Source of the DNA: Histomonas meleagridis
Taxonomy: Eukaryota > Parabasalia > Tritrichomonadida > Dientamoebidae
Direction of reading: 5' to 3'
NCBI GenBank assembly: GCA_020186115.1
Contig: WSYJ01000179.1
Location: 23,454 to 87,453, forward strand
Length of the DNA: 64,000 nucleotides
The translations under genes and the position numbers were made by a program. The notes below the pieces were generated by a model. That model was given only the letters and a program-made list of their open reading frames with translations. It was not told the origin of the DNA and ran no database searches. Positions 1 through 64,000 of this stretch are shown in pieces; positions within the stretch are counted from its first letter, which is position 1; the number at the start of each line of letters is the position of its first letter.

Positions 1-1
1 T

Positions 2-2482
2 CTAGAAGATGACAATTTATATCATACTTTAGATCTTGAATTTAGAATATATTGTGATCCAACTCAAACCTCAAGTGATATTCCAATATCAGTTGAAGTT
101 GATGACGCATCCGAAGCAGGACTATTTATAGTCACCATGAACTCATCTGCTGGATGTCCAATTCCAACAGCTTCACCTAGCCCCACGCCAATGTATCAAC
201 CACATTGTAAATACATCAAAAGGTTATCTACCAATCCCAAAGTCGGTTTAGACATTGATTTATCCACCTTAAATGGCGGGCCATTTGGCATAAAAATTCC
301 GATAACCATTAAAAACGAAGAACATGAATTATTTTTCCAACCCTGTGAACGTGTGCAATGTCCGTCCACATATATTTGTGTTGAAGGAACTGATATATAT
401 TCATCATCATGGCTTTGTAATTCATCACGAATTTGTACCTCATATGGAGTAAGTGTAGATAACATGGACTTTGATCAAATCGGCGCGCAACCAACAAATG
501 GAATGATATTACGTTTAAATAACACATTTAATAACAAGAAATCTGAAATTTATATGCGATGTAAACATAACTTTCCGAATGATCATTTCTTTTGGTCACC
601 ACAAGGGGAACTAAATGATGAAGTCTTTAGTATCCTTGGCCAATCGGAAGAGTTATGTGTTACACCAATTCCATCACCAGATCCATATTCGTGTCATTTT
701 TCGACTGAGCAAAAGAATTATTCATTAAATATTAACTTAACTAAATATAATAAAGATCCAAATGGTTATGAACAAATTGTCGAAGTTTATGATCATATTG
801 GTAACCATTATCAACGTAAATTGTTATATAATCCATGCGGACATATTTCATGTCCTAAAAACGCGTTTTGTGATGGCGATGAAGATGCGCAAATTTGGTT
901 ATGTCATGACATATCAAGTCAAAGCAATTGCATTGGTTACGGGTTAGCTATCAATAATGTAACAATGGAATTATATGAAGAAAGTGATTTGTTTTCGGGA
1001 ATTTTAGCATTATATAAAGGCGACATAAAACGTACAGCAGATATAACATATGTATGTAATGAGAATTTGAAAGAAAACGAAATAATAATTCCAAAAGTAT
1101 TAAATTTAACAGGACATAAATTAATGTTTGAAGTCGAATCTAAAGACGCATGTCCAATAAATATAGGACCAACACCTAAGCCTTCATACACATGGCATCC
1201 TAAAATACCTACAAAAGGTTATACTGCGACACCAACTCCATTAGTATCACCTAATCCTTTTGATATTATTTACAATGATACACATTATATCAATATAAAT
1301 TTAGATGAATTAAAACAAAGTGTTTATGAAGGTAATGAATTAATTATATCCGATTCGAATTATGGTAATGTATATATTAAATATCATCCATGGATATTAA
1401 CTAATTGCCCAAATAATTATTTATGCGGTGGTAATGTTAACACTTCCAATTTATGGATTTGTTGGGTCGAAAATAATGGAACAAAATATTGCCATCCATC
1501 AGCAGATAAACGAATTAAATTCTCGATGAACTTTTTCGAGCAAAATGATATCGATGGAGCGATATTAACATATGAAGGTGCATATGGCATTCAAACTAAG
1601 TTTAATGTGTTATGTTCTAATTTAGAAGATAACTTATCAATACCATTTGATCAAGCATCGATTATCGAATATAATGAACTTTCTAACACACAAAACTTTG
1701 TGATTAAAATGGATTCAGGTTACATATGTCCGAAATCATTTTATAAGCCTTCGTTACCACCATCGCCATTAATTACACCAATTCCACAACATAATAATTC
1801 GATTAAATATGACGTAACATATAAACTGAATGAAAATAAAATCATTGAATTAAATCTCAAAAAATTCACAAAAACTAAAGAAAGTTATGTAATATTTGGA
1901 GATAAAAAGAAATATATGAAATCATTTGTTACTTATAGTCCTTATACCAAAACAAAATGTCCAAATAATTATAAATGTATTAATGATGTTAACGCGAACT
2001 TATGGTTATGTATTAACTCAACAATTATAAATAACATTTGTATTCCAATTGGTGATTCAGAACAAAAATTGGATTTCAAGTTATTGGATAAAAATGGTAT
2101 CGTTAAAGTAAACATTGGCGGCGAATATCCACCGTATGATACCGAATTATATTTCGTATGCGATGAAAATGGTAATAAAAATGATTTCGAATTCCAAAAA
2201 ATAGGCGATTTCATGAATGATAAAATTGGTATTTATGTAAATACTAAAAATGTTTGTCCACGTTCATATTCTAAAACTTCGGTTGGCGCTATAATCGGAT
2301 TTATCATTTTGCTCTGTTTGATATGTTATTTGGGCGTTGGAGTTATTTTTATATATATCAGAACAGGAGAAGTTAAGTTACCAAATAACGAGTTCTGGGT
2401 AAAACTCGATGATAAAATATCAGAAATTTGGAAATTCGTGGTGTCTTGTGGTAGAGATAACACAAAATATGAGAAGATTTGA
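2..2482 (+). CDS. Type I membrane protein with repeated MRH (M6P-receptor-like) domains, 5' partial
   Basis: The frame is open from base 2, so the gene begins before the window; the ATG at 137 is internal. About four and a half repeats of roughly 160 residues are visible. Each has a Cys-rich core (NPCGHISCPKNAFC, HPWILTNCPNNYLC, SPYTKTKCPNNYKC) followed by a W(L/I)C motif, an acidic or Gly strand and an LYFVCDEN / VCP closing element. Cysteine spacing plus the final CP fits the mannose-6-phosphate-receptor homology fold, so the likely job is binding phosphomannosyl or high-mannose glycans during hydrolase sorting. Pro/Ser/Thr-rich linkers separate the repeats. A transmembrane helix (SVGAIIGFIILLCLICYLGV) precedes a tail of about 50 residues ending in KYEKI. 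The domain call is by pattern only. Alternatives are another Cys-rich lectin or an adhesin. Confidence 0.6.
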   Translation, partial: LEDDNLYHTLDLEFRIYCDPTQTSSDIPISVEVDDASEAGLFIVTMNSSAGCPIPTASPSPTPMYQPHCKYIKRLSTNPKVGLDIDLSTLNGGPFGIKIPITIKNEEHELFFQPCERVQCPSTYICVEGTDIYSSSWLCNSSRICTSYGVSVDNMDFDQIGAQPTNGMILRLNNTFNNKKSEIYMRCKHNFPNDHFFWSPQGELNDEVFSILGQSEELCVTPIPSPDPYSCHFSTEQKNYSLNINLTKYNKDPNGYEQIVEVYDHIGNHYQRKLLYNPCGHISCPKNAFCDGDEDAQIWLCHDISSQSNCIGYGLAINNVTMELYEESDLFSGILALYKGDIKRTADITYVCNENLKENEIIIPKVLNLTGHKLMFEVESKDACPINIGPTPKPSYTWHPKIPTKGYTATPTPLVSPNPFDIIYNDTHYININLDELKQSVYEGNELIISDSNYGNVYIKYHPWILTNCPNNYLCGGNVNTSNLWICWVENNGTKYCHPSADKRIKFSMNFFEQNDIDGAILTYEGAYGIQTKFNVLCSNLEDNLSIPFDQASIIEYNELSNTQNFVIKMDSGYICPKSFYKPSLPPSPLITPIPQHNNSIKYDVTYKLNENKIIELNLKKFTKTKESYVIFGDKKKYMKSFVTYSPYTKTKCPNNYKCINDVNANLWLCINSTIINNICIPIGDSEQKLDFKLLDKNGIVKVNIGGEYPPYDTELYFVCDENGNKNDFEFQKIGDFMNDKIGIYVNTKNVCPRSYSKTSVGAIIGFIILLCLICYLGVGVIFIYIRTGEVKLPNNEFWVKLDDKISEIWKFVVSCGRDNTKYEKI

Positions 2483-3541
2483 TACATGAAAATTATTTTT
2501 TATTTAAATAAATCATATGATGTTATTTGAAAAATTAGTGTAATAGCCTACAAAATCAAATGAAGACTTAAAAATTTTGACCCTTGAATTCTAGCGTGTT
2601 TTGACATTTTATAAAATTTCAGAACATTTTGAAAAAATTTTTTCTGTAAGTCGAAATTAACGGTCGACCGTGATATATCACCACTTTTTGCATAGTTTAC
2701 ATATAACAAAATATTTAACGATTAAAATTTATCTAAAAAGTTGATGAGTCAGAATATTTTTGATCTTTTTCAATACTTTATATTTGATGTAAACTATTCA
2801 ATTCGTTTACATTGATGTCACTTTTACGATAAAGATACGATAGAGCTTTTTGGACATGTTCAAAAAGCTCTATCGTATCTTTATCATCGGCCCGTCCCAG
2901 ATGCTGGGGCACTCCACAAATTTAATGATCAATAACCCATATATAAGTCGAAAGATTTCTTAAAACCATTTCTAATGGATGTATTATAAATTAATAGTCA
3001 AACAAAAATTGGTCAAGCATTTTATCTAGACACTAAATCTGATTATCTTCTTTTGACCTTAAATAATATATATAAATTCTATTCTTCTTATATTTATGTA
3101 ACTGCCTTTTTAAAATTATAATAATTCTTCTGCTGCCTCTGAAAATTTAAATATTATATATTCAACCAAGAATTGTTCTTGATATATACCAGCACTCCGG
3201 GTCATTTGTTATTGTTTTTGATATCCAAAATTTGTTCATTTGGGGACTCCCCACTCAGTTTGTTTCGACGTCACTTTTCTGTAAAGTAACCAATGAAATT
3301 AAATACTTTACTTGATTTGAACACGATAGAGTACGTTGAAAATAATTACATTAGCCACCTCGATATATTTTGACGTATTCGACTTTTTGAATTAATAAGG
3401 TTTTGAAAATTGGCAACCGTTTATCGACCGTTAATTTCAGCAACATGTTGCCGAAATTTCGACTTACAACATGAAAAAATTTTTGCCAGAAAGGTTCCTG
3501 GGATTGAAAATTCAATTGAAAATATTTTCATTATTCTAATA
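2483..3541. other. Intergenic block bounded by an inverted repeat, with an internal hairpin
   Basis: No coding frame is convincing here. TGTAAGTCGAAATT at 2645-2658 recurs inverted at 3455-3468, and AATTAACGGTCG at 2655-2666 recurs inverted at 3425-3436. Together they bound about 820 bp like the degenerate ends of a non-autonomous transposon. Small GC islands (TGGGGCACTCC near 2904, TGGGGACTCCCCAC near 3240) stand out from the AT-rich background. No target duplication was recognised. Confidence 0.35.
2828..2885. repeat. Perfect inverted repeat, 25-bp arms, 8-nt loop
   Basis: Positions 2828-2852 are the exact reverse complement of 2861-2885, with GACATGTT between them. The arms carry ACGATAGAGCTTTTTG. 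A GC-rich tail follows (CGGCCCGTC, then GATGCTGGGGC). Two other hairpins in the window (12961-13019 and 63851-63927) have the same architecture but different arm sequences. Confidence 0.9.
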
Positions 3542-3775
3542 ATGTCAAACAATCAAAGCAACCACAAGGGAAATAAAAATGGAGAGCCAAATGTGCGACC
3601 CTTAACCTGTGAGTATAAATCTGATGACAATCAAAACAGAATAGGTTTAGAACAATTCAATACACAAGATCTAAGTTTTGATCCAAACTTTGAAATTTCT
3701 GGCCGATGGGAGACGTCTCCCACACTCAAATGGAATGGCTTTTATAAATTTGAGAAAGATATCCTACTTTCTTAA
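3542..3775 (+). CDS. Small hypothetical protein, 77 aa
   Basis: The frame runs from ATG 3542 (MSNNQSNHKGNKNG) to TAA 3773-3775. The product is hydrophilic, with no signal peptide or membrane segment. It ends in an aromatic stretch (GRWETSPTLKWNGFYKF) that looks like folded protein rather than random AT-rich translation. I recognise no family. It sits alone between the inverted-repeat block and the convergent kinase gene. It could be a truncated gene or a chance frame. Confidence 0.3.
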   Translation: MSNNQSNHKGNKNGEPNVRPLTCEYKSDDNQNRIGLEQFNTQDLSFDPNFEISGRWETSPTLKWNGFYKFEKDILLS

Positions 3776-4046
3776 ACAGGTTTCATCTTGAAGTACATTT
3801 TTTTGTTTTAGACTTTGATATTGTTTCATTTTGACCAAGAAATTCCATTCAATGATAAATGCATTTAGTTCGAAGCGCTTTGAGTGTTATATTAAGTCAA
3901 TATATTTAAGATAAAATTAGAATTGCAATTCTAATTTGTTATTCAGGAATTGAATAGAAAATAATCGTTCACCATTCAATTACATTTGATTCACAATATA
4001 AAAAAGACATTTCGAAATTACATATATACATATATTTATTCATACA

Positions 4047-5762
4047 TTAAAATCCAAAATATTCTGTTACTTTATTTTCGAATTCTTTAAATTCGTTATC
4101 ATTACCTTTGATTTTATATAATGAGAACCCAATTAATCCGAATCCGGGGTGCACACATCCGATATTCAATGACACATATAATTCATTTTGGTCCTTAACC
4201 AACAAATATAAACAAAAATTTTGTTCGGAAAGAATCGAAATATTTTTTTCTCTTTCCAAAAATTTAAATAATTTCTCCCATAACACTTTAGGACTATCAA
4301 GTGTTGTATGTTTGCAGTTAAATTGCGGCAAAGTTTTCTCCTCATTAGTAATTGAGCGAAATCGCATTGTTTGCAAATTTCGTATATTCATTCGGGAAAT
4401 GTTGTTTTTGTTCTTGTTGTTGTTGGAATACAAATTGGTTCGACTTGATATTGATTTGCGTTGTTGGATTCGTTGCGCTGGTGAAACTTTCATCTTTTTT
4501 ACAATTATATATGGGTCAGCGTTTGGAATGCGCTCTTTGCATGTTGCCGAGTCCATTCCAAAGGGGGTTTTAGCTCGAGGTTGTGCAGTTTCTTTTTTCT
4601 GATCTGAAATAGAATTATGAGATCTTCTTGTATCTAATCTTCCGACTCTATTTGACATATCAAGGTGAGGTAGGCCAGTCAGAGGTGGCAATTGTGCTAT
4701 TCCTATTTGATATCTTCGATGAATAATTCGATAAGTTACTAAATCGTCATCTGATAACTTATCAAGCTCATTCATTGAAATATCTTGTTGGCAGCCCATG
4801 TCACGAAGGACTGCTACATGAATACGCTCTTTGTGTACAGGTTTGGGTGGGTGCGGTAAACGGTTTTTGTTGTACCATTTCGTTTTCATAATTTCAGAGG
4901 CCGTGTAACGGTCGCCGGGATCAAGGGTGATGAGGTGGTGAAGTAAGTCAGTTGCCGACTCTGATATCTGAAAAGGGAATGTGTAGTCAGCTTTAACAAT
5001 GGACTGGAGAAGGTCTGGTATGGAAACACCAGTAAAAGGAAAACGGCCAAAAAATAACATAAAAAGAATGATGCCTAAACACCAAGAATCTGCATATATG
5101 GGATTATGAAGTTGACCTTGAATAATCTCCGGCGGAGAATACTGAGGAGTTCCACAAATCGAATCTATTAATCCATTGGCTGGTTCATAAAATCGGGAAA
5201 ACCCAAAGTCAGCAATCATTAATCGACCATTGGAATCAAGAAGAATGTTTTCAAGTTTGAGATCTCTATGAACTAGATGAACTGAATGCATATAAGCAAC
5301 AACACGAACAATAGGCCGAAATATTTCTCGTGCATCAGATTCAACAAGCGGAGCTTTGGCTTTAACAAAGTCAAATAATTCACCTCCTGCTGCATATTCC
5401 ATTACAACCCAGATTCGATCACCTGAATCGATGACTTCGTAAAGTTCTGTAATGTGTTTTTGGTCACCTAGAACTTGAAGAGTACGTATTTCACGATATA
5501 GTAATAGCCTTTTTTTTGCATCGTCAACAGTTGATTTATTAATAATTTTCATAACAACTTTTTCGCCTGTTTTGTTGTGAATGCTTAGCCTAACCGTTGA
5601 GTTTCTTGTCTGTGATAGTATTCCAATGCTTTTGTATCTTTCATTAATTTCATCAATAGACATTGGATGAACAACATCTTGAAACATTTCCCATTCACTT
5701 CCTTCTTGGTTTGTATCTTCTTGCCGAGAATTCTCGCCAAGGGAAGGCAGTGGGTTCATCAT
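4047..5762 (-). CDS. SNF1/CAMK-type serine/threonine protein kinase with KA1-like C-terminus
   Basis: 571 aa. The kinase domain spans about residues 43-295. It has ATP-binding Lys72 (VVMKII), alpha-C Glu91 (REIRTL), catalytic HRDLKLEN with Asp167, DFG at 185-187, and a CGTPQYSPPE activation segment typical of AMPK/MARK/Kin4 kinases. The glycine loop is degenerate (GILSQTRNSTV), which may lower ATP affinity. A basic low-complexity linker rich in Asn/Lys/Arg follows. The last 60 residues (CLYLLVKDQNELYVSLNIG, ending EYFGF) resemble a kinase-associated KA1 domain that binds membranes or autoinhibits. The ATG at 5762 is followed by an acidic N-terminus. AACGTT lies at 5774-5779, just upstream. 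All catalytic residues are present, so it should be active. The subfamily is inferred. Confidence 0.9.
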   Translation of the reverse strand: MMNPLPSLGENSRQEDTNQEGSEWEMFQDVVHPMSIDEINERYKSIGILSQTRNSTVRLSIHNKTGEKVVMKIINKSTVDDAKKRLLLYREIRTLQVLGDQKHITELYEVIDSGDRIWVVMEYAAGGELFDFVKAKAPLVESDAREIFRPIVRVVAYMHSVHLVHRDLKLENILLDSNGRLMIADFGFSRFYEPANGLIDSICGTPQYSPPEIIQGQLHNPIYADSWCLGIILFMLFFGRFPFTGVSIPDLLQSIVKADYTFPFQISESATDLLHHLITLDPGDRYTASEIMKTKWYNKNRLPHPPKPVHKERIHVAVLRDMGCQQDISMNELDKLSDDDLVTYRIIHRRYQIGIAQLPPLTGLPHLDMSNRVGRLDTRRSHNSISDQKKETAQPRAKTPFGMDSATCKERIPNADPYIIVKKMKVSPAQRIQQRKSISSRTNLYSNNNKNKNNISRMNIRNLQTMRFRSITNEEKTLPQFNCKHTTLDSPKVLWEKLFKFLEREKNISILSEQNFCLYLLVKDQNELYVSLNIGCVHPGFGLIGFSLYKIKGNDNEFKEFENKVTEYFGF

Positions 5763-6711
5763 TTCTTGGTGCTAACGTTTTTTCTCTGTCAGCATACTCT
5801 ATCGGAGCTGTCAAATTTCAATTGAATCGCTTTTGATAAAAACGGCCGCATAGACGATCAATATGTACATAAAAAGCTGAGCGATTTTTACTAGTTCAAA
5901 ATAATTTTGAATGATATAACCGTTGGGTCTAAAGGAAAGGTTTACAGTGGAACTTTGCATCAAAAAGAAGTAAATGAGATATAATTTTTGCATAATAGTT
6001 TAGATCTAAATGGATTACATTTTTTTCGAAAGAATGAATCCTCATCATATTTTTCTTTAGTCGAAAATTTTATCAATTCAATCAAATATCAATTTTAATA
6101 ATTATCCTACTTTTCCAATTAAATCCTTGCATTTGATGTGTTGCTAATATATGTTTGTTCAGATTAGTTTATCTTCAATTATATATTCATCAAATGCATT
6201 TGATTTTAATATATTACAAAAAGTCACAACATATGATTAACCTGTTAGAATAAGAACAACACAATGATTTACTATGAATACCTAAGGGACTGACATGGCA
6301 AAGAGTGCACTCAACAAGACCACACAACGCTCAATTTTGAATAACCGATAATTCAATTTTCTAACAATTTTGAATGAAAGTCAAAAAACTGAAATTATCA
6401 CACAATCACATCATTTTTTAATGTGGATGCAGCAGCAATTTGTACGACTGGTTTTAATGGTAACAAATGTAGGAATAATCCATGATGATAACTATTAGTT
6501 CAAAAGCCATTATTCGAAATCTACAAAAATACTTAAAGGGAAATGTTATCATGTCTCAAAAGATATTTTATGATTTACAAAATCTCAAAAAATATTTAAA
6601 ACCAGTTAAACTGTTATTCATGTGTGTTGCTTAAAAACAATTAACACATGAAAATGGATGAACAATGATGCATAAAAGAGCATTGTAACATTTTTTGATA
6701 TTAGTGACTTT
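5763..6711. other. Intergenic, no gene recognised
   Basis: AT-rich DNA between two minus-strand genes. Only short frames occur, none with family features. The kinase promoter should lie at the left edge. Confidence 0.6.
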
Positions 6712-7092
6712 TTATTCAAATATAGAGCCATGCATCGTAGTCATGAGCCATTGACCATTTATCTTTTCTAAGTCAATGTCGAGTTGCAATTTCCACGGTT
6801 TTTTCTCGCCGCCGTATACAGCTGCAGATACGATGCTTTTGCCTGTTAATGTAGCTTTTTCCCCATTAACTGTAACACTTAAATCAGTATCTGAATACGA
6901 GTAATAGTTTAATGATCCGTTTTCAATAGATTGAAGGAATTCATTTTTAAGTTCCTTTTTACCAGTGAGATGAATAAGGTAAAAATTATCAGTCATCATA
7001 TTACTAAGTGCATTCATATCTTTGTTAATCATGTGTTGATACATTTCATCGTAAAACTTTGCAACAGCTGCTTCGTCTTGTTTCGCTTCCAT
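6712..7092 (-). CDS. NTF2/SnoaL-fold small protein
   Basis: 126 aa, the usual size of a single NTF2-like cone. The helix FYDEMYQHMINKDMNALSNM is followed by MMTDNFYLIHLTGKKE, and then the strand pattern of DUF4440/SnoaL proteins, ending DLEKINGQWLMTTMHG. Such proteins are small-molecule binding or isomerase-like domains, common in bacteria. In a trichomonad, acquisition by transfer from bacteria is plausible but not shown here. There is no targeting signal, so it is probably cytosolic. AACGTT lies at 7164-7169, 72 bases upstream. The substrate cannot be inferred. Confidence 0.7.
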   Translation of the reverse strand: MEAKQDEAAVAKFYDEMYQHMINKDMNALSNMMTDNFYLIHLTGKKELKNEFLQSIENGSLNYYSYSDTDLSVTVNGEKATLTGKSIVSAAVYGGEKKPWKLQLDIDLEKINGQWLMTTMHGSIFE

Positions 7093-7656
7093 TAAAAATA
7101 ATGATGTGTTTGAAAATTTATCGGGTGAGATTTCGGTAAACTATACAAAAATTAATATCGGCCAACGTTGTCATTTGATAACAAAGACCGTTTGATATTC
7201 ACAATTTTCCAAGGAATTTTTTCGAAAACATGTTGTTTTTTTTAGTAGAGTGGTGTTAACATATAAAATGATGTAACGAAAATTATTATTAATCCTAGCT
7301 TTTAAAAAAAATTAGTACCAATGATAATCTGGAAATTTAGGCAGGGATTGCTGATTTTCTTTTAGTTTTCGTTTGATAATAAATCCTCTTGAAATAAAAT
7401 AGATCCTTTTTGCTACAGGATTAGAATTCGTCAAAGTTCAATAAAATATTATATAAATCGTAACATAAAGAATACATATTTGAAAAAATATTTGATTCTT
7501 TTTTCACCATTTAAATTTATTTTATTCTGATGATAGGAAATAGTGAATGAAAATTAAACATATAGAATATGAATTTTCATTTTAAGGATAAAATAACAAC
7601 AAATCAACTCAACAAGAATGCATAAATTTCCTTGAAAAATTTTTATTATGACATAA
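7093..7656. other. Intergenic, no gene recognised
   Basis: AT-rich stretch upstream of the NTF2-like gene and downstream of the BspA-like gene. No coding potential or repeat was recognised. Confidence 0.6.
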
Positions 7657-9498
7657 TTAAATCCATTGGTCCTCATCTTCTTTTAATAGATTACTAAATT
7701 CCTTATTGACATCTTCGAAATTTGTTTCTAAACTTGATGACGTATCATTTATATTTGACGTTGATTTTGTTTTTGTTCTCTGTTTCTTATTTCTTTTCAA
7801 CATGAAAATTACGATTCCGACAATTATCAAAACTAAAATAATAGCACTGCATATAATACCAATTAATATTTTATTTGATAACGATTTATCATTTGGAATA
7901 TTATCATAATTTGTTATGACAAATGTATAAAAGCTGTAGTAATAATATGAAGTATACTTATAATATATAACTGTGTAGTCGTAAAAAATGATATTTGTCT
8001 CCATATAACTATAAGTGGATTCAAATGTTAACATTGAAATTGTATTTATATATTTACTATAAAATGTAATCGAATGTGTAATAGATATTGAGTGCGTTAA
8101 AGTGAATGAATGTGTTAAAATTATGTTTGACACTAATGAATCAATAGAAGCATCAGATTCACGAGTTGTATATAATGATGATTTAGAAAATTTTGTATAT
8201 ATAGACAACATAGTAAATGTGTAACTTTGTGTAAATAAATTTGACTTTGTATATGTATTTGAATGGGAAAATGCACTTGTTTTTGAAAATGTGTTTGACT
8301 TTGAATATGTATTTGATTCAGTGAATGAATCTGATTTAGTGAATGAATCTGATTTAGTGAATGAATCTGATTTAGTGAATGAATCTGATTTAGTGAATGA
8401 ATCTGATTTAGTGAATGTATTTGATTTAGTGAATGTATTTGATTTAGTGAATGTATTTGATTTAGTGAATGTATTTGATTTAGTGAATGTATTTGATTTT
8501 GTACACGTGTTTGACTTTGTAAATGCATTTGATTTAGTGAATGTATTACTTTCCGTGAGTTTGCGTGTTTGTAAATGACATTCATCAATTATTGTGCCTT
8601 TAGAAACAATTTTTTCACCGAATGTGTCGTTTAGATATTCCAATGGAGTCACAATTGATGTTGCTGGCACATTGTAAAATACATAATCACCTATAGTTGG
8701 TGAAATTGTTCCTTCAAAATAAATACATTTTAGAGAATCACAGCCACTAAATGCAGATTCACCAATATATGAAACTTTATTTCCAATAACAATTGTTTCT
8801 AAATTAGAACTTTTATAAAATGTGTTAGACCTAATATTTATTACTGAATTTGGAATAATAAATGTTTTACTTTTCCCATTTGGATAACATATAATCTCTG
8901 TTATTTGTGTATCATATAAAACGCCATCATTTTCATTGTTCGAAAAATATGGATTTTCTTCTGATACGTTAATAAATTGAAGACTTGTACATCTTGTAAA
9001 TGGATTTAATGAGAGAGAACGAACAGATTTTGGTATATTAATATACTTAAGGTTGTTACAACTTTGGAATGCATCAGAAGAAATTGCAAGTAGACCTTCT
9101 TTTAATGCAACACTTTCAATTCTAACGCATTGCCCAAATGCATTCTCACCAATTGATTTGCACGAAATTGTAAGTGTTACTAAAGAAATACAATTATAAA
9201 ATGCATATTGGTTTATCACTGCTAAAGAATTCTCTTCAAATTTTATCTTTTCTAATTTTTCACAATAAGAAAAAGCATTTTTATCAATATTAACAACTGA
9301 TTTCCCAATATCTGCAGAAGTTAATTCAGACCAATGATAAAATGCTTTTTCAATAATTTCTTCAACATCTTTGATTATAACGTGCTCAGTGTTGCAAATA
9401 TATTCATATGTAAATTCATTTGATTGAGTTATTGTAAGTGTTTTTGATTGTTCATTAAATACTTGGGCTGTGCTAACAAAAAATATAATAAATAACAT
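7657..9498 (-). CDS. BspA-like leucine-rich-repeat surface protein with Ser/Thr stalk
   Basis: 613 aa if it starts at the ATG at 9496-9498, which opens a clean signal peptide (MLFIIFFVSTAQVFNEQ). The frame continues open upstream to 10080, but that extension lacks family features and runs into a transposon end. LRR_5 (Treponema pallidum-type) repeats cover the first 320 residues, with motifs such as AFSGCDSLKCIYFEG and SVINIRSNTFYKSSNLE. A stalk of about 20 six-residue TFTKSN/SFTKSD repeats follows, then a Tyr-rich juxtamembrane patch, one transmembrane helix (ILIGIICSAIILVLIIVGIV) and an acidic tail ending DEDQWI. BspA-like proteins are a large trichomonad surface family linked to adhesion. 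This copy is intact. Confidence 0.85.
   Translation of the reverse strand: MLFIIFFVSTAQVFNEQSKTLTITQSNEFTYEYICNTEHVIIKDVEEIIEKAFYHWSELTSADIGKSVVNIDKNAFSYCEKLEKIKFEENSLAVINQYAFYNCISLVTLTISCKSIGENAFGQCVRIESVALKEGLLAISSDAFQSCNNLKYINIPKSVRSLSLNPFTRCTSLQFINVSEENPYFSNNENDGVLYDTQITEIICYPNGKSKTFIIPNSVINIRSNTFYKSSNLETIVIGNKVSYIGESAFSGCDSLKCIYFEGTISPTIGDYVFYNVPATSIVTPLEYLNDTFGEKIVSKGTIIDECHLQTRKLTESNTFTKSNAFTKSNTCTKSNTFTKSNTFTKSNTFTKSNTFTKSNTFTKSDSFTKSDSFTKSDSFTKSDSFTKSDSFTESNTYSKSNTFSKTSAFSHSNTYTKSNLFTQSYTFTMLSIYTKFSKSSLYTTRESDASIDSLVSNIILTHSFTLTHSISITHSITFYSKYINTISMLTFESTYSYMETNIIFYDYTVIYYKYTSYYYYSFYTFVITNYDNIPNDKSLSNKILIGIICSAIILVLIIVGIVIFMLKRNKKQRTKTKSTSNINDTSSSLETNFEDVNKEFSNLLKEDEDQWI
8327..8506. 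repeat. 18-bp tandem repeats encoding the stalk of the BspA-like protein
   Basis: About five units of GAATCTGATTTAGTGAAT are followed by about five of GTATTTGATTTAGTGAAT on the plus strand. They encode SFTKSD and TFTKSN hexapeptides on the minus strand. Each block is internally near-identical, which suggests recent expansion of two variants. More diverged units continue on both sides. Confidence 0.9.
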
Positions 9499-10064
9499 TG
9501 GAATTACGCTAATATTTAGTCTATTATATTTATTATTGAAATAACTTTTAGATAATAAAGTAAAAACAAAAAATATATTCATAAGCAAAACTGAATTTCC
9601 GTTTATCATAGTAAACATCAAATTGAGTATTTTTAGCAAATTCATTGGTAAACTATTATGTTTTAATGACGAAATACAATGTAAAAACATATTTGGGTGA
9701 TAACGAAAATGTAACATAGAAATTATTTGAGGAAAAAAAGATAAAAAAGCCTTTTTTGAAAATATGCACTGCATATTTATTAGAGTGCCTTCACTAGAAT
9801 TCGTTGAAAAAAGACAGTACAATAAATGATTTAATTTGCTCATAGTTTGTTTTTTCTGGGAACAATAAAAAAATATTTCGATCCTTTTATTATTTATTCT
9901 ATTACTCATAGAGTTCATATTTACGTTTGATACATATATATTCTGAGTGATATTTCTAATAAAAACGGGTTTGACAAATATTGGAATTAAAGCACTGACA
10001 TGAATCAATTTTAACATTAATTGAAAATATCGAATGTTACACATAAATTTTCGGATATATATCC
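9499..10064. other. Upstream region of the BspA-like gene
   Basis: Open in the BspA frame on the minus strand but without domain features. The predicted peptide is unlike the family, so I read this as 5' non-coding DNA between the signal-peptide ATG and the pogo-type element. Confidence 0.5.
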
Positions 10065-11593
10065 AAAACCTAGACAACAAATAAAAACCCAGACAACTTA
10101 TTATGGCAACCGTTAAGAAAATTTATTTAATGAAATAAAAATATCTCATTACATCCTTGAAATTATTATATAATTAATTATTTTTTATTGATGTATCCAA
10201 ATGTTTTTGCCCTTGGTGATACTGGTGAATCAATCAAGAAATTTTCTTCGATTCTTTGCTTGTGTTTATTTTCATTAATTACCACTGTATGTGGATCATT
10301 TGAGGTATCAATTTCTAAGCCAGCACGATAAAAAGCATTTCGATTGTTCTCTGAAGTCGTTGCACGTTCAATAGCTGAGATAACACGATCAAGTTGAATA
10401 CCATTTTCATATTTTAAAGTTGTAGAACGAATTTCATTTTTAAAAACGCCAAATGTTACTAAATCGAGTGGTTGGAATAAATGTGAGAAATGTGGAGGAA
10501 TAGTAACCAATCGTACGTTGTTTTGAGTTAATCTTTTAATCATTGCATTATCGAAATGCGATGCACAATTGTAACTAATGAGAACAGCTGGTTTGTCGCC
10601 AAATTTTTCATCATTTCTTAAATTTTGAATGTAAACATGAAAAACATCATTAATATATTCTGAAATGATTTCCATCGAGGCATAAGTAGGTTCTTGATAA
10701 CGGATAATAATATCCTTTCCAATGCGGATATCTGATAGCAAAACTTCATGATCAAGAGTCTTTCTTGAGATTATCATTAATGGTGTTAATACATCACCAG
10801 CCACAGAAATGGTAGTAATTGATGAGATTTATCCGCACAATATTCGATTTCGGCATTTTTCAATAATGAAGGGACAACCACCTTTTTTGTTTTTTATTGG
10901 CCCATTCCTGTTGACCAACATCATCGAGATTAAATATCAATTCTGTCGGTAAACCGCTCACATATTTCATTAAATTTGGGATATGTTTTAAACAAGAACT
11001 CTTCGATAAATTAACTCGATTTTTTTCCTGTGGTAAAGCTGTCGTCTTAACAATATTATTTTGATGTCTTATAATAAAATTATGATACCAGGATGGAGAA
11101 ACAGTAATATTAAATTGTTCGAAAATATAATTACGGATATCTTTCTATTTGCATTATTTGTGACATTCAGCTCTTAATTATATATATAATAATAATAATT
11201 CTTCATATTCATTAGGTAAAATGGTTGGTCTTCCATTTGAAGTTTTCACGTTTTTATTAAGAGCATGACTAAATTTATTTTAATCGACTTCATAAATTGA
11301 AGCAATTTTGCTTACAGTTGTTGTAATAACATCAAAATCTATGATCATTTTATAAATTGCGATTGCTTGCTTCATTCTAGATTTCGCATTTATCTGCATT
11401 CGATAATTTCGTAAAATGTATCTGACATCAGAATTAGAAAATTTTGTCGATAAAACATGTTCTAACTGATTTTCAGTGAATGAGGGCTTTTATTTGGGGG
11501 CATTTGGTTAAAAAAAATGAAAAAATTGCTATTTAAACGTATTTTAGTGTAAACAAAAGTGCTGTCTATGTTTTAGTATGATGTCTAGGTTTT
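10065..11593. mobile_element. Pogo/Tigger-type (DDE_1) DNA transposon, inactivated
   Basis: The terminal inverted repeats are recognisable. The left end (10065-10096) begins AAAACCTAGACAAC and the right end (11561-11593), reverse-complemented, begins AAAACCTAGACATC. Both hold a second AGACA about 23 bases in. The interior carries a broken minus-strand transposase. Exact ends and the target duplication are uncertain. It lies next to the Merlin element, making a small transposon cluster. Confidence 0.65.
10178..11513 (-). pseudogene. DDE_1 superfamily transposase, degraded
   Basis: The intact 3' part (10178-10804, 208 codons) has the hallmark IPPHFSHLFQPLDLVTFGVF of pogo/Tigger/CENP-B-type transposases. 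Homology continues upstream to an ATG near 11513 (MPPNKSPHS), but with stops and frameshifts, for example in the KKQK region near 10890 and several stops near 11130-11190. The usual catalytic Asp before the CxSH motif reads Tyr here (LISYNCASH), so even the intact part would be inactive. Confidence 0.75.
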
Positions 11594-11878
11594 TGACTTA
11601 TCTATAAATGCAATATAAATCGTGAATTTGGTTATTATAAGAAACATTTTGATTATTATTTAAAATGTTGGTTAGGATGCAAAACGCCCTCCATTTTGCG
11701 GTTTTTGAACGATAGGAAATTTGAAAGGAAAAAAAATGGCAATAAAAATATTCGACTTTTGATAAGGAGATCAAAGTCATTTCAAAAAGTGAATAATGGC
11801 AAAATATCTTATTGGGGGGGTCTGATACACTTCGAAATCATTTTTCTAATAAAAATATTATAAATTATGATTAGTTTA

Positions 11879-12772
11879 TTAAGTAATTTCACCAATTATT
11901 GCTTTCCAGCATTTTTCAAATGTATTTCCTATATTTCTTCGAAAGCACCATTCATGGATATATGATTCGTAATAATTTCTATCTCTAAATCCATTTTTTA
12001 TGAGGTATCCTTCTATTAGATTCCATGTACCTTCTATTTTTTGAGTATTTGCCTCAGTAATTGGATCTACAAAATTTTCTGAGTGATTTACTGTTTTGTG
12101 TACATAACCTAAATCACTAAGAGTATTATATGCCTTCCATTCATCAGCCCAAATTTCTGAATTAGGTCTAACTGTCGAACAAATAATTGGAATGAGAACT
12201 TCTTTCGATCTATTTTCGCAAATCTCAGCAACAACTCTCATCGTTTTACTGTCTATTTCGCCAAAAACCCAAATTTCTTCTTTTTCCAATGCACTTCCTT
12301 TGTTGTATTTAGCACCGAAAAATTGACTTTCATCAATTTCGACTATTCCATCACCAAGTAAATTCTGAGCTATATCTTTTCGATATTCTTTTTCTGCAAT
12401 AGATCGAAAAGTTTGAAACCATGTTATTACTGATCGTTCACATACACCTGTAATTTTAGATGTAGTTCTTATATCAAAATTTTCTACCCAACATGCTAAA
12501 ATGTGAACAAATCCCCTTAATGAAAGTTTTGATTGTGATACCCATGAATCTAATCTGATTGATTTTGAATTTCTGCATTTACTTGAGCAGCATCTATATG
12601 CAGCACCATCAGGGTAACTTGGTGAGAAATAAACTTTCATTAACGATTGACATTTCGGACATATTTAAATTTGGTGGATATCAGGAATGATTCCCTGCTC
12701 AGAGGCCCATTTGATGAAGCTTTTGTCATTTAATTTTAACACTTTCTTAATGGTTTCGAATTGCAATTGCAT
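11879..12772 (-). pseudogene. Merlin/ISXO2-like transposase with a single in-frame stop
   Basis: The 253-codon frame from 12640 to 11879 holds the IS1595/ISXO2 core: VEIDES (first catalytic Asp), IWADEWKAY (second Asp) and TQKIEGTWNLIE near the third acidic position. The N-terminal part continues upstream in the same frame to an ATG at 12772 (MQLQFETIKKVLKLND), including the zinc-knuckle ICPKC paired with CCSSKC. It is interrupted only by one TAA at 12665-12667 (codon 36), with no indel. Translation from a downstream Met would lose the zinc-binding half. It may be inactive but trans-mobilisable. Confidence 0.8.
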
Positions 12773-12960
12773 CGATAAAAAAATGATCGACTTTTTGACT
12801 ACTTTACAAACAAAAAATATGAATAAATTTTTATCGATAACCGTTATATTAAATCTTATATATTTTATTTAATAACTTAAATATTATCGTTATGTCAAAT
12901 ATTTTGTCTGTCAAAATATATATATTAATATGTATCAAATGCGAGCATCGAAGGTGCGAG

Positions 12961-13019
12961 CGGTTTCGATCGTTATCTATTGAAAAACTTCGTTTTTCAA
13001 TAGATAACGATCGAAACCG
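12961..13019. repeat. Perfect inverted repeat, 28-bp arms, 3-nt loop
   Basis: 12961-12988 is the exact reverse complement of 12992-13019, with TTC between. It lies inside the Merlin element, between the transposase start and the right terminal repeat. A GC-rich tail (CGGCCGTC, then TGGGGTGCCC) follows, as after the hairpin at 2828. Confidence 0.9.
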
Positions 13020-13124
13020 GCCGTCAGGATGATGGATGGGGTGCCCTAATGTGGCATTTCTATTTTTCCTCAAATTTTCTATCGTTCAAAAACCGCAAAA
13101 TGGAGGGCGTTTTGCATAAGAGCC

Positions 13125-13608
13125 AAAATGTTTAATGCACCTAGATTCTCTGAGGGGAAGTTTTCATATAATTTTCCCTCTTTTATAAATGATATGAAAA
13201 CATTTCAGAACCAGGGCACGGTCTCAGTATTAAAAAAGTGAGGTAAATTGTGACAAAAAATAATTGAAAAAATCGATGATTATTTCTCGAAATAATTAGT
13301 TTCTAGAAACATTGATAAGTATACACTAAAGTGGCATATGCCATTATATTGTTTCTATAGAAACAATCGTTATGTAAAGTTTGTAAAAAGTCATGATATA
13401 TCATTGATACATGATGCAGCGATATTCATAGTTAAACGCCCAGGTACCCAAATGAATTTATGATTTTTAATTATCCCCGAGACATAACGTTTCTGGTTGA
13501 AACTTGTCTTGAAAATAATATTATTAATCATTGATTTTTTTCATTTGCAATCAAATTAAAGTTATATTTTTACGTTAAAATAGAAAAAGTAATTCATTAT
13601 TTAAAAGT
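13125..13608. other. Intergenic, downstream of uL23
   Basis: No gene was recognised. A short imperfect hairpin (TTTCTAGAAAC / GTTTCTATAGAAAC near 13300-13365) is visible. Confidence 0.5.
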
Positions 13609-14025
13609 TTATGCCATTTCGTTTGCAAGGTTCATTGCTTCAACTTCTTCTGGAAGACGAACATATGCCTTCTTGAGGAATTTAGGAGTAATGAGTGTTT
13701 TAACACTAACTGGCTTGACGTGGTAAAGGCGGTTGATAGCAGCTGCAATTTCTGGCTTCTTAGCACGTATATCTACGTAGAAGGTCATTGTATTATCATC
13801 TTCGAGTTTACGTGAAGCTTTATCTGATGTAACTGGGCCCTTGATGATCTTGTAATCATTTCTCTTTAAAGAAACTGGTTGAACAGCCTTATGTTCGTAT
13901 TGTGGTTTCTTTGCTGGGATTGTAGCTTTAGGCTTTTGGAACTTCTTGAAATTCCTTGTCTTCTTGATTTGCTTTTTTTGGCCTTGTTCGGCTGCTTTTG
14001 CTGCGGCTTCTGCTTTGCCTGACAT
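13609..14025 (-). CDS. RPL23A: 60S ribosomal protein uL23 (L23a/L25)
   Basis: 138 aa. A basic Ala/Lys/Gln-rich N-terminal extension, typical of eukaryotic L23a, precedes the conserved uL23 fold (TSDKASRKLEDDNTMTFYVD, then KPEIAAAINRLYHVKPVSV and KAYVRLPEEVEAMNLANEM). uL23 lies at the exit of the peptide tunnel and docks SRP and nascent-chain factors. The ATG at 14025 has a short AT-rich leader with AACGTT at 14060-14065 and CGGTTTT nearby. Length is normal for the family. Nothing is broken. Confidence 0.95.
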   Translation of the reverse strand: MSGKAEAAAKAAEQGQKKQIKKTRNFKKFQKPKATIPAKKPQYEHKAVQPVSLKRNDYKIIKGPVTSDKASRKLEDDNTMTFYVDIRAKKPEIAAAINRLYHVKPVSVKTLITPKFLKKAYVRLPEEVEAMNLANEMA

Positions 14026-14144
14026 CTTAAGGTCCGACCAAAACCGTTTTTTATAATTTAACGTTTCCCATTACACTTTTGACATAAACAAAGGAAATTT
14101 TCACTTTTTGAGAATTCAAATTCAATATTTTATTTCATAAAAGT

Positions 14145-15434
14145 TTATTTATCCAAATCTGCTTTTGTATCTTCTATTGGTCCACCATATGCCGAGTTAA
14201 GGAGCTGTTTAAACTGCTCTATTATTCCCCAGCAAGGGTGATTTTTCGGTACATATTTTTCGATTATTTGACTGTATTGTTGATTTCCATTTGACTTGTT
14301 TTGAAGATCCATCATTATCTTTATTGATATCGATGAAAGGAGAAACACGTTTCGATTAGGAACAGTGTTTGCAACAAGTGGAAGAAGATTAAAAATATGT
14401 GGTCCAAGAATTGGATTATTAATAGTGTCAGTAAATGCTTCAGAAACCGCAATATGAGCGAAAGTATGTGTGGGATACGTATCAAGGATGTTCTTTAGAA
14501 GTAAGGCAATGTTTAATTGGACCAACTTAGATGAAACATTTGGAATCACAGATGCAACGCGAAGAAGTAATCTGACACAAGAAACTTGGTAGCTATGGAA
14601 ATATGGCCCAAGGTTTGATAATTCGCGAATTGCTTGATCAAGAATGTTCATAAATACATTACAATTATTTGGTGTGCATAATGCAAGAACAGTTTGCCAT
14701 CTAGCATCTTTGACAGCACATGGTGCGTTTGGAAAGTCTCTAAGTAGGTGTAATACAACATTTGGATTTGTGATTTGTGGATTCAATACTGGTGATTTGG
14801 TTGCTGATGTGATAATAGTAAAAATCCCAATTACTGTCATAGCAGCATCGTTAAGAGAAGTAGGATATGGAACTTGACCAATTGCATTTGCAAGAAAATT
14901 AACAAAGTTTTGCTGAAGGAGAACGTTTTGAAGGTAAACGGTCGCTTTGGAACCGTTTGTAAAAATGTTATTGAAGAAATCGATAGTGTCTGGCTCTGCG
15001 CTAAAGTTTAAGAGTGTTGGGATATAAGCTGCCGACAAGTCTGTTCCTTCTTTTGAGAATTGTATTATTTTTGATGTAATTTCGATAAAACGAGAAATCA
15101 TTAAGTTATTAACTTGTCCATACGATTTCGAACAAAACTGTTTTGCAATGGGATGAATTTGATTTTTTGAAACTATTGATTGATAAATTGCCTTCTGATT
15201 TATTTGAGGGCTAACTAAAATATCATATGACTTTTGTCCTATCTTGTTCATCAAGGAGAGAGCATTGCTAAGAAGCTGCTGAGAATTTTTTGCAAGACTA
15301 CGAATTAAAATTAAAACATACTATTCAAAAATAGGCGAAAAATTTGCTTGTATTGCTTTTTCGCAATCAGGCGACGTAACTACGTCCTGTAGTGTTGTAG
15401 CTGAGTTCTTGAGGAATTCAGCGAAGTTATCCAT
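14145..15434 (-). CDS. HEAT/ARM-like alpha-helical protein with one 24-nt intron
   Basis: Exon 1 is 15322-15434 (ATG at 15432-15434, MDNFAEFLKNSATTLQDVV) and exon 2 is 14145-15297; together they make 421 aa. The join restores ...SPIFEYLAKNSQQLLSNALS, continuous with the long downstream frame. Without splicing the first exon hits a stop immediately. The product is all helical with leucine-rich HEAT-like pairs (NVVLHLLRDFPNAP, VRLLLRVASVIP, ALLLKNILDTYP) and an acidic C-terminus (EDTKADLDK). I cannot name the family. A scaffold, transport-receptor or phosphatase-regulatory role is possible. Confidence 0.75.
15298..15321 (-). other. 24-nt spliceosomal-type intron (GTATGT...TAG)
   Basis: Read on the minus strand the intron begins GTATGTTTTAATTTT and ends AATTCGTAG. 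The donor GTATGT is the canonical trichomonad 5' splice motif. Removal joins TA to T (phase 2, Tyr) and restores the frame across a stop. At 24 nt it falls in the very short intron class reported for Trichomonas vaginalis, far shorter than the classical type ending ACTAACACACAG. Confidence 0.8.
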
Positions 15435-15766
15435 TTGATTAAAAGTTAATGAAAGAACGATAGATTGTTTTCAATATAACCGGCCAAATCCTGCATAAAA
15501 AGCTGCAAGACTTTTTGCACCAAAAACTCTGCGCAGTCTAAATTCCAATTAATGTATAATACAAAAAAGCACAAATTTATGTACTAATTCTTTACATGTT
15601 AACTTATCTTAATTCAACTTGAATTTTTTAAAATTTTAAGTTCAATCTCATTTTATAATTAAAACTTTTCCTCAAGTAAGAAAACCGCATGAAAAAATTG
15701 GACATGGAAACATTACTTTAGATAGTTCTATTTATTTATAAAAACAATCCTAATGTATTATCTTCT
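15435..15766. other. Intergenic between divergently spaced minus-strand genes
   Basis: Contains the 5' region of the HEAT-like gene and the 3' region of adenosine kinase. No other feature was recognised. Confidence 0.5.
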
Positions 15767-16819
15767 TTATATGAAGTTTGGTCGATACTTTGGTACTGTG
15801 CATCCTCTTTCTTGGATGTTGCAAGTTCCACAATAGTTGCCAGCTTCGATACATTTTTCTAATGAATATCCTTTCATATAATACACCAAAAATCCAGCTT
15901 CAAATGAATCGCCAGCTCCGTTTGTATCCACAATTCTTGACATTGGAACGTCTGCAGGTTCTTTTTCGATTGGTTCACATCCACTCATACATCCAATTGT
16001 TGGTGATGGACCATTTGTTGCAACTACAATTCTCTTTTGCCCTTCCATAACATCATAATTTGCTATCATTCTCGTTAACTCTTTCAAGCATAAGTTTTCT
16101 TCTTTTTCATTTTTGTCAATCAAGCCAAACTTTTTTGATAAGCAAATAATTTCTTCTTTGTTACCAAAAACAACATCCGCGACGCGGAATATTTGTTTTA
16201 ATGTTGGCCATGTGCTGCAATCGATTGCAGATGGCGATGATAACCCGATTGCAAGTGGTATTTTTCTATGAAGACATTCGATTGCAATCGAAAGTGATAT
16301 TTTCTCGTTAGATCGAATAAAAAAGTTCGCTAGAATAACAATTTTCGCTTTTCCAAATAGTTCTGCAACTTCTGGAGTATACCAATTATTATAATCAATC
16401 ATTGATGATGCGCCAAGCGATGTAACAATCGTACGGTAGCTCGCTCCATTTGTGTTACATACTAAAATGGCACAGCATCCTGTGTGGTGATGCGGAATTT
16501 CTTGATAAAAGCATTTGACACCACATTGAGTTAGAATTGATTCGAGCACTTCGCGATTAGAGTCGCTACCAACTGAACCAACAATTGCTGTTTCTCCTTC
16601 ATCTTGCATAAACCATTGAGCCATGGCTAACACATTTTGACACGCACCACCAGGTGTCTTTTGCGTTTTTTCACTTTTGATAATCTCATCAATGAGTTGT
16701 TGATAACTTTCATCAACAAGAATTGCATCATCTGTTTTCAAACCCCATTTATTAAGAAAAGACTCATCAACTTCGGCCGTAGCATCAATGAGTGGATTGT
16801 CAATGGAAAATATCATCAA
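15767..16819 (-). CDS. Adenosine kinase (PfkB-family sugar/nucleoside kinase)
   Basis: 350 aa, the normal length for eukaryotic adenosine kinase. It has the N-terminal NPLIDATAEVDESFL signature, the GGACQNVLAMAQW substrate loop, a Gly-rich GSVGSDSN turn, the anion-hole/catalytic motif DTNGAGDSFEAGFL near residue 300, and a C-terminal YCGTCNIQERGCTVP resembling the family end. It phosphorylates adenosine to AMP. Trichomonads cannot make purines de novo, so this is a salvage enzyme, presumably cytosolic. The ATG at 16819 gives the typical start IFSIDNPLID. Other PfkB kinases are possible, but the NPLLD and GG motifs favour adenosine kinase. Confidence 0.9.
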   Translation of the reverse strand: MMIFSIDNPLIDATAEVDESFLNKWGLKTDDAILVDESYQQLIDEIIKSEKTQKTPGGACQNVLAMAQWFMQDEGETAIVGSVGSDSNREVLESILTQCGVKCFYQEIPHHHTGCCAILVCNTNGASYRTIVTSLGASSMIDYNNWYTPEVAELFGKAKIVILANFFIRSNEKISLSIAIECLHRKIPLAIGLSSPSAIDCSTWPTLKQIFRVADVVFGNKEEIICLSKKFGLIDKNEKEENLCLKELTRMIANYDVMEGQKRIVVATNGPSPTIGCMSGCEPIEKEPADVPMSRIVDTNGAGDSFEAGFLVYYMKGYSLEKCIEAGNYCGTCNIQERGCTVPKYRPNFI

Positions 16820-17909
16820 AAAAATTAAAATTGTGGTCAGTTAACTTTTTGTGAAGTTCAAATTCTTTGGGGAGTTTAGTCAAAAAGTCAAATGTAGCGG
16901 TTTCAATTGAAATATGATTTTGTCACAAGTTTCGATTCAAATTTATGTGATCCTCATAAATGAATTCAATGGCTTTCAAACAGCATATGTCACTTTTTCT
17001 CATGGGCTGTTGTGCTGTATTTATATTTCCAAATATAGTTATCATATATATTCAATTATTCCTTATGCGATTAACTAATTGTTTCATCATGCACGATTGA
17101 CGATTAAATAATGAATTGGGCTTTTGTTGGTTTTGTGGTTTGAAAAAACTTGTTGGTTTAAACATTAATGTTTAAATTCCTTGAAATAATTTCGAATGGA
17201 CTTGTGTAAAGTTATAATAACATATTCGATTTTTTTCATCAAAGATGAAATTATCAGAAGAAAATTAATTTAAAAAAATCATATTAAATAGCTGAAGGCA
17301 TTTATTAAATGATATCAGGTCGCTTTAAATCAGTATTTTATAAGTTTACATACTTGAAAGTTATACATTTTCTAATATTAAATTATTGGAAACTGTTTCC
17401 TTTTTTTACAACGAATTCAACAACAAATGATCAAAAAGACAATCAAAATCAATGCAACTGCGGCATTTACACAAATTATGATATAAAAAATGCTTAATGG
17501 TTTGGATGTTGGATTGATTGGGAGGCATTCATCAACTGATATTCCGATAGAAACCTTTAAATTTCCAAATTCTTTGCTTTGATATGTCGAAAATGTCATA
17601 ACTTATACGCACATTATTTATGTAAAGTTATATCAATTGATTATATTTCTTTTGAGAATATAAAGACTAAATATATTCAATATTTCACCACAACAACTCA
17701 AAACAATTGGAAAAAATTAAAAAAATCATCTATGTTGAATTATTTTTTAAAATATTCAAGCTTCTATGTAAGTCAATTATTATCAAAATTGGATATCTTA
17801 AGATGTATATTATATAAATTATATTTTAAATAATTATTATTTTAAAAATTATCTCGTTATTGATATTGTTATTATTTTTTTATTAACTCTTATATATTAC
17901 AAAAAACTT
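16820..17909. other. Intergenic, AT-rich
   Basis: No confident gene. A 60-codon minus frame (17417-17599) ends in a hydrophobic helix, but has no family support. The right part (about 17600-17700) is similar to DNA upstream of the decayed BspA copy at 55.5 kb, so it belongs to a duplicated segment. Confidence 0.45.
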
Positions 17910-18828
17910 TTGCGAATTTCTCAATCGAATATAAAAGAAAAAAATAATTTGAATAATTTTTTTGTTTTTACTATGTTCTTGGTACAGATATTTCACACTT
18001 ATAGTATCGATAATGTAACATTTATTATTTACAATTCTAATGGATTTGAAGAAGCAACTAAAAACAAAGATAATATAACGCACATTATCATCAGAGGCAA
18101 TGTTAGTGTGATTCCATTAAATGCATTTGCTGGGTGGACTTTACTATTATCCAATGAAATTGGGAATAATGTCATTATAATTAGTGTTAATTCTTTTGAG
18201 AGATGTAATTCATTATTGATTGTAGTGATTGCAAAAAATATAACAACAATTGGAAATTACGCATTTTCTTATTGTTCTTCGTTAACAAATATAGAAATTC
18301 CATCTTCTGTTACTTCAATTGGAGATTATGCATTTCGATTTTGTTCTAATTTAACTTGCATCTATTATTATGGCGACCAAGAACCAGACTTTGGATCATA
18401 TGTTTTCGAATACATTTAATCCATCTTTACAATTTGATTTAACATTGATACATACGATTGTATTCATTAATTCATTTTCTATTACAAACACAGTTACTGA
18501 AACACTTTTTGTCACAAACACGAATACACTTTCTATGATTGGTCACGAGTATACACAAGTAGACACACAAATTTCTTATTATGATTCAGTGATCACTGAA
18601 TATTACTCTAATTTCACTTTTTCTTATGATAACATCGAAATAAGTAAAATCGAACAAAATGAAGATAACACTGTAGCAATAGCTGTTGGAATATGTGTTC
18701 CTGTCGCAGTGATATTAATTGCAGTTTTAATAGTATTTTTAGTAATTCGTAAAAGAAGTAACAAACAAGTCAGTAGAGAAAGAAGTTATGTTGAAGAAAT
18801 AGAGAGGCAAAAAGTGATACATTTTTGA
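17910..18828 (+). pseudogene. Short BspA-like protein split by a frameshift
   Basis: The first frame (17910-18419) has a signal-like hydrophobic start (FFVFTMFLVQIFHTYS) and LRR_5 repeats (IGNYAFSYCSSLTNIEIP, IGDYAFRFCSNLTCIYYYG). It stops soon after DQEPDFGSYVFEYI. The stalk, Tyr-rich patch (ISYYDSVITEYYSNFTF), transmembrane helix (AVGICVPVAVILIAVLIVFL) and basic tail continue in the next frame (to 18828). A single-base shift near 18400-18415 explains the break. The protein is about 40% as long as typical BspA members. Confidence 0.75.
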
Positions 18829-19188
18829 ATAGTTTACACTCTTTTTTGATAACCGACTGCACCGATACAGGGGAAAAGTGACATTCAGGCGGTTGGGACA
18901 CTTTTGAGTTCAATTTGAAAAAATTTGTTTAAATATAATTCAAAATAATTCGAATGCATTCAAAATTCAGAGAAAAAAATTTATGCTTTGAATTTGTTAG
19001 TTATGATATGACCATTTAAGCAATCAAAAAAGGTGACGTGAAATTCCATATTCGAGAAATAAGCTAATCCATATAACTATGAATTTGTTGGTGAAAATAT
19101 ATAAAATCGTTCATGCAAACATAGCCAATCATCGTTTTGGGAAAACCAAAATTATCCAAATAATAAAATTTTATTTATCAACAATATT
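18829..19188. other. Intergenic between convergent genes
   Basis: 3' regions of the BspA-like copy and the RapGAP gene. A small GC-rich patch (ACCGACTGCACCGATACAGG) near 18848 stands out. Nothing else was recognised. Confidence 0.5.
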
Positions 19189-22100
19189 TCACACATCGGA
19201 ATTTAACACTTCGAACATTTTCTCGAAGTATTCGTGCGGCCTCATTTCGTTTTCCTTCCTCACGACTCTATCCGCGATTATTGCTGTTGATCGCACCAAA
19301 TATCCAAGTTCCTTTGGCCCGACGATTGAATCCGGCGGTAATGGGAAGAAGTTCAACTCTTGGTTCTTTCTTTTAGCCATAACCCGATATAACATATTCG
19401 GGTAAGGAAATATGATTATATGCGCATCATTAAATTGTGATGAAATCACAGATGTATCATAACCCGAACAATCCTCACACCATACAATATGCACATGATC
19501 ATTTCCTATATGTCTTTTCTTTTCGATCTTTTGTTCATCTGTTGGATCATCAGGTAAAAGTGTTGACACATGAAACATCACCTCCATTTGACGGTTAGAA
19601 TAATAAACGGATTTTCCGTTATATGACAGTTTTCCGTTGTAACGTAAATGTGTCGTCAAGTCGATGAAGCAGCCGATAGAAAACAAAAAGTCCTGAAACC
19701 GCTGGGAGCACGTTAACTCCGTATTTGACAAAATTGTTTTTTGATCATATTGATTTTGACCTACATAAAGAACTCCTATTTTAACTTGTTCATATCTTGG
19801 CGCGTTCAGGATCGAACTAATTTTTATCTTGAAGAGGGGTGTCTTCTTCAAGCAAAATATATCATCACCACAAAATGTCGAGAAAAATGAACGCGAAGCT
19901 TCATTTGAACAAGTTTTAGAAACAAAATTAATTTCGTCATTTACAATGTCATTGCTATCATTGTTAGGAATTAAATCTTTAAATAATTGATCAGAATTAA
20001 CTATCGGAATATCATTTGTTTGTAATGAATTTATTTCATCGTTTTCATGTATTTGAAATATGTCAATTAATGACTTCAAAAGTTTTTCGTTTTCTTCTTT
20101 TTGGAATTCATTTATTTCATTGTTAACGTCAGTGATTGGTAATGTTTTAATGTTTTTATCATTTGTAATGTATTCATTTTCATTAGTTTCGAATTGTTCG
20201 ACTTTAAATTTCATTGTATTATTTAATGAATTCGTAATAAATTCAAATGAATTTTCTTTATTAAATTTCGTTAATATTAAAATTTTGTTTTTGGTAACAA
20301 AATGTAAATCGAATTCGTCCGGATTAATTACATTTGGTAAATAGCGTTTATATATATCAAATGGAATTGCGTCGAAAAATATTTTCATTTCGTTCTCATT
20401 TTTCTTATTTTTAAGAATATCGAAAAACATTTTTATGATTTTATCATTAGTATTAACTATTAAATCGAAAATTGATCTTAAAAAAAACTGATCATTTATA
20501 TTCGGTAAAACATTTCGAACGAAATCTTCATAAAAGTTTGGAAATTTCTTTTGTATTAAAACTTGTAAATCAGACAAAAACAAAATCATTCTTGAAACGT
20601 TAATTAAATTTTCATTAATTTTTACATTTGTTATTGAATTTTGTATCCATTCTGTTAATTTGTTTTTATTATTAAATAATTCGATAATGAAAATTGGGAC
20701 CAAATTTGTAAATGAATAAGTTTCTTCATTTGGTATCTTTTGTATTGCTAATTGTAATGTCTTTTGGAATAAACTTCGATTAATTGGGTCGACTAATAAA
20801 AGTGATTTATTTAATATATTATAATCAATTTGAGATGAATCCCATTGTGATACGATTTCATTCAGTTGTGAAGGTATTAAGAAATTACATTCATAATTAT
20901 ATAATGTATATGAAGTAACGTTAAAATTCGAAATTAAATTTTTCGGTATTTTCGATATGTTTAATGTTAATATTATGTTCAAAATTGATATTAATATATA
21001 CGAATTTGGTGGGAATTTAAGTGTTGTTTGATATGCTAAATTAATAATATAATTATTAGAAGAAGAACTTAAAAATTTTATAATTAATTCGATCCATAAA
21101 ATCGAGTTTTCATTATCATTTATATAAAAGCCTAAGTTTTCTAATGAATAATTTATTGAATAAAGAATTTGATTATTAATCTTTGTAACAAGAAAATATT
21201 TTAACATTGGAATAATAAATCGTTCCCAAATAACAAATTTGTTTTTGATGATATTTAATGGTAATATTCGTTGAATAAAACTTAATGAACAAATAAAATG
21301 TCCATAAATTTCAAGTTGGAAATCTTGAGGAAATGAATTCATTAATATACAAGAAAAATTAATGGAAAATTCGAAATCCCAATTTTTGTTATGTAATTCA
21401 AGTAAATATATCGAATTCGAATCAATTAATTGTTGTACTTTAATTTTACTTTCATTAAAATATTCAGTTGGTAATACACTTAATAAAGATTTCGGATCAT
21501 TAAATATTTTTAAATATGTTTCAATTTCTTTATAATCTTCTTTTAATCTTTGTTTCTTAATTTTTAAAGAATTAAAATATTCTTTTACTTGATTAATCTC
21601 AAAGTTAAACAACAAAGGTGATAATGTTGTCGACATAATTGAGATGAAGATAATTGATATTGATTTCCAATCTTTATCGAAAATTTCAGTTTGTAATAAT
21701 AATTTATAACATCGATTATCAACGATTTTTGCATCAAAACAAAATGTTAAATAAAGAATAAATGCTAACGCCGGAAAATATTGTGAAATCTCTTTATATA
21801 TCGAGCGTAATATTTCATGATAATATTCTTCAAGATTTAATTCTTGTATTGGACCACACCAAATGTTTCGTAATATTGTCGTAAATTGGAAAATCGAATC
21901 TTGATTTCGATTATTTTTGTCAAGTAATTTAAACGTAACATATTTAGCAAATAATTGCATAAAGCTGATGATGATTTCAGGTGCAAGCGCCGAAAAAATC
22001 GTAAATAATGAAAATGGTTCATAGTTCCGAAAGTTGGTGTTAGCTAAAGGAAACCATAGCGATGTAAACCATTCAAGTAGAGAATCGTTACTGAATTCAG

Positions 22101-22857
22101 TGTAATGTAAAAGTAAATAAATCAATGAAATTGATTCATTCGGTGAATCTTTTCGTAATAAACATGCTGACCGTGCTGAATGATTCTTAAATAAATGTAT
22201 GACATCATCAAAAACAGATTTAGGACATTGACCATCTAAACAATTTTTGGGAATAACTTTCCCATCTAACGATATAACTGGATATGGAATAAAAAGGGAA
22301 AGAATCACAGAACTAATAACTTCCCACCATAATGATATGATTTGTGGCTTCCGTTTTAAAATATAATTACAAAGAAACCGAAATCGATCAGATAAAATTC
22401 GTGACTCTTTTAAGACATCAATATTACACGATGATGAAAGAAATAAACGTTGAATAGCTTCATGCCATAAATGAACATTTGAAGAGTCAAGTAAAAATGT
22501 CACAATTTTAACAGATTTTTTCCATATAATATTGTAAAAATCACTGTCGCTAATGAGTAGTGGTGTATGTAACATGGCATCCCTGATTTGTCTTGGCATT
22601 CTGGAAAAATCAACTGATAATCGAATTTTATCAAAAATTTTATTTGAACTGACAAGCATCTTTAAAACAGAGAAAGAGGTAACTATTGTGTTTGATAATG
22701 AGTGTGATATGGGTTGATTTGTTATTCTTTTTTCATTTATCATAGTATTAAGAAGTTCGATAAAAACTGGAAATTGGTTGCTTATTTTACTGGCTTCTTC
22801 TGCTTGGATGTATTTTTTTATCTTAGAACATTGCTGATTTAATTTCTTCTTAGACAT
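19189..22857 (-). CDS. Large Rap/Ral-GAP (tuberin/RalGAP-alpha-like) GTPase activator
   Basis: 1222 aa. The C-terminal 200 residues form a Rap-GAP domain: IGVLYVGQNQYDQKTILSNT, then FLFSIGCFIDL, then KKRHIGNDHVHIVW. The last carries the catalytic Asn thumb (HIGND) conserved in Rap1GAP, tuberin and RalGAPs. DAHIIIFPYPNMLYRVMAK closes the fold. The rest is a long helical, Asn/Ile-rich N-terminal region, as in RalGAP-alpha and TSC2. It should stimulate GTP hydrolysis by a Ras-family protein (Rheb, Ral or Rap type). Partner choice and any link to TOR signalling are inference. Start at 22857 (MSKKKLNQQ); AACGTT lies at 22876-22881. Confidence 0.85.
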   Translation of the reverse strand: MSKKKLNQQCSKIKKYIQAEEASKISNQFPVFIELLNTMINEKRITNQPISHSLSNTIVTSFSVLKMLVSSNKIFDKIRLSVDFSRMPRQIRDAMLHTPLLISDSDFYNIIWKKSVKIVTFLLDSSNVHLWHEAIQRLFLSSSCNIDVLKESRILSDRFRFLCNYILKRKPQIISLWWEVISSVILSLFIPYPVISLDGKVIPKNCLDGQCPKSVFDDVIHLFKNHSARSACLLRKDSPNESISLIYLLLHYTEFSNDSLLEWFTSLWFPLANTNFRNYEPFSLFTIFSALAPEIIISFMQLFAKYVTFKLLDKNNRNQDSIFQFTTILRNIWCGPIQELNLEEYYHEILRSIYKEISQYFPALAFILYLTFCFDAKIVDNRCYKLLLQTEIFDKDWKSISIIFISIMSTTLSPLLFNFEINQVKEYFNSLKIKKQRLKEDYKEIETYLKIFNDPKSLLSVLPTEYFNESKIKVQQLIDSNSIYLLELHNKNWDFEFSINFSCILMNSFPQDFQLEIYGHFICSLSFIQRILPLNIIKNKFVIWERFIIPMLKYFLVTKINNQILYSINYSLENLGFYINDNENSILWIELIIKFLSSSSNNYIINLAYQTTLKFPPNSYILISILNIILTLNISKIPKNLISNFNVTSYTLYNYECNFLIPSQLNEIVSQWDSSQIDYNILNKSLLLVDPINRSLFQKTLQLAIQKIPNEETYSFTNLVPIFIIELFNNKNKLTEWIQNSITNVKINENLINVSRMILFLSDLQVLIQKKFPNFYEDFVRNVLPNINDQFFLRSIFDLIVNTNDKIIKMFFDILKNKKNENEMKIFFDAIPFDIYKRYLPNVINPDEFDLHFVTKNKILILTKFNKENSFEFITNSLNNTMKFKVEQFETNENEYITNDKNIKTLPITDVNNEINEFQKEENEKLLKSLIDIFQIHENDEINSLQTNDIPIVNSDQLFKDLIPNNDSNDIVNDEINFVSKTCSNEASRSFFSTFCGDDIFCLKKTPLFKIKISSILNAPRYEQVKIGVLYVGQNQYDQKTILSNTELTCSQRFQDFLFSIGCFIDLTTHLRYNGKLSYNGKSVYYSNRQMEVMFHVSTLLPDDPTDEQKIEKKRHIGNDHVHIVWCEDCSGYDTSVISSQFNDAHIIIFPYPNMLYRVMAKRKNQELNFFPLPPDSIVGPKELGYLVRSTAIIADRVVRKENEMRPHEYFEKMFEVLNSDV

Positions 22858-23196
22858 CTAAATTTCTAGCTGGAAAACGTTTAAATAAAATCTTGATTAA
22901 GATTCATCGAAAATAAGAATTAAAAATGTAAGTAGTTGTGATAAATATGATATAATTCGTAGAATATAAGAGCAAGTAATGAATTTTTTTTTTTTATATA
23001 TCAAATATAATCATATAATATGATCATTCTCAATAACCAGAAATATTAATAATTCTGATTGGCTTAATGGAGATACCTAATCCTTTTGATAGCTGCGTTT
23101 ATGATCAAAAAATATTTATAAAGAATTCATTATTTCTCAAAAAAATTTTAATTATAGTTGATATATTATTATTTTTTTCTAATTTTAAAATCGAAA
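22858..23196. other. Intergenic before tRNA-Val
   Basis: AT-rich, no gene recognised. It includes the divergent upstream regions of the RapGAP gene and the tRNA. Confidence 0.5.
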
Positions 23197-23267
23197 GTCT
23201 CCGTAGTCTAATGGTTAGAATAGGAGTTTAACACGCTCTTGACGGCAGTTCGATCCTGCCCGGAGAC
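23197..23267 (+). tRNA. tRNA-Val (anticodon AAC)
   Basis: The cloverleaf is complete. The acceptor stem is GTCTCCG/CGGAGAC, the D arm GTCT-AATGGTT-AGAA, and the anticodon stem GGAGT/GCTCT with loop TTAACAC (anticodon AAC). The T arm is GGCAG-TTCGATC-CTGCC. No intron and no encoded CCA, as expected in eukaryotes. The D- and T-arm sequences also form the internal A and B boxes for RNA polymerase III. Confidence 0.95.
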
Positions 23268-23269
23268 AA

Positions 23270-23276
23270 TTTTTTT
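23270..23276 (+). terminator. RNA polymerase III T-run terminator
   Basis: A run of seven T residues starts three bases after the tRNA 3' end, the standard Pol III stop signal. A second T cluster follows. Confidence 0.8.
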
Positions 23277-23742
23277 CTTTTATTTAAGATGAGTTTAAAC
23301 GGTCTCATAAAAAGGTTCTTGGTTTACTAATTCATTTACGATACTTACTCCAAAATGTACCTATGTTTTTTCTAAATATTTATGCAACACATAGTTTCTT
23401 TTTTAACTTTTATACAATTTTTATGTTGCAAGATATTAATCAAGAAAAATAATGGCGTTCTTATTGGAATTATTTGAGATTCAGCTGCTCTTATTTTGAT
23501 CATTGTAGTGCTAAATGGCTAAAAAGTTTTTTATAAGATGGATCTGGAATAAAAATTTCAATATCAATTCAAATCAAAACACAAACCCAATAAACTTTAA
23601 GGGGAAAAAAAGTAAAAATTAGATTTAAAAATATATCACCGTAAAATATTTTTATTCCATTAAAATCTTTAAATTTATATATTTGGTTGAACAAAATGTT
23701 CTTCAAAATTACCAGCAAATGGATCCTCATTAATATTTTCCA
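23277..23742. other. Intergenic, AT-rich
   Basis: No gene recognised between the tRNA and the 3' end of the glycosidase gene. Confidence 0.5.
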
Positions 23743-26700
23743 TTATAGTTTTATATCGGAAGTAATTACATCAGTTTCTTGATTTTGACTTTCTTCAAAA
23801 GTTTCATTTTGTTTTTTATTTCGAATACGAATGAATAATACAATTAAAAGTACGATAATAATAATAACAACAACAACTACGCATATAACTATAATTAATG
23901 TTGTGTTTGAATCATTTGTTGGTTCATTGTTTTGTATGAAATTGGAATAATAGCTATAATACGTCGTATATGCAATCATTGTATATTCATAAAAGATAAA
24001 TATTGTTGGAACATATGAATATGTGGAATTAATATACGTAAATGCTAATGTATTTGTAATAGTAATTTGATATGTTTCTGTTTGTGTTACAGAAAATGAA
24101 TATGTTAATGTATATGTGTTAGATAAAGTTGTATAAATTGGTGATGTTTCTGTTTGCTTAGTAACATAATTTGATTTAGTAAATGTATTTGATTGTGAAT
24201 AAGTATCTGATTGTGCATAAGTATCTGATTGTGAATATGTATTCGTGGATGGAAATGTGCGTTCAATAAGAAATGATATCGATGGATTATTCTCATCTGA
24301 TTTAAATGTATATGAACCTTTTGTTCCTAAAACTTGAAGTGTTTGATTCTTTTCGCCCCATTGATTTATTGTCCATATCTTTGGTTTAATTTCATCCTCA
24401 ATTAATAATGTTCCTGTAAATTCAATATATTGTGCTTGAACTGGCGAATTACCCCAAAATCCTCCTTCATCAGTTCTTCCTGTTGATGTTCGATCAGAAT
24501 TCCATTTTTGTTCCGAGTTTTTAATCTTTCCTGCAATAACTAATAATATCTTTGTTGATTCTGTTAAGTTCTTATCGTCTAATGTTACAATTCCAACTGA
24601 TCCAGTTTCTTTCATTTCTTCATTTAATTTAATATTCAATTTTATTATTTCTAAATCAGAAATTATTGACATTTCGTTATTTCCTATTGACCCTGTTAAT
24701 GTTTTATATTTCGATGTATTAACTTTAAATAAAGGTTTTTCATTAGGAAAACATCTTTCATTTTTCCAAATAAATTCTTCTGTTATAAAACATCCTTCAT
24801 TCGATATATTAATTTCACCTCCATTAAAATTATATTCGATTTTACCTGAATTAGTATCACCAATTTCTAATTCAATTTTAGCTGGATAACCAACTTCAAT
24901 TGGTGAATTTTCTATAATAACATCAAAAATATCTTCAGTTTTTCCATTAATGTTTTCAACTTCATTTTTAGGGATTTTAATATTAAGTGTTTCTTTCGAA
25001 ATTGAAACATAACCTTTACGAAATGCTAATGTAAAGAATGGCGCAATAGAAAAGTCAAGTGGATTACTTGTCATTTCGAAGAAATGTCGAATAAATCCTT
25101 TCGTTGTTTCACTAAAACCATTTTGATCATATACATATTGATATACTGCATCACAATCATAAAATGCTGTTAATGGACCTAATATGAAATATTTTTCATG
25201 TAAATATTCACTCGGAAATGGATAATTATATTCGGAGATTGTATAAGGTTTATTTGCACCTTTATATTGTAATATTTCACTCATTGTTCCATATGTTTCT
25301 GAATTTAACATAGGCGTATTATCAAGCCAATAATTACTCATGTTATAATATTGACCTTCATCAAAATATGGTCCATCCCAATAACGATGAATATCAATGA
25401 TATCTGAATTTTCATATTCTCGTGTATAGGATAAAAATGTACCATAAGTACATTGTGAATCAACTATTAATATTTCATTAAATCCTAAAACATTCTTGAT
25501 ATAATTCGTGATGTTTCGTTGCGTATTTTCTTCTGTATCTCGAATAAAGATTCGATAATCTGATTGTGATGGTTTTACCCAATTTTTTCGTGGAATTCCA
25601 ATCGATTCAAATGAATCATTATCAAATTGAATTTTATTTGCTTCTGTTCCCTTATATATTTTGATATTTCGAAATGTATAAGTTCCAATAAAAGGATAAC
25701 AAATTATTTTGAAATAAATATTATTCGGTGTTTCAACATTTGATATCGTCGAAATTGGTACATTATATTTTTGTATATCTTTTGTTAATTTAATTTCAAT
25801 ATTACCATAATTGAATAATGTATATGGTTCTCCTTGTTGTTGGAAATTAAAAGAAACTATCATTTCTTCTGATTCATTTTCTGGATTTCCTGATGCTTCT
25901 AATTCGATCGTATATTCAGTAAGTGGTTCAATAAAATCATTGATATACATAAATTGAATTTGATTATCCCATTCATATTCGGGTATTTCTTTGACTTCAA
26001 TAGTATGTGTATCTGTTGCTGAATTATATGTACTTATTGTATTATCATCTCTTTGATATTGATGTGTACAATTTTGAATAAGATTAATACTTCGATCAAT
26101 ATATAAACTATTCCATGTTTCATTAAGTAATAAAAATGATTCATTATAACGAGTACGAAGCCATCGGTGCCATTGTGAAAGAAGTTCCGTTTCAAATACC
26201 GTATCTGATAATGCATCAATATAATCATCTTCAATCAGATCAAACATCGAATTTTCATTACTAAGTTCAATGTTTAATATCATCGGATCTTCACCAATAT
26301 AATATCCCGTATAATTATTATATGATTTAAGAAGATCACGTGCATAATCAAGTTGATATTGAATAAGTGAAGGATAAAATCGATCAAGTGGTTTACCATG
26401 TGAAAATATATCTAAAAGTGATTTTAATTCAGGTTCTGGATAATCTCGACTAACATGAAGATTAATATTAGCATATATCCCATTCTCACAAAGACAATAA
26501 AGAAAATAATGAAGTTTGTCTAATTGTGTTTCACTTAGTTTAGATTCTTCATTTGATTCCCATATATCACTATTATCCATATGATGAAAACGAACAAGAT
26601 TAATCCCAAGTTGCGCCATGCGTTTGGCAATTAATGGTGATTTTGACTTGTCTGGAAACGCTGATTCATATCCAATATTTACACCAAAAAATCGAATCCT

Positions 26701-26892
26701 TTCACCGTTGGGCTTCGTAAAATGTCCATTTTGAATTGTAATTTTTTGATCTGCTTTTTCATTAAGATAAGAAAGATCAATTGATGAGTTATTTGAAAAA
26801 TTGATAAACTCATTTACAAATGGAAACCATAAATTCCCTTCATCGTCTGATTCGAGAGAATATGCATTTAAAATGAAGAATTGGAGAAACAT
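23743..26892 (-). CDS. Membrane-anchored clan GH-A glycoside hydrolase
   Basis: 1049 aa from ATG 26892, which opens a signal peptide (MFLQFFILNAYSLES). The N-terminal half is a clan-A TIM barrel like cellulases and beta-mannanases: RIRFFGVNIGYESAFPDKS, then GINLVRFHHMD, with acid/base Glu in IELSNENSM and a likely nucleophile Glu in PYTISEYNYP. A carbohydrate-binding-like beta region follows (about residues 290-420 and 640-850). The C-terminus repeats the BspA surface layout: TYSQSD/TYAQSD stalk, Tyr-rich patch (IFYEYTMIAYTTYYSYY), transmembrane helix and tail. It is probably a cell-surface glycosidase acting on host mucin or plant polymers; substrate unknown. An 18-codon upstream extension to 26946 is possible but would bury the signal peptide. 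Confidence 0.8.
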   Translation of the reverse strand: MFLQFFILNAYSLESDDEGNLWFPFVNEFINFSNNSSIDLSYLNEKADQKITIQNGHFTKPNGERIRFFGVNIGYESAFPDKSKSPLIAKRMAQLGINLVRFHHMDNSDIWESNEESKLSETQLDKLHYFLYCLCENGIYANINLHVSRDYPEPELKSLLDIFSHGKPLDRFYPSLIQYQLDYARDLLKSYNNYTGYYIGEDPMILNIELSNENSMFDLIEDDYIDALSDTVFETELLSQWHRWLRTRYNESFLLLNETWNSLYIDRSINLIQNCTHQYQRDDNTISTYNSATDTHTIEVKEIPEYEWDNQIQFMYINDFIEPLTEYTIELEASGNPENESEEMIVSFNFQQQGEPYTLFNYGNIEIKLTKDIQKYNVPISTISNVETPNNIYFKIICYPFIGTYTFRNIKIYKGTEANKIQFDNDSFESIGIPRKNWVKPSQSDYRIFIRDTEENTQRNITNYIKNVLGFNEILIVDSQCTYGTFLSYTREYENSDIIDIHRYWDGPYFDEGQYYNMSNYWLDNTPMLNSETYGTMSEILQYKGANKPYTISEYNYPFPSEYLHEKYFILGPLTAFYDCDAVYQYVYDQNGFSETTKGFIRHFFEMTSNPLDFSIAPFFTLAFRKGYVSISKETLNIKIPKNEVENINGKTEDIFDVIIENSPIEVGYPAKIELEIGDTNSGKIEYNFNGGEINISNEGCFITEEFIWKNERCFPNEKPLFKVNTSKYKTLTGSIGNNEMSIISDLEIIKLNIKLNEEMKETGSVGIVTLDDKNLTESTKILLVIAGKIKNSEQKWNSDRTSTGRTDEGGFWGNSPVQAQYIEFTGTLLIEDEIKPKIWTINQWGEKNQTLQVLGTKGSYTFKSDENNPSISFLIERTFPSTNTYSQSDTYAQSDTYSQSNTFTKSNYVTKQTETSPIYTTLSNTYTLTYSFSVTQTETYQITITNTLAFTYINSTYSYVPTIFIFYEYTMIAYTTYYSYYSNFIQNNEPTNDSNTTLIIVICVVVVVIIIIVLLIVLFIRIRNKKQNETFEESQNQETDVITSDIKL

Positions 26893-27247
26893 ACGATCAC
26901 AAAAATTCTGGTCGATCTGGGTCGTACTGAATAATTGAATTGTCACCTAACAACTTTTTAAGGTAAGTTAAAATTTTTTGTATGGGATCCAATTGAATGA
27001 TGTTTATTTTAGGAACGTTATGGAATTTAAAAAACTTCTGCAGAAGCTTCCTTTCAATTATTTCGCATATTAAAGAGGACATTCATGAGCACTACCATTC
27101 CTCGATCGTTTTTTTATTTTTACGATAGGAGACTTTGAAAAAAAAATTTCATCGAAACCCACAAAAAGTGACATTATAACGATCACCCATCTTCAAAAAG
27201 TTGCGCAAAAAACCGATTTTATCAACTTGCAATTTTCGACCGTTTAT
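26893..27247. other. Intergenic upstream of the glycosidase gene
   Basis: No gene recognised. It holds an AAAAGTGACATT motif near 27169 of the kind seen close to other starts (for example near 38297). Confidence 0.45.
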
Positions 27248-28200
27248 TTAATTGAGCTCCCTTTCTAAAAGCAATTTAACAATTTCTGTATGACCTTTTG
27301 AAGATACATACACAAGTGCCATATTAAATATTTAAAATAATTATCAAATATTATTTTGAAATATCAAATTATTAAGAAACATTTTAAATAAATCAAATAA
27401 ATATCTTTTGCATGAATATTAATTCCTTTTTGCTTTAAAATGTATGAAACAAGTTCAATATTCCCTGAAAATGAAGCAAAAACTAAAATATCTTCTGGAA
27501 TTTGATTGTTTTTAAGGAAATATTTTACAAGAAAATGTTTCCAATTTTTGCTGTTTCATTCATGATAATTTCATTAATTTTCATTCCTTCTTTTTCCAAA
27601 TATGTAAAAATTTCATAATTAAAATATGAACCACATTTTTCTCCTAATTCGTCTAATTGATTAATATCTTCAATTTTATTTTCACAAAGATATTTAAAGA
27701 TATCATTTCGATGAAACATAATTGCTGATTTATATGCATCTTCAAATGATGAATGATTTTGTTCACATATATGAATGATTTCTTCATTTCCACCTGCAAT
27801 TGCATATTTACCTGTATCTTCTACATTTGCACCATTCATAAGTAAATATTTAAAACATTTAACTGAAGAAAAAAATACTGCATAATCAATTAATGTAACA
27901 TCCCGATAATTAATAAATGAACATCTTTTATAAAGTGATGGTTTAATTTTCTGATTAAAATCGAATTCATTTTGTGATGATATTTTTTGATGTTTTTCGA
28001 TTTCATCATTTCGAATTCTTTTCGCAATTTCATTCGGATTATTTCCTTCTTTAATTAATTTCTTATGAACTTCAATTTGAACCAAAATCATTCTTTATAG
28101 TTCTTCATAAACGATATTTTCTTGATCATATAAATATTTATATCTATCTAATTTATCTTGATTAATATGAACAAAAACATCAAATAATAAAATCTTTGTG
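27248..28200 (-). pseudogene. DUF3447/ankyrin protein, decayed copy
   Basis: A 188-codon stretch (27525-28091) matches the other DUF3447 ankyrin genes of the window (EIAKRIRNDEIEKHQ, GANVEDTGKYAIAGGNEEII). Its 5' part is scrambled by stops and indels near 28090, and the N-terminal half is missing beyond about 28200. A one-base loss in a T run near 27530 shifts the frame before LVKYFLKN. Downstream repeats remain readable: one ankyrin body, an 80-nt spacer at 27323-27402, then a terminal repeat (MALVYVSSKGHTEIVKLLL) that stops at 27248. Confidence 0.75.
27323..27402 (-). repeat. 80-nt inter-ankyrin spacer
   Basis: Exactly 80 nt between the codons of HAKD and MALV. On the minus strand it starts ATTTATTTGATTTATTTA and contains ATAATTTGATATTTCAAAAT, the same core as the spacers at 62.5 kb. 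Confidence 0.85.
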
Positions 28201-29062
28201 AAAAGAAATTTGCTTTACATGAAAAGATGCGGAAGGAGCTCATCAAACAACAATAACATTCAGTTTTATAATGATATCTTATCGCATGCGTAATTTATTC
28301 AATAAATTTTATAGCAAATAATTTTGAAAATTTGTAAATAGAATTTTTATATGCAAAATATTTTTATGAGAACAACTATGGTTAATATTAACTCTACAAT
28401 TTCAATACGGAATTAAACTACGTACCATCGAAACATAATGAGCTATTGGCTGCTACTTTATAATTTTTTTTCCATTTTTTGAAATTTTTAAATGTTTTAA
28501 AAAGATGATAGATTTGCATATACTTAATGCAAACTATGATAAAATCATAAAAATTCGAAAATTATAAAAACTTTATTTATTATATGTTTATTATATATAC
28601 AATAAAAATAGTGATTTTCATATAAACGTGTTTTTTCAAAATATTGAGAAAATGGATCTTTTTCAATAAGAGATAAAATAAAAACATTATTAGTGGTGAT
28701 ATTGTATTGACTACATTTACATTTTAATGATATTTTTTTTAAATTAAACTTGATATTTGTCACTGAAAAGATCCTTATTCATTATTACAAAAATGCATTT
28801 CTTCATTAATAACATATAATTTCAAATTTAAAGATACAAAAAAAAAATATTGAAAATTTTCAATGAATAATCTTTAAGCTTTTTAAAAATAATTGAGTAA
28901 AATCTGATCGTTTTCACGACAATCATTAATACTGTAAACTATTCAAAAAATTCTATGTAAATTTGTTCGGCCATATTTTGATTGTATTTTCTATGCTTAT
29001 TTGTTTGGCTATTTTTTTTGAATGCATTTGAAAAAAATTCCAAAATTGCTTCATTTTAATTT
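28201..29062. other. Intergenic, very AT-rich
   Basis: No gene recognised. The right edge, TTCATTTTAATTT just before the ATG at 29063, resembles a trichomonad initiator element. Confidence 0.45.
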
Positions 29063-29590
29063 ATGTTCGGTTTATTTGGAGATCCTTTCTTTGGATACAG
29101 TCCATTCCATCGTTTTGGATTAAGTAGTCATGATTTCCACATATTAAATCAACTCCAAGATTTATTTGAAGATTCTTCTGATGATGAAGAGTCAACCGAA
29201 GAGAAACCAAAATCTAAATCCAGTGATAAAGAAGAGAAATCAAATGGAAACAATTCCAAATCATATCAAAAATTTTCACAAATTCGAAGTTCATATTTTA
29301 ATGGCCCAAGTCTTATTGAGGAAACTAGAGAACGTACTTGTGATGGCTCAACAGGATCAGTCAAGGAAACGACCACAAGAAGGATTGGCGATAAATGGTG
29401 CACTATTGAAGAAGAAACAAATAAAAATGGAGAAAAAGTAACACGGGAAAAGTGGCACAATGTTGCTGAAAACGAAGTTGAAAAGTTTAAATCGAAATGG
29501 GAAAAGCATCGTGGTCAATTTGGGTTTGAACATTTGAGTCTTACTGGACCAAATGATAATAAGAAAGAAGAAAAAGATCAAGATCAATAA
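29063..29590 (+). CDS. MLF-like (myeloid leukemia factor family) protein
   Basis: 175 aa. An aromatic N-terminus (MFGLFGDPFFGYSPFHRFGL) leads to an acidic Ser/Glu/Lys-rich linker and then SSYFNGPSLIEETRERTCDG, TGSVKETTTRRIGDKWCTIE and a Trp-containing end (KSKWEKHRGQFGFEHLSL). A strand pair with ETxxR..G..GVKET, followed by a basic repeat, is the pattern of MLF1-like proteins. Those are small adaptors found in early-branching parasites at vesicles and stress structures. The match is by pattern only. A co-chaperone is the main alternative. No signal peptide. Confidence 0.45.
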   Translation: MFGLFGDPFFGYSPFHRFGLSSHDFHILNQLQDLFEDSSDDEESTEEKPKSKSSDKEEKSNGNNSKSYQKFSQIRSSYFNGPSLIEETRERTCDGSTGSVKETTTRRIGDKWCTIEEETNKNGEKVTREKWHNVAENEVEKFKSKWEKHRGQFGFEHLSLTGPNDNKKEEKDQDQ

Positions 29591-29868
29591 AAAAGCAATA
29601 AATATAATAAATAATTAAATGTTTAAAAATTTTATTTAAAAAATTTAAAATTGTGCTTATTTTCATGTCAATCTTTTACCATGTTAAAAAAGTGAGTTCA
29701 AAAAAATGATTTTCCACAATTGGGGTGCCCTCGATTTGAACTGTAATTGTCTTCCACTTTTGATAAGTTTCACATTACAAAAATATAAGAAAAAGTTATA
29801 TTTGTAATTCTATCGGTTTTTTGTTCAAGCAATAAAATAACCGCCTTTCTGACTTTGTTAACTCTATA

Positions 29869-32268
29869 ATGCCTGTACTCTTGTGTTTTATTACCATTGC
29901 TTTCAGCACAATTCCAGATGATAGTGAAATAACCTATCTTGGCACATATCATCTCCTCAACACAGGTGACAAGAATGGAATTGATGGCGAAGACATTAAC
30001 GTCAAACCTGCATGGTTGAAAGGTTATACAGGCAAAGGAACCAAAATATCCATTTATGACATGGGATCACTATATACTCATGAAGATCTCATCGACAATT
30101 TTGATTTTAATCAAACGTGGAACATTCACACACAAACAAGAGAACCAATATCCTTTGATAATACTCATGGCACATGCACTTCAGCACTTGCTTCTGCATC
30201 CAACAATGGGAAAGGTAGTGTTGGTGTTGCCTATGATTCAAAATGGTCCATGATTGTCGACATGGAAAACATTTCCACAGGTATAAAGAACCTCACTGCC
30301 ATCCTAGAGCTCTATGGGCTGACTACATATGACATCCGTTCCATGTCACTCGCAATGCTTGGTATCAAAAAGAACGGAAACGATTATATGGTACCATTTA
30401 TTGACTTTGACGAAGTCTCCACTTTCTTTGATGATTCCACTCACAAGCGCAACGGCCTTGGCCAACTTTTCTTCCATGCAGCCGGTAATCTTGGGCATGT
30501 TGGGGAAGATGCGAACATTGATTTCTTAGGCGGGGTTCGCCAAGTTATGCATATGGGAGCATCTTCCCGCCGCGGCCAACCAATTGGCTATTCTGAGATT
30601 GGCTGCATCTTTGCGAACACTCCATCAAGCGGCAGCGAGGTCACAATGAATCCCTTTCGGTATGATCCCTCCATTTACACTGCTAGTTGTAAAGATAAAA
30701 ATTCGTATGGCGATTTCGGTGGAACATCAGCAGCAGCACCGATTGCGTCAGGTATTGCTGCATTAGTTCTTGAAGCGAATCCTAATCTTACGTGGCGTGA
30801 TGTCCAATATATATTAGCACTCACAGCAACAATTAATGATCCGAAGCATCCGATGTGGCTTAAAAACGCTGCCGGATACAATTATCATTATACGCAAGGA
30901 TTCGGAAGACTTGATGCTGCACTTGCGACACATGTTGCTTCGAATTGGACAAATGTTGCTCCTGAAGTACATGTAACATCGAAAAGCGTCAATAATGAAT
31001 ATAATATTCCAAAAGTATTTGATGATTTTGCTGAAATCGAACTTGAAGTTCCTTCAGGTGTCCAATTCACAGAGTTTATCAGCTTCAAGTTTGGAATAAC
31101 TCGAAAAACATTAGCGAATTACCATTTCATTCTTACATCGCCACAAGGAACAAAATACAAATTATTGTTCCCGGCGCCTGTGTTTAAGGCAAAGCCAGAT
31201 ATTGCATTCTATCCAAGTGACCACATGCGAATTGGATGTCGTGCTTTCTTCGGTGAGAATCCAACTGGAATTTGGAAGCTGAAGTTTAAGACCGAGTCAT
31301 ATTATGTCGGCGATAAGTTATTACATCCACGAATCGAAGTTTGGGGTAATGCTGAAAAGCCTAATCTCCCTTTAATCGAGCGTAGAAAGGCAGCAGAAGA
31401 TACATTTGTTAAGTATCCAGAGAGCTCAACACGAGCCGAGGAAGCAATCACTGTCGAAAACGCTGTTTGCGGTGAAACAATGAAAATTTCACTCGCTCTA
31501 AATGAATCACGTGGAGAAATTAATGAAAAAAATCCAATTCCAATTGTTTTATTCGATGGTACAAAGACATTTAATCTCGCAACATTGACCTCTAACCCTT
31601 ATTCAATGCCTGCTCCTTGCGTGTTTGCTGATAACTCAAGTTATACTTTGATTGCTCATATTCATGATGCTGATACTTCTATTGTTGATTATGTATCGAC
31701 AAAAGTGACATTCAGGAACGTTAAGGAGCCAAACGTTCTCCTCAAACCGAAACCGTACGATGTGGTGAACGTTAACGACGGTTTGGACTTGTTATGGACA
31801 AATAATTATACGAAACTTAAGTACGGATTATATAACGAAAAGGTTTCTGTTGACGTGATTGATATTGAAACAAATGAAATTATCTCAAGCCAAAATTTCT
31901 TGGTTGGACCTGATTCCGGTGGATTACATGTTCCATTAGAAAAGGAATGTTTGAAGTGCGTTGTAACTATTACACCAGTGTATGAAGCTGAAGAAAATGC
32001 GTGCGCTTCGTTTATTGCGCCATTTAGTGCTGTGAACCAATCGAAAGCACCTGGAAAGTTCCCACTGAACTTAAACGTAAATGGAAAATGCGGTGTGCCA
32101 AATGGAATTGTAGTTGATGAAAATACATCAAAGAAATGGGTGATCCCTGTTGTTGTGGTCGTTGTTGTTTTAGTATGTGTTGTGGTTGTTGTTACTATAG
32201 TGTGCTTATGCAAAAAGAAAAATTCAAACAAAAGAGAAATATTGAGCAAAGAAATCGATTTAGTATAG
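29869..32268 (+). CDS. Kexin-type subtilisin-like serine protease (S8B), membrane anchored
   Basis: 799 aa. A signal peptide (MPVLLCFITIAFS) is followed almost at once by the mature-type start (YLGTYHLLN, then INVKPAWLKGYTGKGTKISI). The catalytic set is complete: Asp64 (IYDMGS), His100 (THGTC), oxyanion Asn207 (HAAGN) and Ser287 (GGTSAAAP). A P/Homo-B domain follows at about 375-490 (FGITRKTLANYHFILTSPQG, ending PRIEVWGNAE). Beta domains, a transmembrane helix (WVIPVVVVVVVLVCVVVVV) and a short basic tail complete it. Furin-like enzymes process secreted proteins or act at the surface. Unusually, no N-terminal pro-domain is visible, although in the family it is needed for folding. GC content is higher than in its neighbours. 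Confidence 0.9.
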   Translation: MPVLLCFITIAFSTIPDDSEITYLGTYHLLNTGDKNGIDGEDINVKPAWLKGYTGKGTKISIYDMGSLYTHEDLIDNFDFNQTWNIHTQTREPISFDNTHGTCTSALASASNNGKGSVGVAYDSKWSMIVDMENISTGIKNLTAILELYGLTTYDIRSMSLAMLGIKKNGNDYMVPFIDFDEVSTFFDDSTHKRNGLGQLFFHAAGNLGHVGEDANIDFLGGVRQVMHMGASSRRGQPIGYSEIGCIFANTPSSGSEVTMNPFRYDPSIYTASCKDKNSYGDFGGTSAAAPIASGIAALVLEANPNLTWRDVQYILALTATINDPKHPMWLKNAAGYNYHYTQGFGRLDAALATHVASNWTNVAPEVHVTSKSVNNEYNIPKVFDDFAEIELEVPSGVQFTEFISFKFGITRKTLANYHFILTSPQGTKYKLLFPAPVFKAKPDIAFYPSDHMRIGCRAFFGENPTGIWKLKFKTESYYVGDKLLHPRIEVWGNAEKPNLPLIERRKAAEDTFVKYPESSTRAEEAITVENAVCGETMKISLALNESRGEINEKNPIPIVLFDGTKTFNLATLTSNPYSMPAPCVFADNSSYTLIAHIHDADTSIVDYVSTKVTFRNVKEPNVLLKPKPYDVVNVNDGLDLLWTNNYTKLKYGLYNEKVSVDVIDIETNEIISSQNFLVGPDSGGLHVPLEKECLKCVVTITPVYEAEENACASFIAPFSAVNQSKAPGKFPLNLNVNGKCGVPNGIVVDENTSKKWVIPVVVVVVVLVCVVVVVTIVCLCKKKNSNKREILSKEIDLV

Positions 32269-33734
32269 TAAAAAATATAGTTATGTGATGTTGAAGATCT
32301 TTGATTTATTTAATGAGTTTGTAAATAATTTATAAATTTGTGGAAATTAAGAGTTGTTAAAAGGAATTAATTTATAATTATGCATAATCTTGAAATACAG
32401 AAATAGAACAGACCATAGTTGGTAAGCGCGACGTTTGCTATGGATTTATTTGTTTAATAAGTAGTTTGCCATGATAATGATAATATTTTTTTATAAGTTG
32501 AATAAGGTTTATAGGATTAAATTTGTTGTTTGTTGTTTGGTTTTGAGAATTCGATTAAAATTTGTGTGGATGAATTAAAATTTATATTGGGATTACTTCC
32601 GTGAATAAAAGTAGATTCTCACTTGCTAAAACACTTACCAGAATGGTTTCCACCGTAATCACAAAATGTTGTTTCAAAATAAAATTGCATTTTTTTTCTT
32701 CCTTTTAAAAACATAACAAAAATTAATATTCCATGTGATTTTAGATTACCTTTTTAGAGTGGATTTTTGCGGTCATAACCATTTTTCGGGCAAACTCTTG
32801 GAAATGTCCATTCAGAAATTTTGTAATTACTTTTTCTAGCTTGCACACTTAAAATATCCAAAAACATTTCAATCAAAACTACTTTGTCTATATAGATTTA
32901 AACTTATAAAATATATTTGCACATATGTAAAAATTTATATTATCATTGGTTTTCAGAAATGAGGAAAAATAAATTGTGCAATTTTCTCAAATATTTTCAA
33001 TTTAGAGAAAAGGTGAATTAATTGTAAAATTACATACTAACGAGTATTTCCGTACAATAGTACTTAAAGTTGTTTCTAAAAATTTAAAGATGAATTTTAT
33101 ATTAGAGATATTTTTTTAATCAATTTGTATAATTCTAATTTTATTATATTTTAAAAAAAATTTCTAATAGCTATTAGATTGATTTCGAAATCGAATTTGA
33201 ATGAAAGCACGAGTAAAAATCATTCAAATTGCTCTTATCGTTACCATAAACAGTTAACATGGATATATTTAATTAAATAATATAATCTAGAAACATCAAG
33301 ATTTTAGTAACTTAATATAATAAAATGAAACATTTTTCAATATTCCGAGGGAATTTTTATAGGAGAAAAGAAAAGATTAAAAAATTTAATGATTAAAACA
33401 GTATTTTCCCAGGAAAAAGTTGTCACCATATCGAAAATTATGTAACAAATTTGTTACATGATTAATGAGTTCGAAAAATTCTGATTTCATTCAAAAGAAA
33501 AATAGAAAGGAATAAAGTGCATAAATTCGAGACACTTTTCAAATATAAATAACGTATTTTTCGAGGCAAGCATTCGGTCAGCGTTTATTCGGGGCCACCC
33601 CGGCAGAGTTTTTTAAAATTAATATGTCTTATCAAATGACCAATGTTTTTTCGTCCGTAAACTATTCAATTTTTACAGAAAATGTTTATAGTTGTCAGTT
33701 GATATTTTCACTTCATTTTTCATTTGTATTCAAC
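32269..33734. other. Long intergenic region, no gene
   Basis: AT-rich with no coding potential that I can support. A GC island (TTCGGGGCCACCCCGGCAG) near 33590 lies 140 bases before the BspA-type start, like similar islands near other genes. Confidence 0.5.
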
Positions 33735-34967
33735 ATGATCCTATTGCTTTTCATTCATTCATTAAGTTCCTCATTTGATACTGGCACAGGTATTTTTAAT
33801 TTGGATAGTTATGATACCACTGATAATCAGTATCATAATGATCCAAATTTGAGATCTCAGGTAACTACTTTAGTCATTTAAAGTGGAGTCACAACAATTA
33901 AGGGAAATTCTTTTGAAAATTGGGGATGTACAAGTGTTGAAATAGAAGAAGGAGTCACAACAATTTCAGAATATGCCTTAATGAATTGCAAATCACTTCA
34001 AACCATTTATATCCCTAATGGCTTAACACAAATTGACTTTAAGGCTTTTTTTGGTTGCATAAGTCAAACATCTTTCTCTGTGAGTCCTGATAATCAATAT
34101 CTGACAGTTAATGATGGAGTACTTTATAATAAGAACTTAGAAACATTATATAGTTATCCAAAAGGTAAAACAGACGCATCATTTACAATTCCTTCATCTG
34201 TAACAGGTTTACAAATCTATTCATTTTATAAATGCACTGACTTAGGGAATGTGATAATGACTGATTCTATTGCTTTTGGTTCTTATGTTTTTGCTTTCAG
34301 CACAGCATTGAAAAGTGTATCTTTTTCAAGTTCTTTATTCTCTATTTCTGAAGGCTTGTTCTAAGGATGCATATCACTTCAATCGATAAATATTCCAAAA
34401 TGTAGAACAATCATGAACAATGTTTTTCTTGATTGTACAGGCTGAGAAACAGCAGTTATTGTATGTGATTATTACATTTACCAAGGTTCATTTACACGTT
34501 GTTCAAGTTTGAAAACAGTTACACTTCCAGATAGTTTAACTACAATAGGAGCAAGTGCATTTCTAGAATGTTCATCATTAGAAACAGTTGAGATTGGATC
34601 ATATGTTAAGGAAATTGGAAATGATGCATTTAGTGGATGCACGAATCTTAAATGCATATATTATAATGGTTAAGCTGAACCAAGTAAAATGGGAACTAAT
34701 GTTTTTGCAGGTGTTACTGCTGATTATGTTATAGTAATAGTTACATATACAGGTTCAACATTTGGAGGATTAAGCACTCTTATAGGCACATTTGAGGATT
34801 GTATACCAGCAACGCCATCAGAGTCTCCAACAGAATACCCATCACCAACAGACTCAGCAACAGAATCAACAGAAAATAATGGAAGCAAAACATATGTAAT
34901 GTCCGCTGTATTAATGATCGTAATGAGAGATTTCTGTGAAAATTTATGGTATATGGCAAATGATTAA
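33735..34967 (+). pseudogene. BspA-like surface protein with four in-frame stops and no indels
   Basis: The ATG at 33735 opens a signal peptide (MILLLFIHSLSSSFD). The same frame then carries LRR_5 repeats (ISEYALMNCKSLQTIYIP, LTTIGASAFLECSSLETV), a Pro/Ser/Thr stalk (PSESPTEYPSPTDSATE) and the start of a transmembrane helix (MSAVLMIV). Premature stops occur at 33879 (TAA), 34362 (TAA), 34443 (TGA) and 34671 (TAA). No frameshift occurs over 1.2 kb. The helix is cut short and the gene runs into ankyrin-type debris after 34967. At least two stops look like CAA-to-TAA changes judged from paralogs, for example YYNG(stop)AEPS. Confidence 0.8.
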
Positions 34968-35724
34968 TAATACTCAAGCAATATTTGATGAAAATTTCAT
35001 TATGCGAAAGAGAAACAACAAAAAAATGAAATTGGAAATTATTTAAATTATTTTCTACAGCACTTATTTTTGGCATCTTCAAAAGGCCATACAGAAATAG
35101 TTAAATTACTTCATCATGTCGAAATTGTTAAATTAATTCGTGAAAAATCGCCAAGTAAATGTACGTTTTGTAAATTTACATGAAAAGGTGTCGGTCTTTA
35201 AAAAACATAAAGATGATTTCAAAGTATAAACTGGTTGTAAAAAACATCGATTCCTTTGCATAAAAATAAGTTACAAATATGATATTTCAGTAAGAAATAA
35301 GATTTTGGCGAACTCTGAAAAAAAAAATAAATCAACCCAGATGCTACTGATTTTTTACCAATCGGAGAAAACACAGAAGAAACATGTTTCATTTAATCCG
35401 TGTGAGTATGCTTTAATTAGTTTCAGTTGAGGCTATTATAGTTGTTGATTCTACAAGTACTTGTTCTATTGAATTGGTAAATTCACATGACTGTTAAATT
35501 TTGAATGCTACTGATTTTTTACAACCACATTTTTTTGAATGCATGAACCGTTTTTTATGGTTTTCCCACAACAAAAGTCCCAACTTTTCACTTCACAAAC
35601 ATGCTCTTGAAACGAAAAAACATAAAAAAAACGACTTATTTAATTGAAATTTAAATGTGTCGTATTTAGATTGGAACATTCAAATTTCAATGCAAAATTG
35701 TGAGCATAAAAGTCATTTGTTTTT
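34968..35724. other. Debris region with an orphan ankyrin unit
   Basis: An isolated ankyrin body (35057 to about 35125) with its spacer end (GGAAATTATTTAAATTATTT) directly follows the BspA pseudogene. One extra T in ACTTATTTTTGGCATC shifts its frame. Further right, ATGCTACTGATTTTTTAC occurs twice (35341-35358 and 35505-35522). No gene. Confidence 0.55.
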
Positions 35725-36327
35725 ATGGGAAATCGTGTCAGCAGAATTACTTTCAAAAAAGATAAGCTTACAAGAAAAATGGTTGATGATTTATAGAAAT
35801 CAACCCATTTTACAGCAGATGAAATCAGAATTTTTTATTCGAAATTTAAAGACCTTATAAAAGAATATAAGCATAATCCTGGAATCAAAATGAACAGCTT
35901 TAAAGATATTTTTGGCATCTCAAGTAGGGAATTAGCTGAACTTACCTTTTCGGGATTTGATCTTAATGGTGACGGTGTTATTGATTTTAATGAATTTATT
36001 CATGGATTTTCATCAATTTGCGAAAGAGCACCTCAAGTGGAAAGATTGAAATTTGGTTTCAATATGTTTGATCTTGACAAAGATGGTTTTATAAAAACAA
36101 GTGATCTCAAAGAAATCATGCAACTCATCGCAAGTCAAAAAATGTCGTACCTTCCTTCTGATCAAATCGAAGTTTTGGTTGAAACAGCAATCCAAAACTT
36201 TGATCCTGATCAGAAAGGAACTATTGATTTCGATACATTTAAAATTAATGTTTCAAAGTATACATTTTTATCTAATATCGGTAGTGTTGATTTAAATAAA
36301 TACTTATCAAATGATCCAAAGAAGTAA
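35725..36327 (+). CDS. Calcineurin B-like EF-hand protein with an in-frame TAG
   Basis: The frame starts at ATG 35725 with MGNRVSRITFKKDKLTRKM, a typical calcineurin-B N-terminus with an N-myristoylation glycine. It meets TAG at 35794-35796 (codon 24), then continues without indels as KSTHFTADEIRIFYSKF through three EF-hand loops (DLNGDGVIDFNE, DLDKDGFIKTSD, DPDQKGTIDFDT) to 36327. Translation from the internal ATG at 35890 would give 145 aa without the myristoyl site and first helix. The protein would be the Ca2+-binding regulatory subunit of calcineurin or a CBL/NCS relative. The stop may be a nonsense mutation in one copy, readthrough or a sequence error. Confidence 0.75.
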
Positions 36328-36932
36328 CTTCAGTTTTGGAAAAATTATTTTATTATTGAATAAAAATATTTTCCATTGGAATTTGTTCTTTTTTAAAATG
36401 ATAGTAAGAGTGTTTAAATATATAATAAACAAATTAAATCTTTTACTCAATTTTTAAAAATATTACAAATAAAAGCTGAATGAAATTGTAAGAAAACACA
36501 TTTTTTTTTAGTAGAAGACGTGATAAAATATATAATGCGAAAGGGTAAATAAGTATTAAACTAAATTTAAAAAGTGTTTAAGAAGAAAGTATGATCAAGC
36601 ATGCAGTTTGATATTCGACAAAACCAACACTTGATCTTAATGCAGGGAGATACATTTCATTAGACAAATCAGATAAATTTGAAAATTTCAACTTTATCGA
36701 AATTAATTTCTTTTGTGATAGGTATATAAAAAATATTCTAAAAATTTGGTTGATGGAACAGCGATTAGTTATATAAGTGCAAATTGTTGGAATGTTATAA
36801 ATTCATATATCGTTACCTCAAAGAACTCAATCAGTTCTGAATCTTCCAATGAATCGAACCAGCTGTCTAATTTTCAAAGATAGTTAAAAATAGCTTTTAC
36901 AATACAATAAGCACAAACTTAAATGTAGTAAA
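36328..36932. other. Intergenic, AT-rich
   Basis: 3' region of the EF-hand gene and 5' region of the GYF-domain gene. No further gene recognised. Confidence 0.5.
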
Positions 36933-37820
36933 ATGAACCATGTAACAGTGTATTTAGATCCAACGATTAAGAACAAGATATTTTCATTGCAAAGACATTC
37001 GAAAGAAAGTGGACTGGATTCAGCTAGGCCTTTGGCAGGAATTGGATTTTATTGGAAACATTTGTATCGTTCACTTAAACGTCTTCTATGTAGAATTATG
37101 TCTGCTGCATTCGAGACAAATTTTGGCTGCCCTAGCCAAAAACAGTCAATCCAGATCAACATGCATCCAACACTTGGGAAAAACGAGGCATGGTATTTCA
37201 GGGATGATACAAATTGTGTAAATGGTCCTTTCGAACCTCAAACACTCCAACTTTGGGAAAAATGCGGCTTAATTTCTATGGATACACCCGTTTTTGAATC
37301 AACAACAAGTCAGCCGATCCTTCTTTCAGAGTTAATTTCAAACAAAAATTTACCTGATATAAAGCTAAAAGAAGGAGAACAATGGACTGTATTTTCTGAA
37401 TCAAAAATGCCTTTTAGTGCTCTTAAAAATCGTCTAAATAAATGTTTATCATCACGACATCAAGTAACCGATCTCAAGTTTTTCAATATTGTAACACCAG
37501 CTCAATCTGCATTAAATAATAGGTGTGTAGAGTTTGAAGAATTTTTAGAACAAATGGGTGAAATTCCAAAAGAAATCAAAGATTTAAATCTTAATAAGTT
37601 TGCTGAGCCTTTTGCATACTGGACATACAAAACAATTTTAGCGTTTAACAAAGATGTTACGTATCAAGAGATAAAACAATTGATCATTGAAACAGATCCA
37701 TCAAAATCTAAACAATTTATTTTTTCGAAAATCCCACAGGAAAAGGACGCGCTGAAGGTATTTAATACGTACAATCAATGGAGGATATTTATTCCAGTAT
37801 TCGAAGAAGATCAGAAATAA
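36933..37820 (+). CDS. GYF-domain protein
   Basis: 295 aa. The central domain (about residues 84-130) shows EAWYFRDDTNCVNGPFEP, then LQLWEKCGLISMDTPVFES. This is the W-Y-x-D and GPF pattern, with a later Trp and the GYF-like turn, that defines proline-rich-ligand-binding GYF domains. The C-terminal part is helical (FEEFLEQMGEIPKEIKDLN, PFAYWTYKTILAFNKDVTY) and resembles the C-terminal block of GYF-type splicing or mRNA-decay adaptors. The ATG at 36933 gives a long basic N-terminus. MSAAFETNFG (37099) or the Met at 37159 could be alternative starts. A second GYF protein lies at 56.3 kb. Confidence 0.65.
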   Translation: MNHVTVYLDPTIKNKIFSLQRHSKESGLDSARPLAGIGFYWKHLYRSLKRLLCRIMSAAFETNFGCPSQKQSIQINMHPTLGKNEAWYFRDDTNCVNGPFEPQTLQLWEKCGLISMDTPVFESTTSQPILLSELISNKNLPDIKLKEGEQWTVFSESKMPFSALKNRLNKCLSSRHQVTDLKFFNIVTPAQSALNNRCVEFEEFLEQMGEIPKEIKDLNLNKFAEPFAYWTYKTILAFNKDVTYQEIKQLIIETDPSKSKQFIFSKIPQEKDALKVFNTYNQWRIFIPVFEEDQK

Positions 37821-37977
37821 TTTGAAATCTAATATAATTAATTGTAAATATTTAATAAACAAAAAAGCTTAAATATCATGTTGTAACTGAAAAAAGAAAG
37901 ATATTTTTTGTTTATGAAGATTATTTTCAAAAATAAAAATTTTTACATATATTCCAAACAAACAAAATAAAAACTGA

Positions 37978-38295
37978 TCAAATATGGTCCTCAAACTGGG
38001 TTTGCAGGAAGTTTGCTAATTTTGTTTTCACTTCATTTGCTATATTTTCTGGGAAGATTTCACGAGCTTTAGCAGCAACATGATCATAGAGAATATCGGG
38101 TGTTATGTTATCTATTCCAATATCTGTAATTAACTGATGACAGATTTGTTTGATTTGTTCTTTCCATTCTTGAATTTCTGAACTTTGATTTAAATAAGCA
38201 CGTATTCTTTTTGACTCGCCTCTACTTTCTAGAGCTGCTTCAACTTCTGCTCTGACTTCGGAATCTGGAACATTTTCCCATTTAATGCTGGTCAT
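37978..38295 (-). CDS. ENY2: ENY2/Sus1-type transcription and mRNA-export factor
   Basis: 105 aa, close to the 90-100 aa norm. Five amphipathic helices match the ENY2 family: VRAEVEAALESRGESKRIRA, then EWKEQIKQICHQLITDIGID, ITPDILYDHVAAKAREIFPE, and VKTKLANFLQTQFE. The phrases ESGE..R(I/L)..L, W+.Q+, and a late A+E+.P..V..ELL correspond to Sus1. ENY2 is shared by the SAGA deubiquitinase module and the TREX-2 nuclear-pore complex. It is read divergently from BLOC1S1. A motif AAAAGTGACAG lies just before the ATG. Confidence 0.8.
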   Translation of the reverse strand: MTSIKWENVPDSEVRAEVEAALESRGESKRIRAYLNQSSEIQEWKEQIKQICHQLITDIGIDNITPDILYDHVAAKAREIFPENIANEVKTKLANFLQTQFEDHI

Positions 38296-38628
38296 AACAA
38301 ACTGTCACTTTTATGTAAACAAAAAAATTCATGAAAGAAGTTTTTAGTAAAAGACAATGATTTATGCATGTATCATGCCATTTTTTTTGATGTGTGTTAG
38401 GAATTGATATATTTATTCTAAAAAGAGAAAAAAATTGATATATAAATAAATTTTTCATTTTTTAGAATTTAAAATTGCTTTTAACGAAGTACATTAACAT
38501 TAGGCATTAATAGCTTCTATTATATAGGAATTTAGTCTTTGTAAAAATGATATAAAAAAGAAATTTTTATATTTTTAGATGATGGTGATTAAATGTAAAG
38601 TATTCAATTCGACGCTTGTCATATCCAA
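38296..38628. other. Divergent promoter region (ENY2 / BLOC1S1)
   Basis: AT-rich. It contains the 5' regions of both genes and no other recognised feature. Confidence 0.45.
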
Positions 38629-38988
38629 ATGTTCAAGACAATGACAGAAGAACACAAAACATTACAACAACAAAAAAGGCAACAGATGAAAGAACTTGAA
38701 AATCGAATTGTCAATGAATCAATCCCCACTCTTAGTGATGCAATTTTTTCAGAATTAAATGAAGGATCTACTAAAATTGTAGAAAACCAAAAAGAAATTG
38801 ATCAAAGATGCAGAGCAGTTAAAGCAGAATGGCAGAATTTCAATAATGAATTAGGAAAATGGGCACAATTGATAGATAACCTTGACCGAGAAATCAAACA
38901 GATTGGAGATGTTCGTTCCTGGTCTCAACAAATACAAACAGAGGTTGAAGCTATTATTCAGCAACTTTCTAATAAGAATCAATCTTGA
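38629..38988 (+). CDS. BLOC1S1: BLOC1S1 (GCN5L1) family protein
   Basis: 119 aa, as for the family. It is a coiled-coil protein with LKEH-like start (MTEEHKTLQQQKRQQMKELE) and the diagnostic C-terminal block LIDNLDREIKQIGDVRSWSQ, then QTEVEAIIQQLS. This corresponds to the family's E-IGDVENWA--IE motif. BLOC1S1 belongs to the BLOC-1 and BORC complexes, which position lysosome-related organelles. The start could be 38629 or the Met at 38641. The same window encodes other endolysosomal proteins (MRH receptor-like, TM9, Rab), but no operon logic applies. Confidence 0.8.
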   Translation: MFKTMTEEHKTLQQQKRQQMKELENRIVNESIPTLSDAIFSELNEGSTKIVENQKEIDQRCRAVKAEWQNFNNELGKWAQLIDNLDREIKQIGDVRSWSQQIQTEVEAIIQQLSNKNQS

Positions 38989-40631
38989 AATAAATTTCTT
39001 TAATAATTAATTATTTGCGTTTTCAAGAAATTGAGTTTTTTCTTTACATAGGTTCAATGTAGGGGTAATTTTTTATTGATCTATCAAATATTGTAAAGAT
39101 TTACTTATTTTATTATTTTCCATTTTAGCATCATATCTTTTTATTGTAATTTTATAATCTTTCAATAATCATTATAAAATACACAAATACATTTATAACA
39201 TTTTATCATCAATGAATATTGTATCTTATCTTTTTCGTTCAATATGTTTGCAATGTATTAAGCTCTATATCAAACGAATCACCCCAATAATTTGTGTGAT
39301 TTTTGAATTCTTCGTAACAATCAGCCGGTATACGGTATAGCAATTAACTCTCAAGATAATTCCCTACTACAATGCCATCATTATTTTAGAAGCATGAGGA
39401 TTTATTTAAATTGATTTTTCCACTTGGATTAAAAATGTATAATCATGATATGTATCTGCTTTTATCTTTCATTGTAATTGCATTATCGTTTTCGATATAA
39501 GAAACTCGTGTTTTAACAAATTCATGTACATCTTTCGTTTATGAAACATTTAATAGAGCTTGTACCCATTCAAAATTTTCAATTTCTGGAATGATGTAGA
39601 TGTATTTGTTAAATTAAACCATTAATTGTTAAGATATGGATTTTCTTCTTGAGCTTTAATATATTTGCTCCTAAGTATAAAAAATAAACAAGAAAAGTAT
39701 AGGAAAACAATGATGAAAAGTATAATTGGAAATGATGAAGCTCTTCTTGTTTTCTTGATTAAATCTGAAAACTGTTTTGGATATTCCATCTTCTGGAGAA
39801 TCATATGGTGGTAGAACTGTATTTAAACCAATTCATATTTTATTTCTTCATCATTATAAATGAAGTTGTTTCATATAATAAATTCATTTTCCATATGGAA
39901 AATGTCGGCGCATCAAATAATACAATTCCTTCTATGTTTCCAAAGGACAAATAAATAATTTCAAAATAGAATGTAATTGGTTTGAATGTGTTGAATGTTT
40001 AAATTGGTGAAACAGTTTACAATAAATTCATTCTATAGTTATATAGAAAATATATTTTCTATAAGGTAACCTTCTTTTGAATCATTCTGCCACTAAAAAA
40101 AAAAAAAAAAAAAAAAACGAAAATTTCTTAAAAAAATCTTAGTAGTGAAATAATAAAATTTTCTAGTTAGGCTACAAATTTTTTTAAATCTTATAAGTGT
40201 TATGACAAAAATATAATAAATTTTCCATATTTATTTGATTCAAATATGATATTATGATCACTATTAGAAAATCACAATTAGAGAACACCAAAAAAACACT
40301 TTTTCATGTGTAAATACACAATATTTTCAATGAGTTTATTGAATTTATTTTTCTGAAACTTTTCTTAAACATCACTTTGATAATATATTTTAATAAAGAG
40401 TGGAATCCTGTAAGATGTCCAATGACAATTCGATTAGAAATGCTGTCCTCTATATTTAAAAAACACTAAATTCATCATAGTCTTTATTTTTGACATTTTA
40501 CTTAACCTTTATAAAACTTTTGAAAAAGTCGAATCTTTCTGAGTTTATATTAGATGTAAATTGAAATTGAAACGAAATATATTTTGCCGGATCAAACCAA
40601 ACAAAGCTCACAGAAAACATCCAAACAAATA
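38989..40631. other. Intergenic with a probable minus-strand gene remnant and a 22-nt poly-A
   Basis: Minus-strand peptides between about 39990 and 39300 look protein-like, but are broken by stops and shifts: FGNIEGIVLFDAPTFS, LPPYDSPEDGISKTVF, IIPEIENFEWVQALLNVS. A hydrophobic segment (IILFIIVFLYFSCLFFIL, 39622-39804) suggests a former membrane protein. A run of 22 A residues lies at 40095-40116. No family was recognised. Confidence 0.35.
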
Positions 40632-42359
40632 ATGTTTTTACTTTTTTTAATATACAAATCATATGGAAACATACAAAAGACATACAATATTGGCACTGAG
40701 CAAGTTCTTCTTGCTGGTTCGTTAAGGAGTTATCATCGTCCAATTCCATATCACTATTATGATAATGATGTTTTTTGCATGCCACAAGGAATTGAAGGAG
40801 AAAAAAAAACTATTGGAGAAATAATTACTGGAGAAAGTATTCATTCAACTCCATATACATTTAAATTAGGAGAAAGGAAATATTTTACTACAGTTTGTAC
40901 CAAGAAATATGATGAAAAACAAATTTCTTATCTTACAAAGCTTATTGATGATGGGTATTACTTCAATTTTATGTTTGATAATCTTTCATGCTCAACAAAT
41001 TCAGATAATCACAAATTGATTCCAGGTGTCAGTATTGGTTTTTCCATAAATGGGAAACATTACATCAATTCTGATCTTAGTTTTCTTATTCATTTATCAT
41101 CATTGACAGGTGAAACCACAATCAATGGTTTTGATGTTATATCCGCCAAGCCAACAATGAAATCCAATACACCAGTTGCTCTTGAAGACGGTGAAGAAAT
41201 CAGTTACTCTTATTCTATTCTTTTTGACGATTCTATTCCATCAACAGATACAATCAGAAATCAGAGATTCATTAAAAAAGAAATTTCACCAAAACTATGT
41301 TACCAAACACTTCTTTCAGTTATTCTTTCTATAGCTATACCTATTCTTATGGTCTCTTGGGTCACTTATACTGAGAATTCTGAAGTTGATACTGATTTCG
41401 ATGAATACGAAGGATTCGAGTGGAAGCTTATTCATGGTGATGTCTTTCGTTCGCCCAACAATTCTGCGCGTCTCACGACCTTCTTTGGGTGGGGAATTCA
41501 GATATTTTTCTCGATAATATTAACCATTATCCAAATCGTCTTACACATTGCTGGCACTCAATTCAGTTCGGTTCTTACGGCGTTTATGAATTCTTTTGTT
41601 CTTTCGGCCTTTTTTGCTGGATTTATTTCATCAAAGATGTTCAAGACAATTGGCACCACTGGGTGGAAATCTGTTATACTGAAATCTTCTTTTGGCCTTA
41701 GTGGTATTGTTACGCTTATCTTTTTCGCCTTTTCTCTTCGCATGAAAACACTTTCATCATCTGTATCGTTCCCGGTTTCGACGGTTATTATCTACTTTTT
41801 CACTGATTCACTTTTCTATTTTATTGGTTCGTTACTTGGTCTTAAATCGAAGCCATTTGAACTTTCGCAAAAAGTAAATCAATTACCACGTCAAATTCCA
41901 CCATCCAATACTATTTTTAAGCGAAATATAATTATCATTATTGGATCTGCATTTGTATTTTCACTTATATACATCGACGTATCTGTTTTCTTCGAGATCG
42001 TATGGAACTACCAAAGCATTTCCATTACAGGTCTTTGCGTTGTTCTCGGAATCATTCTTTGTATTTTGCAATCAATTGATTTGGGAATTATGTTGACATT
42101 TTTCTTGCTCTCCAAGGAAGACTACAGATGGTGGTGGCCTTCATTTGCATCTGGAGCTTCTGTTGGAATATATTTTATGTTATACGCAATTGTGTATTGT
42201 ATCAAAAGTTATGTTCCATTAGATAGCAACTCACTAATGATATACATAGGAATAAACGCCATTTACGCAGGAGCATTGGCATTGGTATGCGGCGCTTTCT
42301 CGTTCATTGGATCTTTCTTCTTCATAAAAAGAATATATAATTCCTTAAAAATGGAATAA
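40632..42359 (+). CDS. TM9SF / nonaspanin (EMP70) membrane protein
   Basis: 575 aa from the first ATG (40632), which opens a signal peptide (MFLLFLIYKSYG). The luminal domain shows YNIGTEQVLLAGSLRSYHRP, then the family core YTTPYTYKFG-like ESIHSTPYTFKLGERKYFTT. The HGDVFRSPNN motif precedes nine hydrophobic segments, ending GALALVCGAFSFIGSFFFIK. The last residues, LKME, match the KxD/E COPI/Golgi retention signal of the family. TM9 proteins sort membrane cargo in the Golgi and endosomes and are needed for phagocytosis and adhesion in amoebae. The gene is intact. The frame is open 48 bases further upstream but has no ATG there. Confidence 0.92.
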   Translation: MFLLFLIYKSYGNIQKTYNIGTEQVLLAGSLRSYHRPIPYHYYDNDVFCMPQGIEGEKKTIGEIITGESIHSTPYTFKLGERKYFTTVCTKKYDEKQISYLTKLIDDGYYFNFMFDNLSCSTNSDNHKLIPGVSIGFSINGKHYINSDLSFLIHLSSLTGETTINGFDVISAKPTMKSNTPVALEDGEEISYSYSILFDDSIPSTDTIRNQRFIKKEISPKLCYQTLLSVILSIAIPILMVSWVTYTENSEVDTDFDEYEGFEWKLIHGDVFRSPNNSARLTTFFGWGIQIFFSIILTIIQIVLHIAGTQFSSVLTAFMNSFVLSAFFAGFISSKMFKTIGTTGWKSVILKSSFGLSGIVTLIFFAFSLRMKTLSSSVSFPVSTVIIYFFTDSLFYFIGSLLGLKSKPFELSQKVNQLPRQIPPSNTIFKRNIIIIIGSAFVFSLIYIDVSVFFEIVWNYQSISITGLCVVLGIILCILQSIDLGIMLTFFLLSKEDYRWWWPSFASGASVGIYFMLYAIVYCIKSYVPLDSNSLMIYIGINAIYAGALALVCGAFSFIGSFFFIKRIYNSLKME

Positions 42360-42939
42360 AACGAAATATTGTACAGATACAGCAGAAATCAATAAACTTA
42401 TTAAAGAAATTCAATGTTAGAAATTGTTTATTATCATTATATTTATTGGGCGAATATTAGCTCGTTATTCATGTCTTCAAAAAAATGGTGTCAACTGTGC
42501 AAAGAATAATGTTTTTATTATTTCTGGATCTCACGAATTTTTTTCATATCAGTTACTATAGGAATAGATATATAATAACACATTTGTTAGGGCACAACTT
42601 ATGTTATACACAAAAAAGGATGTTTTAGATAAGGATTTTGGAAGAGTTTATTTGTTTGTTTGTTTTCTTATATTTATATTTTCCAAAATTGAACGCATTA
42701 ACCGTCTCGATAAGACCGATAGAATGACTAAACTGATGTTCGAAAATGGTGACTACTTTTGATCGTTTTTAACAGAAATACCATTCAAAAAGTTGGATTT
42801 GGTGTCACCCAACCACCAGATTTTATTGGTGAGGTTAAGTCAAAAAACCATCGGATTTTATGTGAAAAATGATCGTTTCCGCTTGCAACAGAAACGTTAA
42901 TTCAATGCATGTGAAGCGTTTTTTAACCAGAAACAGAAA
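42360..42939. other. Intergenic between TM9 and C2-TerD genes
   Basis: AT-rich. AACGTT at 42893-42898 and GCGTTTTTTAACC just before the ATG are candidate promoter elements. No gene recognised. Confidence 0.5.
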
Positions 42940-44505
42940 ATGATCGATTTGTGGGTTTCTTCTGCTGAAAATCTACCAAGCGCTGATCCTAATGGCCTTT
43001 CTGACCCATACACAAACGTACAGTCCAAGGCATTCGGAGTTGAATATTTGTTAACAAAAACAGAAATCAAATTCAAAACATTGGATCCAGTATGGGATGG
43101 CGACTATTCCAAACCATTACGCATTCCATTTGTTTGTGTCGATGATCTGGATTTAGAAATATATGATTATGACCGTTTTTCCAGTGACGATTATCTTGGA
43201 ACTGTTAACTCATTTTTCAAAGTTGAAAATAATGATAAAGAACTTAAGCTTCCCGTTAGTGTAAAGAAAGGAACCAAAGGCCCTCCAAGCATAACTATTA
43301 AGTATCGTCTTCCAACCCAAAACTTTCCATCAGATCAAAACATCAAAAAATATAATGTTATATATGCTTACCTTACATATTCATCCCCAGTGGCCTCTTC
43401 CAAAGGAGTTAGTCCAGTTCAACTTTCTGTATTCAATTATGAAAATTCAGAATTTTGCGTTAAACTTATGCCTTTATCAAACAGCAAACAGCCATTTTTC
43501 TACCCTTCAGAAAACGCAGCACATTATGGTCCCACAGGCTATACAAATGTTTACAAGTTTGTTCTTAAGAATATGAAAAAAGCAAATGAAATTTTTGTAT
43601 TTACGGCCAAATCTTCTGAGTACGAAGGCGATGTATCCCTTCATTTTGTAGCCGCAAATGAGACCAAGAAGAAAAATATGATTATATTCGATTACCAAAA
43701 TTCCTTTAAGATCATGAAATCATGCACAATTAGCATAACAAAGGACACTACCTCTACATTTCCTGTAAACATGGAACTAAAGAAGGGTGTTATATCATAT
43801 GTTGATGCAAATGTTTTGAGTTCTCCAAATGATAACATTGAAGAGCTTTTCAAAAACATAGGTCATTCCATTGATGAAAACAAACCATTTTGGCGTCGTC
43901 TTACCCTATATCATGGCACAACAGTTTCGTTATCTTCAGCTGTTGATTTCCATCATGTTCAATTTCCGACTTCTATTGCTGTTGGCCTTGGGTGGGATAC
44001 TGTCACTGATCTTGATGGTTCATGTATCATCTACAAGAAGTTAGATGATGGCAAATTCAAAGACATTGCCAAATGTTGTTATTCGAGCTTGAAAGTTTTG
44101 AAAGGCATTGTAAGGCACTCTGGTGATAACCTGACTGGTAAAGGCGATGGCGATGACGAAGTTATCACCATAAAACTTCAAGAACTTCCAGAAGAAGCAA
44201 AACTGTTGGCAATAACCGTCACATCGTTTGGGGGTGTCCCGTTTAACCGCATTTCTGGCGGTTTTCTGAGGATAATGGATGCAAGAACTCATTTCGAATT
44301 AATGTATTTGCCATTATCAAATCAACAGCAAAAAACGGGTTTAATATTTGCATTTTTGATAAAGGGAGATGATAATGTATGGGATTTGGTCCCATGTTTA
44401 AGATATGTCGATGCAAAAACTCCACCAATTGTTAATGAGAAAGTGTTGGAACTGATTAATAATCAAGAACAATTTGAGGAATTAATGAACTTCCAAAATC
44501 AATAA
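42940..44505 (+). CDS. C2-domain / TerD-domain protein
   Basis: 521 aa. The N-terminal C2 domain (1-130) starts MIDLWVSSAENLPSADPNGL and keeps the Ca2+-binding aspartates (SDPYTNV, DLEIYDYDRFSSDDYLG). A middle beta region (about 135-290) looks like a degenerate second TerD or C2-like fold. The C-terminal TerD domain (about 310-500) has the signatures VGLGWDTVTDLDGSCI, RHSGDNLTGKGDGDDEVI and GGFLRIMDARTHFEL. TerD binds Ca2+ through the GDGDDE loop. In bacteria it sits in tellurite/stress modules, and in Dictyostelium in cAMP-binding CABP proteins. A Ca2+-dependent membrane-associated stress or signalling protein is inferred. Confidence 0.85.
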   Translation: MIDLWVSSAENLPSADPNGLSDPYTNVQSKAFGVEYLLTKTEIKFKTLDPVWDGDYSKPLRIPFVCVDDLDLEIYDYDRFSSDDYLGTVNSFFKVENNDKELKLPVSVKKGTKGPPSITIKYRLPTQNFPSDQNIKKYNVIYAYLTYSSPVASSKGVSPVQLSVFNYENSEFCVKLMPLSNSKQPFFYPSENAAHYGPTGYTNVYKFVLKNMKKANEIFVFTAKSSEYEGDVSLHFVAANETKKKNMIIFDYQNSFKIMKSCTISITKDTTSTFPVNMELKKGVISYVDANVLSSPNDNIEELFKNIGHSIDENKPFWRRLTLYHGTTVSLSSAVDFHHVQFPTSIAVGLGWDTVTDLDGSCIIYKKLDDGKFKDIAKCCYSSLKVLKGIVRHSGDNLTGKGDGDDEVITIKLQELPEEAKLLAITVTSFGGVPFNRISGGFLRIMDARTHFELMYLPLSNQQQKTGLIFAFLIKGDDNVWDLVPCLRYVDAKTPPIVNEKVLELINNQEQFEELMNFQNQ

Positions 44506-44944
44506 GTAAATAATTTTATTTTTTTGAATAATATGTGAACAAGAAATAGAAACTTCGTTCCTTTAAATAATGATAATATTGTCAATGAAATGAAGAAATC
44601 AAATTCATTTTTTTATTATTATAATTGTTAAGTATATTGTACTCCACTAAAAATATTTTCTCAATGATAATTTTTTGATATAATTATTTATTGCAATAAA
44701 TAATAATATTAAAATGAACTCTACAATTAAAAATCATATGTATACAAGGAAATTATTTGATCTCAACTCAGTTATAAAGATTTTTAAATCTGAAAATTTT
44801 AAAAACAGAATGATGTTATGTAAATAAAATTCTTTTTATTATATACATTTTTACTTATTTTGGTTGAGATATCTTTGAGTAATTTTAACAACTTTAGAAT
44901 ACTGTTTAGAAGTTGCAACTTGTATAAGTTCTTAATGAAATATA
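44506..44944. other. Intergenic up to the mariner element
   Basis: AT-rich 3' region. No gene or repeat recognised. Confidence 0.5.
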
Positions 44945-46250
44945 GGGGGTTTAAAAAGTCCTGACCCCACCCCCTTTTTTCGACATCTACTTGATCCATA
45001 AAAATGAACTTTATATAAATAAAAACTACAATGAATGAACTCGATGTGTATTTTGTTGTTATTTAAAAATTTTGTACACTTGTTGAATTATAAGTGATTG
45101 AATTTTTTCTCCCGACTCAAAAACGCCACTTTTTCCACCACAAAATTTAATGGAAAAGTCGGAGCTCAAAATTGTTGTTAAATATTATCTTCTACAAGGA
45201 ATGGGATATCGGTCAATTTACAAAGAAATAAATACTGCTCTTCCTGAAACTGATATATCACTTTCAAGCGTTAAACGATGGTGTAAAAAATTTTCTTCAG
45301 GTGACCTAAGTTGCAATAATTTACCAAGGAGCGGAAGGCCTACAATTAATGTAGCGGATCAAATTCGAGAAATGCTTGAAGAACAACCATTCTTATCAGC
45401 AAAATATATTGCATCAGTTCTAGATCATTTTCCTACTGCTATTAAATCAGTTTTAATTAACGACCTTGGTTTAAAAAAGTATCGAAGAAGGTGGATCCCC
45501 CATATGCTATCGGAAGACGATAAGGAAAAAAGGGTTGAGTATCCCAAAGAAATTTTAAAGATATTAATCAAAGCTAGAGAAAACTTTTTTAATACAATTA
45601 TGACTGGTGACGAGTCGTGGTTCTTTTATGAATATGAACATAAAAAAATGTATGCAGAATCACGTGATATGGTGCCACCGATAGTCTCTAAGAAAATTCT
45701 ATCCAAAAAAAAAATGTTCACAATTTTCTTCAATGGGACGAAAATGCTTTGCATTGATGCATTACCATCTAATTACAAATTTAATCAGCAATATTTTATT
45801 AATTATATAATACCACAATTTCACGAAAATGTTGATCATGACAAAAAACAACCACCTTTAAAAAATATAAAGATTCATATGGATAACTCCCCTATACATA
45901 ATGGATCACTTGTTGCTAAAAAATTAAAAGAAGAAAAAATTAATAGAATTCCTCACCCACCTCATTCACCAGATCTAAGTCCATGTGATTTTTGGATTCT
46001 TGGAATGGCAAAGGAAAACCTAAAGGGTGTGGAGATAAATTCAGAAGAAGATTTAGAAAATGAAATTATACGCATATTCGACGGTGTCACTTTTGAAGAG
46101 CTTCAAATGGTGTTTGAAGCATGGATAAAAAGACTTGAATGGGTGATTAAGAATCATGGAGAGTACTACCATAAATAAAAGTTAATTAAAAAAATATATA
46201 TTTTTTATTCATCGAAAAAAGGGGGTGGGGTCAGAACTTTTTGGACCCCC
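44945..46250. mobile_element. Mariner transposon, apparently intact
   Basis: The 1306-bp element has 39-bp terminal inverted repeats (44945-44983 and 46212-46250) that differ at only three bases. Both begin GGGGGT and hold CTGACCCCACCCCC. TA dinucleotides flank both ends, the mariner target duplication. A single complete transposase frame lies inside. Layout and size match the Tvmar-type mariner elements of trichomonads. Confidence 0.93.
45150..46178 (+). CDS. Mariner transposase (D,D34D)
   Basis: 342 aa, full length. The N-terminal paired-type helix-turn-helix (LQGMGYRSIYKEINTALPET, LSSVKRWCKKFSSGD, NLPRSGRP) binds the terminal repeats. The linker carries RWIPHML, corresponding to the mariner WVPHEL motif. 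The catalytic triad is complete: TGDESWFF, then HMDNSPIHNG, then SPDLSPCDFW, with exactly 34 residues between the second and third Asp. No stops or shifts, so the enzyme may be active. The start ATG at 45150 follows CCACAAAATTTA. Confidence 0.93.
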   Translation: MEKSELKIVVKYYLLQGMGYRSIYKEINTALPETDISLSSVKRWCKKFSSGDLSCNNLPRSGRPTINVADQIREMLEEQPFLSAKYIASVLDHFPTAIKSVLINDLGLKKYRRRWIPHMLSEDDKEKRVEYPKEILKILIKARENFFNTIMTGDESWFFYEYEHKKMYAESRDMVPPIVSKKILSKKKMFTIFFNGTKMLCIDALPSNYKFNQQYFINYIIPQFHENVDHDKKQPPLKNIKIHMDNSPIHNGSLVAKKLKEEKINRIPHPPHSPDLSPCDFWILGMAKENLKGVEINSEEDLENEIIRIFDGVTFEELQMVFEAWIKRLEWVIKNHGEYYHK

Positions 46251-46331
46251 TATAGTATATTTGAATTCCTTAAAAAGAATTGAAAATTAAGATGAATATA
46301 CACTATTATAAAATAAGCAAAAAAGCATTTT

Positions 46332-47743
46332 TTAATTTGACATTATTTTTTTAACTTGATGGGCGTCAAGAAGTAATTTAACTATTTCTGTGTAATCTTC
46401 TTCTGATGCACAAATTAGTGCAGTTTTAAGAAAATAAAATAATTTCCAAATATTAAAATAAAATATCATATAATTAAAATTAATTTTAAATTAGACTAAC
46501 GAATATTTTTGACATTAATATCAATTCTTTTTTGCTCTAGAAGAAGTTTTACTATTGCTGGATAACCATTTGAAGATGCATACATAAGTGCTGTGTTAAG
46601 ATAACATAATGAATTCCAACAATATTTTTGAAACATTAAACTGATGTTAAAAACTTCAAAGCCAATTGAGTTTAAAAATATAAATGTTTTGAAGTTACTA
46701 TGTTTTAGGGAGATAATTCCTAAATCTGATAAATCTTTAATTATGTTGTTTTTGTTTTCATAAAGATATTTAAATATATCATTTTTATGGAAAATAATCG
46801 CAGTTTCACATGAATCATCAAATGTTGAATGATTTTGTTCACATAAATGAATAATTTCTTCATTTCCGCCTGCAATTGCATATTTACCTGCATTTTCTAC
46901 TTTTGCACCATTCATAAGTAAATATTTAAAACATTTAACTGATCCAAAAAATGCTGCATAATCAATTAATGTAACATTTTCTTCATTAATAAAAGAATAT
47001 CTTTCATAAAGTGATGGTTCGATTATTTGATTGTAATCAAAATTTGTTTGTGATGATATTTCTTGAAGTTTTTCGATTTCATCTTTTCGAATTATTTGCG
47101 CTATTTCATTCGGATTATGTCCTTCTTTAACATATTTCTTATGAAGTTCCCAATCATTTTTTGAAAGTTCTTCAAAGATCAGAAAAAATTGTTCATAAAA
47201 TTTATATTTACATTTCTGAATCTCTTCTTTTGTATAATAATTTGCAAAATATAATGATTTCTTTTCTTCAATGAAATCTGGTTGAATGAGTTCATGTTCA
47301 ATCATTTTTGAAAGTAAATAACATGATTCTTGTGATTTTAACTTAACTAAATAGCTCTTAAAAACATAAAATATTGGATAACTATGAATATTTTTTTCTT
47401 TTACTTCAATATGTTTTAAAAAATTTAAGTATATTATTATTTTATATTTTTGTGATATAAATGCACTATAAATTAATATACTAATTAGATAATTAAATGA
47501 ATAAGGAAAATTATTGTCAAAAAATACAAATGCAGATTGAGATGATGATTGAATATTAGCCTCCGTTAATTTAAAAATAATATTTTCAAGTGTTTGTAGT
47601 GGATCTGTGTTCTTTTTTGAATATGATTTTCTTAAGTTAACCATAGGTAATCTTTGGCCCTTGTTTGTTGCTATTTTAGGTTTTAATATGGGTGCTTTTT
47701 GATGAGTATTCGAAGGAAATCTGTTAATTGGAGATTTTTTCAT
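46332..47743 (-). CDS. DUF3447/ankyrin protein with one 80-nt non-coding spacer
   Basis: The long frame 46496-47743 starts MKKSPINRFPSN, then has a helical N-terminal domain (PLQTLENIIFKLTEANIQ) and the DUF3447-type ankyrin block (LIDYAAFFGSVKCFKYLLMN, GKYAIAGGNEEIIHLCEQNH). It ends in an ankyrin body (LLLEQKRIDINVKN) that runs into a stop. After an 80-nt spacer (46425-46504) a terminal ankyrin repeat (TALICASEEDYTEIVKLLLD) continues to a stop at 46332. Removing exactly the spacer joins both parts in frame (about 443 aa). An earlier junction inside the frame (ISLMFQKYCWNSLCYLN) looks like a spacer that stayed readable. The likely role is protein binding; partners unknown. Confidence 0.7.
46425..46504 (-). 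repeat. 80-nt inter-ankyrin spacer
   Basis: Exactly 80 nt between the codons of NVKN and TALI. On the minus strand it begins ATTCGTTAGTCTAATTT and contains AATATTTGGAAATTATTTT. It carries an in-frame TAG at its third codon. Confidence 0.85.
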
Positions 47744-48517
47744 ACAAAAGTGTCATTTTTTGTATAAAATATGAAAATTCAGAACATCAATTTGAAACAA
47801 AAAATTACTCAAACATTCTGCTTATTTTTAGAAAATACAAGAGTAACTCCCAAAAACGCATAAAAGTTAATTTTTATTTTTCCATTATTTGTTTGTATTT
47901 CGTTGGAGAGATAAATGCACTCCACATTTCTCCACATATCACTGCTGATTGAATTGCTAATACTAACACCAAACCGATCCCTAGTATTGATAATATCTGC
48001 ATTTTCAACCATGATAATAATGGTTTGGTCCAATGCAAGTATTTTTTGATTGTTTTTATTTTGATTTAAAATTATAGCACTCTCTGAATTATTATTCTCG
48101 CTTTTTGGTATATGAATTGTAATTTTGAATTGCTCACTTTCATCATTATCGGTAAGTTTGTTGTTAATGCCTCTTTGTTTGGTGCAAGGTATCTATTTCA
48201 ATATTCTTAAATATCTTTTTTTTTTATGTAATTGGAATAATTTGTGAGATTTGTTTTCATACAACTAGAACATACAGAATCATTATAAGTTTCTTTGTGA
48301 AGCTTGAAACTTATGACGAAAATGATTTGCTTACACAAAATAATACAACAAAAAACTAATGAAATAATTTAATGGTTTACTTATATCTTAACACAAAATT
48401 GAATGTAAAAATACACAAAGTCTTCATGAAAACTGTAAAAATGAAAGGCTTAACAACACTTTAATAATAAACTATTGAATTAAAAGAAGCCGTTAATTCA
48501 AATATCGCTAAATATTT
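47744..48517. other. Region between head-to-head ankyrin genes, with a minus-strand fragment
   Basis: A minus-strand frame (47809 to about 48185, stop at left) encodes a protein-like stretch (LALDQTIIIMVENADIINTR, WRNVECIYLSNEIQTNNGK), but has no good start. A shifted frame further upstream (CSSCMKTNLTNYSNYI) may belong to it. It could be a decayed exon of an unrecognised gene. The flanking ankyrin promoters should lie at the edges. Confidence 0.3.
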
Positions 48518-50961
48518 ATGAATCATTTGAATCAAAAAAATAATCTTATTTTATTATTAAAAGACATCGAGTCAATTGTCTTTGACTTAAATGAAGATAA
48601 TATTGAGCCAAAAGTTGAAAGTATTATGAATTTATTTGATATTAATTTACCATATTCATATAATTTGATCATTTCACGTTTAATATATAGATCTTTTATA
48701 GTTCAAAAGAAAGATATCAGAATATATTTATTATTCATAAATGCAATCAAGTCAAAAGAAGAATCAATTCAAGAAAATTATGATATAATTGAAGTTTTTA
48801 CACATTTTCTTCTTCAATTAAATTCGCAAGAATCCTTTTATTTTTTAGAAAACATGATTGAAGAAAAATACATTTCTTCTAACGTAATTCAATCAAAAAA
48901 TACATTATATTTTGCCCATTATTTTACTGAATCTAAAATCAATCAATTGAATATTTTTGAAACACCAGTTTTAAATTTCTTTAAAAATATTGAAGATCTT
49001 AAAAAAGACAACTGGAAACTACACAAACAACTTATTAAAGAAGGTATTAATCCTATATCTATCATTAAAGCAATTCGTAACGATGATATTGATAAACTTC
49101 AAGAAATATCATCACAAGATGATTTCGATTATAATCAAATTATTGAACCATCAATTTATGAATCGTTTTCTTTTATTAATGATAGTGATGTTTCATTAAT
49201 TCATTATGCAGCATTTTTCGGATCGATTAAATGTTTTAAATATTTGCTTATGAATGGTTCCAAATTAAATAATGTAAATAAATACGCAGTAGCAGGTGGG
49301 AATATAGAGATAATTCATTTATGTGAACAAAATAATTGTAATTTTAAACAAGTTCATGAAATTGCTTTAGAATTTCATAGGAATAATCTCTTTGATTATT
49401 TTTATAAGAAAAAAGTGATTAAAGCTAAAGAACTTACTCAATTAGAAATTAAATGTATTAAAAATGATAATTATTCTTTGTTTGTTTCATTATTAGAAAA
49501 GAAAAAGTCAAAATTTGATTTAAATATTGTTAATGAAACAGCAACAACAGGTAATATTTTTCTCATGAAATATTTCATGTATGATTATAAACTTCCAAAA
49601 AATATTTTAGCTTGTGCATCAGAATCAGGAAATTTAGAGTTAATGAAATTACTTCTTGAACAAAAAGGAATTGATATTAACTATGGAAGCATTTGATTTA
49701 ATATTTTCGAATTGAAAATTTTTATTTGGAATTTACTTAAATTAATTTATACTCCACTTATAATTGCATCTAAATATGGTCATATTGGATTGGTTAAATT
49801 ACTTCTTGAACAAGAAGGAATTAATGTTAATGCAATGAATATTTTTTTATTTTGTTTAAAGTATTTTAATATTATATGATGTTTTTTTATTTAATTTGGT
49901 GAAACAGCTTTAATTATGGCATCTAAAAATGGTAATATTGAAGTGGAAAAGATACTTTTAGAAAATGATGAGACTGAGATTGATGATAAAGATATTATTT
50001 TGTTTTTTTCAAAGTTTATAAAAATATTATATTATTATTTTATACTTCATGTTTTTTTGATTTGTTTGGTAAAAATGCATTAATGGTTGCTTCTGAACAT
50101 GGGCATATAGAAATAGTTAAATTGCTTCTTGAGCAAAATTTAATTGATATCAATGATCCTGACGTATTTTTTTATTATTTGCTTTCATGATTTCGACTTA
50201 ATATTTGGAAGTTATTTAAAATATTTCAAACAGCTCTTATTATTGCATCAGAAAAAGGTAATTTAGAGATAGTTAAATTACTTCTAGCGCAAAATGGAAT
50301 TGATATCAATAAAAAAGATAATTATTTATTTCATTTAAAACTTATTTAAAAATCTTTGGATTTCAAAATCATTTTTAAGATTTATTGTTATGACCTCGAA
50401 CAGCTCTTATATTAGCATCTTGGTTTGGTTATACAGAAATAGTTAAATTACTTCTTGAACAAGAAGGAATTGATATTAATGCTAAAGATATTTATTTGTT
50501 TTATTTTGGATTTATTTTAATAATTCTGTATTTTTAAATAATATTTGGAAATTATTTAAATTATTTAAAACAGCACTTATGAAAGCATCTGAATATGGTC
50601 ATACAGAAATAGTTAAATTACTTCTTGAACAAGAAGGAATTAATATTAATGCTATAGATATTTATTTGTATTATTTAATATTTATTTTAATAATTTTATA
50701 TTTGTAAATAATATTTAGAAATTGTTTAAATTATTTTATACAGCACTTATGTTAGCATCTCGATATGGTCATACAGAAATAGTTAAATTACTTCTTGAAC
50801 AAGAAGGAATTGATATTAATGCTAAAGATAGTATTTATTCTAATAATTTGATATTCCAAAATAATATTTGGAAATTATTTAAATTATTTGAGACAGCACT
50901 TATGATTGCATCTAGAAATGGTTATACAGAAATAGTCAAATTATTTCATAAGCACGAATGA
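48518..50961 (+). CDS. DUF3447/ankyrin protein with eight spacer-separated repeats
   Basis: The first frame (48518-49696, 392 aa) has a helical N-terminal domain (LLKDIESIVFDLNEDNIEPK), the DUF3447 block (VSLIHYAAFFGSIKCFKYLL, NKYAVAGGNIEIIHLCEQN) and an ankyrin body ending GIDINYGS. Eight further 30-codon bodies follow at 49751, 49904, 50074, 50230, 50400, 50570, 50740 and 50893, for example TALMLASRYGHTEIVKLLL. All are free of stops. The last ends in a shortened cap (KLFHKHE) and TGA. They are separated by spacers of 60, 63, 80, 66, 80, 80, 80 and 63 nt, most with stops. Excising each whole spacer would leave one frame of about 630 codons. The annotated span assumes the repeats are one gene; if not, only the first frame is translated. 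Confidence 0.6.
49691..50892 (+). repeat. Ankyrin unit array: 90-bp bodies alternating with 60-80-nt spacers
   Basis: Spacers: 49691-49750, 49841-49903, 49994-50073, 50164-50229, 50320-50399, 50490-50569, 50660-50739 and 50830-50892. The 80-nt ones share ATTTATTTG at the start and AATATTTGGAAATTATTT plus AAATTATTT near the end. The 170-bp unit recurs. No consistent GT at the left end or AG at the right end. The last spacer (63 nt) reads in frame as SIYSNNLIFQNNIWKLFKLF. Confidence 0.9.
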
Positions 50962-51180
50962 TTTGCCTCAAAACTCCAAAAATATATGGACTAAATTTAG
51001 GTGAATAAACAATTAGATAAAATTGTCTAATATTTAAATATAAGCTAATTAATTTTTAAAGATATTCAAAAGATTTATAAATCAACCATAGTTTGTCAAA
51101 ACCGGTAATTTATGCGTTCTTCAAATGAACGTTTACCTCAAAAATAAAATAATCAAAAAGACGTATCGTTATCTATAGAC

Positions 51181-52080
51181 ATGCACAAGACTCTTTGTGT
51201 AATTGGACCATTAAAAGAAATAACAACAGAAAACAAAACAAACAAAGGATCACTTAAATTGTAGTTCAAGATAATTGAACCAAAATTTATTGGAAAATTT
51301 TTAGTGATAATAATTCTTATTATCTTAATATTTCTGATGATGAAAAAGAAGATTTTCACGCAAATGAGTTCAATTCTTATGGGTCATTTACAACTTCACA
51401 TCAGTCATTTGATTTTCTTACTCTTTCTGAAAATCCATTTTCAATAACATTAACTCTCAAAGATTCTTCACAGTCTCGAAATTTTATTTTTACTGGAGAC
51501 CAATTATTTCTTGTTTCTGTATTTATAGAAAAACTTCTATATTTTGGCATAGGTGTTCCAACTTATGAAAAGCCATACTCTATTCGTTTTTGCGATGGAC
51601 CCAATGAGCCCAATATCCAATCTTCGCCTGATATTCCAATTGAAGTTTTCGATGTTAATGATTTAAACACCTTATGGATAAATATCCAAACGTTTTATCT
51701 TAATTTTTTCAAAGATATCTCAACTCATGATCTCTTACATCATCTTATCCATATTCCATTCTTTCTAACACATATAATAAACTTTTATTTTCCTAAATTA
51801 ATTCCACCATTTCACAATATTATACACACTCACGTATTACACTTAATGAATTCGAATCTTTTTTCGATAATTCCACAGGTAAACTTAAAGAACCGGAGAA
51901 ATTTATGAGACGCATTTATTTTTCAGGTGTTGAAACAGAAATCTTATCAAAAGCGCTTCCACTCATTTTATGTCTTTATCCACTTACGAGTACATTCGAT
52001 GAACGTAATCAAATTGATATTCTTTGCGCCAACGAATTTAACATTATCTTAAATCATCAAATACGTGTGGGTATTACTCA
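51181..52080 (+). pseudogene. TBC-domain Rab-GAP (GYP7/TBC1D15-like), broken and truncated
   Basis: The frame starts MHKTLCVIGPLKEITTEN and meets a TAG before FKIIEPKF (near 51260). It then continues in frame through SYYLNISDDEKEDFHANEFN, CDGPNEPNIQSSPDIPIEV and LSTHDLLHHLIHIP-like TBC sequence. A frameshift between about 51790 and 51835 precedes RITLNEFESFFDNSTGKL, KFMRRIYFSGVETEILS and LPLILCLYPL, which is the start of the TBC catalytic block. The gene is cut off near 52080 by short duplications, so the glutamine finger and the C-terminal half are missing. Confidence 0.6.
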
Positions 52081-52188
52081 TCGGCGAACGTTAGGTGCAA
52101 CTCTTACACATTCACGTAATTGCAACTCTTACACATTCACGTAATTAGTTGTATGACCTGATTTTACTGTCTCATCGGCGAACGTTAG
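52077..52188. repeat. Nested short direct repeats
   Basis: CTCATCGGCGAACGTTAG occurs at 52077-52094 and 52171-52188. Between them a 25-bp unit beginning GCAACTCTTACACATTC is perfectly duplicated in tandem (52097-52121 and 52122-52146). They mark the breakpoint of the TBC pseudogene. Confidence 0.9.
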
Positions 52189-52537
52189 ATGCATGCCAAG
52201 TAAGCAAAAGTGGATATTCACCTTCTCGATAGACATTTTTCTGAATGACTTTTTGTGAAGAAAGTAAATTGATAGCATTAAGAAATTTCAGAGACATTCA
52301 AAATTCATAATCATCGTTCATTGAAAATTGAATTAATTGAAAAATTGAGAGGTTTCCTCTGAATTGGAAGCCACGCTCTGCATCCCCAGTAAATTTACTT
52401 TTTGTGTAAGTCCGTCTTTTATCAAATTTATTTCGAGAATTTTGTAAACACAAATTCTTCTTTAAATTGTTTTATTTGAGGGTTACTATACTCAATTTAT
52501 TATTTGTAAAACATATGGTCCATTAAATATTTACTAG
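52189..52537. other. Intergenic
   Basis: No gene recognised before the convergent CAP-domain gene. Confidence 0.5.
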
Positions 52538-54451
52538 TTACAGTTCTGGGTTATCATCTGAACTTAATTTCTTTGATTTCTTTCTGACAACAACAATTAC
52601 AGCAGCCACTATGGCAGCTACTACAACAACAGCCAGCACTATCATTCCGATGATAAATCCGACGCTTTCTGTAACTGGCGTATTTTGCTCGTCAGCATCT
52701 TGTCCACCGGTGTTTTGCTCACCGCCACTTGTTGTTGCTTGAGATGTTACAGCTGTTGTTGCTTGAGATGTTATAGTTGTTGTTGCTTGAGATGTTACAG
52801 TTGTTGTTCTTTGAGTCGTTATAGCAGTTGTTTCACCTTCTTCTTCATTTAACGGAACTCCATTAATTTTCAGATTTGATTTATTTTCAACATTTTCCCA
52901 ATTAACGCCATTTAACACATATGAAACTTCAACATTTTCTTTTATGATGTTAACATTTGGCATAGAATTTGTTGAAATTATTATGTTAAATTTATTCACT
53001 GTTGGTTGTATTTCAATATCTTCAAAATTATTTCTAATAACTTCAGCTCCATTGATAAGAATCTTATCGTTTTGAAACTCGACTTCGGTTATTTCACAAT
53101 TTTTGATAATAATTTTCTTTGCTATTGAAAACGATTGAATTTCCTTTAACGATTTTGTATCGGTAATTAAATTGTTTTTGATCGTTAAATTCTTTGGTGT
53201 TTTATCGCCAATTAATTTGATTTCTTTTAATTCAAGATCCCATAAATTAACATTATATACGTTCTTGAAGCCTAATGGCAAATGATAAAGTTTTGTTAAC
53301 GTACGTTCATCATTAATTTCATTTTCATTGATATTGTTTATATATAATGGCGATTCATCTTCTGTTCGAATTAAATGGTTCTTCTTGAGTAAAGTAGCAG
53401 GACTAATGTATGGTAAACTTGATTCACCAGGTGAATCTGCGTATCGGGTTAATAATATATTGATTTCGTCACTTTCAATTTGATCACAAAAATTATTAAG
53501 TGAGCGTTGATATGTCATTACACTACATTCCTTCGAACACCAATCTTCAGAATTAGAGTAATAACATGAGCAGGCATAGTTGGGGAAGCAATTAATTGCC
53601 CAAAATTCATATTCAATTTGATCATTGGAAAATGAAACAGAGACTTTGCAACGTGTCCCAACATCAATTTTTGTCATGTCTTGAATCTCTAAGACAATTT
53701 TTTCGGAATCTAAATATATCTGATTTGTGGAAAGAACAGAACCATCACATGTAACAACGCCCGTAGTATCATCAGGGAAAGATACTCCGAATTTAGCTGA
53801 TAATGAAATACGTGGATAAATTAATCGTAATGGAACTGGTCCTGGAGGTGGATATGCTATATAATCTCGCTTAACAGAATAATTGTATTCAACACCTATT
53901 ACGGTTTGAGTGGTATAAACATCATAAAAACCAACGGCGCTTTCAGCTAAAGTTGGATAGAATATCCATGAACGATGTCCAACTTCTAAGTTATTTGCAC
54001 CTTTATCTTGGATAAAGGCATCTATAGAATGCTGTGGAGTAACACTACCTTTGTTAATGTTCGATTGTTGAAGTGCTTTAACACCATCTTCAAGACAACA
54101 AAGATCTTTTGCACATGTTATATAATGGCCATACTCATCATTTAGTGACATTGCCATAGATCCTCTTTGAGCTGATATTTGCTTATCAGCTCGATTATAA
54201 GTAATAGAAGGAAGACCTACTAAGTTCCGATAAAAATTGGTGCGGCGTTCAGTATCATCGACAGCTACTGGGTTCATAATGCCAAGATCACATGAATTAG
54301 GATCAGATGGTGCAATCCATGTCCACCCTGATTGAGCAATGTATTGTGATTTCATCATAGAACACACCTCTTCATCTGTTCTCTTTTGCATTTCCTGAAA
54401 ATGATCAGGAGTGAAGGCATTAATAAAGGAGAAGAAAGAAAACAAAAACAT
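52538..54451 (-). CDS. CAP/SCP-domain surface protein with Thr-rich stalk and membrane anchor
   Basis: 637 aa from the ATG at 54451, which opens a signal peptide (MFLFSFFSFINAFTPDHFQ). A nine-codon extension to 54478 is possible. The N-terminal 200 residues look like a CAP (SCP/PR-1) domain: TNFYRNLVGLPSITYNRADK, AMSLNDEYGHYITCAKDLCC, then GANNLEVGHRSWIFYPTLAE and AVGFYDVY. A Cys-rich region (FPNYACSCYYSNSEDWCSKE) and beta-rich repeats follow. The stalk has three TTVTSQAT-type 10-residue repeats. A transmembrane helix (GFIIGMIVLAVVVVAAIVAA) and basic tail end it. CAP proteins are secreted or surface factors in many parasites; the molecular function is unknown here. Confidence 0.75.
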   Translation of the reverse strand: MFLFSFFSFINAFTPDHFQEMQKRTDEEVCSMMKSQYIAQSGWTWIAPSDPNSCDLGIMNPVAVDDTERRTNFYRNLVGLPSITYNRADKQISAQRGSMAMSLNDEYGHYITCAKDLCCLEDGVKALQQSNINKGSVTPQHSIDAFIQDKGANNLEVGHRSWIFYPTLAESAVGFYDVYTTQTVIGVEYNYSVKRDYIAYPPPGPVPLRLIYPRISLSAKFGVSFPDDTTGVVTCDGSVLSTNQIYLDSEKIVLEIQDMTKIDVGTRCKVSVSFSNDQIEYEFWAINCFPNYACSCYYSNSEDWCSKECSVMTYQRSLNNFCDQIESDEINILLTRYADSPGESSLPYISPATLLKKNHLIRTEDESPLYINNINENEINDERTLTKLYHLPLGFKNVYNVNLWDLELKEIKLIGDKTPKNLTIKNNLITDTKSLKEIQSFSIAKKIIIKNCEITEVEFQNDKILINGAEVIRNNFEDIEIQPTVNKFNIIISTNSMPNVNIIKENVEVSYVLNGVNWENVENKSNLKINGVPLNEEEGETTAITTQRTTTVTSQATTTITSQATTAVTSQATTSGGEQNTGGQDADEQNTPVTESVGFIIGMIVLAVVVVAAIVAAVIVVVRKKSKKLSSDDNPEL

Positions 54452-56254
54452 TGTGAAATTTGCGTTGTTTTGCCTCAATTGTTGTCAGTTCTGTCAAACG
54501 ATACACTGGAAAACTGTGTAATTCCCTCAAAAAAGTTAGGTTAACAGTTTGCATTTGGTTGTAAAATAAGCACTTTTCGGTCTAATATAGAATTAGGCTC
54601 AAAAAGTGGGACTTAATTTAAGGTTGTCTGTAAAGAACTGTGGAGCACTCCAATCTTATTTCACACAAATTTTTCTCAACGAATTATCAATATTTTTAGA
54701 TTTTGATTATATTAATCTTTAGAACAATGAAGGGTGGTTTGATTATTGCATAAAATATCATTTTTAATGATAGTTGGTAATTACAAAATTTTTGAACTCA
54801 AAACTTAAACTTTATCTTAATGATAGATTTCTAAATCTACATTAAGGCGTATCTTCAAATATATTAGAGTTATATTTTAATTTATTTAACTTACCAAAAT
54901 ATTTAATAGTTGTTTGATTTTATACTAATTGATATTGTTTTTTGCAAACCTGACACACAATTTTCCTTAACACTTTATTATCTTCTTGTTTATATATTGA
55001 ATTTTATATTATTATAATTATATGAAAAATTCTTATAATCATCTAATAATTTGACTGCAAAATTATAAGATTTCTTACTCTGATTGTTTCTCAAAAATGA
55101 ACATTATACATTGGAGGAAATAATTTTCTATTGGAAAATAATTATTATTCTAAATTACCCAGTTTTTGAATTTTATTTAAAAATACATTAAAAATTATCG
55201 AAGAAAATCATTAAAAAAATTTGTTTGAAATTCATATTATATGATTTTTAGAAGATCCTAAAATTCGAGTAATTCTTCTAAGAATTTCAAAATATAAAAA
55301 GATATAATCAAATTTTTACGATTCTTCATAAAATTAATGAAAATATTTACATTCAGTTTTGTAGAGAAATTAGAAATATTTGCTAAATTTATATAAATGC
55401 ATCTATTTCTCTAATGATTTAAATAATATAATATCATCTTGTGCTCATTTCATATAAAATTGATATAAAGTAATTTATAAAATTGATCACATTATAAGAA
55501 TATTGAAATCAAAATATACATTCTATATGTAAGTTTTATCAATTAATTATATATCTTTTGACAATATGAAGAATAAATATATTTAAAATGGGTTGATAAA
55601 AATTCAAAAATTTTAGATTTTAACTTGTTCGAACAAGTATGCAATTTGCGCTCAATCTTTTACATCTCATTATTGACTGTAATGATTGTAAAAAACATAA
55701 CAACGATTGGAAATTTTGCATTTTGTTATTGTACTTCATTAACAAGTTTTGAAATTCTATCTTCAGTAACAACAATTTGAAATTTTGCATATCAAGACTT
55801 ATTAGATACAGTAATCACTGAACATTAATAAATTCCACTTTTTCTTATGATAACTTCTTCAAACAATCAAAAATACTATTGTAATCGCTGTTTTAATGGT
55901 CTTTTTTGTAATTAGTAAGAGAAATATCAAACAAAACAGTGAAGGAAAATATGATGAAGAAATAGATGCTGATCGATAAAAGAAGCAAAACTAATAATAA
56001 ACAATAGTTTTCATATCACATTTTTTCCTTAAATATTATTTCACGTATAAACAACATTATGAATGGTTTAAATGTAAATAATATTACATTCAGATGAAAA
56101 TTCAAAGATCATTCATTTACGTGAACAAAATCATTATCATATGAGATACAAATTATTATAGTTATTACTTCAGCTTAAAATCTAGTACAGTAGATAATGA
56201 AAAATTTCATTAAATAAAAATTAGCTAAATAAGAAAACGAAAAGTTTAGTTTAT
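54452..56254. other. Long intergenic region with decayed BspA and ankyrin scraps
   Basis: Mostly featureless AT-rich DNA. A GC patch (TGTGGAGCACTCCAA) lies near 54640. A decayed BspA copy is at 55530-55980. A short ankyrin-like scrap (KIIHLREQNHYHM) lies near 56100-56150. No working gene. Confidence 0.5.
55530..55980 (+). pseudogene. Relic of a BspA-like gene, related to the copy at 17.9 kb
   Basis: Fragments match the 17.9-18.8 kb gene in order: an upstream flank (ATATATCTTTTGACAATATG), an LRR piece (VKNITTIGNFAFCYCTSLTS), a juxtamembrane piece and a tail (ISKRNIKQNSEGKYDEEI). Stops, deletions and shifts are frequent. It is a duplicated segment decaying without selection. Confidence 0.65.
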
Positions 56255-56929
56255 TTAAATAGTTATATCAGTTAAATCTAAAGTATCATCTGAAAGAGAA
56301 AATGAAAACAATGTTGTTTGCTTTTTCTGTTGTGTCGTATCAGAATTACTTGAATTGTTGATGTTAGTCTTCTCTTCACAGAAGGCTTTACTAATATCTG
56401 GAAATACGACTGATATTGGTTGGAAATTGTGGTCATTTGAATCCGCTTTTTGTATTAATAAAGAACTGTCAATATATCTTTTGTTAAGCCATTCTCGCAT
56501 AACGGAGGATGGGTATGGCCCAACAATTTGATCCATTGGGTCTTTGTAATTCCAAAATGTCATTGAACTCATATCTGAATCATTTGGTAATAATTCATTG
56601 TTTGGGGATTCACCAGACCATCTACGAGAGTTCTTTTGGGACTGCATTTGTGGTCTTCTTGTGGATTGTTTTCCAGAAGGATTTAAATAAATTGTTGAAT
56701 TTATTTCTGTTTTTGGCGGAGTAAAAGTCATACTCTCTGGTTTTTGTGGCTCATTTTCAAATACATTTTGGTATTTCATCAAATCTGCAGGAGGTGATGT
56801 CTTTTTTGAAGATTCATATAAATCAAGGATTTCTTCAATAGTATATTGTAGTTTATCTTTATCACTTGTGTCGGCACTAGAGCTATCACTAGAATCATCT
56901 CCATCTCGAAGGGAAGAAAACATGCTCAT
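56255..56929 (-). CDS. GYF-domain protein with eIF4E-binding-like motif (GIGYF/Smy2-like)
   Basis: 224 aa. After an acidic Ser-rich start, YTIEEILDLYES (Tyr29) resembles the YxxxxL-phi eIF4E-binding helix of GIGYF and 4E-T, with Ile at the Leu position. The GYF domain (about residues 125-170) reads FWNYKDPMDQIVGPYPSSVM, then REWLNKRYIDSSLLIQKAD. It has the Smy2-type W-Y-K-D-P and GP(F/Y) marks. The protein ends in a Ser/Asp-rich tail (SLSDDTLDLTDITI). GIGYF proteins link eIF4E2 and mRNA-decay factors to repress translation. The assignment rests on motif order and is strong for GYF, moderate for 4E binding. Two start ATGs lie two codons apart. Confidence 0.7.
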   Translation of the reverse strand: MSMFSSLRDGDDSSDSSSADTSDKDKLQYTIEEILDLYESSKKTSPPADLMKYQNVFENEPQKPESMTFTPPKTEINSTIYLNPSGKQSTRRPQMQSQKNSRRWSGESPNNELLPNDSDMSSMTFWNYKDPMDQIVGPYPSSVMREWLNKRYIDSSLLIQKADSNDHNFQPISVVFPDISKAFCEEKTNINNSSNSDTTQQKKQTTLFSFSLSDDTLDLTDITI

Positions 56930-57039
56930 TATTTGTGTCAGTTCTATTTTCTTTCAATTTAATTGACATAAAAATGTTTATTCGCAAAGCTAAAAAATAA
57001 TCATTGTTAATAATCTTTCGTTTTTTCAAATTACTGAAA

Positions 57040-57606
57040 CTAACAACACTTATTTCCATTTGATTCTATTGGCTCTAATTCAGTAATAGGTCTAATTCTT
57101 TTGGATGTTGAGATTAATTCAGCAACTGTTTGGAATAGCTCATTAATTCCAATTCCTTCTTTAGCAGAAACAAAGACCATTTGTAGGTTGTTTGATTTTG
57201 CCCAAGCAAAAGCTTCATCTTTTGGTATTGCAATCGGTAAATCATTTTTATTCCCAACAATAACAATTATACAATCATTAGGTACATTTTGCCTAACTTC
57301 ATCTAACCAAAATTTCATGTTTTCGAAGCTTGTAGGATCAGATAAATCAAAAACTATTATTGCTGCCGAAGCATTTCTTGAATACATTGGTACCAAACTT
57401 CTGTATTTTTCTTGTCCTGCTGTGTCCCATATGTTAATATTAATTTTACCATTTTTTGTTTCTATTGATTTTGTTATGAATGATGCTCCAACTGTTGCTT
57501 GATGATCATCAAAGTAAGTGTCCCTATGATATCTCATAACAATACTTGTTTTCCCAACAGCTGAGTCTCCTACAATAATTACTTTGTACTCTGGGGATTT
57601 GGTCAT
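57040..57606 (-). CDS. Rab-family small GTPase (Rab5/Rab22-like)
   Basis: 188 aa from ATG 57606. The frame is open to 57696, but the added N-terminus is atypical. The P-loop GDSAVGKTS is at residues 13-21. Switch I has a Thr in DDHQATVGASF. WDTAGQEKYRSL includes the catalytic Gln, and the guanine specificity motifs GNKNDLP and VSAKEG are present. The end NGNKCC is a double-Cys geranylgeranylation signal. The QATVGASF effector region and WDTAGQE(K/R)Y(R/H)SL are Rab5-like, suggesting early-endosome traffic. The exact subfamily is uncertain. A GC island (AGGGGCGCCCTAAT) and TAACGAC sites lie within 50 bases upstream. Confidence 0.93.
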   Translation of the reverse strand: MTKSPEYKVIIVGDSAVGKTSIVMRYHRDTYFDDHQATVGASFITKSIETKNGKININIWDTAGQEKYRSLVPMYSRNASAAIIVFDLSDPTSFENMKFWLDEVRQNVPNDCIIVIVGNKNDLPIAIPKDEAFAWAKSNNLQMVFVSAKEGIGINELFQTVAELISTSKRIRPITELEPIESNGNKCC

Positions 57607-57796
57607 TTTTATATTTTTGTCGTTACAAACCGTTTTTCTCCCAGAAAGCAAAAGGGGCGCCCTAATTTTAATTGAATATTCAATTACCCACATCACATCT
57701 TCTTTTTATTAATAAAAAACTTTTGTTGGTTAGTTATATTTGTTTACTACATAAATAAAGATTTTTTATAAGAAAAAAATAAATGAAGGAGCATTT

Positions 57797-58327
57797 TTAA
57801 AAAACAATTAAATCATCACAATTATTATTATTGTTATTATTATTGTTATCCTTCTTCTCGGGTGAAGGTGCCATTTGCCTAAATTGATTGGCATTCATTG
57901 TTGCAGCAGCTATCCTTTGTGCAAGCGCTTTCTTTTCATTGTATTGTCGAATGTTCAGATCTTGCATTTCTTTTTTCTGTTGTTGAAGAAGAGATAAATA
58001 TTCACTGTCATTTATATCGTCATCGTCTGAATCTGAATCTTCAAGAGATAAAATTGATGCATTTCCAGAAGCAAATACGTCGGTAATTGGTTCGAAACTT
58101 GGTCCAGTACTTGCTGGTGCTGTCTTATAAACTTGTGCTTCTATCATTGCTTTAATAGCATTTGGGTCTATATCAGGGATGGATAAAGTATCAATTAAAT
58201 CTGCAACAACATTGTCTATGTTGTCAAATTTCTTACTGAAAGGGAAATCAACAGACAGGGTTTCGTTTTCATGATTAATTGAAATGTGCACTTTAACTAC
58301 GGAATCATCATTTGGGATTTCAGCCAT
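57797..58327 (-). CDS. Orphan OSR1_C/WNK CCT-like domain protein
   Basis: 176 aa. Residues 10-70 (VHISINHENETLSVDFPFS, then FDNIDNVVADLIDTLSIPDI and AIKAMIEAQVY) follow the conserved C-terminal (CCT/PF2-like) domain of WNK and OSR1/SPAK kinases, which docks RFxV peptides. No kinase domain is attached. An acidic Ser/Asp patch (DSDSDDDDINDSE), a Gln/Lys coiled coil (LLQQQKKEMQDLNIRQYNEK) and a polyasparagine tract made by ATT repeats (about 57815-57850) follow. It may be an adaptor for kinase signalling. The domain call is by pattern only. Confidence 0.5.
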   Translation of the reverse strand: MAEIPNDDSVVKVHISINHENETLSVDFPFSKKFDNIDNVVADLIDTLSIPDIDPNAIKAMIEAQVYKTAPASTGPSFEPITDVFASGNASILSLEDSDSDDDDINDSEYLSLLQQQKKEMQDLNIRQYNEKKALAQRIAAATMNANQFRQMAPSPEKKDNNNNNNNNNCDDLIVF

Positions 58328-58815
58328 TTTTTCTGGTCAAAGCTTTTGAATTCAAGACCGTAAATTATCGCTTTTATGAAATTTTGCCAAATAAACAACT
58401 CAAAAAATCAAACACTTTTTAACGTTCGTTGTTCCTTCTCAGACTCGTTTTACGAACAAGTTTTTCAAGTATGCCTTAGAATTGGGAAAATATAAATGCG
58501 AACAACTTTTATAGAGAAAAAGGTTTTCATAGTTAGTAGGAATCTAATAAGATTTATATCCTCAAGAAGGAATTATATCAATTTTAAAATTTCTAAACCC
58601 AAAATCTTCAAATACTCAAAATTCTGATCATACACAATTTTCAATGAACAGTTTTGTTTGAAGATTTGGCCAAAGACAAGAACGCCAGATCAAAACATTT
58701 TGGCAATTGATAATTATCATTTTGTGCTCAATTGGTAATACGTATTACAAAACGATCATTTGGAACACGAAAATTGTGAATGGAAAAAAAGTTTTTGGAC
58801 TAATTTCAAGTTCTT
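58328..58815. other. Intergenic between minus-strand genes
   Basis: No gene recognised. AACGTT at 58421-58426 lies about 95 bases before the CCT-like protein start. Confidence 0.5.
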
Positions 58816-60351
58816 TTATTTAGGCATTTTGTATTCTAAGTGCATGTGATTGATTGGTTGAAGGCCTCTGCAAGCTCTAAGTATGTTTTCGATGCAGGCT
58901 CTTTGTTGGAACAATGAGTTAATAACTGGAGTACCGGGTGGTACTTGAGGAGCCTTTAATAAGAATGAAAGCACTGACATAACACTATGAAAGTGTTCGA
59001 AGTCTTTCATTGTTTCATCTTTGATGTAAATTCTTGTGCACAATTCCATTAATACGACGAGATCCAACATTAATGGTGCAGCGAGTAATGAATCTTCGCA
59101 TGTGTTGTGGCATGAAATTATATTTTCACCACCGCAGAAGATCTTTGAGTCATACTCATCAAGAGCACGTTTAGAATCGCCAACGCTTTTTACGTATTTG
59201 ATGACAACGATGTGGTCCGGATGTTCTCCTGGCGCATATAAGATCGGGTTAAGTGTGACCATATCATCAATGACGGATGCCTTTGAGATTTGCTTTGATC
59301 TAAAGCAAGCTTCGAATGATAAGTTAAGCCCATCATTATTACCTAAATGGTTATATGATGTAACTGCTGTAAGTTTAAGTCCTGATGAAATTAAGAAATC
59401 AGAAACAACTGTCTTAAACTTGGTTTGACCTGTCTTGAAATCATCGCCCATGATAATCGCTTTCTTTTGAACGGCATATTGAATAAGACCTGGTACAAAA
59501 GTATTTTGTGGAGATCCATTAATGTATGGAAAGCCTTCTTCAATGGCTGCTAATGCGTATAATGTGGATGGAGATATTTCTGGATGTCCTTCTGCAACGG
59601 CTTTAAGAAGATTTTCTGGTGTATCATGAACGCCAGGTGTGATCTCGGAATAACGCTCAGTGTTAGCAGACCATAAAATGATGACTTGCTCGAGATTGTT
59701 TTGAGACTTGAAATCACGCATTTGCTTGCGGAGCTGATCAAGTACTTCTTGTTTGGTACCTTTTAAGGTATTGTTAGCACGCTCTTTCTGGTTGGGTGCA
59801 ACAAAGGAAAGATCAAAGGCAGCTGGAAGTGGTTTCATTGCCTTTAATTCATCTTCGATTTGATGGATTAAACCTGGTTCCATAACATGTGCACGCTTGA
59901 CAGCAGTGAGCATGTCGGCATCACTAATGTCCCAACCAGAAATGACTAAGTCATTTGGTGATACCATTGGAAGAAGATCCTTGAATGCAGCAACAACTTG
60001 CTTGCCATTTTGATCATCACCCAAATATGTTGTGGAACATTGAGTTAATGAACCATAGTAATTGGCTGATTGTATGCCACGCTTTGTTTCCCATGACAAT
60101 TTATGCCTGTTGGCTAAAACACCAGCAGTTAATGTTGTACCATTGTTACCACCAAGACCGACAATCATGACACCAGTTTTTGGAACCTTAGTGATTGTCT
60201 TAAATTGGAATTTCTTTGTGATTGGTTCAATCACGGCTTTGCCATCAGCAGATGTGGTAACTTTTTGTGTATGATAGTCATAATTAGAAATCATGACATC
60301 GCCTTCTTGGGTGACATTTGATGTTTGGACTGAGAACTCAGACGCAAGCAT
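58816..60351 (-). CDS. INO1: Myo-inositol-3-phosphate synthase
   Basis: 511 aa, the family norm. The NAD-binding loop GLGGNNGTTLTAGVLANR and the family blocks SNYYGS-like SANYYGSLTQ, LVISGWDISDADM, NGSPQNTFVPG, DDFKTGQTKFK and SYNHLGNNDGLNLS are all present. The enzyme converts glucose-6-phosphate to inositol-3-phosphate, the first step to phosphatidylinositol and GPI or lipophosphoglycan-type glycolipids that cover trichomonads. It is cytosolic and complete. Start ATG 60351 follows CCTCACTTATTT, which resembles a trichomonad initiator; CGGTTATGG lies just upstream. The GC content is higher than in the surrounding DNA, as expected for a highly expressed gene. Confidence 0.97.
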   Translation of the reverse strand: MLASEFSVQTSNVTQEGDVMISNYDYHTQKVTTSADGKAVIEPITKKFQFKTITKVPKTGVMIVGLGGNNGTTLTAGVLANRHKLSWETKRGIQSANYYGSLTQCSTTYLGDDQNGKQVVAAFKDLLPMVSPNDLVISGWDISDADMLTAVKRAHVMEPGLIHQIEDELKAMKPLPAAFDLSFVAPNQKERANNTLKGTKQEVLDQLRKQMRDFKSQNNLEQVIILWSANTERYSEITPGVHDTPENLLKAVAEGHPEISPSTLYALAAIEEGFPYINGSPQNTFVPGLIQYAVQKKAIIMGDDFKTGQTKFKTVVSDFLISSGLKLTAVTSYNHLGNNDGLNLSFEACFRSKQISKASVIDDMVTLNPILYAPGEHPDHIVVIKYVKSVGDSKRALDEYDSKIFCGGENIISCHNTCEDSLLAAPLMLDLVVLMELCTRIYIKDETMKDFEHFHSVMSVLSFLLKAPQVPPGTPVINSLFQQRACIENILRACRGLQPINHMHLEYKMPK

Positions 60352-61213
60352 AAATAAGTGAGGCCATAACCGATCGATCCATTGAATTTATGTTTTGGTG
60401 GTGATTCAAATTAAATCTAACCGTGTTTTCCCCCAGAAAATGGGATTTGATTTTCAGTCTGTAGAATTTTTAATTGTCCAAAACGCTCTCAAATTTTTTT
60501 TTGAGTTAACTCACAAAGTTTTTCTGGATTTTTCCATTGAGACAAAATAGAAGAAAAACTACTTATCACTACTTATTATATGAAAAAGAATATTAATAAA
60601 AGATAATGATTTACTTATGTTTGATTCCTAAAATATTATATATTTTGGGATAAACATTTTTAATCGCAAAAGAAAGTAAGTAAACGTTGTTGCGATCGTA
60701 ACACAAAAAGTGAAATGGGCGCAATCCCACATCACTTTTAGGGTTAAAATTTTCATTGATAACGGTTTCCCATCGTATCGTCATTTCTTTTTTTGTCTTG
60801 ACTTTTTTTAGGAATAATGCTGAGAATTTTTTAAAAAAATGCAAACATTCAACTCACCACTCAATTTAAAACAATCCACCTTTCTGGATAAAAGTATATA
60901 AAATAAAAGAAGCAACAAACAATGCATTGTTTGGATATCCTAAAAAATCATAAACATTCATGCATAACATTAAATAATTTTATAACATTAAATATTTCAT
61001 TATTGTTATTAAAAAGTTTTCAAAGCTCCAAAAAAATATCTATTTCATTGTACAATTAACCAAAGTTATTGTATGTTCTTAGCAGAAACTATTTCTTTCA
61101 TATTAAAATAGTTATGAGGATAAAAAAAATACCTTTTGTTAATTTGTATTGAATTAATCGCGATTATATAAACTATTGAAAACTGAGAGCAAGACCATTT
61201 CTATTTTTTACTA
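60352..61213. other. Intergenic, AT-rich
   Basis: Upstream region of INO1 and of the ankyrin gene. A 77-codon minus frame (60611-60844) has no recognisable features and I do not call it. Confidence 0.5.
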
Positions 61214-63567
61214 ATGATAAAAAGAAATCAAACAATGTGGAAAAATGCATTGGAATCACTCGAAGACGTTATCTTTGATTTAAATGAAGATAATATTGAT
61301 GAAAGTGTTGAAAGTGCTCTAAATTTGTGCAAAACTTTTTCTTCTTACTCAGACCGAATTCTTAGCACAATAATATATTCATCGTTTGTGGCACAAATGA
61401 AAGATTTTAATCTCTATCTTAATTTCATCCTTAAATATGAAGCCAGAAACAATAAATATAATCATAAATTAATTAAAGTTTTTGCTAAATTTCTTCTTCA
61501 GCACCATACCCCAGAATCTTTTTATCTTCTCAACAAATTAATTGAACATAATTTCATATTGCCAAATGTTGTTAAAGTTTTCAGTTCTTTTTATTTTGCG
61601 CATTATTTTAATTATTCGGTAAAAACGACAGATTCTTCATATATAAAAAAAAATTATGTTGAACTTTCAAAGAACGATTGGGAACTTCATAAAAGATATG
61701 TAAATGAAGGATTTAATCCAACAAAAATTGCACAAATTATTCGAAATGATGATTTAGATAAACTTCGAGAACTATATGAAAACAAAAATTTTTATATTGA
61801 TAAAACAATTAAAAAATCAATTTATGAGGTACATGGATGCATTAGCTTTAAAAAACTTTCACTTATTGAATATGCAGCATTTTTTGGTTCTATCAAATGT
61901 TTTATATTTTTACTGGAAAAAGGTGCAAGTTTATGTGAAACAGGTCAATATGCAGTTGCAAATGGGAACCCAACCATTATTCAGTTGTGTAAACAATTTG
62001 GTGCAGGTTTTAATGGATCTTATGAAAATGCAATAAGATTTCATAGAAATGATATTTTTAAAGTATTATATAAATCTAATCTTGATGATTGTGATATTGA
62101 TGAGATCCTAAATTATTTTACTGGATTTCCTCATAAATGCTATAATATTAAGATTTTTAACTTTTTACTTGAACAAGAAGGATTTGATATTAACGCATTT
62201 TTTTCGATTAATTTGAGTTTTTTTAATTTTTTTTTGAGATATTAAAATATTTGGATTTTATTTATTTTATTTGATACATTACTTATGGAGCTTGTCGATG
62301 ATGATGACGACGACTTTGTACTAATTAAGTTACTTCTTGAACAAAAAGAAATTGATATTAATGCTAAAAATATTTAATATTTTTTTGTGAAATTTATTTT
62401 AATAATTTCATATTTCAAAATAATATTTGGAAATCATTTAAATTATTTTATACAGCACTTATGTATGCATCTTTATGTGGTCATACAGAAATAGTTAAAT
62501 TACTTCTTGAACAAGAAGGAATTGATATTAATGCTAAAGATATTTATTTGTTTTATTTGATATTTATTTTAATAATTTGATATTTCAAAATAATATTTGG
62601 AAATCATTTAAATTATTTTGGACAGCACTTATGAAAGCATCTGAAAAAGGTCATACAAAAATAGTTAAATTACTTCTTGAACAAGAAGGAATTGATATTA
62701 ATGCAAAAAATATATATTTGTTTTGTTTGAAATTTATTTTAATAATTTGATATTTCAAAATAATATTTGGAAATTATTTAAATTATTCGAAACAGCACTA
62801 ATGGAAGCAACTAAACAAGGTCACATAGAAATAGTTAAATTACTTCTTGAACAAAAAGGAATCAATGTTAATATTAAACCACATATTTGTTTAATCTGCT
62901 TGAAGATTACTTCTCTCAATTGGTGTTTTAATAAAATATCTAGAAATTATTTAAATTGTTTAAAACACCTCTAATGATAGCATCTATAAATGGTCAAATA
63001 GAAATCGTTCAATTACTTCTTAAACATAAAGAAATTGATGTAAATGCTAAGGATAATTAATTGCTTTATATAATATTTATTATAATATTTTAGTTTTCTA
63101 AAATAATATTTGGAAATTCTTCAATTTATTTAATACACCACTGATTTTGGCATCTAAAAAAGGAAACAAAGAGATAGCTCAATTACTTCTAGAGCATGAA
63201 ACAATTAAAGTTAACATTAAAAATATTCACTTTTTTTGTTTTATATTTCTTTTAGTGATTTTCTATTCCATGTTTATATTTGGTATTATATTAAATTATT
63301 TATGACTGCACTTATGTGTGCAGCAAAAAATAATCAAAAAAAAATAGTTGAATTGCTTCTCGGACAAGAAGGTATTGATATCAATGCAACGAATATTTAA
63401 TTGCTTTGTTTTATATTGATTTTAATGATTTCATATTTCAAAATGATGTTTGGGTTTTGTTTGGGTTGTTTTATACAGCTGTTCACATTGCACTCTTACA
63501 TAATAACGACCAGGTATCTCGTCTACTTAAGATTAATGGTGCAATAGAGACTCGTTTTTATCTGTAA
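61214..63567 (+). CDS. DUF3447/ankyrin protein with spacer-separated repeats and terminal cap
   Basis: The first frame (61214-62245, 343 aa) has the same N-terminal helical domain as the 48.5 kb gene (LESLEDVIFDLNEDNIDESV), the DUF3447 block (LIEYAAFFGSIKCFIFLLEK, GQYAVANGNPTIIQLCKQF) and an ankyrin body ending GFDINA. Repeats follow at 62276, 62452, 62622, 62792, 62965, 63135, 63305 and 63475. All are open; the first has an acidic insert (VDDDDDDFVL). The last (TAVHIALLHNNDQVSRLLKI, NGAIETRFYL) is a diverged cap with a stop at 63565. Spacers between repeats 1 and 8 are 80, 80, 80, 83, 80, 80 and 80 nt. Removing each whole spacer would give one protein of about 580 residues. Expression and the true mature reading frame are unknown. 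Confidence 0.6.
62198..63474 (+). repeat. Ankyrin unit array with length-locked 80-nt spacers
   Basis: Spacers: 62372-62451, 62542-62621, 62712-62791, 62882-62964 (83 nt), 63055-63134, 63225-63304 and 63395-63474, plus a first irregular one near 62204-62275. The sequence diverges clearly among the last three, yet the length stays at 80. Several carry a stop within the first three codons (TAA at 62375, 63058 and 63398). Confidence 0.9.
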
Positions 63568-63850
63568 ATGGTCAAGGTAACATACAAATTTAAGGAAAAG
63601 TATATATATTTGATCATTTTTTTGTAGAGATACAATTGTCAACACATTGGTTGTCCAAAAAACAAAAAAAAAATTATGTTTTAAATATAAGAGTAAATCG
63701 AAATTTTAAATATATTTTTGAAAAATTGAAAATGAATATACAGTTTACAAATTTAAGTTATTATTTTTTTAACGACAATTTTTGCAATAATTAGTGCTGA
63801 GTATCGATAAATATAGGTAATCACCGTTAAATCAGGTAGGTATATAATGC
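63568..63850. other. AT-rich flank before a GC-rich block
   Basis: No gene recognised. Confidence 0.5.
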
Positions 63851-63927
63851 GGTCGGGAATGATCACGAGGTCCCTAGGGGCCCCGCCCCCGGCGGGGCCC
63901 CTAGGGACCTCGTGATCATTCCCGACC
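63851..63927. repeat. Perfect GC-rich inverted repeat, 37-bp arms, 3-nt loop
   Basis: 63851-63887 is the exact reverse complement of 63891-63927, with CCC between. The arms include GTCGGGAATGATCACGAGG and GGGGCCCCGCC. The stem is the strongest secondary structure in the window and sits in DNA of sharply different base composition. Confidence 0.95.
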
Positions 63928-64000
63928 TGCTACCACTGGGGGATTGAAGCGGGTCTTTCGACCCCCGGAGGTGCCCTTCGACCCTCCGGAGGTCTCTGCA
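63928..64000. other. GC-rich sequence of unknown nature at window end
   Basis: After the hairpin the sequence stays GC-rich (GGGGGATTGAAGCGGG, then CCCCCGGAGGTGCCC). It contains further small inverted repeats (GGGTC/GACCC; CCGGAGG/CCTCCGG). It may be the start of a repeat element or mobile element that continues beyond the window. Confidence 0.5.

Follow-up and report, generated by a model that had tools for sequence, protein, structure and literature searches.

The question raised by this locus is how an ankyrin protein could be read from a gene whose repeats are separated by spacers that break its frame. In the window, the 64,000-nt stretch of Histomonas meleagridis contig WSYJ01000179.1 analyzed here, a plus-strand N-terminal open frame (48518..49690) without inserts has the first ankyrin body as its last 30 codons. 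A profile search found Pfam Ank and Ank_2 above cut-off on this frame, which makes it an ankyrin protein, and DUF3447 below cut-off. Ankyrin bodies 2-9 follow at 49751..50961 (+), each of 30 codons and alternating with spacers, until the last stops in-frame after 22. The initial annotation gave the spacers at 49691-50892 as 60, 63, 80, 66, 80, 80, 80 and 63 nt, and a body profile with its gap lengths returned exactly these values. The bodies had also been described as free of stops and indels, with frame-breaking spacers that could be skipped in phase, and this is seen both in the first array and in a second one (62114-63567) that has the same architecture as a whole.

Modules within the spacers

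The spacers are built of successive modules, a module being a 17-nt AT-rich insert followed by one codon. The unit was thus misread in the initial annotation: it is the 17-nt insert alternating with single linker codons. In the 80-nt class, four inserts carry four codons reading x-x-Gly-x, and these are the ankyrin loop that the 30-codon bodies lack. T-A-L opens the bodies and N-A-K-D closes most of them; set against the ankyrin loop motif D-x-x-G-x-T, the four codons supply what the loop is missing. When the 80-nt spacers are aligned, variable triplets stand at offsets 17, 37 and 77 (triplet entropy 2.86, 3.04 and 3.28 bits) and a near-fixed GGA at 57 (1.03 bits), and the rest is conserved. 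The residues at the four linker places, K, N, E, D at the first, Y, D, N, K at the second, G at the third and N, E, K, R, W, Y at the fourth, are polar or aromatic, as in ankyrin loops. Of the 155 unique 80-nt spacers, 138 have glycine as the third linker residue and 17 have another residue there.

All eight spacers of the first array (plus strand) can be laid out in this way. Spacer 1 (49691..49750, 60 nt) has three inserts of 17 nt and three linker codons, the middle one Gly. Spacer 2 (49841..49903, 63 nt) has three inserts and four codons, being without the fourth insert, and spacer 8 (50830..50892, 63 nt) has the same numbers without the first. Spacer 4 (50164..50229, 66 nt) has five codons and three inserts. 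The remaining four are 80 nt long with four codons and four inserts: spacer 3 (49994..50073), with two of its inserts adjacent; spacer 5 (50320..50399), where Gly is replaced by Lys; spacer 6 (50490..50569); and spacer 7 (50660..50739), where Gly is replaced by Arg. In the second gene, the N-terminal open frame through the first body lies at 61214..62203 (+), the frame itself extending to 62245. Eight spacers of 78, 80, 80, 80, 83, 80, 80 and 80 nt at 62204..63474 (+) carry the same modules between ankyrin bodies, although the first fits poorly. The last repeat (63475..63567, +) was read straight from the sequence, with no profile match, and has an in-frame stop at its end. On the minus strand, 80-nt spacers at 46425..46504 and 27323..27402, each with four codons and four inserts, belong to a third and a fourth family member; the N-terminal frame of the fourth has a stop.

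The module segmentation was tested on the 16 plus-strand spacers of the window with 300 shuffles each. For 14 of the 16 the score was matched by none of the 300 shuffles; that of spacer 2 was reached by 2/300, and that of the poorly fitting 78-nt spacer at 62204, the first of the second array, by 7/300. The scoring matrices were derived from 80-nt spacers including nine of the sixteen tested, which makes this test partly circular; the stop-codon tests below are not.

For a wider sample, 20 stretches from 13 contigs were fetched around the best genome matches, and bodies were located with a nucleotide profile. Only body hits scoring at least 14 bits were used, minus short ones within body columns 40-75, most of which lie opposite arrays; where a complete 90-base body was followed by a gap of 30-130 bases, that gap was counted as a spacer, giving 238. 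Their lengths were 80 nt (189 spacers), 63 nt (23), 60 nt (6), 81 nt (5), 83 nt (5) and 82 nt (2), with 43, 66, 71, 77, 78, 79, 84 and 100 nt occurring once each. Relative to 80 nt, 63 is one insert less, 60 one module less, 100 one module more, 83 one codon more and 77 one codon fewer, and 43 is two inserts plus three codons. Of the 238 lengths, 11 do not fit this scheme; the other 227 amount to a few whole inserts plus a few whole codons and together contain 877 inserts of 17 nt. Viewed from the 49 spacers that are not 80 nt long, the departure from 80 is a combination of 3, 17 and 20 nt in 38 cases and something else in 11. Since 17 mod 3 is 2, many lengths can be expressed with some number of inserts, and the argument rests on the sequence match and not on the arithmetic; some spacers of fitting length, for example the 77-nt one, segment poorly. 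The length of the inserts is mostly, not strictly, kept, near-fixed as in an ultrashort intron of the heterotrich type, and single inserts are missing at place 1, 2 or 4 while the codons stay.

In the 170-bp family the majority inserts are, in order, ATTTATTTGTTTTATTT, ATTTATTTTAATAATTT, ATTTCAAAATAATATTT and AATTATTTAAATTATTT, four derived forms of the consensus RTWYRTTTTAATAATTT found in the most diverged loci. By position that consensus is A/G, T, T/A, T/C, A/G, then T-rich, AAT, AA and TTT. The first insert base is A in 83-95% and each of the last three is T in 85-95%. Diverged loci carry from 1 to 23 modules. For example, L044 has seven runs of 4 to 23 modules, with every spacing 20 nt and no stop among the codons. 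At L044 1065-1424 and 1512-1971, 18 and 23 consecutive 20-nt modules stand between two ankyrin bodies, the loop codons being mostly E, Y, G, R and V.

This anatomy is spread through the whole genome (43,276,120 bases in 121 contigs were searched). A 271-base piece of the second array gave at least 214 matches. A strict pattern for the body-spacer junctions with inserts was found 1,398 times at gaps of 80-110 and 201 times at 45-75, 1,599 in total, with none in reversed controls; the gap ranges searched were 9-39, 45-75 and 80-110. A two-module pattern of the ATATGT type was found at 1,364 places (reversed control 0). With the same strict pattern at gaps of 9-39, insert-free linkers numbered 0 in the whole genome, as in the reversed control. 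Ankyrin matches elsewhere in the genome fall within long stop-free frames of up to 1,578 residues, so that inserts are not general to ankyrin genes. Across the window and the 20 loci fetched, runs of three modules were confined to ankyrin arrays (control 0), and viral contigs gave 0 matches. Single insert-like 17-mers outside arrays, counted in the window and in L009-L028, numbered 363, 44 and 25 at three thresholds, against 49, 15 and 7 in the reversed control; at the middle threshold, 14 of the 44 lie opposite an array.

Missing stops and selection on bodies

If the arrays were decayed pseudogenes, stops should be as frequent at the codon place as elsewhere. With a null in which each alignment column was shuffled among spacers, the linker places of the 155 unique 80-nt spacers had 0 stops against 27.5 expected (4.0, 7.1, 0.0 and 16.4 by place), and the 74 other offsets had 968 against 976.5. 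When one random unit was drawn per locus (21 loci, 20 draws), linker stops were 0 against 4.2 expected.

A second sample, independent of the origin of the idea, comprised L029-L032, reached via a homologous protein, and L033-L043, reached via the two-module pattern; in this set L036 overlaps L037, L038 overlaps L039, and L034 is nearly a copy of L035. Its 72 gaps include lengths of 20, 40, 60, 80, 100, 120, 140, 160 and 180 nt. Misfitting gaps of 36, 73 and 79 nt also occur, and three 72-nt gaps fall in the N-terminal domain. Only gaps that are multiples of 20 were kept, which dropped 20 of the 72, and identical spacers were counted once. The resulting 50 unique spacers, with 220 modules, have no stop at the codon. 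In the six most diverged loci (L029-L032, L042 and L043; 110 modules) there are 0 codon-place stops against 16.0 expected, and the closest to a deficit among the 17 other offsets is 5 against 8.1. In a third sample, the first 100 listed matches with two ATATGT-type modules, there was 1 linker stop against 18.2 expected. Within the inserts of the diverged loci, tandem stops (TAA TAA by consensus) stand in one frame at offsets 9-14, with 75 of the 110 modules having a stop at each of offsets 9 and 12. Messages left unprocessed would probably be terminated within a few modules by such insert stops.

The bodies tell a related story. Among 152 unique 30-codon bodies there is one stop. Between loci, body dN/dS is about 1 for close pairs and falls to 0.54-0.59 where the inserts differ by more than 30%; the bodies between diverged units are thus under purifying selection, with dN/dS about 0.55. 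The initial annotation had argued against plain decay, and the stops missing at the codon place alone, together with the diverged bodies, uphold that view. Linker codons and bodies thus show signs of selection, whatever frame runs through the inserts. The repeats are otherwise alike, with hypervariable codons at 4, 7, 8 and 10 of the body (counted from 0), and the high dN/dS of close pairs accompanies these codons. Diversifying selection or shuffling may account for the high value, diversifying selection possibly also for the variable codons, and the placement may be that of a binding face.

Body dN/dS, whose comparison with the spacer rate had been proposed, shows constraint between diverged units and is about 1 between close ones. 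The bins for body dN/dS were chosen on insert divergence itself, so the comparison of rates rests on the ratio of inserts to four-fold degenerate sites. These differ at 0.125 and 0.119 per site, a distance ratio of 1.06 over all pairs (1.21 for the closest pairs and about 0.5 to 0.65 for distant ones). With inserts changing at about the four-fold rate, their letters can be only loosely kept.

These rates bear on the possibility that the arrays are not decoded at all, being minisatellite-like sequence that tandem duplication and gene conversion keep tidy in the dead tails of genes. The 20-nt modules do multiply in minisatellite fashion, some N-terminal frames are broken, the array ends are ragged, the insert letters change near the four-fold rate and close units have dN/dS of about 1. 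We nevertheless consider it rather doubtful, because the stop deficit is confined to the codon place in three samples, the bodies of old units are constrained, 38 of the 49 non-80-nt spacers keep to the module arithmetic (11 do not) and the strict pattern finds no insert-free copy that could donate selected sequence. With no insert-free relative seen by that pattern, no clean site is apparent either into which the arrays, as a silent store, could be copied. The related earlier proposal, that a 170-bp unit had spread in a gene of which just the 5' part is translated, leaves both the missing stops and the dN/dS of old units unexplained.

Possible routes past the inserts

We think it probable from the DNA that the inserts are skipped, such that expression sees through them. 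The arrays would then encode ankyrin repeats of about 34 residues, with each loop codon preceded by a 17-nt AT-rich intervening sequence. The likeliest way of skipping would be removal from RNA, the inserts being cut out like ultrashort introns, which we infer less firmly than the skipping itself. The cutting machinery would recognize the 17-mer and would not be a GT-AG spliceosome in its usual form. The best explanation we can offer, put forward tentatively, is therefore one of skipped 17-nt inserts before loop codons with intron-like removal from RNA. Each module is 20 nt in DNA and would be only one codon in protein, so modules may multiply or vanish harmlessly. Stated more broadly, it is reasonably likely that a single expanded nuclear ankyrin family contains, by the thousand, 17-nt introns without GT-AG or else bypass elements, as many as 23 following one another with one-codon exons between them, the inserts perhaps acting also as crossover sites that shuffle the variable loop codons.

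The usual splice signals had been reported missing, and we agree. The inserts lack the terminal GT and AG of spliceosomal introns. The trichomonad branch/3' motif ACTAACACACAG, allowing up to 2 mismatches, occurs 3 times in the window against 3.02 expected and never in the ankyrin arrays, and its exact form occurs 3 times in the whole genome against 2 in the reversed control. The trichomonad intron pattern of GTATGT with TAACACACAG at 10-40 nt occurs 0 times in the genome, in a search that was not exhaustive for introns. Four predicted RNA folds were no better than shuffles (z -0.17 to 0.55).

Several observations weigh against RNA removal. Foremost is the 33-body array of L022, which would need over 100 correct excisions; together with the broken N-terminal frames, this is the strongest argument against it. 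Of 25 arrays, no more than 10 have an in-frame open stretch of at least 200 residues upstream, and in several copies the N-terminal frame is broken. Spliceosome-type exons of one codon in runs of 23, without a splice consensus, also count against it, and to our knowledge such runs have no spliceosome precedent. To the same side belong the 11 misfit spacers among the 238, the insert rate close to four-fold, the close-pair dN/dS near 1, the single stop among the 100 linker codons of the third sample, the 17 replaced glycines among 155 and the folds no better than shuffles. The ragged array ends were dropped as evidence of translation, being too varied.

The unknown splice code and the bypassing suggested in the initial annotation are not supported for whole spacers and survive as candidates for the 17-nt elements, several to a spacer. 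A single intron spanning each spacer would join the bodies in phase, and yet its excision would delete stop-free, hypervariable linker codons that show coding constraint and include the ankyrin Gly; moreover, the inserts go missing singly. On these grounds a whole-spacer intron with shared ends was rejected, and with any splice code we regard it as very unlikely.

Translation through the inserts by programmed frameshifts appears more improbable still. In 117 of the 155 unique 80-nt spacers no stop interrupts the frame into the next body, and new stops in this frame are fewer than in the null (0.053 against 0.098); however, it has no synonymous excess (0.083 against 0.115), and translation of the spacer in this frame was rejected after that synonymy test. 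The two other frames have a small synonymous excess (0.176 against 0.155 and 0.222 against 0.177) but more stops than the null. A length of 17 nt breaks the frame where 15 or 18 would be harmless, the frame shifts at every module, and the stops at offsets 9 and 12 would interrupt 75 of the 110 diverged-loci modules.

Translational bypassing, in which the inserts stay in the mRNA and the ribosome hops each 17-nt gap, would suit the near-constant insert length, and a spacing of one codon is more readily pictured with a ribosome at work than with a spliceosome. Classical bypassing needs matching codons, but here the codon before the insert varies (K, N, E, D, Y, G and others) and the inserts end mostly in TTT, which leaves take-off and landing codons unmatched. 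Up to 23 hops would follow one another, and we know of no precedent in nuclear genes. A precedent does exist in the 81 insert positions of Magnusiomyces mitochondrial genes, where the matching of hop codons is itself imperfect in several of the cases described (PMC5009743). On balance we judge bypassing unlikely. Like the byp elements of Magnusiomyces capitatus mitochondria and the T4 gene 60 bypass, the inserts would be short frame-breaking sequences ignored in the protein (PMC5009743). They differ in being nuclear, shorter and in the thousands, with no matched codons and no stem-loop in the four folds.

We know of no programmed DNA elimination in parabasalids. An assembly representing the unprocessed version of such a genome would nonetheless bring to mind ciliate IESs, which are likewise very short, AT-rich and intragenic (PMC9942806). 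Those of Paramecium also need exact removal and have a length peak of 26-28 bp (PMC9942806), in contrast to 17 nt in a lineage with no known DNA elimination. All 1,599 strict junctions carry inserts and none was found without, which makes this route extremely unlikely.

Known systems, homologues and neighborhood

The preferred reading, removal from RNA, invites comparison with other short introns. The 15-16-nt introns of Stentor and Blepharisma are GT-AG introns; their near-fixed ultrashort length is shared by the inserts, which differ in having no GT-AG and in their one-codon spacing. These introns are spliceosomal (PMC12316389, PMC9942806). Type B introns of Trichomonas vaginalis are about 25 nt long, with a minimum of 23 (PMC12316389). 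The likeness is that both are parabasalid, very short and T-rich, and the degenerate 5' end of short T. vaginalis introns has A/T and C/T at positions 3 and 4 (PMC12316389), as most inserts do. Unlike those introns, the inserts are 17 nt, begin mostly with A, end in TTT and not AG, lack the ACTAA branch site with its fused 12-nt 3' motif, form series of up to 23 separated by one-codon exons and are seen only in one gene family. We regard the resemblance at the 5' end as a possible lead and not as membership. Coding minisatellites also have tandem units that expand and shrink, as the 20-nt modules do, but the unit here is not a multiple of three and the downstream frame is yet under selection.

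We know of no nuclear intron, bypass element or eliminated sequence that precedes every single loop codon, and of no element that combines 17 nt, the lack of GT-AG and one-codon exons. Single-codon exons between near-constant 17-nt inserts match no described system known to us. No report of 17-nt inserts or of Histomonas ankyrin arrays was found in searches of open-licence PubMed Central papers; there may be one elsewhere. Skipping at the level of RNA would call for a novel splicing or RNA-cutting machinery, or for a spliceosome far beyond known limits; skipping by ribosomes would be mass bypassing in a nuclear genome. Either would be a new mode of gene splitting at single-codon resolution, and most of a large family would be absent from the gene models inspected, which end near the first linker. 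Since a 17-nt gap usually comes out of a read aligner as a deletion, the answer may already lie in available RNA data. For H. meleagridis there are RNA reads under PRJNA935845 and a transcriptome by Mazumdar et al. (both named in PMC10063853).

Published work on H. meleagridis gives some context. In the virulent strain, introns are scarce (573 among 11,119 genes), and gene models came from AUGUSTUS trained on a transcriptome (PMC8529796); the word ankyrin is absent from the accessible part of that paper's text. An ankyrin protein called KANK1 was measured in a proteome study (PMC10063853).

The N-terminal domain gave 118 matches in the genome from 107 scored candidates; 107 of the 118 had no stops, with open frames of 308-584 residues. 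In one N-terminal subgroup (C48, C55, C63 and others), two matches within one open frame point to an apparent in-frame insertion, about 63-81 nt long, close to residue 297 of the homologue P0003. Among the 14 closest database proteins (ENA entries), 13 end 1-30 residues beyond the place of the break and one before it; some of these may be contig-end cuts. The best identity of P0003, the one homologue tested, to anything in this genome is 64-71%, which suggests that another lineage has the same break.

Other features of the window can be noted. Transposase-like frames lie at 45150-46178 (weak DDE_3, below cut-off), which adjoins the minus-strand ankyrin array, at 11879-12640 (IS1595/ISXO2-like) and at 10178-10804 (DDE_1). 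A perfect GC-rich inverted repeat with 37-nt arms and 3 nt between them, at 63851-63927 close to the end of the contig, where the window also ends, is perhaps a contig-end artefact. A BspA-type leucine-rich repeat protein (LRR_5) with a serine/threonine-rich tandem repeat is encoded at 7657-10080.
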